A stretch of 64,000 nucleotides of DNA from Pseudo-nitzschia pungens (taxonomy: Eukaryota; Bacillariophyta; Bacillariophyceae; Bacillariales; Bacillariaceae): contig CM074768.1 in NCBI GenBank assembly GCA_037355855.1, positions 310,001-374,000 of the forward strand, written 5' to 3'. The position numbers were made by a program, and so were the translations under genes. The notes below the pieces were generated by a model, which saw only the letters and a list, made by a program, of their open reading frames with translations, had not been told where the DNA came from and searched no databases. This document shows positions 1 to 64,000 of the stretch, in pieces; within the stretch, counting starts at the first letter, position 1, and the number at the start of each line of letters is the position of its first letter.

Positions 1-2772
1 GGAAGCTCGGAAACGGTTCGAATCCGCTCCGAGGTCGGGCTCGGAGGTTGGCGAAAGCCGGATCCGGTCCTTCCGTTGCGTTCCCCGGAACGATTTGCTC
101 GGCTCGACTCGGCAAGAGCGGTCCACCTCGTTCCGTTCCCGCAATCGTCTGCGCGCAGACCATCCGTACGGTACGGTAGGATAGGCAATGCGGACAGGAA
201 CGCGCCTTCCGGAGCGAAACGGCCTAGCGTACCGGTAGAGCGAGAACTCGTGCAGCGCGGTCCCCGGGACCCGGCCGATGTCCCAACAAACCCGCAAAAA
301 CATTCGAAAATCGCTGGCTGTTTGTTCGCTTTCCGACACTACTATTGTTGCGAGTTGCGAACGGGAAGGGCGCCACTGCACCGGAGCGGATCGCGGAACA
401 ATGAAACGAAATGAAACGAAACGAAATGAAATGAAATGGATGCATAGTATATCGATGGACCACACAACGAGCGGCCTCGCCCGTCGCCGTGCGCCTTTGG
501 AACAACTGCATTGCACGAATTTCCTGTACGGTACATCATCACACGATGGGTGACCCGTTTTGCACCACGACTACGGTACCGTACGGTACCCTATCGATGG
601 AGGCCAATCCCATCGGGGTGGACGGACGATCTGCATTTGTGAGCCATCGTGCGGATGCGAGGAACGAACACTCCATCCCATGGTTGCGACTTTCTCCATC
701 GCTCACTGGCTTGCTCACTTTCTCTCTCTCTCTCTCTCCATCGATCGCTTCGCAGCGAATACATAAAAAAATACGTAGTAATAATTATATATAAATGATT
801 CATCAGCAATACTACCGGTACGAATGGCAGCACTACAAATACTCGCACGTTCTTGCTCGTTGGTACGACCAACCTCCGATCCCTTTCGCTGCTGGCCCGT
901 TTCGAAACCATTGCTGGGATGCTGTTCGGTGCGGTGCGGTGCGCCTTGCCCGTCGCTGGATGATTGTTGCGTGCGTCGTTCCGATCGCAAAATGAATGAC
1001 ACACACACACACACACCGCCGCAACCAACCATCCATCCATCCAACCCTTCTTGTTGTTCCGTTGCATTCTGTACTTTGTACTTTTACTGTTGTTCCGTTC
1101 CATTGCATTCTGTTCCGTTGTGTTCCGTTCCATTCCGTTCCCTTCCGTTGTGTTTGGTTTGGTTTGGAAGAGATGCAATTCGGGAGGGAAGATTGGATTC
1201 CGAACGCCTTTCCTTCCCTTGCCAACACCGAGGTTGGGCTAAGATACCGTAATTACTGCTCGCACGAAGAACCAAACGATAGAAGAACGCGGAAGAGAGA
1301 GGAACCAAACTTCTCGTTCTTGGTCGTCGAGAAGATGGAGAAGATAATTACCGCTTCTACATCCACAAGTACAAGTAGGTAAGTTACGGGTAAGGTACAA
1401 GAACTTTGACCGGGACAGCAACGTACCGGTACTACCACTCTCGGTTTTGGTTGGCATCGGCATCTCTCGTCGTGTTCAAGAAACAGCCGAAGCCAACTCC
1501 GCGTACCGTACACTTATACCAGTCCCGCGGAAGAAGTCCCACAAGCGTCTGTTGGTCGGCTGCTCCGTCAAAGATACGGTACAGTATTTCTTTGTTCCCA
1601 AGAATGCTTTTTTCGATCTCAATCTCAATAAATACTACTACTACTACTACTACTACTAGTAAGAAGCAAAACAATCACGAACCACGAGTGAGTGAGTCTC
1701 CCGAGCGTCATTCGATTGTGTTCTTTCTTGTGGCGCGTGTCATTCTCCCCAACGTTCGTCATTGGAGAGGGGTGCGTCATGCTTCTACTGGTTCGCTGGA
1801 TTTTCGGCGTCTGTTAAGTACAACACACGCACCCATTTCGCGGGTGCGTCATTTCTCGTTACTCGGGGTTTGTCATTCATTTTTAGAACGGATTCCTGGC
1901 ACATTCTGTCAGTCAACCAGCGGAAGCACCGGCCAATGAGTCGCTCCCCCAGCGGATATTCCATCTGGAGGCGTGTCTGCTTCCCGTTCGGAGGGATCGG
2001 AGTCGGATGCTTCTCGATCGCCGAAACCCGTAACGTACGGCACTAAGTTATCTATGGATACGAAACAGTTTGCGCCGGGATTGATGATTCATTCATTCAT
2101 TCTGACGTTCGGTGTGATGCGTTGGGTTTCTCGGTCCGCGGGGTGTTGCGGCTTGTCTGCCCGACTGCCGACGGAAGTTGACACCGTTCTTCGAGCGGAT
2201 GGCACCCCGGTTCGCGGAACAATAAGATTGAAAATAGGAAACGGACCAAAAGAGAACGAACGAATGGGATGACCCGGTTTGGAATCGTTCACCGTTCAAA
2301 AAACATCAACCAACTAAAGTAGTATTAACTAACATCACCTCTTTTTGAAGTTTTTGGTGATGGTGATCGTGATGGAATGATAAGAACAAATTCGTTACAC
2401 GAGCGAAAACCGTAATTCACTTTCTTGGGTTGTAAATCGTACTTGTCACAATTCCTTTCACCCGCTCTCTCAATCAATCAATCAATCAATCAACCACTGT
2501 AATTTGTTGCATCATTCCATAGATTGCGTTCTTCCATATTCCGACACCAGTCACGAGCCATAATAGACTAGATCATTGCATTGCATCGCATTGCATCGCA
2601 TTACACAGCTTTCCTACATTTTGCATCGCGTTCCATTTTCTTCTTCTTCTCCTCATCTTCCTCCTCCTCGACATCCTGTCCAACGAAAACTCGAACCCTT
2701 CCAACACCGACGACTACCCATAAAACAAACAAACAAACAACCAAACATACAAACAAAAGCAAAACAAACACC
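1..2772. other. Repeat-rich non-coding stretch
   Basis: I see no convincing gene here. It holds low-complexity tracts: a five-base GAAAT/GAAAC tract near 402-440, a CA run near 1000-1013, a TTCCG-like pentamer tract near 1090-1155, a TAC triplet run near 1632-1660, an AATC run near 2471-2490 and CATTG/CATCG pentamers near 2575-2603. Just before the gene at 2773 there is a pyrimidine-rich CT tract (about 2637-2672) followed by AAAC repeats (about 2720-2770), a plausible 5' UTR and promoter region. Confidence 0.6.
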
Positions 2773-3026
2773 ATGATTTCCACCCGCGCCGCCTCCCGAA
2801 TTGTCTTCCGCAACTCCGCCGTTGTCGGTCGACGATCCCTCTCCACCCAGGGCCAGGAAGCCCTCGGACGATTGAAGGATGCCCTCGAACAATACCGTGC
2901 TAAGAAGTAAGTGTTGGAAGAGAACGAGAAAACGCATCGGAAGAAAGCAACACGAGTTAGTTTTCATTGCATCCCGGACTCACAAAAAGTCGCGGTTTCC
3001 GTCCCGCTCTCGCTTTGCTTCGCGGT

Positions 3027-3058
<32 letters not shown>

Positions 3059-3315
3059 CCGCAGCTACCAGCAGGAGCTTCCGTCCCGCTTCAAGAAGGA
3101 GATGGTGGTCCAGTGCCACCGCACCGCCGCTCTGCTGGAAAGCAAGTCCGGCGACGATCGCGCCGTGGCCGTCGAGGGAATCGAGCGCCTGCTGCAAAAC
3201 ATTGGGGTCTTTGGAAACCAGGTCAGCCACGACGACGTCGGAGGTCATTGTGAAGGAACTCGGGGACGAGGAGACCGCCAGGTCGGCCGACAAGATTCTC
3301 CAAAAGGTGCTGTGA
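2773..3315 (+). CDS. Small mitochondrial-type protein, two exons, with a +1 frame break near the 3' end
   Basis: Exon 1 is 2773-2906. The intron is 2907-3064 (GTAAGT donor, CAG acceptor) and contains a TTTTG pentamer run. Exon 2 starts at 3065 and completes an Asn codon. The start region (ATSTRAASRIVF-like, with Arg, Ser and no acidic residues) looks like a mitochondrial presequence, followed by an amphipathic helical body of about 90 residues. I do not recognise the family. Around 3219-3231 the frame changes by one base: the natural continuation, ending in SADKILQKVL and a TGA at 3313-3315, is in the next frame, while the original frame runs on into unlikely sequence. Either one extra G near 3229-3232 is a real or sequencing indel, or a 22-nt GT-AG segment (3220-3241) is removed; the first fits the protein better. 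The gene looks real; its 3' end is uncertain. Confidence 0.6.
2907..3064 (+). other. Spliceosomal intron of the small mitochondrial-type gene
   Basis: A 158-nt intron with donor GTAAGTG and acceptor TTCCGCAG. Removing it joins two frames that are otherwise unrelated. Its 3' part is a T-rich pentamer run (TTTTG units, about 3026-3058) next to the acceptor, which would double as the polypyrimidine tract. Confidence 0.8.
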
Positions 3316-3875
3316 GCGAGCGAACGAACGAACGAACACAAACACCGCGGCCGAGACCATCCACACTAGCAGCACGGCATAATTGTGGTTCGCGAGACGA
3401 GCGCACCGAGCGCAAGAACAGCACAGCACACGAACCATAGCATAGATCACGCAGCGTGGCGTGCACGAAATCTTTTCTTGCCGCCCATCGCTCCACAAAA
3501 AAACACGCCATACAGCACCGACAAGGACAACCACGAGACCACCCATTCTGTACATAGTATTCCATACATATTCGACTATATTATATTATGTATATAATAT
3601 AATATATTATATAGTTACGTGATAAAGCATTAGAAACCATCTATCTAGAACGAACCATCGAACCTGCAATTGTTGCCCGTTGACGCACCTTGCCAGCATC
3701 GCAGCCTCTTGCGTACTCGGAGAGGATGGAAGTGATGGATTGATTGATTCGTTCGTTCGTTCTTCGCAACGACGCACGATCGTCCCAAACGCAAAACCGA
3801 TCCGGTTGCGCTGCTCCGGGAAGGAGGCTGTTTCTTCCCTCGGTTGGGTTGGGGTTGTTTCCTCCAGGGTTCGAA

Positions 3876-3973
3876 CGGAACGGAATGGAATGGAATGGGA
3901 TGGGATGGAATGGAATGGAATGGAATGGAATGGGATGGGATGGGATGGGATGGAATGGGATGGGATGCGATGC
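3876..3973. repeat. GGAAT/GGGAT pentanucleotide array
   Basis: About 98 bp of tandem five-base units alternating between GGAAT and GGGAT, with two degenerate GCGAT units at the right edge. It encodes nothing believable on either strand. Confidence 0.9.
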
Positions 3974-5211
3974 GAAAAAATTGGGATGCCATTCGACGCC
4001 CGAGAGAAGTTTGGATAGCGATGCGCAAAGCGAGTCGTTGCTTCCCGTTCTGGCAAATCACCAACGCATCGCGGCACATTTCCGCAAAAGCATCGGTTCG
4101 CACGCCGGACTCTGCGGTATTCCTTCATCGGTTTTTATTCCTTGATTTGTTCCTCGCTCGTTCGTTCGTTCGTTCGTTCAGTGAGTCAGTCATTCATTTA
4201 GTCAGTCAGTCATTCTTCGGAAGAAAAAGACGAACGAAGGATGGCGCTCCCGCTGCGGTGCGGTTTCGTTTCCGAGAGCCTTGGATTCGATTGGGTTTTG
4301 GTGGATTATTCGTTGCCGTCGCGCGGGTGCCTCGCGGGTTCCGGGAAATTTCGGAGGTGCGTGGGTGGCCAAAACCGGATGGATTGATTGATTCATTCAT
4401 TCCTTCCTTCCTTAATTCCTGCCTTCATTCCGTCCACCGCCATTGCGCCCCGCGGCACCGGATCGGATCGTTCCCCATCCATCCATCTCGGATCTGGCTC
4501 TCGTCTCGTTTCGTCACGGCTGTTGTTTGTCCGTGGGTGGGCTTGGCATTTGTCGTCGGGTGCATGGATTGGTGGATTGATTGATTGACGCATTCATCCA
4601 TTCATTCCTTCATTCGAACGAATGGCAGCAGGACGGGTGCCCCTTCCGATCCATCCATCTCCGCACGACGAGTATTATACATGCATACTCTCTCCGCATC
4701 TCGACGGTACCCGTTCCTCCACCCTCCGACCAGCGGGGAACGCGTTGGGCCGGAAGACATGGCTGGTTGCGCGCTTGCGGTCCCGAAACTAACCAATCCC
4801 GACGCAACTCTCGGACCCGTAGTTCCGTGCCGCCGTGCTGCGAACGGAACGCTCTCGGTGCCTCGCCTCGGCTTGGCTTGATGGATGGTCGGATTCCTTC
4901 CTTCCTTTCTTCCTTCCGTCGTTGTCCTTGCGGGAACGGTATAGTATAGTATAGTACGGTACAGTACAGTAGAGCACAGTGCGATACGGTACGGTGCTGC
5001 GCGGCACAGTTTGCGCATTTCGAGTCTCTTCTCCCCCCGCGCATCGCATCGCAAACCGGAGCGTCGCTCCTTCCCCGTCGATCGGAGTCCAAACCCCGGA
5101 TGGCAACGCTGCGCCATGAGAGCACCCAGAGACGCTTGCTCGCTCGTTTCGTTGACCGGAGCGGGTGGGGTGGGGTGGGGTGGGGGAATAGTGCTTTCCA
5201 AGCCCGATTCC

Positions 5212-5272
5212 ATCCAATCCATCCAATCCAATCCAATCCAATCCAATCCAATCCAATCCAATCCAATCCATC
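5212..5272. repeat. ATCCA pentanucleotide array
   Basis: About twelve near-perfect ATCCA units in tandem. It is preceded at about 5163-5184 by a short GGGGT run, so two different pentamer arrays sit within 110 bp. Confidence 0.9.
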
Positions 5273-5429
5273 CTTCGATGAACGAATGAATCCGTCCATC
5301 CATCGGCTTGGTTCGCTCGCTCCAAGCCCAAAAATATATCGGGACCCGACCTCATGTTGTGGCTCGAGCGCATTGCAATCGATGCGGCAAGGGCATATGG
5401 CTGCGTCTGTGATGATTCCCGGCAAAAAG

Positions 5430-5502
5430 TTCCGGTACAGGGACTCGAACCCTGGTATCCTGCGTGAGAGGCAAGTATGCTAACCACCTACATCATACCG
5501 GA
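5430..5502 (-). tRNA. tRNA-Glu(CTC)
   Basis: It folds as a complete cloverleaf: acceptor TCCGGTA with TACCGGA, anticodon stem CTTGC with GCAGG, loop CTCTCAC giving anticodon CTC, T-arm CAGGG-TTCGAGT-CCCTG, discriminator A. There is no intron and no encoded CCA. A T5 run follows immediately (5424-5428 on this strand), as expected for a Pol III terminator. Confidence 0.95.
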
Positions 5503-5724
5503 AGCTGACGTCTCGCCTGGACTAATATAGAAGTTTTTTCAAGTGACATATTCATTCAAAGCAAACCGATTGACTGACGGGTGTAAGCCGTGACGAAAAA
5601 GCTGCGGACTGGATTGCTGCGAGTCAGTTTGTTCGGTGTTTCTTTGTTGTGTTTGCAAGGATTGTCTGTCCTCACCATCGATGCTCCACAAAACGAGAGG
5701 TTCGTCGGTCGATTGGTCGTTCGC

Positions 5725-6159
5725 TCAAAGCGGTCGTCCGATAGTGGCATCCGCACCGGCATCCGCACCGGCATCCGCACCGGCATCCGCAACGACACAG
5801 TCCAGATACTCGGCGAGCTCGACCCCGCAGTGCTTGCGTCCGCCGAAACTCCCCGTGCCCATGACGGAAGCGTGGCAGCCCGCGTGGGCCTTGGATGCAA
5901 GCTTGCAGGCCGTTGCGTTCTGGATCTTGGCCCGGCATTTGAGCAGGTCCAGGAGCTGATTGTTGGGCCCGGATCCGATCGATTCCAGATCGATCTTCTT
6001 GTTCTTGCGTTTGGTGAGGGGGGCGAGATACTTTTGGCAGGGATCATCAACAACATCATATGATGATGATGATGATGATGTCTTGTTGTTGTTGTTGTTG
6101 TTGTTGTGTGGGATCTTGGCTCCAAAGGCCTTGGACAGTGTCGATCCCTTGACAATCAT
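5725..6159 (-). CDS. Twin CX9C (CHCH-type) small protein, probably mitochondrial
   Basis: A 144-residue single-exon frame starting at an ATG. The C-terminal half has the spacing CKLASKAHAGC and CGVELAEYLDC, two CX9C motifs, the signature of CHCH proteins that are oxidised and trapped in the mitochondrial intermembrane space by the MIA40 route. The first motif follows an additional Cys (LLKCRAK). Residues after the N-terminus contain an Asn run and a Ser run, both translated from microsatellites, and the C-terminus carries an Ala-Asp-Ala-Gly repeat from a 12-bp tandem repeat (about 5745-5795). Which CHCH family member it is cannot be told; assembly factor or small structural protein are both possible. 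A damaged copy of its 5' end lies at 8251-8340. Confidence 0.7.
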   Translation of the reverse strand: MIVKGSTLSKAFGAKIPHNNNNNNNKTSSSSSSYDVVDDPCQKYLAPLTKRKNKKIDLESIGSGPNNQLLDLLKCRAKIQNATACKLASKAHAGCHASVMGTGSFGGRKHCGVELAEYLDCVVADAGADAGADAGADATIGRPL

Positions 6160-7139
6160 GGTCGTGTCACTCGAAGAAGCAAAACAGAGACTGTTGTTGA
6201 CGTCGTGGGTTTCTATTATTATTTTTTATGATGAAAGCAATTTAACAATCGATGAAAAGTGCTTGCATCTTGGGACTAAGGTTACCGGTAATTACCGTAT
6301 CTCTGTGACAGAAGACTAACGTACGGTACCAGGTACGGTAAGGTTAAGGCTAACAACACCTTACAGCACTGACAAGTTACGAAGTAAGGTAACCTTAAAA
6401 GGTTTGCTTCGTAACCTTACTTCTCGTAATCTTACGTCATGCAACACTTTACCTACGGTATGGATAAGGTTTACCGGTAAGTTACCAAAGGAACTTGCTT
6501 CGAACCAGGGGTCATAATACGGTATTAGGCTTCGAACGGTATTGTGGATGATAACCTTTATTAGTACCGGTATGCTTTTGATAGTAACTTACGTACAAGT
6601 AGATGTAAGATTTTTACTTGGACTCGTAATTATCTCAACTTCTTTCATTCCTGTTTGCAAAAAACGCAAGATTGAGATGACCCGGTTTCATTCGTATTAC
6701 TACTATCGTACGTACTAGTACAGTAAATCTTTTTTAAGATCTTACTGTACGTTCAACGTATCTGTACTTCGTATTTCACAATCTTGGTCGTGAATACGTC
6801 GGTCACCTACCGTATCAACAAACCCCTGTGCCGTAGGAGTAAGGTGGAAACCTTACGGGTATGTTTCGGGTCAGACATCGAAATTGCTCGTGCGTACGAG
6901 TACCTGTACAAGTACACGTACGAGTAATTACACGTTCTCGTACGAACGAGTAACGTACGAATGAGAAGGGTTACTGGTGCATGTCCGAACCAATTCCCTT
7001 TCCATCGTCAATATTATGATCTCTTGTCACAAATTCAAAACAACAAATCTTTCAAAACCAAACTCTCATCGTTATCAGCAATATTACCGTACTAGGTACA
7101 CATACACAATATTAGATTGCTACATCCAAAACATTTATC
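6160..7139. other. Intergenic, GTAC- and TAAGGTTAC-rich
   Basis: No gene is seen. Between about 6300 and 6500 the sequence repeats variants of GTAAGGTTAC and its complement. Between about 6885 and 6965 it consists almost wholly of interleaved GTAC, TACGAG and CTCGTA words, many self-complementary. This is one of the densest examples of a motif set that recurs across the window. Confidence 0.5.
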
Positions 7140-7542
7140 ATGGGCATTCTCAAAGTACTATGACTCGTCAAGGCCACAAATCTCGCCGACAAAGATTTCT
7201 TCGGAAAAAGCGACCCGTATGTTCGCTTCGAATTGAAACAAGATAACTACCTGCTGGACGTCGACTATGGCTACCAGAAGAGTTCGATAAAGGAAAAACA
7301 ATCTCAACCCCGTTTGGAACGAAGACTTTTCCTTCAACATCCCGACGCTCGAAAACATGGTGCTGAAGCTCCGAGTGATGGACTCGGATTTTGGATCGAG
7401 AGACGACCAGTGCGGGTGGTGCAAGGTTCGATTGGACAAAGAGGGGATCACCTCCTCTCCCAAGAACTTCGAAAAGGCCGTCGATCGCAAACTTATCCGT
7501 GCCAACGGCAAGATTTTTGTGGCCATCAGTTACAAACCGTGA
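7140..7542 (+). pseudogene. C2-domain protein, broken by a stop and a frameshift
   Basis: The conceptual product is a single C2 domain (calcium-dependent lipid binding): the first beta strand with LVKATNLADKDF, then GKSDPYVRFEL, the NLNPVWNEDFSF motif, and LKLRVMDSDFGSRDD, the usual calcium-loop regions. Two lesions interrupt it. Codon 8 is TGA (7161-7163) inside the first strand. One extra A in the AAAAA run near 7300-7304 shifts frame just before NNLNPVW. The final part (7357-7542) is open to the stop. All domain landmarks are intact in sequence, so the decay is recent, or the assembly has errors. No intron boundaries explain the breaks. Confidence 0.7.
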
Positions 7543-8250
7543 ATAGTAGTAGGAGAATAGCAGATTGTTGTTACAGCAGTGCGGCTGACAAGTTTTCCAA
7601 CACTTCACTTCACTTCACGGAGTACCGAAGGAACTACTAATCAGCAACACGAAGTCATTCTAATAGTGTTCTACAGTATAATAATAAGTGTTATCATATT
7701 AGTAATATCATAATACCAAGTAATGATTATAATCTTAAAGAAATCATGATACAGTAAATCCTTCTTCGAAGCAAAGACTACTTACTCACAAGTAATACGA
7801 CATTCATACGACCCGGAGCATGGTGTTGAAGGATTCTTCGAATTGAGAGCAATCTGCGAAACAGTACTAGTAGTAGTAGTAGTATTACGAGTAGCAACGA
7901 TGAGGAACAGCAGCAGCAACAACAAAAGCAGCAGTTGCAAGAAGTGATGATACCAACACCGTACCTGGTACCAGGTACGGTAATGTTGAGAGTTGAGAGT
8001 GTCTTCTCGAGATCTTGATTACGGGTTGGGTTGTAAGAAGTAGTAGTAGTAGTAGTAGTAGATCATGAATTACTTTTATCGTTGTCCCACGGTACCTGGT
8101 TCGGGTACGAACTCGTATGTGGCTGAACCCTATGTGAATGCATAAATGTACGCACGCACTAACAACACGAAGCAACACATCATAGCCCGATCCAAATAGG
8201 ATGACAGCAAGCAGCCAGCAGCAAAAAACGTATGGGGTTTCGCTAATTAT
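7543..8250. other. Intergenic with TAG-triplet runs
   Basis: AT-rich, with TAG/AGT triplet runs near 7867-7885 and 8038-8061 and a CAG/CAA-rich patch near 7908-7935. I see no gene. Confidence 0.5.
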
Positions 8251-8340
8251 TGTGTGGGATCTTGGCTCAGATGGCCTTGGACCGTGACGATCTCTTGACA
8301 ATCATGGTCCTCGTGTCACTCGAAGAAGTAAAACAGAGAC
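8251..8340 (-). pseudogene. Copied 5' fragment of the twin CX9C gene
   Basis: This stretch matches 6105-6204 closely, including the ATG (8305-8303), the first codons (MIVK, then S-x-x-SKA) and about 40 bp upstream of the start (TCACTCGAAGAAG-x-AAAACAGAGACT). After twelve codons it reads TGA, where the parent reads on. The cysteine motifs are absent. It is a partial, apparently non-functional duplication. Confidence 0.8.
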
Positions 8341-8496
8341 TCTTCACGAACGTTCTACTAGTTTCCACGTGTGATCACCCCCGAAACAGTCCACGATGGG
8401 TAGTCTACTCGATTAAGGAAACGAAGGTGCGAGAACCCAAAGGCCTTGACACTCAACGCTGAGCATGACTGAAAATCACGCTCAAATAAACTTCCC

Positions 8497-9838
8497 CTAC
8501 GGATTGTTTTTCATTACGGTAAACAGCCGAAATTCCTCAGGCAGGCTGGATGTTGAAGTCAAGGTCGAAGTGTCCGACGGAGTAGGCCACGGCGTTGGTG
8601 GAGAAGCAATTGGTTTTTGCGTTGGCCGTGATGCATCGCACGCACATGTACAGACAGTCGGAAACGTCTCCGAGACAAATCGGCAGGAACCCTCCAAATC
8701 ATAAATTCCCAGCGATTCAACCGACAGTATTTGGTCACCACGGGAATAGCCATCTCGCAATGGCGTGTCCCAGACCTCTTGTGTACATTTGTGACATCCA
8801 CACATGAACCACGGAGTGGGAGTGGGTGCCGAGGAGGGCGCCGGTATGTCGCTGTTGGAGATGGTGACGATGGCGTCCTTCCCACCGTTTTGAATGGATT
8901 GGAAGTCAATGTGTACATCGCGAAATTCACCAACAGTGAATGATGGTACTTCGATTGTGTACCTCTCCCCGACCGCTATATTTTCCCGACTCGTCTTGCC
9001 GTTTCCATACTGGCCGCCAGACTCCTTCATGATGACAGTAACGGTGTCAACAAACTCCGGCTTTGCACTCACACCGCTGTTGATTCCGGTTGCACGATTG
9101 TACCCGACGTACCAATCCCAACCGTGTTCTTCTGTTCCATAGTATTCAAGGCGCAGCACTACTACCAGTTCCCCGGTGGAGGACCCGTCGGGCTTCTAGT
9201 CGTCCACGCCGTTCAAGACAAAGGTCCGAGGACTCGACAGTTCCCAGGGCTTGATTGACAGCTGTTGCTTTTCGTACCATCGTAACTGCCAGTTATTGGC
9301 GGGATTGAAACAGTGTGGACCTTCTTCTCCTCCAATATTTCCCATGAGAGAGGAACGATCACCATATTCTTCGCCATTTGCCGTGCTGTGAAGAAGTCCC
9401 AGGCTGTGCCCGATTTCATGCATCTGAACGCTGGGATACGTGTACCAAACGTCTCTGTAATAGCTGCTATCGAAGCTATTGAGTGGAGCAAAGGCACCAA
9501 AGATCTTGCCAGGAGCGAAGCAGAACATCACAAGGTCGTACATTGCTTCGAGACCGACACTTCCACCATAGTTGGCTTCTGCTGCGGCCTTTGCCAGTGC
9601 TCCGAAATCATTTTCATTGGTGTCTTGGTTCATTGGAACATCGACTTTGACGTCAACAAGGCCGGCTGATTCAATGGCATTCTGACCCTAGGAGCAGGCC
9701 TCAAATTGTGTCTTCATGCTTAGAGAATCGTTAAAGATTTCGCTTTTCAGTGTTTCGGCCGAGACTGGTGGAAGCAGCCACTTGCACGCCGAAGGCCACC
9801 AGGGCGATGCATAGGAAATACGTGAAACTCGGCTTCAT
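8497..9838 (-). pseudogene. M11 (gametolysin-type) metalloprotease, broken
   Basis: The frame reading 9633 to 9196 carries HEIGHSLGLLH, the HExxHxxGxxH zinc site, then YGDRSSLMGN (the Met-turn region), and continues after a stop into a beta-rich C-terminal part and a Pro/Thr-rich Cys-containing tail ending at 8497. Upstream, an ATG at 9838 opens a clear signal peptide (FLCIALVAFGVQVAA), but this frame stops at 9733-9731. The piece after it (NDSLSMKTQFEACS, about 9730-9690) is in a different frame and meets TAG (9690-9688), where relatives have an aromatic residue. A further in-frame TAG lies at 9198-9196. So there is one frameshift, two stops and an apparently deleted propeptide. M11 enzymes cleave matrix or cell-wall glycoproteins. 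Confidence 0.75.
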
Positions 9839-10291
9839 GTTTGATAACAATTCAGATTGGGATGATACTGTTTGTAGTCTCCAATCTGTCCATCAAATCG
9901 TATTCGTTGTGGTCCATCGATTGTGATCAACAATCATTCGATTTCGGAGATCCTGTCAAAAATACAGCAATTGTTTCGAGTTTTCTGTTTCGACTCCGAT
10001 CTGTGATCAAACTCTACGCTGAACACGCACAAGTACCGGTAGGTACCGTACGCACCAACACCATACCGGTAGGCTACGAAAACGCTAAAAAGATACGACC
10101 TACGGTAAGGCCTGGTGTGTCGTGTGGCTACTGGTGGTGTACGACTACGGTTAAGGTTACCTACGTTCTCGATTACCACTGAACGGTCGAATTTGATATC
10201 TCGGAAACGTCTCGGGCAAAGGCGCGTACGTACGGTACGGTACTGAGTACGTTCGGTAATTTTACTGTAGGAGGAAAAAGTCGACGGGGAC
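9839..10291. other. Intergenic
   Basis: No gene is seen. It contains GTACCGGTA-type words near 10030-10070 and 10225-10250. Confidence 0.5.
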
Positions 10292-10297
10292 AAAAAA
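10292..10297 (-). terminator. T6 run after the permuted tRNA-Cys
   Basis: Two bases after nucleotide 37 of the 5' half comes a run of six T on the transcribed sense strand. This is the expected Pol III terminator for a gene whose transcript ends in the anticodon loop. The T-run would also supply part of the outer helix of the splicing motif. Confidence 0.75.
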
Positions 10298-10299
10298 CA

Positions 10300-10377
10300 C
10301 TGCAATCGAACGCTCTACCACTGAGCTACGGGTGCAACAGAAGCACACGACGTGAATTGAACACGTGACCATTCGAA
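10300..10377 (-). tRNA. Circularly permuted tRNA-Cys(GCA)
   Basis: Read on the minus strand the order is 3' half, linker, 5' half. The 3' half (10377-10342) gives nucleotide 38, anticodon stem TCGAA, variable loop TGGTC, T-arm ACGTG-TTCAATT-CACGT, acceptor strand CGTGTGC and discriminator T. A 6-nt linker (10341-10336) follows. The 5' half (10335-10300) gives acceptor GCACCCG, TA, D-arm GCTC-AGTGGTA-GAGC, G26, anticodon stem TTCGA and TTGCAG, anticodon GCA. Joined in tRNA order, the anticodon stem pairs 5/5, the T-stem 5/5 and the acceptor 6/7 (one C-T mismatch at 5-68). U73 is the conserved tRNA-Cys identity base. Flanking leader and trailer form a bulge-helix-bulge with cuts at 37/38, so the expected route is splicing to a circle, then end trimming to open it. 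The A box lies downstream of the B box. No ordinary tRNA-Cys lies in this window. Confidence 0.92.
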
Positions 10378-10391
10378 CATTGCGCTGTTGT

Positions 10392-10405
10392 GGACACATG
10401 TGTCC
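10392..10405. promoter_or_regulatory. 14-bp perfect palindrome upstream of the permuted tRNA
   Basis: GGACACATGTGTCC is self-complementary over 14 bp. It lies 15 to 28 bp before nucleotide 38 of the permuted tRNA, between it and the TATA-like box. It could be a protein-binding site or a small hairpin in the leader; this is inference from position only. Confidence 0.35.
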
Positions 10406-11330
10406 TTTGAGTATATAAATTTGAGCAAAATTCAAGAAAAAGTGGCGTGTTGATGACAACAAAACAATCGAGCATCGAGAAATGCACCATAACACAACAC
10501 AACACCACGCAACGTCGGATTCATTCCAACTGCTGGATTGCATTGGATCGATGGATTGATCCGGACGTTTGTCGATGAATGTAGAATTGATCCATACAGA
10601 AATCCAGCATCTCTGTCAACAATCCACCGTTATTGTTTGTTTCTTTTTGTTTCTTTTGTTTTTTTTTGGCTCAAGATTTGACAGGATCATGGATAAGCCG
10701 GCTCCTTGCCAACGAGGAGTGAACTCCGCGAAAACTTCGAGGGTACTGCGGGAAGCACGAGGAGGGACCCGGTACATGCTACAGTAGAAGCTAACCAACG
10801 AATCAATCTCTTCGTAATGATAGCATAGATTCTTGTGGCTACGAGTACCGTAATGCCGTGTTGAAAAGACTGTTCGCGGTACGATTGATCCGGTCCACAC
10901 ACATTTGATGCACGAAAGATTGGTTGAAAGTGCGGACGAACTATTGCAATCTACCTCTCAGTCCGTCTCGACAAGACCGTCGTGAACACATCATCGTTGA
11001 CGTATTGCATTGTTCAATATAGGTTACTGAATGATTATAATGATTATGATTTGGTGAGTGTCATTGAGAAAGTTGGGGTTGGGGTTGTTGGGGAGAAGAT
11101 CCGCTCTAAGTTTTACTAAATTTTCTCTTTTCTTGTCTTTTACATGCATTCTCGTGTTATTTCTTGTTTGGAGAAAGTCTTGCTGATTCACTCGGTTCTC
11201 CACAATGCTGATTCATTTTTAATTCTTTTGAATGTATGACTCACCGGTTCTTTCTTGGTTTTTGCATTCATTTGAATCGTGTTGATCATCGCGAATGAAA
11301 AACTCTACGCCAACACGATCAATGTGGTTT
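10406..11330. other. AT-rich intergenic
   Basis: No gene is seen beyond the TATA-like box listed above. A T-rich tract lies near 10633-10668. Short open frames in it have no recognisable content. Confidence 0.5.
10412..10417 (-). promoter_or_regulatory. TATA-like box upstream of the permuted tRNA
   Basis: TTTATATA reads toward the permuted tRNA-Cys, about 35-40 bp before its first tRNA nucleotide. TFIIIB placed here would start transcription about where the bulge-helix-bulge leader begins. This is inferred from position, in an AT-rich setting where TATA-like strings are common. Confidence 0.35.
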
Positions 11331-13277
11331 CTAGTTGAATGCTGTCAACAACACAGCAACGAGTCCGGTTCCCACAGAAAGCATTGCGGTCCAACCACCG
11401 TGCAAGATCATGGCTTGGGCAGTCAAACCATCGAGACGGTCGTCGGAAATACCAACCGTTACAACAAAACCGCCTTCGGTTTCCTGTCCGTCGCTGTCTA
11501 ATTCTTGCAGATTGCGAAGATGACTTCCAGCTTCGAATCCATGAGGGAAACTTGCGGAGTTCAAGCGACGAAGTGGTGGAGAATCCATACAATAAGTCGA
11601 TTCGAAAACAGGGTTGCAATACCAAATCATATCGTGTGCACCCGAAAAGGATTTATCGAAATAAACGTCACTCTGGTTGACGACGCTCTTTTCAGCTATC
11701 TGGACGTTGAGCCATGAGTGCATGCCAATATATGGGGTCGTGTCGGATGGAAAAAGGTAACATCTTTGAACTTTTTTGATGTTTGGAATTTCAATATAAA
11801 CTTGGTGCGTTTCAATGTAGTCGATGGACGAATACTACATGGAAAACAGCGTGAGTAAAATTTGGTTGATGAACGAATGCACTAGTACCGGTATTCAGAC
11901 AGCTTCGCAAGAAATACTCACGTTCATGTTTGGTTGTACGTAAATATCATTCGGACCACACACCGGCGAAGACGCATTTTTCTGATACGCTACCTTGGTG
12001 TCGGACACATCTGAATAAATTTTGCCTCCTTGAGTTAGACCACCGGTAACTACTTTGTACGACCAACTTCCGGTATTTTTTGTGAGCAACGTGGCACCAC
12101 TCTGAGTTTTTCCTTCCTCGAGCTTGAGACAAGCGGGAAGACCATTCAAATTATTCCCGTGCGGCCCACCGAGAACAAACATGTAATCTTTGCAAGTGGG
12201 TGGTGGAGGTACCGGGGTCTCGTTCTTGGAAGAAATAGAAAGTGATACTTCACCAGAGCAGCTGAAAGAATCTTCACCGTTGCCAAAGAATCCCGCTGTC
12301 ACAACACTGCTGAATGCCAACGCTGCTGCCCCCGCCTTCTCTCCCGTCGTAGATAGGTAATCGGTGGCATTAGCAACTTTTGAGGTCAGGGCATCTGGCA
12401 CAGAATTGACAAACAATCGACGCTGTGTTGCAGAGTTCGAACAGGTGACATTGGTGAAATTCGAGACGGTGTAACCTGCTGTATCATCTCTCGGGCGGAC
12501 ACAGAGGGAGAAATCTTGCCCGATCTTGTACGACGACGATGCATTGGCACCACTGGCACACAAAAAGCTGTCCACCTCTATCGATTTCGTCACGTTTTGC
12601 GAAAGTTGGTTCACTCCAGTTGCCGAAATGGATACATTCTGGGTGAAGCCGGAAAATGCGGCTTCCAGGTCGACACCGAGGTCCAAGAATGTATCGACAT
12701 AGGAGATGTAATCGGCACCGTTTGAGGAAGAGTCGTACTCCGCCTTCACAGACGATCGGGCACCTTCAGCCAAAAAAAGAAGAAATGATACAGCAAGGCT
12801 GTTAGTACTCGTGCCATTCTACGATGAAATACGAAATCTTCGACACACGAGGATTCACTTACAGAGTTTCAGGGTCCCTTTACTGCCTCCAAGATCGTTG
12901 TAGGCTGCAGTTGTTGTCACGTCGGCAATGGTGTAGACGGCAGCACCAAAGATTCCATTGGAAGTGACTTTGGTGTATCCAGAAGCACTAAATGTAGTCT
13001 CTGTAGCGTTGTAATCGGAACTCGGGAGAAGAGTACCAGTGTCGCAGGCTGCACCATCAGGTACATTGTAGAAAAGCTCCATCGTAACGTTTACCGATGG
13101 AGATTTCTCGAAATACACCTCGGCATTGAAGGGGGTAACGGTGATAACTTTACCACTTGGTGTTGTAGAAGAACCATCCCCTGCCGGAAGGATTTCGTAG
13201 TTTGAAATAGAAGGTAGAGCATTGGCATAGTAGCAAAGGCCGGAGACGGCGACTAGAGCCTGAGTGGTAAATTTCAT
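11331..13277 (-). CDS. Secreted or surface-anchored glycoprotein, three exons
   Basis: Exons are 13277-12863, 12763-11922 and 11834-11331; introns of 99 and 87 nt have GTAAGT/AAG and GTGAGT/TAG borders. Splicing gives one open frame of 586 residues. It starts with a signal peptide (TTQALVAVSGLCYYANA) and has many N-glycosylation sites (NVT, NAT, NVS, NFT). A PVPPPP hinge precedes a part with paired Cys (CKDYMF, CLKLE, CGPNDIY). The C-terminus has a hydrophobic stretch (MLSVGTGLVAVLLTAF) ending at the stop, as in GPI-anchored proteins. I recognise no domain. A cell-surface or cell-wall role is inferred from topology only. Confidence 0.75.
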
Positions 13278-15504
13278 TGTAAAATAACGAACGAACGATT
13301 GCTATTGATGGTAGATTGAAATGTTTGGCTTTTGGTTTCGATCCTTGCGATTGTTCAAAGTTATAGGATTGAAGTTTTATGGGACGCAGAAGTAGCCAAC
13401 TGCGTTTGTGTCGTGTGTGTGCCTTGAGCAGGCTTTGACCGTTTGCCTTGAGAAATTGTTACGATTACTACCGTGCTACTTCGTAATTACTTATTACTAC
13501 GTACTACGTACTTCGTAAGAAGATGCTTCCCATTCATATATTTATGGTATTTCTTCAGATCAGATGATTATTAGTAGTATTATTCAGTGACAATCATGAA
13601 GATCGCACATGAGCGAAAAGAATTGTTTTGAGTGTTGGCATCCGATAATTTCATATGGCTTGTACTAAAAATAGAAATGAATCTTTCCTGGCAATCGGTA
13701 TTTGATATACATCATACTAAAAATAAAAATATATATTGTGGCAAGAAAAGAATTGGACTAAATTGATAAAATAAAATGTTTCTGGTACAACGTCGTGTTG
13801 TTTGTCTTGATAAAAGCAAACAGACATAGAGAAGCTTTTGGAATGATTAGTTTTTCGTTCACATTATGTAATTCCTCCGTTCCACCAACATTACCAAACC
13901 ATGACCGTTTCGTGTTTGTTCCTCTGTGACAGGCCAAAGTGATGGACCTTGGCCCGAACCTAGTATACTACTATAAATCTTACAACACGACAATGGACAA
14001 CAAGTTGGAGAATCTAAGTAATTGATGATCCACTTCTTACAATACGGTACAACCCATAAGGAAGATTGCGAACAACAATGCACACAAGTCTCGGAATTTT
14101 GAAATACCGGACTTGTGCGTAACCTTACTCATATGCGATAGTGTTGGTTGTTGGTACAGTAATCGTACGGTAGGGTTACCGTACTCTGAGTAGGAAAGGA
14201 GAAACTACAGGTATGATAGACTTTCCCATGAGAACCCACCTGGTGGGAGATTTTGTGGGTTATCTCTTGGGTTATCTCATGGGTTCAGTCGTGGTTATTT
14301 TGTGGGTTATCATGGGTTGTCATGGGTTATCATGGGTTTACTTTTATTTTTTATTAAAATAAGTGTAAACCCACGAAATAATGGTTTCGTTGGATTTTGA
14401 CTCACTCGGGTTTTTGACGGTGAGAAAAAAGCCATGTTGAAATTCGATTTCACCCCCAAAACACTCTCAACATTCCCCTCTCGGCGCAGCAAGGCTACTG
14501 TAAAGTTACCGTAAAGTTACCATATTTACGGAAATGTTTTCGGTTCCGGAGGGCCCAGGCGATCTCATCTTCTGCGGGAACTTACGTGTCTGACTTGCAA
14601 ATAAGGTACAAGAACGGTAGCTCTAGAGCCTAAGAAGGGAGACTGTTGACGCCGTTTGTTGGAGTTCTCCATGCATTTTGCAAACCGCCAGTGTCAAAAA
14701 GGAACGAATGAATGATGCATTGTGTCGGTTTGTAGTACCGTACGTACGAAACGTGCTGTTCATGTGTTCAAGTGTTTCTACAGTGCACGTACGCGCAAAA
14801 GTACGAACGGATTCATAATTCAAAATTAGATATTTACATGCCGAGAATACCAACTTAGCTTAGACCCCCGAAAGATGGTTGCAACCAACCAACGTATCAT
14901 CGTCACGATAGATTGTCACTTATTTTCATGAGTGCCATGATTTTTGTTTGTGCATCGGTTGGACTGACTTGTGAGTTTTCTAGTGCTACTGTAAAGGTTG
15001 AGTTGTGTTGACGTGTTAAGTTATGGATGGTTCGGTACGATGCTGAAATTTGTGTTATTTCGTGTCGCACGTATGCTGGGTGGTGTTTAGATCTTCTCTG
15101 ACTGGGATCTTCTCCGCGTCAAACGACCGACGCTGTCGAACAGTCGGGCAATGGGAAAACACTAGATCTCTTAACCTTGTTATTGTGAAGAGTTCAGTCG
15201 AAGGATGCTCTGGTTGTACTGAATGTCTTGAAACGCTTCATCAGTGGTCTTTTCTTATTGTTGATAGCATGCGATCATTGATGATATACCGTGTGTGTTC
15301 TCTGTTGACGAAACTCCAAGTCTTGCCAACGATTACCACAACATTTTGTCGCGAGTGTCTTCTAAATTACTCGCTTCTGCCTCGTTACTTTGTCGACGGC
15401 GGCGTTAACCATAGGGTACTGCACTGCGCTAGCTTGCCAAACATTGTTGGCATTGACAGGTGTCATTTATTTTTTTTTCTCTTCAGTTGTGTTCTTGTTC
15501 TTGC
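13278..15504. other. Long intergenic stretch
   Basis: No gene is supported. It has an AT-rich part with near-repeats of ACTAAAAATA near 13665 and 13715, the GGGTTATC-type repeat near 14225-14345, and GTAC-rich words near 14145-14190 and 14735-14800. The final 500 bp upstream of 15505 may be the 3' UTR of the plastid-type gene. Confidence 0.5.
14225..14345. repeat. Degenerate GGGTTAT repeat
   Basis: About eight irregular copies of a unit built on TGGGTTATC, with spacers such as TTTTG, CTCTT and CTCAT. It looks telomere-like at a glance but the unit is neither TTAGGG nor its complement. Confidence 0.7.
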
Positions 15505-17040
15505 TCAGCTGGCAAAGAAGAACTCTTCGTCAAAATCGTAATCGGCCAACGACTCCGAGACGGTGAGGTCCGGGACGTTATACACCGGGTATTCTTCTTT
15601 CTCGTTGACGACGGCACCATCGATAATGGTTCCGACGCCCATTTCTTCCTCGTCTTCGATGCTAGCGTCGATAAAGTCAAAGTCATGGGTGTCATTCTGG
15701 ACATTGTCCTCATCTTCCTCGCTGTCCTGGTCGCAGCGAATGGTGTAGGGTTCGACGCAGGCCGTGATCGGAAAGGCCGAATAGGGATCCAGATTGATGA
15801 CTCGGACCGATGTGGAGGAACGAAGCGAGGTATCGAGAACCGCGAAAAATGGGCGTGCTTTACCGTCTTCGACGGACAACTCCACGACCTGTTGTATCTC
15901 ACCGTCGCAATCACTGGTAACCTCGATGCGTGCCTGGCACGACAATCCACTGGTCTCGATCAAGACCTGAACCGAGTCGACGTTCTTATCGAACTCGAAC
16001 AATTCCTCGTTGCTACCTTTCTTTCCATCGGCAGTAGCATATTGCACCGGTGCTATTCCTTCGATTTTGCGAAGCTCGCCCAAGTCGCGAAGTTTCTCGG
16101 CAAAGAGTCCGAGACCGGAAGTTACCTTTTCTCTGCTTGCTCCCCGTCCAGAAGTGGGGTCAATGCTTTCGTAGAATCCGGCGTATCCACCATCTCGCAT
16201 CGTTGTTGGACCCTGTGGCTGGGGATTGTTTTGCTGGCGCTTGCGCTGTTCCCGAGCGGATTCAACGTCGCCAATCACCACTGCCTTCATCGGGAATTCG
16301 AGAGGCCCTGAATTCTTGACGCCAATGCTCTGCTGGTTCAATCCCGGAGTCGGGATGACGAAGGATAGGGGTTGCTCGGAGGTAGTGGGGGCGCAGTAGA
16401 CTGCTAGCTTCATTGGAGCGTGTCCGGGTCCGTTCCAGACATCGATCTGTGCTTGCAGGGGATTATCCCATTGGGTGCTTTTGAGCATGACCTGCGTGTA
16501 ATCCACTTCCGGACTTTCCATCGACCAGGTTCGTAGTGACCCGCCATGGATCGTTTCGGCAGTGTTTGTGTCCCATATGCTGAAAGTCGAAGAAGAAGTT
16601 GGATCCTCCACAACATCGGGAAAGATATCTTTCGGCTTTGTATCGGACATTTCTCGCTTCATGTTTTCGACAACCTCTTCGTAGAGTTGGGTTGCGCCGT
16701 CTCCGTCTCCGTCTTCATCTTGGTCTTTGTCTTCGTCTTCGGTCGTGGAGGTTCTGTCGTAGTGGAAATCTTCTTCGATGACAACGGCATCGATGTAACC
16801 GTCGACATCGATTTCGTTTTCAACGATCGGATCTACCGGAGGAGCTGTCTGCTTCTGCCTTTGTTTTCGCAGAATGTCGGGACCGATTCCAGTGTTGTAG
16901 TCCTCCTTGATGTATCCGAGTGCCGTTCTCCTTTGGCCGTCGATCGTGGGACGGACAACAAAGGCATTTGTCTTCGTCAAAGTAGTGGCAATTGTTGCCA
17001 AGCAGAGAAACAGAGCGAAAGCGTTGCTGGGAATATTCAT
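15505..17040 (-). CDS. Plastid-targeted acidic protein of unknown function
   Basis: 511 residues, no intron. I start at the ATG at 17040, since the upstream open frame has no ATG. The leader reads NAFALFLCLATIATTLTKTNA then FVVRP: a hydrophobic signal peptide with a cleavage site before Phe and a following basic stretch, the bipartite signal used for complex plastids in diatoms. Residues about 90-150 and 445-510 are very acidic (Asp/Glu runs). The middle has two beta-rich segments with conserved-looking text (WDNPLQAQIDVWNGPGHAP and VQVLIETSGLSCQARIEV), which may be a duplicated beta-sandwich. I do not recognise a named family. Confidence 0.75.
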   Translation of the reverse strand: MNIPSNAFALFLCLATIATTLTKTNAFVVRPTIDGQRRTALGYIKEDYNTGIGPDILRKQRQKQTAPPVDPIVENEIDVDGYIDAVVIEEDFHYDRTSTTEDEDKDQDEDGDGDGATQLYEEVVENMKREMSDTKPKDIFPDVVEDPTSSSTFSIWDTNTAETIHGGSLRTWSMESPEVDYTQVMLKSTQWDNPLQAQIDVWNGPGHAPMKLAVYCAPTTSEQPLSFVIPTPGLNQQSIGVKNSGPLEFPMKAVVIGDVESAREQRKRQQNNPQPQGPTTMRDGGYAGFYESIDPTSGRGASREKVTSGLGLFAEKLRDLGELRKIEGIAPVQYATADGKKGSNEELFEFDKNVDSVQVLIETSGLSCQARIEVTSDCDGEIQQVVELSVEDGKARPFFAVLDTSLRSSTSVRVINLDPYSAFPITACVEPYTIRCDQDSEEDEDNVQNDTHDFDFIDASIEDEEEMGVGTIIDGAVVNEKEEYPVYNVPDLTVSESLADYDFDEEFFFAS

Positions 17041-18171
17041 GATGTGTATTCTATTGGATCGGTGATAGTACAAGAGGAATAGCTGGGTTTCGAAGCTCGT
17101 CGGTTCAACAAAGCTTGTAGCGGTGGTTCTAGTAGGGGAGCATAAGGTATCTTTTGGAGATACGAAGCTGCTTGGGCTCTATGGGTTGTTTGCTGCTTGG
17201 CTGCGAGTAGTGTTACTCGCTCGATATTGTGTGCTTCCGGTCGAGACCGTAGTTTGGTGCGTGAAATTGCGCAGATCCATCAATCCCTCGGCGAGTGTCG
17301 AATGAATTCGGAGTGGGAATGCTTGTGAAGACGTCCGCGGAGAAAACTATTTTTTCAGTGGACGAAAACGACGGGAGCTTCGCTACGGACTGTACAGTAC
17401 AAAACTCACGGACAGAAAGAGAAGAAGTCGTTTGTTTCCCGTCTTCATTCGCGACAACGGAATTTCGAAAAACCGCGCACTGTCGGAAGAAGACGGATGT
17501 GATTTGTGCAAAGTTGTGTGACAACTGCAAGGGTCGACGGGCTGAAAAACGTGCGGCCTCGGTTATAGGGTTAACATTACCTTATATATTTCAAATAAAA
17601 ACTGCAACCGACTTTTGAAATTTTAGAAATTCGGAAAGTGCCGGCTCGTCCGGAGAAGCAGATGCCAGTTGTCGATTGCTCTTAAAAACAAAAACAAGAA
17701 CCGATTGGGCATCAAGGGCTTCGTGTAAGGGCCAGACATCACTTTGGGGCGGGCAGAAACCCTCGGCGGTTCGTTTTCCTTCGCGCCACGACTGAGTCAT
17801 CCACATCGAGATACCAATTATTGTCTCTGTACGATAAGGTTTACTGTATCGCGTTTTTCAGTCATTCATCAATTCGACACAGACTGCTCCTCATACATGG
17901 AGTGGGAGTTGCGAGATTCATACATGGAGGGGCGAAACGCACGAAGGAAGTCTGGAAACCGCCGATTCACCACCGACCGAGGTGCAGAAGGCAGAGTTGG
18001 TTTGGTTTGATGTACCGTAGGAACTTCTTTTGATCGTGGGCTGCCGCGGAAGATTTCCGGAGCCCGTTTTGGGTCTCCGGTAAGTGCAGACGAACTGCTG
18101 GGTGATGAATGCGTCGCATCGTGCTCAAGCCGAGGGTAACGACAAAAACATCGGAGCTGTGTCATAAGGAA
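17041..18171. other. Intergenic, probable promoter of the plastid-type gene
   Basis: No gene is seen between the plastid-type gene and tRNA-Ala. It is GC-balanced, without strong repeats. Confidence 0.5.
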
Positions 18172-18244
18172 GGGGGTTTGGCGCAGTTGGTAGCGCGTGT
18201 GCTTAGCATGCACAAGGTCGCCGGTTCGATTCCGGCAATCTCCA
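18172..18244 (+). tRNA. tRNA-Ala(AGC)
   Basis: The cloverleaf has acceptor GGGGGTT with AATCTCC (two G-T pairs, one of them the G3-T70 pair typical of tRNA-Ala identity), D-arm GCGC/GCGC, anticodon stem TGTGC/GCACA with loop TTAGCAT, T-arm GCCGG-TTCGATT-CCGGC and discriminator A. A T5 run at 18251-18255 ends it. Confidence 0.95.
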
Positions 18245-20383
18245 CATTACTTTTTCTCTCCAATCGATACGGTAGTTTTGCGTTGGTCTGAATTGTTGGA
18301 CCTCTCAAGTCCTGTACCGTAGCATTCGTTGATTTTGAAAGCCTCAAAAATTTTTAGGTTACCGTAGTAATCTCCTCGGGAATCGAAGATCCTCCTCTCG
18401 TTTTATTCATGCGAGCAGTGCTATTGCTTAGCCCCTAACTTCTCTCATGTCTGACTGTGTTTTAAGGCACAGCACCCATGCTACTAGTACTAGTACTAGT
18501 AGCACCCCACAATAGCAGCCTGTGAACAGTAGTGTGTTAACAGTAGTGTGTTAACAGTAGTATCTTGGTAAGCCTGTTGCTTAGCATCCTGTTTAGCATG
18601 CTGTAGACTCCTCTTACTGGTGGGGGCTAAGGTATGTAGAAGCTCTGGTACAGATCCATACACAGAGACATATCATCATATTGGTGAACATCCCCTGTAG
18701 CACCATGGCACCATAGTAGCATGAAGCTGGATATCTTTTCAGTTCTTGTTCTTGTTCTTGTTGAAGAAGTCCTACTGCCTGCGCTCAAGGCAAATTGCAG
18801 TGCTGCTGCAATAATGGAAACACTCAAAAAGTAGTGTGGTGTGAAGACCAATGCAGTACAATTAGCAGTCATTCTACTCAATCACAGTGCACGCTGCCAA
18901 TCATTTTATCCGAGGATGCATCCTTCCTTGTCTTGGGTTTCTTTTCAAAAGAACCTGCTCCTGTAGTGATTTTGTACTCCTCCATGTACGAAAAGAAGTT
19001 CCAGTAGTACAAGTATGAAAAGAAGTTTTATTACTAATAATACTACTACTACTGAAGTTTGTGTGCTTTTGAGGGCTGGAAATTCTTCATTGAGAGCATC
19101 AAAATCAACATTTTTTGTGTGACAGCAGTAGATGGTTATGATACCAACGTCTCTGTCTCCTACAATCCAATCCAATCCAATCAACCGCATTGAAACCAAT
19201 GATCGATTTCATACAGAACTGCTGGTATTTTCTCTCGTTCCCTTTTGACCGGCCTTGCTTGCAACCACTACTAGGCCATGGATATCGCGACCGCGTCATT
19301 TGGTGCCTTTGCTACTATTTTGGTGTTCATCTGTTACAAGTAGTACTACTAGTATGGCTACTACGAGCAGAAGGTCCCCGCTAGTATTACTATCAACAAC
19401 AGCCCGCGTCAAGACGCGTGATTGCCACCATATCGACGATTGGAGCGAAATCCAAAGCAGCAGCATACAGCACCACTGCCGTCGCCAGAATCCAATCGCA
19501 TTGAATGAGTTTTTCGAATGAGGACATCACGAAGATGCCCCTGGACGTTTCGCTTGGTTTCTGTCGACCCTGTAAATTGCTTGCAAGCGCCATGATTGCT
19601 TTTATGTTATTGTTATCATCCTGTATCTACAATCATACATGGGAGAGTGTCTTCAACATCGGTTGTTGGGACCGAAGAAGGGGGAAAAGACAACAGTTGC
19701 CGAACTTTCGACGCTATGGGACCAATCTACAATACTGTAACTTACAGTCCTAACTAATACGAAGCAAAACGACATGGTTTCTTCTCAACCACATCATTCA
19801 AAAAATCATTTATTCCAAAACCAAAGCATTCAACGTTCTTACATTATGTACACCATTGGATGACGATCCAATTGCCATCGCGAGTCTCGTTTCATGTTTC
19901 GCCCCGCTGCGGTACCAATCGCTGGGCTTTCCCGAGGTTCCATTGCATTGCATCGACTCGACTCGACTCGAGCCGAGCCATCGACGTTCTGTTGCGAATC
20001 TCGTTTAAAGCTCCATTGTTCTACAAGTAGGGAGAGAATGAATCAATCCAACCGGGTCGTTCCATTCGTTTCACCGTGATGATCCTGTGCAAAATTCGTG
20101 CTCGGAGGTTCTCCTGAAAAATTACATTTTATCTTTTCGTTGATGCCATGCAACACCAAATCTGTTTCCATTCATTTCATTTCATTTCCATTTATTTCAT
20201 TTCGTATCAATTGAAGTCAACTCGTTCGTTCCAGTTGCTGCTAGTTGTGTTCCTTCGACGCAAGCACCAATTCTTGTTCTTCCTTTTCTTGTTCCATTCG
20301 TCTCCTTCCTTCCTTCCTTCCACTTGCACTCCTGTACTACGTGCACTGCAACGTGTATTGCATTGCAATAGTCAAAGTAATCG
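18245..20383. other. Long intergenic stretch with triplet and short repeats
   Basis: No gene is supported. It contains CTAGTA runs (18480-18502), a tandem AACAGTAGTGTGTT unit (18526-18560), ATCCA-like units near 19165 and a CGACT run near 19955-19972. The part about 18450-19150 resembles 43.2-43.7, 46.2-46.9 and 52.7-53.5 kb in word use, possibly remnants of one old repeat class. Confidence 0.45.
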
Positions 20384-21830
20384 TCATAGTGAAAGAAGAT
20401 ACTTTACCGGCGATACATCTTGTCGGCCGCCAGACACTCGAGCAGGCAGCATCATGTTCGTGGACTGCACAATGGCGAGTCCGGGTCCCTTGAGGCTGGC
20501 GTTGAAGATTCCCTCCCCGCCGCCGATCCAGCCGACGACGCCTCCCGTCGTCTTGACATCGAAGGTGCACGATTCCGAATAGCCCAGGAGGCAATTGGTG
20601 TCGACGAGCATGACCTCGCCCGGCGCCAAAACCTTCTGGACAATAGTTCCCATGGCGCCCAGGAAGGCGGTTCCGGTGCCGGTGAGTTTTTGGCGGACGA
20701 GGCCCTGTGTTTGTGTGCACAAAACCGAGAGCGAGAAACGCGATTGAGTTGCGATGATCGATCGTATTGTAATTGAATTGAAAAAGTATTGTATTGAATT
20801 CAATTCAATTCAATTCAATTCAATTCAATTCAATTCAATTCAATTCAATCACTGGTATTCCACTCAACTCCACATTCATCCTACACTATTCCATTTCATT
20901 TCATTTCATTGCATTCCATCCAATTCCATTCAAACTTACCATCCCTCCACAGCAGCACCGCACCAGATTGCAATCGCAATCAAAGGAAATGTCCACTTTC
21001 CCGTAGCTGGCCATGTAGGCTCCCTGCTGGACAATGAGTGTCCCGCCCACCTCCGGGCTGCTCATTTCCACCGGCACCACCTTGGCGAGCGGATCGTTGG
21101 TGGTCAGCGCCGCGTATCCCACCTGGTTGGTCTCGTTGGTAAAGTTGAGGATGCAGCAGTCCTCCCCACCGCAGAGTCGCCCCATCCAGTTGCCCCCGCA
21201 GCTTACGGTCATGGCGATCGGGCTGGTGAGATACATCATGGATCCCGGCTCGCCCTGGCAGGACTTGCCGGGCGGAAGCTCCACGGTGACGATCTGGGAC
21301 TCGGCGCCGGTAATGGCGTACCGAAAGGTTCCGCCGGATCCGTCCGAGAGCTGGTGGATTCCGGTGGCCTCCTGGTGAATGTGGGAAAAGCCAGAGGCCT
21401 CCAGGACCTTGCTGGACTTGCTGGGTTCCGAGGCACCGTACGAAGACGAAGCAGATGACTTGTTGCTGTGGGAGCTCTTCTTCTTCTTCTTTTCGCTCTT
21501 GGGCTTGGAGGACTTCTTGGGGCCGCTGCCGGACGAGACGTACGGCTCGGCGCCGGACACCTGGGTGGTTTCGACCATGGTGGTGTCGGGAGTGTTACTA
21601 GTGTTAGTGTTGCTGTTCAGTGAATCGAATCGAAACGGATTTGCGGTGGTTTGGGATTGCGACGGAGGAGGATTCGGTGCGTAGGTTCCCTGCGATTGCG
21701 AATAGGATTGTTGCTGCTGCTGCTGCTGCTGCTGCGACGACGATGTTGTTGTTCCTTGGGCTGTTGTGACGTAGGGTTGAGAGTTGGCAATGAAGGGCTC
21801 ATTCAGGTACGAATTCGTATTGGAGTTCAT
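20384..21830 (-). CDS. AIM24/TIM-like beta-roll protein, two exons
   Basis: Exon 1 is 21830-20940 and exon 2 is 20704-20384; the 235-nt intron (GTAAGT/CAG) is phase 0. The product is 403 residues. The first 150 are low complexity (Gln run, Asn/Thr/Ser-rich, then Lys/Ser-rich). From about residue 155 comes the AIM24 fold: GTFRYAITGAESQIVTVEL, PGSMMYLTSP, the region with CCILNFTNETNQVGYAAL, then VVPVEM, LIVQQGAYMASYGKVDISF, and exon 2 with GLVRQKLTGTGTAFLGAMGTIVQKVL, LVDTNCLLGYSES and GPGLAIVQSTNM. In fungi AIM24 is mitochondrial; no obvious presequence is visible here, so location is open. Start chosen at the first ATG in frame. Confidence 0.8.
20794..20848. repeat. CAATT pentanucleotide array inside an intron
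   Basis: About eleven tandem CAATT units inside the AIM24-family intron. On the other strand it reads AATTG. A further ATTTC pentamer run lies in the same intron near 20890-20915. Confidence 0.9.
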
Positions 21831-22748
21831 CTGTACGGTACATGCAGAAGACAACAACAGCGTACAAGTACTTATTGCGTGCTCGCCTGTTTTTTGTCGA
21901 GTGAGATGGATGATGGATTCTCCAAAACGATGATTGCTTCGAACTGCACGTTTAGTAGGAACTGGTGTCTAACTTGGCCTGGGACTCCTCGCGGTGGCAC
22001 ACTAATTACTACTCGTACCGGTAAGGTTACCAGCACTAACAGTTACTTCGTAGTTCAGAGAAGGGGAAAAACAAGAAAAATAGTTCTTCTGGATCTTCCT
22101 CCCCTTGGTGTTTGACACGCGCTGCAGCAAGCCCGAAAACATGGATCCTCGACCTGTACAGTAGATCCGGTAACCTTACTCGTAGTACTTACGAGTAGGA
22201 TTACTTCTACGGAAACGGAAATGAAAATGCTGTCAATCTCAAAAAGACGGAGAAAACAACCCGACACGAATGAACCTCGACGCGCAGAAACTACACAGCT
22301 GCTAGTACTGGGGCTATCTACGAGGTACCAGTAACCTTACATACTCGTACAACATAACGGCAGTGAACGAAGCGATCTTTCTATCCGGAGATCCAGTGTG
22401 ATTATTTTGGCTTCTCCTTTCTTCCAATCTCAGCTCATGCCCCCGTTTGACCGATCCCCCACTGTTGTTTTTATTGCACAACATTCCCACTCCCGTATTT
22501 CCCACCACTCGCACCGGTAAGTTACATGTATGTAATATGTAACCTTATTCAAAATACAAAAAATAATAGTGCAGAACGGTACAGAAAGGGCAACATACTT
22601 GACCATCAAAAAATGCATCGAATAGAATCAAGTCGTCCTGTTTAGATCTGCCGGACGTCATATCACCGATCTTCCGTGGCGGGGTGGAGGGGCGGGTTCT
22701 TCTTGGTTGGATGAAAACGATATCGCGACCTCGACAGGAAGCAAAATG
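21831..22748. other. Intergenic
   Basis: No gene is seen. GGTAACCTTAC-type words recur near 22018, 22168, 22330 and 22515. Confidence 0.5.
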
Positions 22749-22834
22749 TCTCGCAAACCGGAATCGAACCAGTGACCGATGGATATCTTTACACTTTCTA
22801 CAGTCCACCGCTCTGCCAACTGAGCTATTGCGAG
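22749..22834 (-). tRNA. tRNA-Tyr(GTA) with a 13-nt intron
   Basis: Acceptor CTCGCAA/TTGCGAG, anticodon stem GTGGA/TCCAT, anticodon GTA, T-arm ACTGG-TTCGATT-CCGGT, discriminator A. The intron occupies 22797-22785 on this strand and sits between nucleotides 37 and 38, as usual for eukaryotic tRNA-Tyr. Position 32 (C) can pair with the third-last intron base (G), the anticodon-intron pair needed for cutting. Confidence 0.95.
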
Positions 22835-23764
22835 ATTCCCGACGCTGCTGGAGGGGAAACAACTAACTGAATAAAAAACCATTTCATGTTCTACGGTATA
22901 GCCAGAATCAATGACCGAACATTGCTGCGGTGTTTCACATCCACATCATGTTAGTCTCTCATCTGCCGAATTGGAATACGAGCGTATCCATACCGTAAGT
23001 TTTACAGTGGCAAACCAGTTTTACAAATCGCTTGTAGTAAGGTTACTACGTCATTGCGTTCCATTCGATCCCAGCGAGCGATTGTTGATACGAGGATGGG
23101 AGCAAGAAGAACCGACCGTACGGTATCCATAGCCCCACATCGGATCGCACTTTTGGTGTTTGACGTCAAACCCAACACTACTAAGAGCTCGGTGCTCCTT
23201 GTGGACAACCAACCACCACCGTGCATACTACAAGTACAAGTTCGCTGTGGAATTCAAACAATAATAATAATAAAAAGAATGATAATACTCATCAAGTCAC
23301 AGTTTTACACCATACCCTGCGGAAGTGCGACCGATGCAGGACGACGACAACCCAGCTGATCGAGAAAAGAGTCTGATAGGGGTGTGTGTGTGCTTCGCGC
23401 AAAGAATTCCTGGAAGCCGTTGCACGAAGTACGATACAACCACATAGGCCGTTTCGTTCCAATGGAATCCTCGAACACCTCCCCTCCCCTCCGTACCGTA
23501 CCGTACATTCGCAGGGCACCCGATCATAGTACTTATTAGTATCATCTCCAGTAGTAGCGAACTGCAGCTACAGCAGCACGGTGTGGATACAATTGCTGGT
23601 GACTCGTACTTGTAACTACCCGTACGTACCCGTCGATGGCCAGTGTCGTGGAGGGCGAAAGGCGATACAAAGCGTCACCACCACCGTCACGTAATAAAAA
23701 ATAATAAATACAGGTTTCACCACCGATGGAAGGTTGTCTCGCCGTGTTCACCCGGTCAAAAAGT
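22835..23764. other. Intergenic between tRNA-Tyr and tRNA-Val
   Basis: No gene is seen in these 930 bases. It has AAT triplets near 23260-23275 and GTACCGTACC words near 23495-23510. Confidence 0.5.
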
Positions 23765-23837
23765 TACTCCTGGGTGGAATCGAACCACCGATCTTCTCGG
23801 TGTAAACGAGACGTCATCACCCCTAGACCACAAGAGC
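23765..23837 (-). tRNA. tRNA-Val(TAC)
   Basis: Acceptor GCTCTTG/CAGGAGT, anticodon stem TCTCG/CGAGA around loop TTTACAC, T-arm GGTGG-TTCGATT-CCACC, discriminator A. A T5 run follows (23758-23762). Confidence 0.95.
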
Positions 23838-24674
23838 TTGCTTGCTGTTATTACGTGGATGAGATCTAAGGCTCACAAAGAACTTACATATTCAGACAAA
23901 CAACGCTACGATTTACCGTATCTAACTTAGGATGCGTACCGGTAATCTTACGCATGGAATAAACGCGAAGGAAAAGAAACGACATCGAAGCAAGTCTAAC
24001 GTATGTAGGGTGCGTCTTGTAGAATGGCGCAGAATCGAAAGTACCGGTGGCAGTCGCCAGCTGCGAGACGGATGCTTCGTTCCCCACTGAGCTTCGAAAA
24101 AGAACAGTGGTTTGGTTTGGCTTGGCTTGGCTTGGTTTCGTTTCGTTTTGTTTCGTCGTTGCTCGTTGTAGCAAACACTGATGCCAGAACAGTCGAAGAC
24201 GAATGGTTTCAGCGTCCGTCCGAGAGTTGTACGTCCCACGGACAATGGAACGTGTGCATGGAATCAATCCGCTGTGGTCCTGTCGGTTAGTCGGTCGGTC
24301 GGTCGATAGGGAACCACCACCACCGCACGCTGCCGGGAGAAACGAAGCTAGCGCCGAAGCCAAGAAAGTGAAGAGAAGTGACAAAGAGCGGTGCCGTTCT
24401 TGTTGGTTTCGTCAACACGGACTGCGACTTTACCAAATGGTTATCGGAATACGATCTACACGGAAAGGCATCGTGATGCAACTGGAGGAAGAACCCATGG
24501 ACCTCGTGTCTGACTCTGAACAATTGTCAGGACGTGCACCATTCGATACATTTCGTTTGATGGTACTAGAAAGGTTTCCGACCAAAATGGCAGCGATGAC
24601 CTCGGGATGACACCGCTGCCGTTTCGGAAATGTTGTCGAAAACTTTTCTCAAAAATTGAAAAAAAAAGAAAACT
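23838..24674. other. Intergenic between tRNA-Val and tRNA-Phe
   Basis: No recognisable gene. A GGCTT/GGTTT/CGTTT pentamer tract lies near 24110-24155. Confidence 0.5.
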
Positions 24675-24698
24675 TGCCTTGACTGTGAATCGAACACA

Positions 24699-24742
<44 letters not shown>

Positions 24743-24747
24743 AAGGC
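24675..24747 (-). tRNA. tRNA-Phe(GAA)
   Basis: Acceptor GCCTTGA/TCAAGGC, D-arm GCTC/GAGC, anticodon stem TCAGA/TCTGA around loop CTGAAGA, T-arm CTGTG-TTCGATT-CACAG, discriminator A. An A/T-rich terminator region with T runs follows on this strand. Confidence 0.95.
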
Positions 24748-24993
24748 ACTTCACCGTTGGTATGCAACGTGTGTACTGCCGGTATTGACCGCTGGCTTTC
24801 CGTTGTGTACTGCCGGTATTCATCGCAATTATTGACCCCACAATTGGAGTGATGAGAGGAACTTTAGGCAGTGAAGGCTCATTGCCCACCTGCGCAGACG
24901 AGACAAGAATCTTGCTACCTACCGTACCCAAACAAAAGGATGCAGGTTATGATCCCACCAAGGTTTTGGCTTCCATAGAAGCAAAATAGAACG

Positions 24994-25065
24994 TGTCCAG
25001 TCTGAGAATCGAACCCAGGTTTCCGCAACCACAATGCGGGGTACTAACCACTGTACGAACTAGAC
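24994..25065 (-). tRNA. tRNA-His(GTG)
   Basis: Acceptor GTCTAGT/ACTGGAC, anticodon stem CCGCA/TGCGG around loop TTGTGGT, T-arm CTGGG-TTCGATT-CTCAG, discriminator A. The extra 5' G that marks tRNA-His is not encoded (the preceding base is C) and would be added later, as in other eukaryotes. It is the last member of a close Gly-Leu-His set; a T4 run (24983-24986) follows. Confidence 0.95.
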
Positions 25066-25076
25066 GAGAAGGATGG

Positions 25077-25156
25077 TGACATCGAGGGGATTCGAACCCC
25101 CGCCAATTAAGACAACGGCCTTAACGTTGCGCCTTAGACCGCTCGGCCACAATGTC
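25077..25156 (-). tRNA. tRNA-Leu(AAG)
   Basis: Class II tRNA with a long variable arm. Acceptor GACATTG/CGATGTC, anticodon stem CAACG/CGTTG around loop TTAAGGC, T-arm GGGGG-TTCGAAT-CCCCT, discriminator A. The next three bases are CCA, which matches a mature tRNA end by chance or descent. No T-run lies between it and tRNA-His, 11 nt downstream. Confidence 0.95.
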
Positions 25157-25161
25157 CCAAG

Positions 25162-25232
25162 TGCACCAGCCGAGAATCGAACTCGGGGCCCAACGATGGC
25201 AACGTTGGATTTTACCACTAAACCACTGGTGC
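25162..25232 (-). tRNA. tRNA-Gly(GCC)
   Basis: Acceptor GCACCAG/CTGGTGC, anticodon stem CAACG/CGTTG around loop TTGCCAT, T-arm CCGAG-TTCGATT-CTCGG, discriminator A. Only 5 nt separate it from tRNA-Leu and no T-run intervenes, so a joint transcript with Leu and His is likely. Confidence 0.95.
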
Positions 25233-26537
25233 AGCTGATACTGTTGTTGTTGCGACTTGCCAATTTTCTTTCCCATTGAGTGCGGCTGTTACGTCCGTCT
25301 GGTACAATGTGCAACATGTGCGTCTGACGAATACCGTCTTTGAACTTTCCGGTGTTAAGGCTTACTTGGCACACCCTCTCCTTTGTATTTTTTCCCGCAA
25401 CTTCGATTGTATTTTTTCCCGCGACTTCGATTGAGTAACAACTACGGCGGTAGTGATGCCTTGTTGTCGATGCAAGTCGATCACTGATACCCGTAAGTTG
25501 GTAAGAGTCCGCCGCATCGTCCCAAACTGCATCTTGAAACAACAGCCGGATGATATCCTTCCACGACTGACTCTTCTTCGCTTGAATGGTATATTTATCG
25601 TCGCAACCTCCATACCACGGAAACATTTGTTGCGATGTTTTGCATTGCGATGATCGTGTCGAGTTTGTGCTAGTTCTGTATTACTGAGACGAAGCGCCGT
25701 TGAATTACGAATACTCGTACCGATATCAACAAAAAAGTGTCCCTCTGATCAGAATTCGTGAGTGAGTCAGTGACAACGATGCTGCATTTTTTGAATGCTG
25801 CCGTAAGACTTACGAGTAACTTAATTACGTACTCTTAAAAGGCTTACTGTTACTATCGTACAGTAAAAACCTTAAAATCTTATTTTTTTGACATCGTTTA
25901 TTTTTTTTTAAAAGCATACCGTAAACCTTACGGTAAGGTTACCGTAATCTTACCCGGGTACCGTACGAATTGTCAACGACTCGTAGCAACCGGAATGAAT
26001 CATCATCTCTCAAAAACTACCTTCATGTTTCCTTCCCGTAACGCACACCTTAATTACTTTAAGGGACCGGGTTTACAAGTATCACACCGTAATCGTAGTG
26101 CCCCTCCTGTGTTCGCTCATTTTTTGCTAGGCCGCACGCCTGCTCCCACTGGGCTCACTTTCAATCAGTGCTCACTCGCCAATAACTCGTGTTGTTCACA
26201 GCCGAACACAAAAAATGAGTGACTTCCGATGCGATTTTCCAGGAAAATATAGATCTCAACGCAAACCGAACACAAAGGTTTTACGTAATGTATGATGTTC
26301 CACAAGGGCTCTTGTGTCAATATCTCAAAAGCAATACCAGCGTTGTTTGATCTGGTGGATCTAAGGACGAACGCCAACAGTGTGATATTTCGAAGATTTT
26401 TCCATCACTTGATTTTGTACGTGTCTGAGTGCATTCCTTTCACATCCAGAAAATCGAATCGCAACTCGTGTTCACAATTGGTGCAAGCATCAGACCTAAA
26501 AACTGTTATCCAGAAGCAACGAACTTTGCTTGATTGA
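25233..26537. other. Intergenic
   Basis: No gene is supported. A 24-bp unit is repeated in tandem at about 25380-25435. Dense GTAAGGTTACCGTA-type words and T runs lie at 25800-25965. Confidence 0.5.
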
Positions 26538-28205
26538 ATGATTCCGATCTGTTATTTGGTTCGGTTCGACGAACGAATGCGCTTTCCAATGAATGCAAAG
26601 ACTCCCGCGACGACCAAACCCATACCCCAGGATTGGGGGCATAGGTACCGGTACTTTCCTATGGCAGTGGCGTTGGTAATAATGGCAATCACAGCGAGAC
26701 AGGCCACGATTCTCTCCATCTTGCACGCCTGCAAGGGAGGCGACTTGGACTCTCGCTTTGCCGGCTCCGCGGATCCCTCTCTTTTGGACCGAAGCCACCA
26801 ATTAAAATCGAGATCGGCGTCGATGTCGGACTATGACCACCTCAATCCAACTCTCCCCTTGCACTCTTCCGACCAGTCCGACAGGAACGGTGACCAGTCA
26901 CAACAAAACCACCTCCCAGAGGATACTGATTACGACGAAGCCGTCCCGTTTCGAACCTGGAAGCCCTTTGATCTGACCAAGAATCCCTTCCCCTGCTACC
27001 CTCCCATGAACGAAAGCGAGAACGGGTTGATGATCACCACGCCCAGCCACGAGGGAATCCTGTTTCAACGACCGACCAAGGTCGGATCGACCACCATGAC
27101 CAATGTGGTGCTGCGGTTGGCGCACAATCGTGGAATCAAGCAGTTCGAACGCGAAATGCGGGAATTGATTCAAAAGCAACAGAGCTACGACAACAACAAC
27201 AACAACAACAACAACAACACGATCACAGCACGCATCGAAAATGAGCAGAACGAATTGTCAAAAGCGTGGAGGAAACCAATCCGTTGTCGTCACCGGGCCA
27301 ACCACGGGAGTGCCATCAAACTGGACTATTCGCAGCGAGACAAGGACCGGTCATTTTTGTTTAGCTTGGTGAGAGACCCCACCAAGCGGGTTATCTCGCG
27401 GTACTTTCACTTTGCGGTATCGATCTACCAAAGAGAACCAGTCGACAAAGACTTTCAGGAAGAGGCCCTGAACGGGAGATTGCGGAACGAATTGATCCAA
27501 GATACAACCTTCGGAAAGAACCTGCAGGATCAAATGAAATTGGAATGGAGAAACTATCTCAAACAGTGGAAGAGCGGCAAACCCTTGAACTCCACCGAGG
27601 CGGGGTCGTCCCTCGACTACCACAAGATTGTTTCGGAGATATTGGACCAGTATGATTTTATTGCCGTGATGGAACGAATGGACGAATCCCTGGTCGCTCT
27701 CAAACTGCTCCTGGGACTGACGGTGGAAGAAATCCTGTACGTGAAGGCCTCCCGGTCGGGGGGGAGTTTTTCGAATGGTCCGAAAGACCGGCCCTGCGTC
27801 TATCTCATTCCCTCCTTTTTGACACCAGGCATGAAACGATTTTTTTACGAAGCCCCCCACAATGCCCGCTGGATGGAATTCTCAAAGGGCGACAGACTCC
27901 TTCACAAGGCCGCCAACAAATCCCTCGACGCCACCATAAACGATGTTTTTGGAAAGGATCGCTTCACGCAAGAGCTCTTCGAATTCCAGAACGCCCAGGC
28001 CTACGCTAGAGCCGCTTGCACCTCCGAACCCAATCTGGTCTTGGGAATGTGCGATGAAACCGGCTACAGCATCGCCAACGATCCCAAACGGACCACCACG
28101 TGCTACATTTGGAGCGAGGGTTGCGACCACAAGTGCCTCAACGAAAGAGTTCCGAATCCCTTGCCGCGGGCCGTCCTCAACGGTACACAGACCTGGGAGG
28201 GATGA
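26538..28205 (+). CDS. Golgi-type sulfotransferase, type II membrane protein
   Basis: 555 residues, no intron. A single membrane segment lies near residues 40-62 (YFPMAVALVIMAITARQATI), followed by a Ser/Asp-rich stem and a luminal catalytic domain. FQRPTKVGSTTMTN (about 177-189) matches the 5'-phosphosulfate loop of PAPS-dependent sulfotransferases, and SLVRDPTKRVISRYFHF (about 276-292) matches the 3'-phosphate motif. The family adds sulfate to glycans; the closest relatives are probably uronyl 2-O or chondroitin/heparan-like sulfotransferases, but the acceptor cannot be told. An Asn run (about 218-228) is microsatellite-derived. The C-terminal region is Cys-rich (ACTSEP, GMCDETG, TTTCYIWSEGCDHKC). 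Other in-frame ATGs follow at codons 14 and 18. Confidence 0.8.
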   Translation: MIPICYLVRFDERMRFPMNAKTPATTKPIPQDWGHRYRYFPMAVALVIMAITARQATILSILHACKGGDLDSRFAGSADPSLLDRSHQLKSRSASMSDYDHLNPTLPLHSSDQSDRNGDQSQQNHLPEDTDYDEAVPFRTWKPFDLTKNPFPCYPPMNESENGLMITTPSHEGILFQRPTKVGSTTMTNVVLRLAHNRGIKQFEREMRELIQKQQSYDNNNNNNNNNTITARIENEQNELSKAWRKPIRCRHRANHGSAIKLDYSQRDKDRSFLFSLVRDPTKRVISRYFHFAVSIYQREPVDKDFQEEALNGRLRNELIQDTTFGKNLQDQMKLEWRNYLKQWKSGKPLNSTEAGSSLDYHKIVSEILDQYDFIAVMERMDESLVALKLLLGLTVEEILYVKASRSGGSFSNGPKDRPCVYLIPSFLTPGMKRFFYEAPHNARWMEFSKGDRLLHKAANKSLDATINDVFGKDRFTQELFEFQNAQAYARAACTSEPNLVLGMCDETGYSIANDPKRTTTCYIWSEGCDHKCLNERVPNPLPRAVLNGTQTWEG

Positions 28206-29421
28206 ACCAAAGAAACGAAATATTGAAAAGGAAAGATAGGCGGAGCCAAAGCCCAACCAATCCATGATACGTTACGCATCGATGCCCACTTTGGAACGAC
28301 ACCGCAACTGTTTCAGAGATCATTGGCACGAAGGAAGGACGATTCTATCGAAGAAAATATGTCGATGAAGAATTGAGACCACAGTCAATGCGATTCGAGT
28401 CGATGAGCTCAATCAAGAGTTTGGTGGTTTTCGAGAAAGTTCTCCGATATCTACACTACGAATGGCACCTAGTTTTGCAATCCAATCCATCAAGCACATT
28501 GCTCCTGCATGACCTGTACAGTTCCGGGTCTGTTGCGTGAACGAAACTGCACCAACAACGAATGAGTTCGGCAAGAAGTTTTCTTTGCGACTGACAATGA
28601 AGTATTAGCGAACAAAGTTGTTCCCTTGGATACGAAACACGATTCGATGCGGTTGTGATCATCCCCGAGTCTTTCTGACATTCCATTTGTCATGAAGTTG
28701 CAATGGAAATTAAAAAAATAGGAATAGAGTACGAATCAATCAGAATGCGATTAATAGAAAACACACGAACATAGTTTATTCCAAAATGGTGATGTAATTC
28801 AGATGAGCGATTCGACTATTCCTCCGCTGCGGTTATCAACCATCACCGAGACTAATGTTTGACGTTCTAAGCCACGAGGTCGAGATATAAGTATGATTCC
28901 AGGAAACATCTCGTGCGATAGAAACACTCCTATGGTGAGATTGTCTATCCGTTCCCTTGCCTCTTTCGCCTCCGACTGATTCACTACAATTCGTTCGGCA
29001 ATGCAGTTTTGGATCCTGGCATGATTGGCGTGACGGTATACATCGGTAGAATTGCAATCGGTACTAGCTACTGTAGTTGTAATGGTTTCTATTGGATTTT
29101 TTTCTTTTTGATCGTACGTACGTGTAGGATAGTGTGTTTGTGTGTTTGTGAGTAGGGTGTTTCTAGCAGGGTGTAAGTGTTTGGAATCGGCGTTGGGTAG
29201 TGCAGATTTCGAAGGTTCGCGCCAAACAGACGTACACCGTGCCAAGGCAGCAAACAACAAAGCATGCAGCGAAGGAACGACGAAATGAATGAACAAATTG
29301 TCTCGCTTTCGTCCCTTTCTCGCCGTTTCGCTTTGCTGCAGTGGAATGATGTAGAGTATAGTCAAAGAGCAGCAGACAGCCCGACCATGGCATGGCATCA
29401 AATCCTCGTCTCGTTTCGTCT
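28206..29421. other. Intergenic
   Basis: No gene is seen. It lies between the converging sulfotransferase and cyclophilin-like genes, so it probably holds both 3' UTRs. Confidence 0.5.
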
Positions 29422-31687
29422 CTACGCCTCGGCGGCGTGGTCAATGTGGGGTCGGTGCCCGCGGTGGACGACCTTCTTGATTGTATAAGCGGTCCCCTTC
29501 TTTTTCATCATGGCCTGGATATGATCGGGAATCTTGTCGGGATCGACCCCCTCTCCGTGCTCGATGGTGGCCTCCGGCAGCGTTGACTCGTCGACGTGGC
29601 GGCGCTTCTTGCGGTGGTTGTAGACCTTGTGCTGGCCGGTCAGATGGGTCAAATGGAGGTGCCGGTCCAGTATCGGTTCCTTGGTGAGAATCTCGGCATG
29701 GACAATCTCCACCGGATTCGTCATAAAGTGGTGCCACTCCGAGTTGTCCCCGTACACGGCTGTGTTGTAGATGTACGTTGCCAGCGCGTTGCGGCCAGTA
29801 CCCTCGGGGGAAATTGTTCCAAAGCAGGAATCCCCCTGCTCGGGCAGGACGTGCTGCTTCTGACCACCGGGACCGTGGGCCTTGGTGTTGTCGACCTTGT
29901 TGATGTACCAGTCGGGTCCACCAGGCCGTCCCGTGTAACCAACGGTCCAGGCCACGTGGGGGTATTCCTCGTGGTAATCAGGGTAGGCCAACTGGTCGAG
30001 TCCGAGATCAGCGAATTTCTTGGTGCGCTTGTCTTCCTGCTTGTAGTCCTGCTCGTTGTGGTAGTGTTCGTACTCGTCGTCGTCGTCGTCGTCGTACTCG
30101 TTTTGCTCGGCGACGATTTTCTCGTACTTGCCGAGGGTACCGACGGCATTGGTGCTGAGCTTGTGGCGGTTGTCGTGGGCGTCATTCGAGTACTGGTCAA
30201 AGGCGTCGTCGCTGCCATCAATGGAGTTTTCCCAGGTGGGCTGGGGACCGGCCTGGACAATGTGGGGCCCGTTTAGATAAAACTGGGTCCCGTCCATGAG
30301 TCCGTGGTCGACCTGTTCCAAAAACAGGTGGATCGCGTGGGGGACCAGGTCCACCGGTGCGAGGTCAATGACGAATTTGTGGCGTTTCTCCGTTCCGTCT
30401 TGGGGTCCCTCTTTGAGTGGGATCATGAAGGTAATCTCGACCTTGTGCGGGCCAGGGCCGAATCTGTGGAAAAGCAACGTTGTTGTTGGTCATTTGTATT
30501 GAGTTTTGTCGCGTATTTCCCAATCCCGTGGTGGTTGTCGAGAGTCAACAATGACCAAAGCCGATTCGATAAGATGAGAGTCGCAACGGGAACCAAACCA
30601 TTTCCAGCCGTGTTCGGAAACGCATCAGAAGTAATAGAAAACGAAAAAGTCATAGAGCCGAATGGAACATAGAGTTTGTTCAGCCAAAATTGCGGACAAC
30701 TGCTCCGCCAGCTTTCGTGTTTCCATCAAGAATACGACAATCCAAAACAAGCCAGAAACCACGACCAATGAATCGACACACTCACCGCTCCAGGATGTTC
30801 CGCTTGGCCTCCCGCATGCTCGAAGAAACGAGCCAGTCCACCTGGTTTTTCCAGGCCTTTTCCCGCTTGGTAAAGTTATCCACCTTAGCCTTGGCCTCCG
30901 GCAGGTGGACCGTCGCGTGCTGGTCGACCTGCTCCTTGAGTAACCGGTTGCTTCGCTCCAGCGTGTTGAGCTCGTTGGAGAACTTGGCCCTGGCGTTCTG
31001 CTCGGCCCGCTGCCGCGTTGACTCGGAGGTCTTGAGGCGCCGCTCGAGGTCTTCGACCTTTTGGATCACGGAGAGAGTGTCGGGCTGGTCCAACCGGGAG
31101 AGCAACGAGGACGTCGCCGAGGACTTTGACCAGTAGAGCGTTGTCATCAACACGGCGTAACAAAATAGGCCGATGCAACCGAGGACCATGCCCATGCCCC
31201 CGGCTTTGCCGCCGGCGCCGGAACCGCTGCCCATCGAAAAGAGCGACTTGCCTCCCTTCGATTTCTTGGCGTACTTGTCGTCATTGCCGTATCCTCGGTT
31301 GCTGGAGTATCCGTTGCTGGCGTGAGAGCTGCCTCCGTTGGAATATCCATTGGTTGAATATCCACCCGTAGAACCCGCGCCGTATCCTCCCGACGCCGGT
31401 GACGCGTATTGCGTCGAATACGTAGGAGTGGAGGGCTGCGATGCCGACGCCGACGACGAAAAGGAGCCGGCCCGCTGCTGCGAGGGCGCCCCGTAGGACG
31501 ACATGCCATGGTTGCTACCATTCAACCCAAAGTTGCTCCTCATGGACTGAGCCGCAGGAGGGCGGGGTGCCGGGGAAAACCCGGGCCGGGGAAGCGAGTT
31601 GCTCGAATTTCGGCGCTGCTGGTGAGGGGGTGGCGGGGGGGCGGCCTTGCTGGCACGCTGGCGGAATTCGGAACCGGCGGCTGACAT
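29422..31687 (-). CDS. Membrane-anchored cyclophilin-like protein with coiled coil
   Basis: Exon 1 is 31687-30786 and exon 2 is 30463-29422; the 322-nt intron (GTGAGT/CAG, phase 2) joins into one frame of 647 residues. The N-terminal 150 residues are Ser/Gly/Tyr-rich and disordered, then comes one membrane span (GMVLGCIGLFCYAVLMTTLYW), a coiled coil (QKVEDLERRLKTSESTRQRAEQ and on to about residue 290), and from exon 2 a cyclophilin-like domain (KFVIDLAPVDLVPHAIHLFL, then DGTQFYLNGPHIVQAGP). An Asp run interrupts the domain. The usual catalytic Arg in the FHRVI motif is absent (FYLNGP instead), so activity is doubtful. A later part (GRPGGPDWYIN, GDSCFGTISPEG) looks like the second half of the fold. 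Type II topology suggests the Golgi or ER lumen; role unknown. Confidence 0.75.
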
Positions 31688-32831
31688 GGTAGATGCAATA
31701 TGGTGTGGTGTGGCGTGGCGTAGTACCGAATCGATCAAGGGAATGGGATAGATTGGAGTGAATTGCTTTGATTCAATTTGAATTGAATTGGATTGAAATG
31801 ACGCAAGATGAAACTGTGATGTCCTTGATTCCTCAAAAGCTAGCTACGTAGCAAAGAATTGTCGGACTATTCTGTTCCGTTGATGTTTGCAATCGCTGTG
31901 ACGGAGAATGCGATCGGAACCCACTATCAAATGGGATACTAGCTCTTGATTGCGTTTTGGGAGGATGGCCTCAGAGTGGTGGCGGTGTCTAACGAACACT
32001 GAATGGAGGTCCGGTCTGTTGAGATTTGGTAATGCACATCCTCGTAATTGCACAGGAACGAGTTTTGGGTTTGTCACGTTCGCTCACATACACGTAGTGA
32101 CTACTTGTGCGTTGTACGGCGGGTAGGCAGTATCATTACATTATTTTTTACTGTTCCTAATTACTACCGTACGTACAATGCACGTTCACCCGGTCATCCA
32201 ATCCCCAGTAATAAGGTGCGGTAACCTCACATACCGGTACTACTAGTAAATGCGGGGGAGCAGTATGGAACGGGTTAGTCATACGGTACGTACGCTACTC
32301 GTACCCTACCGTAAGCCTTACCTACATGGGACCGCTAGTCGTATTATGGTACGCGTGCACGCTTGCACACATTAAGCCCGCTGGCAATCGCCGGGGAATT
32401 TTCTTTTGGTGAAATATTGTTTTTTCGAGCCGTTGAACCCATCAACGTTCGGGGAACACCTCGGAGGACTAAGTGCATTTAGCGGGATGTGTATGTTTGG
32501 ATCCGACGCGAAACGTTCTGGACGTTGCTCCAGTTTATGTTGGAGAGTCATCAAAAGGGGTTCAATTTTAAGGCTCAAAGCACGATAGATCCCCCTTTTC
32601 AATATTTTCAATATCTATCGCACGGAACGATTGCATCGTCATCTCTTCATCTTGTGCAAAATGCAAAATGCAAAATGCAAAATTGACAATCCACATCCCG
32701 CATTCCGGTTCCGAATCTCGACACAAAATCGAATATCGAATCAATCAGCCATCCCCATCAACGGATCCGGTTGAGGAGGTATTGTCGTCGTCAACAGCAA
32801 CGTACCATCCCATTCTACGTGACAACTGTGT
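31688..32831. other. Divergent promoter region
   Basis: It lies between two diverging genes, so it should hold both promoters. AATTG pentamers lie near 31770-31795, GTAC-rich words near 32150-32350, and a tandem TGCAAAA unit (four copies) near 32654-32685. No gene is seen. Confidence 0.5.
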
Positions 32832-34928
32832 ATGAACACCGTCGGAAGAATGTACCGCGTGCCGCTTCTGGAGAGGGTTTCATCTGCTGGGTGCAGGAAG
32901 GCAGCGGCAAAGTCTGTACGACGCGTATTGGGAAAAGTGCTCGATTCGGCAGACTGTGCCGCCACTGCAGCCGCCGCGAGCCGAGGAAAACGGAGGCTCC
33001 CGACCAATGGTCCATTCCCTTCGGTGTCGTCGATTTCCCGTGAATGCACGGAGACTCTTGGCAGAGACTTTCGGTCGAACCATGCGCCTCGCGTTCCGCC
33101 GAGCCGTTCCCATCGTCGTTCCTATTCCACAACTCCGTGTCGGCACGACGTCGACATCGACGAGCACGGAACCATAATGGGTGATGCCTCGCGAATCCGT
33201 ACCGATGCTGGCTCAGATTTTCGTGACAAATCCGATCCGGAGTGGAAAACGGACCGGCAGCAACTGAACGAACTCCTCCTCGGCGGACCAATAAAACGCA
33301 ACAATGGTGAGAGCGCCAATCCCTTTCGACACCGGGAATACCAAAACGTTTGGAAGGCATCGAGAACGAAACTAAATAGTAGCAGCAACAACAACAACGA
33401 TATGGACGATTGGTATCCTCCCACTGAACTGGTGCCGCTGGAATTCCGTCCCCGACTCGATCGGCAGTCCCGGTTTTTGCTCCAGCTCCTCCAGAATCTC
33501 TACCAGGTCGGCCTCACCCACACCCACGATCGCGTCACGACGGAACGCTGCAACGCTATGCTCGAGAAGCTGGCCGATCCCAACGATGGCAATGATAACG
33601 ATAACGACGGCAACGCCGAGTTTTCTCCGTTCGTCGATCACTGGCAGCGCGTCGAGCGGGCCCGGGCCATCCTCGAGTGCATGGAACTCTTTGTTCCCAT
33701 CCGCAAGAGAGGGTCCGTTATTCCCGTCGATCTCCCAATCCCCTCTCACGACTCGTACTCGCGAGTACTGGGACTATACGGGACCACTCCTCCTTCGGCA
33801 GCCACGCCGGGGCCTTCCTCTCGCGATTCGGTCCCTCTTTCCGTACAACGCTGCAGGAAGCTGGAATTGGAGGCCCCGATGCACGCCAGGGCCATTGTCG
33901 AGCGGCTGGACCGAAGAGTTGGGGACGTCTCGGACTACTCGCTCGTCGGACCCTGTACGAGCTGGCACTGGAACCAGGTCCTGGCCTGCCACGCCTCGGC
34001 GGCATCGCGGCCCAACCGGCCCGTCGAAACGGCCACCCTCCTGTACGAGCTGGCGAATGGCAACGCCAATACCAAAAACAGTACTTCCAGCAAAACGGAC
34101 GCCATCTCCTTTGCCCACGCGCTGCGAGCGTGCCAGGACGAATCGGCCCTGGAGGACTACGAGGCGCACAGGAGCGGGGATGGCAGCGCAACGATTACTC
34201 GTTCTCGGAAGGAACAAGAGGCCTTTGCCAACCTGGCACTCGCCGTGGCCCGACGCGTGTGGAAGGGACTCGAGACGGAGCACGAACAACAACTAACGCA
34301 ATCGCAATCGACACGCAGGGACCACCTCTCTGACTTGCTGGACGAGAGTCCTGCTCACAACAGCAGCAACAACAACAGCAACGGGGGACTCCTCAACTCC
34401 TTTCACTTTTTGCACATGCTGCGGGTCGGGCGCAACTTTGCCACCCTCCGGAGGTGTTCCGCTGCCCAGGAAAAAATCGACATCGACAACAAGGACTTTC
34501 ACGAAACCACCGCCACGATTCACGATCGCCACAGAGACTGGATGACCGAGGTTGTGAGCAAGTGCATCGAGCACCAGGCGGTTAACATTCACGTATTGCA
34601 GGAAGTCATGTACCAAGGAGCAGTTGTGTTGGGGGAGGACGAACACCAGCAAGGCATGTCCTCCGCTGAGACGGAAACGGCGCTCGACTGGGTCCGGGTG
34701 ATCGTGCTGGACTCCTTGTCGTCGTCCTCCTTATCTATTCCCGTTGCCAACTGGGAGACGGAAATCCTGCCGCGGCTCTTGTCTGTCACGCAGAAGCAGC
34801 AGCAACAGCAGCAGCAGGTAGATCCCCGCGCAAGACGGAAACTAGAATTGGTCTATGGAAGGACCATCCAACAAAGCCGGGAATTGCTGCGATTCCTTCC
34901 CTCTAATTGGAGGATCCGGGCGGAGTGA
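32832..34928 (+). CDS. Predicted organellar protein, possible helical-repeat type
   Basis: 698 residues, no intron, starting at an ATG with a basic, acid-free amphipathic N-terminus (RVPLLERVSSAGCRKAAAKSV) typical of a mitochondrial presequence. The body is rich in helices; stretches such as SYSRVLGLYG, WHWNQVLACHASAASR with ETATLLYELANG, and NSFHFLHMLRVGR have the spacing of pentatricopeptide-like helix pairs seen in diatom organellar RNA-binding proteins, but no clean repeat is visible. Asn and Gln runs are microsatellite-derived. No catalytic motif. The function is open; RNA binding in mitochondria is a guess. Confidence 0.65.
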   Translation: MNTVGRMYRVPLLERVSSAGCRKAAAKSVRRVLGKVLDSADCAATAAAASRGKRRLPTNGPFPSVSSISRECTETLGRDFRSNHAPRVPPSRSHRRSYSTTPCRHDVDIDEHGTIMGDASRIRTDAGSDFRDKSDPEWKTDRQQLNELLLGGPIKRNNGESANPFRHREYQNVWKASRTKLNSSSNNNNDMDDWYPPTELVPLEFRPRLDRQSRFLLQLLQNLYQVGLTHTHDRVTTERCNAMLEKLADPNDGNDNDNDGNAEFSPFVDHWQRVERARAILECMELFVPIRKRGSVIPVDLPIPSHDSYSRVLGLYGTTPPSAATPGPSSRDSVPLSVQRCRKLELEAPMHARAIVERLDRRVGDVSDYSLVGPCTSWHWNQVLACHASAASRPNRPVETATLLYELANGNANTKNSTSSKTDAISFAHALRACQDESALEDYEAHRSGDGSATITRSRKEQEAFANLALAVARRVWKGLETEHEQQLTQSQSTRRDHLSDLLDESPAHNSSNNNSNGGLLNSFHFLHMLRVGRNFATLRRCSAAQEKIDIDNKDFHETTATIHDRHRDWMTEVVSKCIEHQAVNIHVLQEVMYQGAVVLGEDEHQQGMSSAETETALDWVRVIVLDSLSSSSLSIPVANWETEILPRLLSVTQKQQQQQQQVDPRARRKLELVYGRTIQQSRELLRFLPSNWRIRAE

Positions 34929-35959
34929 ACTGGACGGAACAAAAAGTTTTAAATTTCTGTTCATGGTGATTTGATGCAGCGATTGGAACGGAACAAAATA
35001 AAGCGCTTATGATGTTGACATCGTGATGGATGTTCATCTATTACACAAACGCAAAAATCAACGGGTGGTTCGCAGTTCACCAATATATGGTTGTGCGACA
35101 GTCACAGGGATAGGGTGGTGTACCCTTGGGCAATGGCACCCCAACAATAGCGTGGGAGAAATTTTGGACGGAACGTTGCACCGATGCGCACGTGATGCTG
35201 TGGAAGAAACGCGACAAAGTGGATTCACTGTATGCGCTCACGAAAAAAGAAGGACTGTTATGATGTGTATTGCTTCGTGGATGTTACCGCCGCTCTGGAA
35301 AGAGCAAGCGTGTTCGAGGGTGGCAAGAAGACCCATCGGATGGTGTGGGAGCTGAAGGCCAGAGCGCAATCGAAACCGCACGTGCTAGAACGCTATTGCT
35401 GTCAACGCACAAGGTGCAAAACGCGGGTGGTGCATGCGCTAATAGAACGCTTTTCGCTGGGATTGCACGCCACGGATCTTGGTGTCTCCATTCGTAGCTC
35501 CACCTTGCGTCTACCATTTAATTACACTACCAGTATCGTTAACAAAACACCATTCTTCAATTACACGTACTCAGTTTGTATCGTCAATATTCAATTGTGG
35601 CACATAGACACGTAAGATTCCAGGATGTGTGATTTTATCCCATTTCCGATCGAACAAAATGTTGGTGATTTTGTTGAAAAAGAGGGTTTGTCTTCTGTCT
35701 CTTTTCAGCTGACGAACAGAATGGCACTTTTTGTTTGCTTTCCTCTTGGCGCTACACTAGTCTTCCGGGACAGATTTTGCTGTTGCTTGACGACCCCATT
35801 GGTTTCATCGTCAAAGCTTCAAAAAGTTGCCAGATAAATTCAACGGTCTCGAGTGGGTGTCATACTATTTTCACATGGTTCAAACTTACTCGTGAATTTG
35901 CTTCCTGAAATAGATTGATTTTGTTCCTTTGCCCTCATCATTACCACCCTGATGCTCCT
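34929..35959. other. Intergenic between convergent genes
   Basis: No gene is seen. It should hold the 3' UTRs of the neighbours on both strands. Confidence 0.5.
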
Positions 35960-38900
35960 TCACTTGCAGAGAAAACATTTTCCCTTCAGCTCGTTGCAGT
36001 TGAAGACCGACATCATTTGTTCCTTGCCGTCAAATTCCTCCAACAGCTCCTTGCACCGACCTTGTGGGGCTTCCTCGTCGATTGCGTTTTCGTCCCAGAA
36101 GCGAACCGGCGCCTCGAATCCCGGGCACGGCCTACAGATTGTGTGCACCTTTTCATGCAGACTGTCCGTGAGGCTTTCGGTGTCTAGCTCCTTTTTCTCA
36201 TCTCCTAAAACAATCTCCGTTAGGTTCGCGAGTTCTGCCAGCTGGCTCGGAATCGATCCGGTAAAAGAGTTGCCAACTGTAGACAGCGGTATCATTTGGA
36301 TTGGATTGCATCAAACCGCAGCAGATTAAATTGAACGGTATCGTTTCGTTTCGTTTCATGCGGGTCGAATGACATTTCAAAGGAAGAAAATGAAAAAGAC
36401 ATCGACCGCCAGCATACGCACAAAGAAAGAAAATTGCAACGGAATGAGCAATTTCAATAGAAAAAAAACGGATATACGTATGTAACCAAGGGACACTTAC
36501 GTAGATTCAACACTTGTAAATTGCTTAGATTTCCAATTTCACTTGGTATCGTTCCCGATAGAGAATTGCCCTCTAGCAGAGCGAGAGACCAGTGGGGGAA
36601 ACATCGTAAGATCGAATGAAACGCATCCAAAAAAGTAATGGCGATGCCCAACCGAAAGCAACAGCAAGAATCATCACGAACTGTCTGCCAATACTCACTT
36701 AGGTCTAATCTTGTCAATGATGTCATGAGTCCAAGCTCGGTGGGTAGAGTTCCCCTCAGATCATTGTTATCTGTGTGGCGTTGCATCAGAATAAGAAAAA
36801 CACGAAAGTCGTTAGTGCAATTCGCAAAAGAGATATGGCGTCGCTCGTTCATTGCCGGCCATAGCTTGTTGTGTTTTGTTTGTAACACACTTACTGCCAT
36901 CAAATCTTCTAAGTTTGGTTAGCAATCCAATCGCAGGTGGAATCGTTCCCGAAAGATGAAGACTGTTTAGATGAAGAGAGTCAACGGACCGGCCATTGCA
37001 TTCCACGTTTCGCCAGATGCACTGCCGGCTTTCGCAGATCCAAAGTTTCTCGTAGGATATTCCACTGGACACACCTCTCTCTGTTGAGGGAGTGGAAGTT
37101 ATCATTAGAGAGGAATTGTCCGTGCTCAAGTCTATCGGTATTTGTATCGGATCGACAGCAATTTCGGCACCGTCCACAGTCGTGGATTCAATTGGATCCG
37201 GTGGTACGACCGGAGCCGCAAAGTTGAAAACACTCATGGCATATCGCTCAAGAAAGTAATCATCGTCGCACCTCGAGCTTTTCGATGTGCGTGAGGTGAT
37301 TCGTAGCCACTTGATTGCTCGATTCTCTGCTCCCGTCCCCGTATATACTGTGGTATTGTCGAGATATTCCGACAACTTGGCAAAATAGCAGTCTGGAATC
37401 CGCTCAAAAATCGCAAATTCGTTTTTTTCGCTTTCCCCTTCCACAATGATAATAGGATTTTCCTCCATTACCGTTTTGTCTCCGTGGAAAATCGTATAGT
37501 TCACGTAAAGAATCGGACTTTCGAGTTCTGGGCCTCCTATTGTACTTGCAGTAGAATTTTTAATTCGAACGGTACAATTCGCTCCGTCCTCTATCATGAA
37601 CGTCTCACTCATGCCAGACATGTCTTCACTGACAGGGATAGTAAAAACGTTCACATCATCGCAATCGAGCAACATCATTGGCTCTATCGGTTTGATTTGT
37701 TCGCTCAAATTAAAGTCCGACCAAGAAGCATCCGCGTGGGTATAACTATCAATAATTTCGTCCAACACAATGGTAATTGGTACCATTCTCGGATCTCTGC
37801 AATCGGGAAAACCGTCCCCATAAATGAGATCGTTCCCGAAGGCACTATTGAGGGCACCTATGCCACAATCGGACTTTGTACATGTAGAGGCACAACAATC
37901 TCCGCCATCGTAATGGTGATCGATTGAATTGAAGCTTTCGTCGCATTTTCCATCGTTCAAGAACGAGCCACAGGAGAATTCGACCTCGTCGTCAAAGAAG
38001 TACAGATCGAGAGGCAGCCCGTGGATTGAGAACCACGGGTCGTCAAAGGAACTTGCAATGTCGAACTCCAATGTCGAGGAAGAGTGCGCAATTCTGGAAT
38101 CGCATGGATCATTCTCACCGTTTTGGCTATCGAAAAGTACCCATTCACGTGTGTCGAAGCAGTAGCCAAATTTTGCGGCCTTGGAATTCGAAGAACTCGA
38201 CTCGAAGATTTTTCTCTTTCTGTTCATAAAACCGGGAACGTTACCGGTAGCGTTGTAACACCCGCTGTAAGATTCGAGGCCAGTCGAGTCGAGAAATTGT
38301 ACCCTCATCGCTTTCGTAGTCCAGAAGTTATCGTTTTCTTGGACGAAAACCATCGAACTGAAAAGAACGAAGACCGTAAAAAATATCACTCCAACGATTT
38401 TCAAGTACCGCTTATGGTTGTTCTTCCTACGGATCATACATTTTGGCATAGGACGAGATTTAAACTCGTTGGCTTCTGTTTCTAGAGCCGGACCATACTT
38501 TCCCCACAGGGCTAAATCAAAGGCCTGGTGGAATGTAGCGGATTCTTGGTGAGAAAGAGGACAGCAAAATCTTTGAAAATTGAATATCACGCAATAAGAG
38601 TTTCGTCCGTCATTCTGCTTTGTTGAAGCATCACTTACCATCCTCGCAATGTTGGAGACAAAACTCATTGCCATAAAATTTAGAAGGATATCCATAACCT
38701 CCGCGGACGTGATGATCAATAAAAACGCAGCCAAAACCGTCAGGATGCCCTGCGTGAATCGAACAATGCACGCAAATACCATGCAGGGAAAATTGTCCGT
38801 TTTTTTCCTTTTGGAGTAGCGGGGGAACGTCTCAATCGCCGTAATGACGTCTAGCAGACTCGAATCGGCGAAGACAAAGTAGCTAAGAACCGATAAGATC

Positions 38901-39787
38901 TGTGTAATTCTGACCAGCAAACTGACATTGGATGGAATGAAAGTCGCCGGGCCAATGTCCGAGGGGTTGTCGACTTCTCCCAGTGTGTTGACTCTTGGAT
39001 CCACCACGCTCAATATAGCGCACATCAGAATCCCAAATTGCAAGATAAAGACCGAGAATCCAAAAAAGAAAAACAAGGGATTATTGATCGGTCCGTAGAA
39101 GATCAAGAAGGAGAGGCAATCGGCCGGACACGTGACGACCGTTTCGCAACACCGCGCTGCCATGGAAAACCGCTGTGCTTTGGATCGTTTGGTCTGGGGC
39201 TTTTTTGATACGGAGTCCCTTTTCTCGCCATCTTTCAAGGGTTTCCCAGCCTTTCCAGGTTTCGTGTCTTCTTGGAATTGTACCCCTGGATTACGTTTAG
39301 TTTCTCTCTGCTCGCCACTCTGAACCCCAGCAGCTGTAATCTCGAGCTCCGCCAAAAATTTCCCGACATTTTCCAATTCGATTGCCATGCTGGCGGAGTT
39401 TTGAAAACTGTTGGATCGATCTTTTTCGACGTCCAAGAAAATTTCTTGGCTGTCCAGGCTTGCCTCGCTTTCATCGTCGCTTTCGGCTTGCTCCCCTAGT
39501 GGAGATGCCCAATGACAATAGCTCGTTCGTGCTCTTGATGGCAAACTCACCCCGTTTTCCTCCCCCATCTCGATATCGGGATCGGTCCAATGGCTTGTGC
39601 GAAAGCCTGCGAACGTGACGGTTTTCCCAGGCCCCTTGCTGCCATTTTTCTCGGGGGAAGAATCCATCTCGGGAAAAGAGGCGGATTTACCATCTGAATC
39701 TCCCTCGGAACTAGAGACCGAACTGTGATCTTTGTCGGTTTTATCAGACTCCGAACTGTGATCTTTGTCGTAAACAGAACTTTCCAT
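35960..39787 (-). CDS. Multi-pass membrane protein with LNR-like and leucine-rich repeats
   Basis: Exons read 39787-38639, 38524-36895, 36770-36699, 36572-36501 and 36276-35960, giving 1079 residues. The first intron (38638-38525, 114 nt, GTAAGT/CAG) keeps frame; retaining it would add 38 residues. The N-terminal 200 residues are Ser/Asp/Lys-rich and cytosolic. Four hydrophobic segments follow (starting at LSFLIFYGPI, VSLLVRITQILSVL, CIVRFTQGILTVLAAF and YLKIVGVIFFTVFVLF). The outer part has a Cys cluster (CGSFLNDGKCDE to YDGGDCCASTC) like a Notch/LNR module. The C-terminal LRRs use the GTIPxxIG type (SGTIPPAIG, RGTLPTELG, SGTIPSEIG, TGSIPSQLA). Two exons of exactly 72 nt each encode one repeat. 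The end is Cys-rich and there is no kinase domain. Surface sensing or adhesion is likely. Confidence 0.78.
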
Positions 39788-41038
39788 CTTTGCCGAATAA
39801 ATAAATGAAAATGGCTGCGTTGAGTTGCGTTGTGTTGTGTTGGAGACTTCTTCCTGCTTTTCTCGATGCGACGGCGGCGTTTTGTTTCTGCTCCAGTCCG
39901 CAATTCAACCAAGCTTCGTGGATTGATTGATGGTTTCGTTTCGATCGTATCAAATTGTGGTCCCCGGGCTCTGTTGCGTTCTAGCATATGAAAGGTGTGT
40001 TCCTGCTAGCTGTAACGGGTTGTGGGTTGGGGCATTCACGTATTGCTTGACTTAACCTGCCGACAAGTATGTCCCGAATGTTATGCCAACAGACGTTTCC
40101 ACATGTCACTCGAACGGCAGGATTTTTTGAGAACAATATTTAAACGAGGCAGTTTAATTATTTTTTGTTTTTGTTCGATATTCGTTCGCTTGACGCTGTT
40201 GCCAACTTGCATACCGTACCATTCATCAGTGACCCCTTTCCCTCAATTGTACAATAAAAAATGAAGCGTGAGACCGACCACCTTCTTCGGCACTGTCAAT
40301 TCGTGTAATTGTGCGCAGCTTTCAATACAGAATTACGTGAATTAAGCTCAATGAAACACGTGTTAAGAGTCTACTCCAACCATTGTTTTTTGAAAGATCC
40401 GTCATCTCATCAAGCACTAGATCAAACGCAGTACCGGTATGTACGGTTGGAGTACATGCAAAAGCATAAGTGACGAGATAGTTCTTTTCTTTTGAATACC
40501 GTATACATTGTTTAAAATAGATAAAAATCATTACTCGTAGTCGGTTTATTGTTAAAGTTTTTGGTGTTGCTCATTATCATTCTTCCGTTTTTCCTTCTTG
40601 GCGTTCGTCCCGCGAAAAATACATAATACGTAGTACGAAGTAACCTTACCGTAACATGTTGGAGGAAAAGTATTGCAAGTAAGTTACGAGTACGTAAGGC
40701 TCAATCTTACTAGTACCAATCCTTACTGTAATCAAAATACGCATGTTGTCCGAAAGTAGTATTACCAATGGTCAGTACTGTTTGGATTGTCTATGGTAGT
40801 GCGGGTGGCTTTCCCGTGCGCTTGCTGCTGCTGCAGCTATTGCAACTTGTTGACTGGTACTTCGTATGAACGTAGGACGTACGGTAGGAAGAGATTCAAT
40901 GGAGAGAATCTGTGGTAACCTTACTAAGTTCTTATTTCATTCATAGTTCTTACAGAGAGTGCTTCATCCACGCAGTGAATGCCGCTGGCCTATGGGGGTA
41001 TTGTAACAGTGAGGTTCCAATTGACACCATCGCAACAA
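39788..41038. other. Intergenic, upstream of the LRR gene and the tRNA pair
   Basis: No gene is seen. Immediately upstream of the LRR start are GTTGT pentamers (about 39818-39842). GTAAGGTTAC-type words lie near 40630-40740. Confidence 0.5.
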
Positions 41039-41112
41039 GCTTTCGTAGCTCAGCTGGTTAGAGCGTGGGTCTAATAAACCCAAGGTCGTGGGTTCGATCC
41101 CCACCGAGAGTA
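41039..41112 (+). tRNA. tRNA-Ile(AAT)
   Basis: Acceptor GCTTTCG/CGAGAGT, D-arm GCTC/GAGC, anticodon stem TGGGT/ACCCA around loop CTAATAA, T-arm GTGGG-TTCGATC-CCCAC, discriminator A. No T-run separates it from tRNA-Met, which begins 4 nt later, so the pair is likely one transcript. Confidence 0.95.
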
Positions 41113-41116
41113 GCGT

Positions 41117-41217
41117 GCCCGGTTAGCTCAGTAGGCAGAGCGTTCGTCTCATAATCCAGAACATCTTCGCTGAGAAGAGATAGCGAAAGGCCGTCAGTTC
41201 GATCCTGACATTGGGCA
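41117..41217 (+). tRNA. Elongator tRNA-Met(CAT) with a 28-nt intron
   Basis: Acceptor GCCCGGT/ATTGGGC, D-arm GCTC/GAGC, anticodon stem TTCGT/GCGAA, anticodon CAT, T-arm GTCAG-TTCGATC-CTGAC, discriminator A. The intron is about 41154-41181, between nucleotides 37 and 38. The three bases after the discriminator are CCA (41218-41220), followed by a T5 run. Confidence 0.93.
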
Positions 41218-42911
41218 CCACTTTTTGCTTCCGAACTCTTCGGCGCTATGCAGGTCATGCAGGTCGGACCCAATACCCATGACAATAATACTAATACCAT
41301 CGAAGAATACGTGTTTCGTCGGGGATTAAGAATTCCTTTGGGTGCTGTCTCGCATCCATCATGTTCGATGAAAGCCAAGCTACGTTGGAGGCCATCTCTG
41401 CGCTGCTGGTTCGCGTTGTTTCCTCGCTTGCTTTATTGTGTGTGCTTCTTTCACGAATTGCTCGTTTTGTTTGGGACTGCAATTGCGCACTAGTGATGTG
41501 TCACTACCACCGCATCAGCATCCAGCACTTTGTCGATTGCAGCCGCGATCGCGTCGCGTCGCGTCGCATTCGTCCACTCGTTCGTTGTCACGGCACCGGA
41601 CACACTTGGTGGCGCAGCTCGAGGAGTCGGTCTCCTCCTTGTCGCGTGTCCGGTCTTGGGTGCCTTCCGGGGGCAAGATCCGAATCAAACAGGTGGTCAG
41701 GCATCGGGTTTGTCTCCAACGAGTGCTTGCGAATGCCGCGATCGGTTTCGCTTTGCCCGACACCAGTGTGTTTGATCGCACTGGATAGCATAGCATAGCA
41801 TCGCAATGAATAGCATAGCATCGCAATGAAACGCATAGCATCGCATGGCATGGCATGGCATCGGACGCGAGAGAATTTTCCTGGATTGCGTGGTACAGGG
41901 ACCGATTGTGATTGCAATGAGAATTTGATTTGATTTGATTTGCGTTGCGTTGCTTGACTTCGATGCAATTCACTCGTCGATGCTTGCGCGAATGAGAACG
42001 ACCTCCAAATGTTCCCGTTTCGAACGAAAGCCTTGAGAAACTCCGAGAGTCCAAACACTGAGCCAGTTTGGTTTGGTTTGGTTTGGCTCGGTCCGTTCGG
42101 ATTCCGTTTCTCCCCAACCTTTCCAAGCTAAGCTGCATCACGCTCTCCCGTTTTCGTCTCGTGTCTGGTTCTTCTTCGAAGGAACGATCGACTAGTTCAT
42201 GCATTCATTCGTTCATTCGGTTTCCTCCTCAAAAGGAAAGGTGAATGAATCAATCTCTTCTTCCCTGATTCCATTTGTCGGCACGATCGGATCGGATCGG
42301 AGCGCGTGCTTGTTCTTTGGTGGGTGGGTCCCTCGATTCTTGTTCTGCTCGAGTAAAGAATTCGCCGTGTGCAAAAGCCCCCGACGCATTGCCGTCGATC
42401 TTGCGACTCGTCTCGTCTCGTCTCGTCTCGTCTCAATGACCGTGCATTTGTTGGATTGTGCTTCATGACCGTCGTTAGGGTACTAGCGTGTTTGTGTCAT
42501 GCTTTGGAAGCCGATGATCATCACGGGGGTGCGACCTACTCGATAGGAATGGCACGGCACGGCACGGCATAGCATCCATCTTTGAACGAGAAGCGCTGTG
42601 ACTCCGATGACGAACATTCTGTCGATTGTTCCGATCGAAGGCAAACCATAATGCTCGTGCCGCAGGGTTCTTTGGATGCATTTGCAGTTTGCCTCTCGCA
42701 CTGTCGTGATACAGTTACGGGGATTTTGGATCCAGCGGTATCATCATCTGTCATCTTGTCAGGACACCTGCCGAGTGATCAGATCCGCGAATGAATCCAT
42801 CTCTCAAGATACGAGTAAGGTTAACATTAGTTATTACCGCGGGTAAGCTTACCAGTACTTTGAAACAGAGTTTATGATGTGGAATTGCGACGGAAGATGC
42901 AACGCAATCAA
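41218..42911. other. Intergenic, pentamer-rich
   Basis: No gene is supported. It contains AGCAT/CGCAT pentamer tracts (about 41783-41860), a GATTT run (about 41926-41945), a TTTGG run (about 42064-42087), a CGTCT run (about 42408-42433) and a GGCAC run (about 42549-42568). Confidence 0.5.
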
Positions 42912-42984
42912 ACCCGGTTAGCTCAGTTGGAAGAGCGCTCGGCTTTTAACCGTGTGGTCGTGGGTTCAATCCCCACATCGGGTG
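42912..42984 (+). tRNA. tRNA-Lys(TTT)
   Basis: Acceptor ACCCGGT/ATCGGGT, D-arm GCTC/GAGC, anticodon stem CTCGG/CCGTG (the last pair is a mismatch-tolerant C-G set), loop CTTTTAA, T-arm GTGGG-TTCAATC-CCCAC, discriminator G. A T6 run at 42986-42991 terminates it. Confidence 0.95.
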
Positions 42985-44538
42985 CTTTTTTATTTCTGCT
43001 CAGGATCATGCTTCGCAGTCAACAATTGCAGCAGTCAAGCTTCACTACAGGACAATGCTTCTTTTTACAGCAAATGGCGATTCAAAACATCCTTTTTGTT
43101 TCATTCTGTATAATGGCGTATGGTTGTGAACCTTGAACATCGACATGTGGGCTCATTCTTATATTTTTCAAAATATTTTTGACACTGATTTCTTTATTAT
43201 GCACCAACAGCATGATGTGCAACTTAATTTATGTATGGAGGAGTAAAGTAGATGGGCGCTAGACAAGTCCTTCTGATCTCAGTGAACATTCCATCAGATT
43301 TTACTGCTTGGTAGGTGATGAGTTACCAGAAGTAGGATCAACTCAAACAACATTTCTACCAGCAGTACCACTACCAAATTTAGTAGTATTTGAAAGACGG
43401 TCTTGGTAACCTTTTCAGTGAACAGTGTTTGTACAAACGGAAGGAATATCATTCTCTATGCAAGTAATCTTGGGGAACATAAATATTTCCAGGATGTGAC
43501 AAGCTTAAATAGGCTGCTGGTGTCGCTAACATATCACAAATATTCTTGCCTCTACAATGGACTTCTTTCGCTAATAGTACATGATGTTCTGCATCTGGCT
43601 TCCAATAGACAATCAACAACACCCGCATCTGGCTTGCAATAGACAATCAACAACACTGGCTTCACCCAACTTAAACTTAAGGGAATTGAATTGTCCAGTC
43701 AGTTAACTTTTTATTTCATCACCAGTGTCTGTCTTGAAGCGTTGCCCTACCCATATTGAAAACAAACGAATAGGTGGTGTCAACAAAAATTGAGCTTTTG
43801 GGAATACATTTTCTGTCCATCACCAATTGCTCTAGTAGTAATGTGTGTAGTTTTGATATTGAATTAGTTCCACAGCAAAAAAAGAGTCCTACTTGGTACA
43901 CGTGGTGCTTCTTTTCCGAGGTGCGAAGCCAAATTTCAATATCCGTTCTGTCACAGCTCCGTGTACGACAGCATTGGACGTCAGTCTGGTTTGAACCTAA
44001 CTTCTTGCCAGGGACGTGCAAAATGCATACGAATGAAAACGATATCTTCTTTCTCCGACAGTCACAGAATTACTACACTGCAGATTCATCCACTGCAACG
44101 CAACAGGATGAGTTCCAACGCGCTTGCTCCCAAAACACTGCTCATCACGAAAGTTACATGCGGAGTTATGCACGAGAGCTACGCTAGTACACTAGTAGGA
44201 CAACCGATGAATACTTCTATTTTCCATAGTCTTCGAATCAATCTACTAACATTCGAGTCACGCTCATAATTTACAAAGGCTGACCACACTTTCGGTTACA
44301 ACTCGACCGTCCTAAGAGTTAGGAGGATCCATTGATGGAGAGAGAAATATATTCGATTCATTCTCTATTGTACAGTTAGCAAGCGACTGCTTCCGACCAT
44401 TCTATCGTTGCAGCTGTTGTTACCAAGTTTAAAATAGTGTTGTCGACCATCCGTTTCAAACGCAATGTGCTCCCCTTTACCGTCAGACTCCTGGAATAGA
44501 TTGTCACCGCCCTTCTCTTTTTTTGCAAAGTCAAAGCA
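42985..44538. other. AT-rich intergenic
   Basis: No gene is supported. A 34-bp unit is repeated in tandem near 43592-43660 (CATCTGGCTT-x-CAATAGACAA). The end before 44539 is probably the 3' UTR of the FKBP gene. Confidence 0.5.
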
Positions 44539-45445
44539 TTAAAAGGCTCCCGGCAACATGGGACTGATTGCCAAGTAGCCAACGCAAACAAAAATTCCAA
44601 TGGCCCGGGCAACGCCAAAATCGTTGAGCTTTTCCATGAATTCCTCCTGTGGGCCTTGTGCAATGCTGATCAGTTCGCACTCAAACTGCAGGTGAGAGTT
44701 GGGGGGAATCGTTCCCTTGTACCATTGGTCGCCGTATCCTTTGTTCGGAGGAATGCGGATGGTTCTCTTTCCTCCGACTTTCATGCCCTGTAATGGGTGA
44801 TTTCGATGACCACGACAAAATAATAATGATAATAATTCAATAGACCGATAATTCGGGGGTCAAATGAGAAACAATCGGATGCCGACGAGCTGAAGCGTCA
44901 TTTTCAAAAGCAAGTCACAGCAAGATATCCAAACAACCTTCGTCTCTTTGCGAGCCCCTCAGAAACAAAAGGTTTCGTTTTGACAGAACAATGGAAACTT
45001 TGTAAAAAGTCCGACTTCCAGTTTGGTTCCATCATGTGCAAGCACCAACAAGAACACGCACCTTCAATCCCTCTTCGAATCCGGGCAGGATCTTGTTTGC
45101 GTTCGTCTTGCAAAGAAAGCTCTCGGAGAAATCGAACTGGGCACCGGGATTAGGTTCTAGAAATGTTGCCGTGTACTTGAGCTTCAGTTGCTGCGATTCC
45201 GCGGCGTCGACCACTTGTCCGGTTCCGACCTCGGTGTCCTTGAAGACGACGGTCGTTTGTTCCGCCGTTGTTTGGTAGGCCTCGAACGGATCATCTTCCT
45301 CTACGACCTCGAGGGCAAAAAGAGGGGAGAGCTGCTGTTGGTGGACGACCTGACCCAACGACGACGATGGGGCAAAGGCCAATGTCGTCGTCGTGCTCGC
45401 AGCAAGAAGAGCGAGAAGTAGAAGAGATGGTGATGCTGAAAACAT
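44539..45445 (-). CDS. Plastid FKBP-type peptidyl-prolyl isomerase
   Basis: Exons 45445-45062 and 44787-44539; the 274-nt intron (GTGCGT/CAG, phase 0) gives 210 residues. The leader (SLLLLALLAASTTTTLA then FAPSSS) has the Ala-Phe-Ala-Pro site of diatom plastid proteins. The FKBP domain runs from about residue 65 to 175: LKYTATF, FDFSESF, ILPGFEEGLKGMKVGGKRTIRIPPNKGYGD and PPNSHLQFECELISI. The intron splits the domain just before GMKVGGKR. After the domain comes a hydrophobic C-terminal segment (ARAIGIFVCVGYLAISPM), so it may be tethered to a membrane, perhaps the thylakoid. Several FKBPs of plants act in thylakoid assembly; that role is inferred here. The active-site DG-FDSS motif is altered (GAQFDFSES), so catalytic power may be reduced. 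Confidence 0.85.
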
Positions 45446-47972
45446 GCTGATTACTGTATTGCACTCGTGTGTAACTTCGACTTAATTGCCGTCGCTTGGG
45501 TTACTACCGTATGTGATGTCTTATTGAATCCTTTTCGGCAGAGCTGGTCAGTGGATGATGGGTCACCGATTGGTAGGAGTTAGATTAACCCGCAAGTTAC
45601 TTGATCGATGGCGGTGTCGTCCGACGAAAGAAGAAGATCCTAAATTTCTTCTTCAATCTTGGGATGTAACTGACGCGTGTCCGGAAGAAACTTGATCTGA
45701 AAAAATAATAAGGGCCAAAAGCTCCCCCTGCTCGCGAAGGCATATATCAATCTGATCGAAAATCAGTTCCGCGTGGAATGAAAGAGGATGCAATGATACC
45801 TATGATAACCTTACCTAGTATCCATAGACTGGTGTCAACAACTGCATTCTTGTTTTGAGTCGTGAGTTCTTCCTCCATTGTTTCGAATTGTCATGGGATT
45901 CATTCGAAATTTGACTCTTCGTAATTTTAAAAGGTTACGACGCATTGGTCGTGTAATCTTACCGTACCTCATTTTTTGACGGACGGGACCGTTTTTAATG
46001 GCTGAGAGTACAGTACCGGTTGCTCTCTAGACCCCCTTAAGATTGCAGGAACAGTAGTTTTTTTCTCCGTATATTAACACGGAGGTGCGCAACCTTCGTT
46101 GCATTATTAATAAAGACAGGACTCCTGTCTATCGAAATTTCTGTCAGTTGCCTCTCCGAAAGCTTCACAAAATCCCCTGTAATCCACTGTTTGCTCACTA
46201 TTTCACGAAAAAAGACAAAGCACCAAAACACCAAAACACCATGCCAAGGCTACTGTTACTATTAGTACTACTACTTCTATTAGTAGTAGTAGTAGTGGTG
46301 GTAGTGGTAGTGGTAGTAGTAGTAATACTAGTAATAGTACTAGTAGTGGTAGTACTACTACTAGTAATAGTACTACTACTAGTACTACTTTGATATTTGA
46401 TCATCAGCAAGAGATATGAATAAGACAACAGAAACAGCAATAACAGCAGCCCACGGAGTGCTGGCAAACAATGAGTCTACAGGGGGATACTGTTCAAGCG
46501 CTATTGTACATGCTCAGATACTACAAGACACTCCCCTAGAGGTACAATAGTATTAGTCAATAGTGGGGGCATGATTTAGTGCTATATTTAAAGGAGTTAG
46601 CTCAGCTCAGCTCAGCTCTGTATTTGTGACAGCATCTTGTTCCCTTGTAGCATAGCACTCCAGCATGGGCATGGTGATACCAATGGTGGTATGCATCTTA
46701 GTACTACTACTACTACTACTAGTATTACTAGCATCATTTCATGTATTTGTATCATACTACTACTAATAGCTCCATGAGAACATCTAAACAAGTGTGAGCT
46801 CTGGTATGTCAAACAAACAATCACATCTGGAAATACATGCTGGCGCCTATCAGGACAGTACTCTAGGTAGTACCAGTAGTAGTATCCTTGCAGCCTTGCA
46901 CCAACAACACCCTGCTGGTGTTTCACTACTAGTACTACTAGTGTTGCTGTTTGTTTTATTGGCTAGGCGGTAACTCGTAAGACTACCGGTACGTGCTCAT
47001 AAAGATAAAGAATACTTCTACTTCGTACGGTAGATTTCTGCCAGTCTAGTGATTGAGATCGTGGATCGTGTTTCTACCATGCGATCATCAAGACGGACGA
47101 CAACAAGAATGACGAATTGATGTACGGTATCTTTCCATTCACATACATTGATTCTTCCGTTGGCCAAGATTAAGGGATCATGTTTTCTTCGGGATCAAAT
47201 TCCACGATGACACCATCGTTGTCACGTGATTCGTGAGGTGTTGACTGTGGAGGTACATGAATCTACAATCTACGCGTGTCTGCCTGCTCTTGTCTACCAG
47301 AAATTTCTTGGACGATGATGCTCGTTCCAGTTGGTAATCCGGTGAATGTGCCATTGGCAGGCAGAATACTGCATCGGGAAATCCATTCGTTGCGATGAAA
47401 CGAAAGGAAATGAAAACAAAAGTTTGTCCGTTGGATGTGTCTTTATTATCCTACGCTCTCTTCCGCAATGACATGATCGAACCAATCCAACACAGCGAAA
47501 CTGTTTGAGGACTTGTCGTATTCCCACAAGAACAATATTTCGATCGGATGAATATGTTGAGACACACGGCAACGTGCATTCTGTGGATGGTACTTCTTTC
47601 AACAATCGATTGATTCAACACAGCAGAGCGTTTCCCGTTTGCCTACTTTCTCGTACCTCCATACTTTGCGATTGGCAAAGGGGCGTTGCGACGTATGCAC
47701 GATCCGTTGTTTCGAACTCAATCGCTTGTGCGAGCATAAAACAATAGCATTTTGGAACGCGATGGGTTTTTCCCGACTTTTTGACAATCTAATGCAAAAC
47801 AGAATGTGATCACCAGCACTTCGTTGCGTTTGCCAACAAACAACGATCAACATTCAAACAGGAAACTGCATTCCTCAGAGGGCCTCATTTGTTTCGAAGG
47901 ACGTTACACTACATTCACTTTCGGATCACTTTTTGAATCCAACTCGATCTAAAATACACGGCGAGGACGACA
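45446..47972. other. Long intergenic stretch with triplet arrays
   Basis: No gene is supported. It holds the GTA/TAC triplet region near 46250-46390, AGCTC pentamers (about 46597-46618), further ACTACT runs at about 46698-46760 and 46915-46945, and GTAACCTTACC words. Confidence 0.5.
46250..46392. repeat. GTA/TAC triplet array with inverted arms
   Basis: About 140 bp almost entirely of TAC/ACT triplets followed by GTA/GTG triplets and back, so the two orientations can pair with each other. Short open frames rich in Val/Leu or Thr/Ser come from the repeat alone. Confidence 0.8.
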
Positions 47973-49124
47973 ATGAAGCTATTGAACCCATTCGTTGTAG
48001 TAAGCCTGCTCCTGCAGGTTTTGTCTGCAGTAGGAAGTGCGACAGGCAATCTTCGAGCTACTCAGCAAGCCGATGGTGCCGAAGACGTTCGGGCACAGGA
48101 AGTACAGCAACGGGCTCCAACCGCTCGATTGCACCCATCCAGCGTTTCCGTGGCGTCGAACGATATTCATTCACGTCTCCTGAATTCTAGTTTTGAATCC
48201 TCTCCAACAAACTCTCGAAGACTATCCACGAAAGCATCATCTACGAAAAGCAGCAAAGGTGCAAAGTCCTTCGACTGCGGAATTGGCAAGGACGGCAGCA
48301 AGGCCGGTAGCAAGGCCGGTAGCAAGGCCGGTAGCAAGGCCGGTAGCAAGGCCGGTAGCAAGGCCGGTAGCAAGGCCGGTAGCAAGGCCGGTAGCAAGGC
48401 CAGCAAGGACGGCAGAAGATACCTTGATCAATGCGAAGAAATCGTGACGCCCCCATGTAACAGCGGTGGCGACCGAAGACACCTGGATAATTGCGACAGT
48501 ACAGCTTCTCCTTTGGTCACTGCACCTAGTGCTGCGCCTAGTGCTGCTCCTAGTGCTGCTCCTACTGCTGGGCCCACTCCTCCGCCTAGTGCTGCGCCCA
48601 CTGCTGCGCCTACTGCTGCGCCTACTGCTGCGCCTACTGCTGCGCCTACTGCTGCGCTTATTGCTGCGCCTACTGCTGCGCCAATCGTGACGCCCCCATG
48701 TAACAGCGGTGGCGACCGAAGACACCTGGATAATTGCGACAGTACAGCTTCTCCTTTGGTCACTGCACCTAGTGCTGCGCCTAGTGCTGCTCCTAGTGCT
48801 GCTCCTACTGCTGGGCCCACTCCTCCGCCTAGTGCTGCGCCCACTGCTGAGCCGAGTGCTGCGCCTACTGCTGCGCCTACTGCTGCGCCTACTGCTGCGC
48901 CTACTGCTGCGCTTATTGCTGCGTCTATTGCTGACCCTACTGCTGACCCTACTGCTGCGCCTACTGCTGCGCCTAGTTCTTCACCTACCGTTTCTGCATC
49001 GTCGTCTTCATCAACTTTTTCTTCATCTACTGTTTCCAGAGCATCTCCAGAAGTTGACAAAAGCAATGACGATGGCACCGGGCAAGGCACTGATCCCGCG
49101 GAAACGGTTGGGAGTGCACCGTAG
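47973..49124 (+). CDS. Silaffin-like secreted repeat protein (candidate biosilica protein)
   Basis: 383 residues, no intron. A signal peptide (LNPFVVVSLLLQVLSAVGSA) is followed by a Gln/Ala-rich propeptide-like part and an RRL at residues 82-84, which resembles the RXL processing site of silaffins. Then comes a Ser/Lys-rich part (TKASSTKSSKGAK) and eight perfect SKAG units plus SKAS (about 109-144), giving a Lys at every fourth residue amid Ser; silaffins carry similar modified Lys/Ser clusters. After CNSGGDRRHLDNCD comes a long Ala-Pro-Ser/Thr repeat (PSAA, PTAA) with a second copy of the Cys-containing block. The end is Ser-rich and acidic. Silica binding is inferred from composition only; a plain cell-wall protein is the alternative. 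Confidence 0.7.
   Translation: MKLLNPFVVVSLLLQVLSAVGSATGNLRATQQADGAEDVRAQEVQQRAPTARLHPSSVSVASNDIHSRLLNSSFESSPTNSRRLSTKASSTKSSKGAKSFDCGIGKDGSKAGSKAGSKAGSKAGSKAGSKAGSKAGSKAGSKASKDGRRYLDQCEEIVTPPCNSGGDRRHLDNCDSTASPLVTAPSAAPSAAPSAAPTAGPTPPPSAAPTAAPTAAPTAAPTAAPTAALIAAPTAAPIVTPPCNSGGDRRHLDNCDSTASPLVTAPSAAPSAAPSAAPTAGPTPPPSAAPTAEPSAAPTAAPTAAPTAAPTAALIAASIADPTADPTAAPTAAPSSSPTVSASSSSSTFSSSTVSRASPEVDKSNDDGTGQGTDPAETVGSAP
48293..48400 (+). repeat. 12-bp SKAG-coding tandem repeat
   Basis: Eight identical 12-bp units (AGCAAGGCCGGT) plus a ninth that ends in AGC. The lack of silent changes points to very recent expansion or ongoing homogenisation. Confidence 0.9.
48442..48849 (+). repeat. Two long direct copies, period 243 bp
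   Basis: The block from about 48442 to 48606 recurs at about 48685 to 48849, offset by 243 bp (81 codons), with near-identity at the base level. Each copy encodes the Cys-containing CNSGGDRRHLDNCD segment and the start of a Pro-Ala-Ser/Thr tract. The frame is kept. Confidence 0.85.
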
Positions 49125-49889
49125 TATGACCAATCTACGCTGCTCTGTTTAAGGTTTTCTGATGGCATGGGTTGGTTGTTACACCCCTGTCGTGTTTTTT
49201 CACCCTATAGTATCAATGGTGTGCTCTACGGCGGATACTTTCTTGTAGTGATAACTTCACGATGGTATCGAAGGGAAAGAGTGAACACCAGTGTAGATCT
49301 CGTGCGATGCTATTTGTTCTGTATCGTGGTCGAAGGCGTGGAAAATTGATGAAACGATATGATGTTTCTTTGATTATACTTCTAGCATCAACATACATGC
49401 GACTGTAAAAATAAAAAGGCTTGGTTTGTGATGGGGACGGTGGCAACGTATAATCGTACATCAGTGCTAGGTCTCTCCAATGCGAACTCAACAATTGTAA
49501 CCTAATGAAACCCATTATCTTTTAGAAGTAGCCTAGAAGTAAACTGTCCAATGAATCACAAAGTTTGAGAATTAAAACGTACGGGTGTGAAAAAATCATT
49601 GCAGGAACCTACTCTAGTATTTTGTAACATTATTAGAGAATTACTTTTCTCTTATTACTTCGTATCATGTTGTCTTTCTTTTTAAAAAAGAATAAATAAT
49701 GTTTGAACGTTATGGACTTCATTGCCTCGGTATCACACGTATCTTTCCCCAACGTACGGTACTAGTATCCATGTAATCTTACCGGATACATAATACGTAC
49801 TAGCTTCGAAAGTTCCTTGCAACGATACGCCGTCGATAGTCTCTCGTTCCTCCCACCTTTACTTGCTGCAATTACTATGCCTACTCGTA
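49125..49889. other. Intergenic between convergent genes
   Basis: No gene is seen. It probably contains both 3' UTRs. Confidence 0.5.
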
Positions 49890-52082
49890 TCATTTGATGC
49901 TTAAGTTATTTTCCATATCTTTGGCGAAGTCACGACGCCATTCCTTTTTCCACTTTTTGTTTTTGTTGCTGAGCTCCAAGAATTTGCATATTCCGGTGCA
50001 TTTGTGGGAGTTAAAGAACTGCTGAATGCCTTTTTGGCCTCGGTCTGTTCGTCCAAATACCATGTCTCTTCCTCTTGTTGAGCGGTAATGAATTGCTGGA
50101 TCGCTCAACTCGAATGCCGGTGGTACCAAATCGGTGTTGTAGACACCTTGCAAATCACAAACGAGTAGCTTCCTGTTGGTGAAAAGGTACGTAAAGTGAC
50201 TGAATGCCTGAAGATAGTCCGAAGGCTTGAAGTCGCTACTCGAATCGACCATGTTGTCGCCACAATCGCGGTTACCTTCATCACAACAAGCATTTCCTTC
50301 CTTCCCTATGGCTTCACTGCCACTACTGATTGTATCGGAACTTTCAGAACCTTCAGAACCTTCTTCAATAATCATCTCCGCCAGACAATTGTTTCGCAGA
50401 GGCATTTGCTCTAATTGAGCAAGCTCATAATCGACATCCATGGGACTGTGAATGATCTTTCCATCAACAGCACCGGCGTTATTGTTCCATTTCCGCCATT
50501 CAAAACGATCCGTGTCTAATTGCTTTTCGACCAGAATTCCTCGCTTGCCCTTTGGCCATTGGGGATCATCCAGTATCAACACCGAGCATTTCAGAAAAGA
50601 CACTTTTGGTGTTGCAGAGGTGGAACAATCAGGGAGTGCCAGAAGTCGCTTGTTGAATTCGCTGGCCAGGTGCGCAGCTAGGCTTTGCGTCGCGCAAAAG
50701 CTTTTGTGAAAGGCCACGTGTTCGTCAATCCGATCCGCACGAACAGTTTCCTTGGCAATCATAGAACCCAGCTTTTGCTGTCCGTTTTCGTCCGAAAGTT
50801 GGCAGCGGTAGGCAACTCGCTCTACTCCGGTTCCTATATAGCCCTGTTTCATCTTTATGTAAGGAGGGAGACGATTCTCTCTCAGCATTTGGTCGGCCTC
50901 AACTAGGTTTTCATTACGGAGTGCACCCATCGGTAGACCCGAGCAATACATCCAGTCGTTCTTGCTTGGATCGAAGACGACATGAGAAGTGATTTTGTAA
51001 CGATCCCACTCGTTCGACGATGATTCCTCTGGCTCGATATCAGTTCTTGTATTTCTTTTGGTCCGTCTTTCACCGTTCATGAGAGCAGTGCGAGTTAGGG
51101 TTGTGCTCTCTGCAAGAGAAGTTATCGCGGCGCCAATGGAATTGGCAAGTTTGTGGCAGTAGACGAAACTCGCGATGGGCATTCCTACGCTTTCGTTGGC
51201 GGCGTCTGCCATTGACTTGAGCCACTTAAAGTCTTTTGTTGATCCACCAAAGCCGACAAACGACATGTTTAGTTGGTAGTCGAAACGGTTAGCAATAGCG
51301 GCGACCCGGTCTGTCATGAGGCGGAGTGCTGCCGATGGAAGCAAGTCGTTGGTGGTTGTATCGGTGGGTTCACCGTCCGACAGGAAGAACATGGACAGAG
51401 CACAATCTTCGTGGTTTTCAAGAGCCAGCAACTCTTCGGCAATCTCCAGCGCCGGTAGATAATTGCTGTCACCAGAATACGCATCCCTGAACCGACGTGA
51501 GATCCTGCTCACGTGATTCGATTTGTCTCGGCGATCGAGTAGTTTGTTGAACAGGACCCAGCTGATCGGTTCTCTACTAAAAATGATTTTTGCGGTCTTT
51601 CCAAACTCCACCAAGGAGACTACATCTCTATTATTTGCACTTTTATTGAATAACTGTTCCGCAACGTACTCCAAGGCCATGGTCGTGAACGCAGCAACCT
51701 GACGATCCCTGTGCAAGGGTATATCGTGGGATCTCATGGAACCGCTGTTGTCGACCACCAGAACCGTGTGCGAGGTGCAGATATCCTTCTTCCTGGAAAT
51801 GATTTTTTTTGCTTTTCCGTGTTCGTTCGAAGCTTTGTCATCTACGGGTGCTTTGCTCAAGGGAGTAGGATAACACGTGACCTCTTTCCTACGATCGTTA
51901 TCGGTGATGAAGGTGATTCCATCGTATGTTACCTTCCAACGACGTCCCCACGACCTCTCATACGTACCATGACGCAAGGCCTTTTGAAGATCGCGTTTCT
52001 GGATGTCTCTTTGTTCACGACGGAGTCGCCCATGTTCCGAGGACAAGATTGTGATGAGGCTCGTATCTTTGTTCGAGTTCAT
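49890..52082 (-). CDS. vWA domain plus alpha-kinase domain protein (VwkA-like)
   Basis: 730 residues, no intron, starting at the ATG at 52082; the open frame upstream has no ATG. A basic N-terminal stretch (EHGRLRREQRDIQKRDLQKAL) precedes a von Willebrand factor A domain with the MIDAS motif DNSGSM at residues 111-116, DGEPTD and FVGFGGST downstream. After a spacer comes an alpha-kinase domain (EF2-kinase/MHCK type): YKITSHVVFDP, GVERVAYRCQL, MIAKETVR with the likely ATP-binding Lys, LLVCDLQGVYN, LSDPAIHY and FGRTDRGQKGIQQFFNSHKC-TGIC, the zinc-binding Cys/His end of the fold. Between the two kinase parts lies an acidic, Cys-containing insert (about residues 580-625). The vWA/alpha-kinase pairing is known in Dictyostelium VwkA. 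A protein kinase role is likely; substrate unknown. Confidence 0.88.
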   Translation of the reverse strand: MNSNKDTSLITILSSEHGRLRREQRDIQKRDLQKALRHGTYERSWGRRWKVTYDGITFITDNDRRKEVTCYPTPLSKAPVDDKASNEHGKAKKIISRKKDICTSHTVLVVDNSGSMRSHDIPLHRDRQVAAFTTMALEYVAEQLFNKSANNRDVVSLVEFGKTAKIIFSREPISWVLFNKLLDRRDKSNHVSRISRRFRDAYSGDSNYLPALEIAEELLALENHEDCALSMFFLSDGEPTDTTTNDLLPSAALRLMTDRVAAIANRFDYQLNMSFVGFGGSTKDFKWLKSMADAANESVGMPIASFVYCHKLANSIGAAITSLAESTTLTRTALMNGERRTKRNTRTDIEPEESSSNEWDRYKITSHVVFDPSKNDWMYCSGLPMGALRNENLVEADQMLRENRLPPYIKMKQGYIGTGVERVAYRCQLSDENGQQKLGSMIAKETVRADRIDEHVAFHKSFCATQSLAAHLASEFNKRLLALPDCSTSATPKVSFLKCSVLILDDPQWPKGKRGILVEKQLDTDRFEWRKWNNNAGAVDGKIIHSPMDVDYELAQLEQMPLRNNCLAEMIIEEGSEGSESSDTISSGSEAIGKEGNACCDEGNRDCGDNMVDSSSDFKPSDYLQAFSHFTYLFTNRKLLVCDLQGVYNTDLVPPAFELSDPAIHYRSTRGRDMVFGRTDRGQKGIQQFFNSHKCTGICKFLELSNKNKKWKKEWRRDFAKDMENNLSIK

Positions 52083-54453
52083 TCTGAACAATATCGTCGA
52101 GCACGATGTTGAGTTACAATTCGTGAAAATGGTTTTCAATCAAATATTGTAAAGAGGAAGCAATGGTATCGAATTCCTTATGGCGTGTTCTGCCCAGGCC
52201 ATCGAGAGGACGCAGAGGATCTGACTGTATGAAATACACGAAGATTTCTCGATGTCAGGAGGGGAAACAGTCAAATTCCGAAGCCATTCTCAAAATCAGA
52301 TTTATGAATTCGGTCAGACGATCTCGAGACTAGGTTGAAGGACTTTTGATCCAGCAGATTTTAACTCCAGTCAGAATGAATCACGTACATCGCACTTATA
52401 CCGTCGCAGAAGGCATCTTGTTTCTTGCTAACGAGATCAACTCTGCCTGACACCTCCCCTGTAATTGATTGATCCTACCCCGTACAGTACCGTACTGTAT
52501 CTCGTTTTTGAACGATTTTGAAATTTTCGTTCGACCAAAGAAAATCGTGAACAGGGGTTGGTAAGATTTATGGGATGCCAAAAGGAACTCTTTTGTGTCA
52601 AAAGGGTTCTTAGAGAATTTTTCAGCATCGTCTCGTAAAGTTTGGGCTCATAACCTACGACGATTTACTGTAGAATATCAAGATTAGTAAAGCGGAGTTT
52701 TGACTTCATGAAAAGATAAATTATGCGGTAAGATCTGATGTAGTACTACGTATGTATTGAGCATTCGAATAAAGTTGATTTGTCATATGGTGTCAATGTC
52801 AGTCAATGTACTTGTAGTCTTCTGATTCTTGACATTGTCTAATGACTAATTCGACTCATCCTGACAGGTCGTACAAAATGGTAAGTTACCGGTAGTGAGC
52901 AAACGCGACACAAACGTGGTTTCCCGCCTGAGATGCACGGAAAAAATTGAAAAAAGTGAACAAAAACCACCAAACGAAGAGGAAGAATGATGGTGGACAC
53001 TGCAATGTTATCCCAGAAGATAAAAGAGATCCCCTTTCGCTCCTGGAAACTTTACTACTAGAAGGCATGTTGACGAGGAGAAGGTTGCAAAGGTCCACAG
53101 ACCTCAACTATGATGGACATGCAATGCAATCTGAATAGAGAGGAGAGAGAGAGAGGAGAGAGGAGAGAGGAGAGAGGAGAGAGGAAAAGACTGGATGGAA
53201 GGCTCATCAAATACATTGTTATGTAGTAGTATTGACAAGAAGAATGGTACAAGCTTGATCCTCATTGTGAAATGTGGCCATGCTGCTACTTAGTAATGTT
53301 GCAAGAAGAATTAGAACTAGTAGTAGTAGTAGTAGTAGTACCAGCACCAGTGGTAGTGTTTGAAAGAAAAATGCTCGAGGCTAGGGCATTGCACTGTCTC
53401 CAGTACAAAGATCAACTGCATGGCCTGGCATTACTGCTAGTAGCTATTCATCATCTAGTATTCTCACTGCTGGAAATGCTGCTGAATCATTCTTTATCTA
53501 CGGTAGGATGGGGGATACAAACGAAAGCCTGTCCGATATTCGATAGAGCGTAAGAAGGCAATAATCTAATACTTTTTTCATTATTTTTAACGAAACGTAC
53601 GGTAATCCTTACCTGACCTAGGAATGTGTGCGATATATTCTATGGCGGTTGGTTCAATATTACGATGATAGGCGCAGGTTAAGTACTTTGTTGTTCTTGA
53701 CGATGACGATTGTGATTTTGATTCTCGCAGAACGCAATCGATTCGCTTCACCGCCACGGGGCATAGTTGTAGAAGACCTTTGCTATGGCACAAGATTCAA
53801 AAAATTACGACCGAAAGGCGCCCAATGACAAGGGATATTGTTTTTGGAAATAAAAGCTTAGATTTTGGAGTGGGGTAATTACCGGTGTGTACTTGTAACT
53901 TACTTCGCACTCGTAGATGGAAACAAGTAAGATCTTACGTAAGGTTTACCGTAATTTTATGGACTGACTCGGTCAAAATGAAAAAATGGGTGAATGACTG
54001 CCTCCACACTAATCTTTTAAAATCAACCGTGAGAAATTTTGTCACCACGGTTCGCACGGTACACCATTACGGTATGAATAGCTTTACTTTTTGGAATACC
54101 GGTACGGTTGTACGAGTAACTTAACTAATCTTAGTGACCCACTCATCCTCATTCTTGCTCTCATCACGAAGTAAGATTACTAGTAAGTTACTAGTAGTAT
54201 TACGTAACCTTAGTTTCATTTTTCCGATGAACGATAGGTAATACCACGACTGGCAACGCGCAACTCGCAGATCGCAGACGGTGGTTCCAAAACGAGAGAG
54301 GGAGAGCGAAGAGCCCCTTTTCCAATATTCATAACTGCTTCAACGATAATTAATACCCATCCATCCCTTTTGTTGAGAATCTTCCCAAACAGTACCAGTT
54401 TTACCTTCGATACCCGACATTACAATTCTACCGACCAACCAGCCAGCATTGCC
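52083..54453. other. Intergenic with promoters, repeats and GTA words
   Basis: No gene is supported. It lies between two diverging genes. It holds a GGAGA polypurine tract (about 53138-53186), a TAG triplet run (about 53317-53342), GTAAGGTTACC words (52880-52895, 53885-53960, 54110-54215) and GTTAGTA-like runs. Confidence 0.5.
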
Positions 54454-57315
54454 ATGACCGGAGTTTCAAATCGGATCGCCGGCATTGTCGGCCGCAAGAC
54501 ATCGTCATCGTCATCGTCATCGTCAACTGCATCGTCATTGCCATTGTCTTTGGCATCCGCGACCCGATTTGTCTTGCTGCTCTCGCTGTTCTTTCTGCAA
54601 GTCCACGCCAGGCGGCGGAATCCCTTGTCGGAAACGACGTTTTCGGGGTTCGTTCCACGAGCAGAATCTCGAAGGCTGACGGAGAGCATCGATTCGAATC
54701 CACAGTCGAATCCCAATTCGGAGACGAATTTTGAGTCGAATTCGAATTCGAATTCGAATTCGAATTCGAATGCTGGTGCCAATCCCGAAAGCGAAAGCGA
54801 AATCGACGCCGATTTCCCGCCCCGAAACCTGCGGAGCGCGATCGGCACAAACGTCAACGTTCCCAAGGCCTCCAATCCCGACGATCACCTGGTGACGAAC
54901 CTCCCCCTCCTCTCCGATTTCAACGGAGGAAGCAAGCACTGGGCGGGACTGCTCCCGGTCAACGACAAGGGCGACGGCTATCTTTTTTATTGGCTGTTTG
55001 CCCCCGATGTCGAGCAGCTCGAGGCCGCCAAGGCAGACGGGCGAGTCAACCCGAACGAGTCCAACGTTCCGCTCGTGATCTGGCTCAACGGCGGACCCGC
55101 CTGCTCGAGCATGGACGGATTGTGGCTGGAGAATGGGCCCTTTCGGCTGGATCCCGGAGACGGGTCGAACGGGAACAACTGGAACGACATTCGGATCGAT
55201 CCGCATTCGTGGCACAACGCCCCCGCCTACGTCTTGTACATCGACCAGCCCGTCGGCACGGGCCTGGCCTTTACCACCAGCGGGAACTATCCGAACAACG
55301 ACGAGCGGGTCAACGAGGACTTTTACTACTTTCTCACCGAATTCATGAAGCTCCACGGTCCCAACCTCGACGTTCGTTCCCGGACCCACGAGGATGATCG
55401 GGGCAAGATCGAGAATCTGGCCACCCTGCAGCGACCCTTTTATTTCAGCGGGGAGTCCCACGCGGGGCACTACATCCCCTCCATGATGAACTACATTCGC
55501 AAAAAGAACGCCAATCCCAGGGCACTGCAAGAGAGCAACGGGGTGGCGATGCCCCTGAGCGGTGCCCTCATTGGCAACGGTTGGTTCGATCCCGTCTACC
55601 AGTATTCGGCCCACGAGGCCGCCTACGGCTACGGGCTCATCGGCAAGGCCCAGGAGCGATCTCTGTCCATCAAGGAGGAAACCTGTCGGGTCGACCTGCA
55701 CAACGGCAAATACACGTCGAGCACGTGCTTCAACCTGCTCGAGGAGGTCGTCAGCAATTCCCTCGGACGGGACAACCCCTTCAAGGTATCGCAGTACGAC
55801 CAGCGCAAGTGGGAGAACCGCAAAGGGGACCGGGACTTTCCCCCCGGCCACAAGGACGTCGAGGCCTTTCTGGGAAATGCACAGACCGTTGCCAACGCCC
55901 CCATCCAGTCGGTCCTGGAGGCGATCCATGCCACCCCCAGCTGGGAAGCCGGCCAGCGCTACCGGGAGTGCACCGATCCGCCCTACAACGCCCTCAGCCA
56001 CCAGGACGGACTGGGGGTCGTCCAGGACATTGTGGAGATTCTGGAAAACGATGGCAACGGCAACGACGAAACATCGGGCGAGGGCAATCCCACCCGCCTC
56101 TTGTTTTTCAACGGCGTCCAGGACCTCATCTGCAACCACGTCGGCAACGAAAACGCCCTCGAAAACCTACCCTGGAAGCACCGCCTCGAGTACGTGACCT
56201 CCCAGCGGTACGGCTGGAGGGCACCCTCCATCGACAAGCTGGGGGGCTACATGAAGGAATTCCGGAACCTCTCCTTTCTCAAGGTGCTCGACTCGGGACA
56301 CATGGTGCCCATGGACGTCCCGGGCGTCGCGCTCGACATGCTCCGTACCTTTGTGTACGGGGAGTCCTTCCGGACCTATCAGCAGAACCTGTCGCGCAAC
56401 GGGGAAATCGTTCCGCACGGGTGTCCGGCCTGTCCCTCCGGGGAAAAATCCGCGAGCTCGAGCTGCCCCGAATGTCACGCGTTGACGAAAGAGAACTGCG
56501 CACAAGTCTGGGGTGGTTCGCCATCGACATCGACATCGACATCGACAACGAAATCGGCGGCACAAACAAACGCGCGATCCGGAGTTGGATGGGGTAAGTT
56601 CCACCACCATCACAACACTTGTGTGTGTGTGTGTGTGTGTGTGTCTCCACGTGTCTTGTACCTATTGCGCCGCACCAATGCTGTGGATCCACAAGCAATC
56701 AATGAATCCGTAGAATCGTCTGTCATATCGAATCCGTCCCCGGTGACGATTTGCTCCGTTGTCGCGTGGCTACAAAACGAAACCATGTTCGTGACTGGTA
56801 CCGGGTTCGAACACAAATCTGTGTGTCGCGGTTCTATCGTGTCCCACCCCGTCCCGTCCGGCCTGCAGCGGTCCACTCCGTTCTACTGCACCGCACTACA
56901 CTCCACTGCACTACACCGCACTCACCCATTCGTTCGTTTTCACGTTATCATTATCATTATCACCATCACTAATTGTATTATCAATTGACCAATTCACGGT
57001 TCAGGCCTCGTTGTCCTGTTGGGATTGGCAGCACTGGGCTCCGCTGTCTTTTGTCGGGTCCAATTCCGAAGTGGGTCGGGTAGCGGTGGCAGCGACCGAA
57101 GACGGTCCACCGTCGAACTGAGTACTTCCACCACCAACGGGGGCTATTCCGACGTCCACACCGACGACGACGACTCCGACGAACGCGAGCACGAGCACGA
57201 ACACGAACACGAACAACCAATCGCGCAGGGCAGCGACGACGCGCTGTCGGCGACCATCGGGACCAGCGGCGTCGACGAGTCCTTTGTGAGACGGAGGGGA
57301 GCAGGACTCACGTGA
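54454..57315 (+). CDS. KEX1-like membrane serine carboxypeptidase (S10)
   Basis: Exons 54454-56593 and 57005-57315; the 411-nt intron (GTAAGT/CAG, phase 1) joins 816 residues. The start is the first ATG in frame. A Ser run and a hydrophobic leader (FVLLLSLFFLQVHA) are followed by an Asn/Ser repeat of EcoRI-like GAATTC units. The catalytic domain shows WLNGGPACSSMDG, DQPVGTGLAF, nucleophile Ser335 in GESHAGHY, Asp557 in GVQDLICN and His616 in DSGHMVPMD: a complete S10 triad. After a Cys-rich segment (CPACPSGEKSASSSCPEC), exon 2 adds a membrane span (VVLLGLAALGSAVFC) and an acidic His/Glu-rich cytosolic tail. This is the layout of yeast KEX1, a late-Golgi enzyme that trims C-terminal Lys/Arg from secreted proteins; substrate choice here is inferred. 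Confidence 0.88.
54741..54773 (+). repeat. TCGAAT hexamer run in the carboxypeptidase gene
   Basis: Five to six TCGAAT units in frame, coding for an Asn-Ser repeat in the propeptide region. Confidence 0.85.
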
Positions 57316-60300
57316 TGATGGATCGAATCGAATCAATCGAACCCCTAAGAACCATCCAAGCAACTTCATAATCAATAAGTAACTACGGTCACGGACTTAC
57401 GAAACAACTAACTTACTACTTTACTTACGAACGATCGGGGCACGAAACCAACTGAGGGGAACGGCTTGTAGGCTGGGACCATACACCATACGGTATCTTA
57501 CGTACTCGTACAAACCTAGAAGTAGCTTCGTAAGACTACGTACTCGTACGTAGGGAGACACGTACAAGGAAAGGAGTGCCGGTTGCATCCCGCGGGACCC
57601 ACAGATAACCTTACCAGGATCTTCTTTTAAGTCGTGATCAAAGAAAGAACACTCATACCGTAGTACTACGGTAAAGTTTAACGTATTACTGTACGCGATC
57701 GATAGATCCTGACCTGACCTGACCTGTCGTGTTGTGTCGTGTCGTGTCGTGTCTGTTGGTGTCGTGCTGCATCGATGTTCTTCTTGCCATTGTCCCTAGG
57801 TCGGCAGAGTTTTCCGTTACTACAGAATTCCTATCTGCTGTCTCCGGGTTTCAGTAGAAATTAGTAGTCGGGGACGTAAGTTACCGTAGAACCGGGGGAC
57901 AGCTGATAAGAATTTTGTAGTATGGAACGCCAGGCAAGAAGCCAGTCAGAAAGCAGGATCCGAGAACATGCCCATCCCTCCCGGCCACGATCCGCGACGC
58001 ATAATTGTTCCATGCACGGGAATAATTGTTCGACGTGCTCGAAGAAACACTTAGAAAGTTCAATGCAACAATTATGCGATGCTCCTTGGGTGCCGAACGT
58101 TTCTACGGCGGAACCAAACGCCGTCACAAAACGAGTGGGAATGAGAGAACTTTGTTTCGTTTCGTACGTGTACTTACAGTAAGAAGATTACTACTAGTTG
58201 TAAATTACGTAGTGTGGTAAACCTTACTCGTACTTCTATTATTGTTTTTTGATACGTTAGTGCACCCACCAGTAGCGCTTAGTGTGCTGGTACCAGTAAG
58301 GTTACCAGGTAAGTTACCTGATTTATTCTCACGACCATCCTGACTGAAGTTACAACACGGGAAACAAATTACACCTTGTACTTACGAGTAAAGTTTACGA
58401 GTAAGGTTAACTGATGTACGGTAATTCTGTAAAAGTGGAAAAAATCTTGCGGTTTCAATAATCATACCGGTAAGGCTTACGGTACTCGTAATTAGGAACA
58501 AGTTCGAGCACTTGTTCTTGTACCATTAACCACATCTCGCATCCTACAGGTAATCTTAAGTTACTTTAAGGTTACCTGCGATCCATGAAGAACAAAATCT
58601 TCTGCCGCAATCAAACGCGATCGATAAACGGAGGAGTTTAGCTGTGGAAACATCATAATATCTAGAGTGTGACGGGGACGAGGGACTTTTTTTCTGTCTT
58701 ACCAAGGATCGATGTTGAAGGAGTGGGGAGTCTCGATGGTACCGTATGAACCCACTGAATTTCAAAATAGAGTAAGAACTCGGCGATGTTCCTGACAAGG
58801 TCATGATCAGGGGTCATAATGACCCCTGGTTATGATACGTTACGTAAGGTTTACGATACTTTTAATCAGTTGCAGTTTGTGTTTTTGCGTCACAATTGTT
58901 GGCGCCCGGAATGCTTTCTACCCGGGATCATCGTCGTATGGACGTACACAAAAGTAAGGTTACCGTATCATCATCATCATACAAGTACGAAGTAATAGAC
59001 AAATTACTTTTTGTATTTGCACATACTCGTACCGGTACAAAAACGTAGTCTTATTTGTATTTACGAGTAAGCACAATGTTTTAAAATGACTGCACTCGGT
59101 TACGGGTGCTCTTAGCAAAACGAATTTAGTTGCGCGATCGCCAGAGATCCCACAGAATAGTTGTCAACAAAGTATCGCAATTACCGTACTTCGTAATATT
59201 AGAGGCAAAATGTTCCATTGAAGGTTTCTGGACGACCTACTTCATTCAATGCAGAAGTTAAAATATCTCGATACAATCTAGCTTGGCACACATGCGATCC
59301 TTCTGAACCCGCGACGGATTGCGCATGATTGGACAAAAAAACCTTTCAGTTCAAACCGATTTTTGTTTTGTTCTGAAATTTTTTACCTATACAATTCCGA
59401 TACTGTTCATGGACCATCGACAGATTAGGCATGTTTCATTCAACTTGGAAACATTTATTGTAGGAATTGAAAAATTGGAAGAGGCCCAAACTTCATTGAT
59501 ATTGATACACTGGCTGGAATTTTTTGATCATTCTGGTTTTCCGAGTAATGATTGTATCAGGCTATTCAAAGGGAAGAAAGAAAGAAATTCTCCACAATAA
59601 ATATTATTGTGGTATCGCAAACATTTATGGAACATTTAACATACTTGAAAGCATCAAACCCGAACCACTGTTTAAATATTATTTGTACGAAGTAATCGAT
59701 ATTTCACCATGATATTTTGTCGAAGGGACATCCAAGTTGAATAAAATTCTTTTTGTCTATCTTTCTTGGATCCAACCATACCGAACTCGTGTTGTTGGAA
59801 AGCGAGAAGTTCTGACACGGCAAAGACTACAAAGTTCTGACGCCTGGGACGGAATATGTAGAGTTGTAGAATCCTTTCTCTACGGACAAAAAGATCGCTA
59901 GGACTCACACCGGAGCTTTCCCTTCAAAAGCAGTTGTGGAACTTTTTTCCCTTCTCGACGTACGTAAGGTGTAGTAGCAATCTCTACAGGAAACAATGTG
60001 ACCTACGAAGGAAAAAGGGTTCTTCGAAAATGCCGAAGGAACAATATCTCTCCACTCTATGAACATAGTTTTCGAAACTGAATATTTTTCAGGAGCCCAA
60101 GTACAATAAAGGTGTTTCCACATTAGTGCACCCAGAATAAGTTTTCGGTAAGCAAACAGATACGAACGCTAGTCTCTTTTGGTGGGTTGGCCGACGAGTT
60201 AGTCACTGATAAGTTGCGGTAGGAATGCAATCATCTAGACCAGAGGTCATGGTCCGGCCCCGGCCTTGCAAGCAATGCTGAACAAATGAACATACAGCTC

Positions 60301-60523
60301 ACACGGGTTTGCATGGAGGACTGAAAACATGTGGGTTAGCTTGATTCGACTTTCAATAGCCGACTACAGCCATCCCTGCACGACGAGTCGGTTGCTCGCA
60401 AGGAATTGAATTTGAATGAGAAACGCCTCTTGACCTGCGGTCGTTGCGCTTCTTGTGCGCTTACCACTTACTCTTCCTTTCATTTATCGTTCTCAGACAA
60501 AGATCGTTTTTCCAGAGATTAAA
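57316..60523. other. Long intergenic stretch, motif-dense
   Basis: No gene is supported over 3.2 kb. The first half is filled with GTAAGGTTAC, TACGAGTA and GTACCGGTA words (57360-57700, 58200-58600, 58810-59060), plus a CGTGT pentamer run (about 57727-57755). The second half (59100-60400) is AT-rich and plain. The bases just before 60524 form the promoter and 5' UTR of the PS-repeat gene. Confidence 0.5.
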
Positions 60524-62212
60524 ATGCGTTTCGGTCTTTTTGCCCTTATAGGGTTCTACACCATTGGGTCAGCCGTTGGACAACAGCCGACCGCAACTCC
60601 CTCGAATGTCCCCTCGGGTAAGCCCTCCGCAGTTCCCTCGGGTAAGCCGTCCGTACTTCCCTCGGGAGTCCCCTCGGGTAAGCCATCTGCAACTCCCTCG
60701 AGAGTCCCCTCGGGTAAGCCCTCCGCAGTTCCCTCGGGTAAGCCGTCCGCAACTCCCTCGGGAGTCCCCTCGGTTAAGCCATCTGCAACTCCCTCGAGAG
60801 TCCCGTCTGCCAGTCCTTCCGATACTCCCTCGGGAGTCCCTTCCGCAACTCCCTCGAGAGTCCCCTCTGCCAGTCCTTCCGATACTCCCTCGGGAGTCCC
60901 TTCTGCCAGTCCCTCGGGAGTCCCCTCGGTTAAGCCATCTGCAACTCCCTCGAGAGTCCCCTCTGCCAGTCCTTCCGATACTCCCTCGGGAGTCCCCTTC
61001 TGCCAGTCCCTCGGATACTCCCTCGGGAGTCCATCTGCAACTCCCTCGAGAGTCCCCTCTGCCAGTCCTTCCGATACTCCCTCGGGAGTCCCTTCTGCCA
61101 GTCCCTCGGGAGTCCCCTCTGCCAGTCCTTCCGATACTCCCTCGGGAGTCCCTTCTGCCAGTCCCTCGGGAGTCCCCTCTGCCAGTCCCTCGGGAGTCCC
61201 CTCTGCCAGTCCTTCCGACCAGCCGTCCGCAACTCCCTCGGCAAGCCCCTCCGATCAGCCGTCCGCAACTCCCTCGGCAAGCCCCTCCGATCAGCCGTCC
61301 TCAAATCCTTCCTTGTCAGTGTCTCCCAGTTCGCAGCCGAGTGCCACGCCATCCGCGAGCCCCTCCGATCAGCCGTCCGCAACTCCATCCGCAAGTCCCT
61401 CGGCAGTTCCCTCTGCCAGTCCTTCCGATCAGCCGTCCGCAACTCCATCCGCAAGTCCCTCTGCCAGTCCTTCCGATCAGCCGTCCGCAACCCCATCCGC
61501 AAGTCCCTCGGCAAGCCCCTCTGCCAGTCCTTCCGATGCGCCGTCCGCAAGTCCCTCGGCAAGCCCCACCGACGTCCCATCCGCAAGCCCCTCCGACGCC
61601 CCATCCGCAAGTCCCTCGGCAAGCCCATCGGCACCTCCAACAGCCTTTTGTGTTAACACTGATGGGTTCATTCTTGACGATGTCGAGTCCCAAGACTGTG
61701 GATGGGTTGCCGAGGACCGTACGGAAAGATGTCTTTTGGCGGACTATTTCACCGGAGAACTCGTATCTCAAAATTGTCCGCTAGTTTGTAACGACCTTTG
61801 CATTTCTTTCCGATCAGCAGCACCGTCGGTATCACCCACAACAAGTTTCGAACCCTCGTTCTCGCCCACTTTGACTCCGTTCACCAAGTGCTTCAGCCTC
61901 GACAAAAGCCGATTCGCCGAAGTATGTGCGGCAGCGGCCTTAGATCCTGACACGGAATGCGACAAGAAAATCAAGGTGAACAGGAGAAGAAAGAAGAAGG
62001 TAAAGAATGTTTGTAAGTCGTCTTGCAACCTCCAATGTCTGTGCCAGGATACCACTTTGAAGATTAAGATCAAGGACAAGGTCAGGTTCAAGAAATGCAG
62101 TAGAATCAGAAAAAATAAGTGCAATGAGTCGGCGTCGCTCGGTATTGGAAGGAAATCGCAGAAAGTCTATGAGTTCTGCCCTGTAAGATGCAACGCTTGT
62201 TTGCTGCAGTAA
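60524..62212 (+). CDS. PS-repeat secreted protein with Cys-rich C-terminus
   Basis: 562 residues, no intron; ATG chosen at 60524 because it begins a signal peptide (FGLFALIGFYTIGSAVG) and the upstream codons lack support. From about residue 22 to 375 it is a PSxxPS repeat with units such as PSGVPSGK, PSATPSRV, PSASPSDT and PSASPSDQ, a mucin-like rod that would be heavily O-glycosylated. A six-Cys module follows (CVNTDGF, DCGWVAE, RCLLAD, NCPLVCNDLC). A short second Ser/Thr part leads to a Lys-rich, Cys-rich basic tail (KKIKVNRRRKKKVKN, KSSCNLQCLC). Between about 60992 and 61035 the repeat is read in a shifted frame (PFCQSLGYSLGS) and then returns. It fits a cell-wall or extracellular matrix protein; the partner is unknown. 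Confidence 0.8.
   Translation: MRFGLFALIGFYTIGSAVGQQPTATPSNVPSGKPSAVPSGKPSVLPSGVPSGKPSATPSRVPSGKPSAVPSGKPSATPSGVPSVKPSATPSRVPSASPSDTPSGVPSATPSRVPSASPSDTPSGVPSASPSGVPSVKPSATPSRVPSASPSDTPSGVPFCQSLGYSLGSPSATPSRVPSASPSDTPSGVPSASPSGVPSASPSDTPSGVPSASPSGVPSASPSGVPSASPSDQPSATPSASPSDQPSATPSASPSDQPSSNPSLSVSPSSQPSATPSASPSDQPSATPSASPSAVPSASPSDQPSATPSASPSASPSDQPSATPSASPSASPSASPSDAPSASPSASPTDVPSASPSDAPSASPSASPSAPPTAFCVNTDGFILDDVESQDCGWVAEDRTERCLLADYFTGELVSQNCPLVCNDLCISFRSAAPSVSPTTSFEPSFSPTLTPFTKCFSLDKSRFAEVCAAAALDPDTECDKKIKVNRRRKKKVKNVCKSSCNLQCLCQDTTLKIKIKDKVRFKKCSRIRKNKCNESASLGIGRKSQKVYEFCPVRCNACLLQ
60600..61640 (+). repeat. PSxxPS-coding tandem repeat
   Basis: About 1 kb of imperfect short tandem units (TCGGGAGTCCC, CCAGTCCTTCC and relatives) with longer higher-order units of roughly 70-130 bp in the first half. 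Frame and strand bias are strong. Confidence 0.85.
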
Positions 62213-62726
62213 TTCATATTGACTCCCACAATATCAGCTCTCTCTATCGGGTTACTTTTTCTCCGGAATTGTGTCCGTCGAAATCTGTATCACGGCATTG
62301 ATTCCTGTCGTCATTAGTTGCCGTACCAATTGTAGTAGTTTTCATAAACACCCTCTAACAAGTCGTCGATGTCATTTTTAAGAATTTTTTTGTAACAACA
62401 GCTCCGTTTGCATGGCTCGTTGCATCGAACTGAGGATAAAGTACAGTTATGTGTTTCAGTGCACTATTTTATGGTGCCTAACTCCCTTCGTGTTCGAGTA
62501 CAGCATTGTATGAGCCCAGCGCACTCAACAAAATCTCTCGAGTTCGACGAAGAAACTTTGGGTTTTATCCCTGCGTTTCCTCGTTCGTTACTACAACATG
62601 ATGTGCATTTCGCACGGATTGTCATCATGTTTTGTGACTGTTTCTGTCGAGACACACCATGAACATGATCACACCCATAGCTACATCATGACACATTCGT
62701 TGTAATATGTTTCGCGGGGACAATTA
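62213..62726. other. Intergenic between convergent genes
   Basis: No gene is seen. It should contain both 3' UTRs. Confidence 0.5.
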
Positions 62727-63854
62727 TTAATCACTACTATGTTGCCGCAGCAGCTGTTGCTGCTGATTCAAAATCACATCAATGGCAACTCCAGCGTCTC
62801 CATTGTTCAATGTAGAACCACCATACCGAGTCGAGTTGGAAGCAAGAAGAGGTGCCGTTTCTTGGTTTGGATTGCTATTGCTGACTTTATTCGTTGCTTG
62901 TTGCGTTGGTGGTGGCGGAGATCGTGTGGGTTGAGGAGAAGGATTTCTGGCTCCGGGTTTTGAATCATTCGAGTCGGAACGTTGATACGATGAATGTACC
63001 GGAGGTGTCCGTCGTCCCGATTGGGATGGGTCATCTCCGCTACCAAACCCTCCGATTGGGTGATGACTCGTTTTTCCAGTAGTGTGCGTGGATCTCGTAT
63101 TGCTGGAACTGGCGCTGCCGGATGACTCCGGGTTCGGTGTCGTCGTTCGTTTCGGATGGAGCAAGATCAAAAACATGATTCCCGGTAGTAATTCCAGTGC
63201 CCCGTACTGAAACCACCAATAGGGTCCACCACCGGTATTGCCCAACGGTGTGGTGGATTGCACAACTTTTTTCGCAAAACAAAACGTCCTTGATGTGAAC
63301 ACCAGCAACGATACCGCACTGCATGCGACCAACCGCAGGGCCAGGGGCGAATGCCATTTTCCCTCCAATGCCGGCAACAAAAGGCCGAGAAGACGCGGGA
63401 AAAAGTACAGCGCCGTTCCCAGCAAGGTCGCATAGACACAGCACAGCAAAGCATACAACAGAACCGCGGCGGCAATCCTTCGAAAAATCGTAAATGCAAT
63501 GATCAACAACGAGTACACAACGTAGGCGGTGATTTGGATCACGGTATCAATAGTGGCAGCAGGGTGATAGGCATTCATCGGGGACCCGCTCGTGCCGCTC
63601 GCATTTGTAGTGCTGGCACCGGTCCCGCCTCCGATGTTGTTCGTGCTCCCCAGGGCTACACCAACCAGTTGCACAAAAAACGAAACCAGCCATGTCCATG
63701 CGGTTGCATACGTCATGACCGGAAACGTATCGGCAATCAATTGCACCCACAATGGATCGCTGTAAACTTGAATTGGTATTGCCAGTGTCCTGGATGCTAT
63801 TGCAATGAGTATCAATCGTCGGAACTGTTTGGATTTGGATTGTATGTGTTCCAT
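62727..63854 (-). CDS. Multi-pass membrane protein, TOM1/THH1-like
   Basis: 375 residues, no intron, from the ATG at 63854. About seven hydrophobic segments span residues 10-240 (LILIAIASRTLAIPIQVYSD, VMTYATAWTWLVSFFVQLVG, TVIQITAYVVYSLLIIAF, AAVLLYALLCCVYATLLG, LRLVACSAVSLLVFTSRTF, WWFQYGALELLPGIMFLILL). The last part with GALELLPGIMFLILLHPKR and the ICFSKK-like FCFAKKVV region resemble plant TOM1/THH1 (DUF1084) proteins. The C-terminal 130 residues are Ser/Pro/Asn-rich, cytosolic and disordered. In plants TOM1 proteins are tonoplast proteins; what this one does is unknown. A rhodopsin-like receptor is an alternative reading of the topology. Confidence 0.6.
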   Translation of the reverse strand: MEHIQSKSKQFRRLILIAIASRTLAIPIQVYSDPLWVQLIADTFPVMTYATAWTWLVSFFVQLVGVALGSTNNIGGGTGASTTNASGTSGSPMNAYHPAATIDTVIQITAYVVYSLLIIAFTIFRRIAAAVLLYALLCCVYATLLGTALYFFPRLLGLLLPALEGKWHSPLALRLVACSAVSLLVFTSRTFCFAKKVVQSTTPLGNTGGGPYWWFQYGALELLPGIMFLILLHPKRTTTPNPESSGSASSSNTRSTHTTGKTSHHPIGGFGSGDDPSQSGRRTPPVHSSYQRSDSNDSKPGARNPSPQPTRSPPPPTQQATNKVSNSNPNQETAPLLASNSTRYGGSTLNNGDAGVAIDVILNQQQQLLRQHSSD

Positions 63855-64000
63855 TGTTCGGAGTGTGGGTTGGCGAATTATATGAGTCAATGGTTGGCAA
63901 AAAAAATGTGCGGAGAACGATGCATGGATCCTGTGGACAATCGAACGATATGGCACGCGGCCACCTTCACTCCGAAGCTTCGATTCGCAAGCACACGCTG

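Follow-up and report, generated by a model that had tools for sequence, protein, structure and literature searches.

How could a locus in which the 3′ half of a tRNA stands upstream of its 5′ half give rise to tRNA-Cys, and does the nuclear genome rely on it? Such a locus lies in the window, as the whole 64,000-nt stretch of DNA analysed is called here. We hold with high confidence that it is a type II (37/38) permuted nuclear tRNA-Cys(GCA) gene, one of seven, with a predicted RNA circle leading to cytosolic tRNA-Cys. Judged from sequence, it is very likely that the nucleus relies for its tRNA-Cys on permuted genes that would be processed via this circular intermediate. The phenomenon is larger than the preliminary description of the locus stated, comprising seven loci, a bulge-helix-bulge (BHB), a TATA-like element and a T run.

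Table 1. Parts of the permuted tRNA-Cys locus in the window, with its candidate transcription and processing signals
Feature	Position	Strand	Remarks
tRNA-Cys 3′ half, nt 38-73	10342..10377	-	T38 = 10377; discriminator T73 = 10342
6-nt linker TCTGTT, nt 73 to nt 1	10336..10341	-	CCA not encoded; no T4 run
tRNA-Cys 5′ half, nt 1-37, anticodon GCA	10300..10335	-	G1 = 10335; G37 = 10300
Leader tetramer GCAA, can pair with nt 32-35 (UUGC) as BHB central helix	10380..10383	-	4/4 pairs
Leader nt -7 (C), can pair with trailer nt +2 (G, 10298)	10384	-	Covaries over the seven copies
T6 run, likely RNA polymerase III terminator	10292..10297	-	Starts 3 nt past G37
TATA-like TTATAT, likely TBP site	10413..10418	-	First base 41 nt 5′ of nt 38

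The coordinates, strand order, 6-nt linker and division at 37/38 first proposed for the locus were exact to the base (Table 1). Rejoining the halves yields 72 nt that ARAGORN calls as tRNA-Cys(gca) with a score of 119, bearing out the earlier reading of the anticodon (GCA), of U73 and of the anticodon (5/5), T (5/5) and acceptor (6/7) stems; the D stem pairs at 4/4. The sole acceptor mismatch, C5.U68, has no counterpart in any other copy, and the window copy is the most divergent of the seven. Ordinary finders had been expected to be blind to the gene, and both ARAGORN and Rfam at its gathering score are indeed silent at the locus as it stands. With introns allowed, ARAGORN finds no tRNA in the locus and 600 bp on either side, and a genome search with the rejoined tRNA places no extra tRNA-Cys half near it.

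For a covariance model (R3), the halves of five ordinary tRNAs of the window were swapped and the window tRNA-Cys gene was left out; it scores the locus at 63.3 bits (E 8.7e-19). Within the 79 kb searched, all seven copies (57.0-66.3 bits) outscore everything else. The next-best match (51.1 bits) is a tandem pair of ordinary tRNA genes, and a second window tandem pair scores 33.6 bits; the permuted-model score by itself cannot separate a permuted gene from a tandem pair. The details do separate them. Under model R2, the tandem matches at 41077-41153 and 25119-25196 contain 6/21 and 3/21 non-standard pairs, versus 1/21 at the window locus, and they are flanked on both sides by complete tRNAs, whereas the window locus has no other half nearby. 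An artefact of tandem genes is therefore rejected here, since the stems pair and the outer halves are absent. A complete tRNA on each side of the spacer is not found at the window locus, and among the copies repetition is confined to the C12 pair. The 17 R2 matches in the window include no further true permuted gene.

Tight tandem ordinary tRNA genes stand at 24994-25232 and 41039-41217 of the window. The tandem spacers of the window measure 4-8 nt by ARAGORN ends and 4-11 nt by Rfam ends, near the length of the permuted linker. Because the 6-8 nt linkers resemble these spacers, the family likely originated when the outer halves of two tandem tRNA-Cys genes were lost, duplication later multiplying the resulting gene.

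The assembly searched holds 66,883,101 bases (66.9 Mb) in 28 contigs, and counts from all searches of it are lower bounds. The rejoined tRNA gave 14 half-length matches at seven loci: one each on contigs C1, C7 and C11 (the window copy), two on C10 (C10a and C10b) and two on C12 (C12_0 and C12_1, 174 bp apart). Beyond the window copy there are thus six further copies on four other contigs. At 7/7 loci the 3′ half precedes the 5′ half on one strand, and the linker joins them at the acceptor end; no genome match to the rejoined tRNA covers both halves in ordinary order. Once rejoined, the other six copies are each called tRNA-Cys by ARAGORN, making 7/7 with the window copy. Their alignments display U8, G15, G18G19, U33, C48 and U54U55C56, the anticodon, T and D stems are intact in 7/7, and anticodon GCA and U73 are kept in all seven.

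The halves are 92-100% identical between loci, as against 15-47% for the flanks (60 nt on the 5′ side and 40 nt on the 3′ side, in ungapped comparison). The linkers measure 6, 6, 8, 6, 6, 6 and 6 nt; the C1 linker agrees with that of C10b at 5/6 bases and the remaining ones look unrelated. When offsets are allowed, two pairs are clearly related by duplication: the two copies on C12 form one, while C1 and C10b, with a tRNA-Leu stretch in common, form the other. The decayed stems and drift between copies expected of pseudogenes are not seen; the stems are whole except for one broken pair in one copy. That the halves stay so similar while linkers and flanks have drifted argues that the copies are not dead. 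Permutation is not general in this genome, because 7/7 initiator-Met and 14/14 Ser loci among those listed gave single matches spanning the anticodon, that is, in ordinary order. Cys is the only permuted isotype found so far, on the basis of initiator-Met and Ser genome-wide and of all tRNAs in the window. A broader tRNA survey with RF00005 was swamped by organelle copies, with 63/4671 candidates scored.

Whether the nucleus also encodes an ordinary tRNA-Cys bears directly on the importance of these loci, and none was found with two patterns and a similarity search of the genome. The 5′-half pattern, running from U8 to the anticodon in ordinary order, has 24 matches, against 15 when reversed. 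Of the 24, seven are the permuted loci, three are plastid-type tRNA-Cys, seven lie in plastid psaA coding sequence and the other seven do not fit the tRNA-Cys model. One of each kind of identical plastid string was inspected, and the plastid label rests on neighbourhood. The strict anticodon-to-T-loop pattern, which spans U33 to C61 and allows a variable loop of five bases, has 0 matches over the genome. As a positive control, all seven copies, once rejoined, satisfy both strict patterns, as do the tRNA-Cys sequences of human, plant and yeast. A looser form of the second pattern produces 132 matches, many of them repeats; among the matches listed (100 of 132) are plastid-type tRNA-Cys and a tRNA-Cys-like string in a mitochondrial-like stretch of C2. 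The check for an ordinary tRNA-Cys(GCA) elsewhere, raised at the outset, has thus brought up plastid-type genes and none of nuclear type. An intact ordinary family had been named as part of the evidence that would speak against the gene; the computations instead find no intact ordinary nuclear gene, and the same arrangement at seven loci within this genome. Because cysteine codons cannot go unread, the permuted genes would have to work if the assembly is complete.

Permuted genes pose a problem for transcription, as the B box precedes the A box and the usual internal promoter is out of order. Four of the seven copies have a TATA-like element within 60 nt (TTATAT at -41, -42 and -42, and TTAATAAAT at -44, counted from nt 38), compared with 1/11 ordinary window tRNAs in which an equal stretch of 60 nt matches anything on the list of TATA-like motifs, a list drawn up after inspection of the loci. 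The C1 and C10b copies follow an ordinary tRNA-Leu(CAA) at distances of 29 and 25 nt. Since no T4 run separates them from it, these two are likely transcribed by read-through from the tRNA-Leu(CAA) promoter, as far as sequence can tell. C12_1 lacks both a TATA-like match and any preceding tRNA gene of a different kind. Downstream, a T5 or T6 run occurs at most 12 nt past nt 37 in 7/7 copies, as against 1.6% of random window places, and no linker contains a T4 run (7/7). By eye, the spacers between tRNA-Leu(CAA) and permuted Cys in L037 and L055 may fold into a short hairpin, although their sequences differ. A perfect 14-nt palindrome, GGACACATGTGTCC, stands at 10392-10405 of the window, between the TATA-like element and the leader; none of the other six copies has it in its upstream 120 nt.

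Circularization would require the splicing endonuclease to recognize the ends of the precursor, and leader and trailer can indeed form a BHB with the tRNA. If the transcript extends from the leader into the T run, nucleotides 32-35 (UUGC) can pair with leader nt -3 to -6, flanked by two bulges of three bases each, A36-G37-(+1) and (-2)-(-1)-U38, a geometry that puts the cuts at 37/38. The central helix has 4/4 pairs at C11 and both C12 copies and 3/4 at the other four loci, so that the BHB is present with its strict motif in three loci only. At least 3/4 central pairs are expected by chance at 0.217 for one random leader; among slid registers, 93/495 reach at least 3/4 and 10/495 reach 4/4. 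Five leaders are treated as separate, although CAGCAT occurs in those of both C7 and C10a, so that the leaders do not amount to seven independent tests. The pair -7/+2 forms in 7/7 copies by three Watson-Crick types (C-G twice, U-A once, A-U four times). This covariation is equalled by 48/5040 trailer-to-leader reassignments, or 12/720 with one C12 copy left out. Of 108 leader/trailer registers, 4 attain 6/6 pairs, the observed one and three others. The outer helix beyond -7/+2 is not conserved. In C7 and C10a the nt 32/-3 pair, which is important for the eukaryotic endonuclease, is U.U. The nucleotide before the junction is G37 in human and plant tRNA-Cys and A37 in that of yeast. Minimum-energy folds of the seven precursors contain the 39-43/27-31 stem in 6/7 and the acceptor hairpin in 6/7; C12_0 folds without its anticodon stem and T arm, and C11 without the acceptor hairpin.

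The genome encodes a tRNA-splicing endonuclease domain (PF01974, 57.5 bits). A search for RtcB returned 0 candidates in it and was positive in 9/14 control genomes, and PF09511, used to look for a ligase, had no match anywhere and is therefore uninformative. Diatoms are stated to have a Trl1-type ligase in an excerpt of PMC4090602. Since the window holds intron-containing tRNAs, ordinary splicing at 37/38 seems to be in use. These are tRNA-Tyr (22749-22834) and elongator tRNA-Met (41117-41217), identified by reading the anticodon; ARAGORN left the former untyped and missed the latter.

A pathway from gene to tRNA can be proposed from these elements. RNA polymerase III would start from the TATA-like element in four copies or read through from tRNA-Leu(CAA) in two; an external start or read-through is suggested because the A and B boxes stand in the wrong order. 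The splicing endonuclease would then cut after G37 and before U38, and a ligase would join G37 to U38 to close the circle. RNase P and tRNase Z would subsequently remove the 6-8 nt linker, and CCA would be added to the opened tRNA.

Three other readings have to be weighed against a working permuted family. The seven loci could be dead relics of tandem tRNA-Cys pairs, the real gene having been missed or left unassembled, since short-spacer tandem tRNA genes in the window give permuted-like matches and the own-genome counts are minimum values. Such relics would not be expected to retain halves at 92-100% identity while ungapped flanks fall to 15-47%, nor intact anticodon, T and D stems together with a T5-T6 run in 7/7 and a TATA-like element near the same place in four. 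The same 5′-half pattern that found no ordinary nuclear gene did match the plastid-type ones. We consider relics very improbable. The C12 tandem merits separate attention as the one place where a 5′ half comes shortly before a 3′ half, with 96 nt between them, and ARAGORN reads it (L058 1494-1661) as an intron-bearing tRNA-Cys assembled from halves of two neighbouring copies. Read linearly in this way, with a 96-nt intron and its A and B boxes in normal order, it could be the functional gene and the other five loci accessory. Within those 96 nt, however, a T5 run follows 5 nt past G37 and a T6 run further on, and ARAGORN with introns allowed finds no such gene at the other five loci (600 bp), yet these are equally conserved. 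This linear gene strikes us as about as improbable as the relics. Genome annotations may list the intron-bearing tRNA-Cys of L058 1494-1661.

Least probable of the three, to the point of being nearly negligible, is that the loci are expressed mainly for small RNAs (tRNA-derived fragments) in place of mature tRNA. What prompts it is a Phaeodactylum small RNA of unknown origin from one 85-nt intergenic region, described in excerpts of PMC4247016, whose relation to these loci is a guess. Fragments alone would not account for the retention in seven copies of GCA, U73 and every stem, apart from a single pair in the window copy, and another source of nuclear tRNA-Cys did not appear in the genome searches. 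An active family of permuted tRNA-Cys genes thus remains the preferred reading.

Permuted tRNA genes of this kind are already known. According to excerpts of PMC3978253, type II permuted Cys(GCA) genes occur in the green algae Ostreococcus tauri, O. lucimarinus and Micromonas pusilla. They resemble the diatom family in isotype, in the 37/38 junction, in lacking an intron and in having a single linker between nt 73 and nt 1. Their linkers are longer (38, 26 and 12 bp, respectively, versus 6 or 8 in the diatom), and one Cys gene is listed per species in these green algal nuclei, in contrast to seven in the diatom; the likeness was judged from gene architecture. Cyanidioschyzon merolae, described in the same excerpts, shares with the diatom a BHB at the junction, a T stretch after the 5′ half and the lack of an encoded CCA. 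Most of its genes have a TATA-like element less than 50 bp upstream of the 3′ half, compared with 4/7 in the diatom. It differs in that its 11 genes, in a 16.5 Mb genome, cover several isotypes and four types of junction, whereas the diatom family is multicopy, limited to Cys so far, and resides in 66.9 Mb. Excerpts of PMC4494063 describe a chlorarachniophyte nucleomorph tRNA-Ser that likewise has a 37/38 junction and a very short linker, given as 5 bp for the Bigelowiella gene in PMC3978253. These nucleomorphs are relict green-algal genomes and the tRNA is Ser, in contrast to tRNA-Cys in a host nuclear genome.

The list of taxa drawn up initially was incomplete. To it are to be added the green alga Auxenochlorella (PMC12633428, in excerpt), the Amorphochlora nucleomorph (PMC4494063) and the Cys(GCA) genes of the two Ostreococcus species and M. 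pusilla. Its statement that no case was known in diatoms or other stramenopiles agrees with the literature search, in which no report of permuted tRNA genes in their nuclei occurs among the matches listed, mostly non-subscription literature seen in part. A seeming stramenopile precedent, PMC11528492, was set aside, as it concerns permuted 5S rRNA and not tRNA. The kind is familiar mainly from red and green algae, and what appears unusual is the multicopy family and its role as apparently the only nuclear source of its tRNA.

Further relatives were looked for in collections of viral, bacterial and archaeal contigs that hold no diatoms, so that the outcome has no bearing on conservation. Four candidate loci on viral contigs were rejected because they look like tRNA clusters (the places were read in three of the four, not L078, and the ARAGORN listing in all four); L077 carries an ordinary tRNA-Cys behind another tRNA-like stretch. 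Two patterns retrieved no permuted relative from the bacterial and archaeal contigs. Two large viral contigs, L075 (4230-4470) and L076 (3430-3650), contain close-set A-box/T-loop tRNA-like units without an ARAGORN call.

Permuted tRNA genes have been tied to small unicellular algae, with compact genomes discussed as a cause (PMC3978253, in excerpt). Here the lineage is another one, its nuclear genome measures 66.9 Mb, and seven permuted genes appear to be all that an essential isotype has to rely on. If this is true, the permuted arrangement can multiply and entirely replace the ordinary gene, and a standard tRNA finder would either miss nuclear tRNA-Cys or deliver one false intron-bearing gene, as ARAGORN does. 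A culturable group would also offer a natural multicopy source of circular RNA. The permutation of Cys(GCA) in prasinophytes too raises the question of convergence versus transfer.

A wider proposal is that permuted tRNA-Cys is the fixed and only diatom form, so that a major photosynthetic group of the ocean would always make an essential tRNA from an RNA circle, and that the Phaeodactylum 85-nt small-RNA locus is such a gene; we put it forward tentatively and consider it rather doubtful. Excerpts of PMC4247016 report that the most abundant small RNA of P. tricornutum maps to a single intergenic stretch of 85 nt on chromosome 2 (chr2:29039-29123), that there is also a longer band, that RACE failed and that no stable fold was predicted. 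A conserved fragment of it maps to Thalassiosira chromosome 7, and tRNA genes in that study were annotated with tRNAscan. As a guess, a permuted tRNA gene could yield this picture. The small-RNA sequence did not appear in the main text of that article, as far as its excerpts extend.

A diatom origin of the DNA is supported by the window itself, which encodes a protein of the Pfam DiatomPyrShell family (E 2e-56). Plastid PsaA from the assembly has its nearest counterparts in four solved photosystem I chains, which are presumably from diatoms. On chromosome-sized contigs, plastid-like and mitochondrial-like sequence was noticed at C5 (~5.86-6.01 Mb), C7 (~4.80-5.22 Mb), C24 and C2 (~7.12-7.16 Mb). 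These stretches lie within contigs or at their ends, the plastid part being repeated and on both strands, and are likely assembly joins or organelle insertions.
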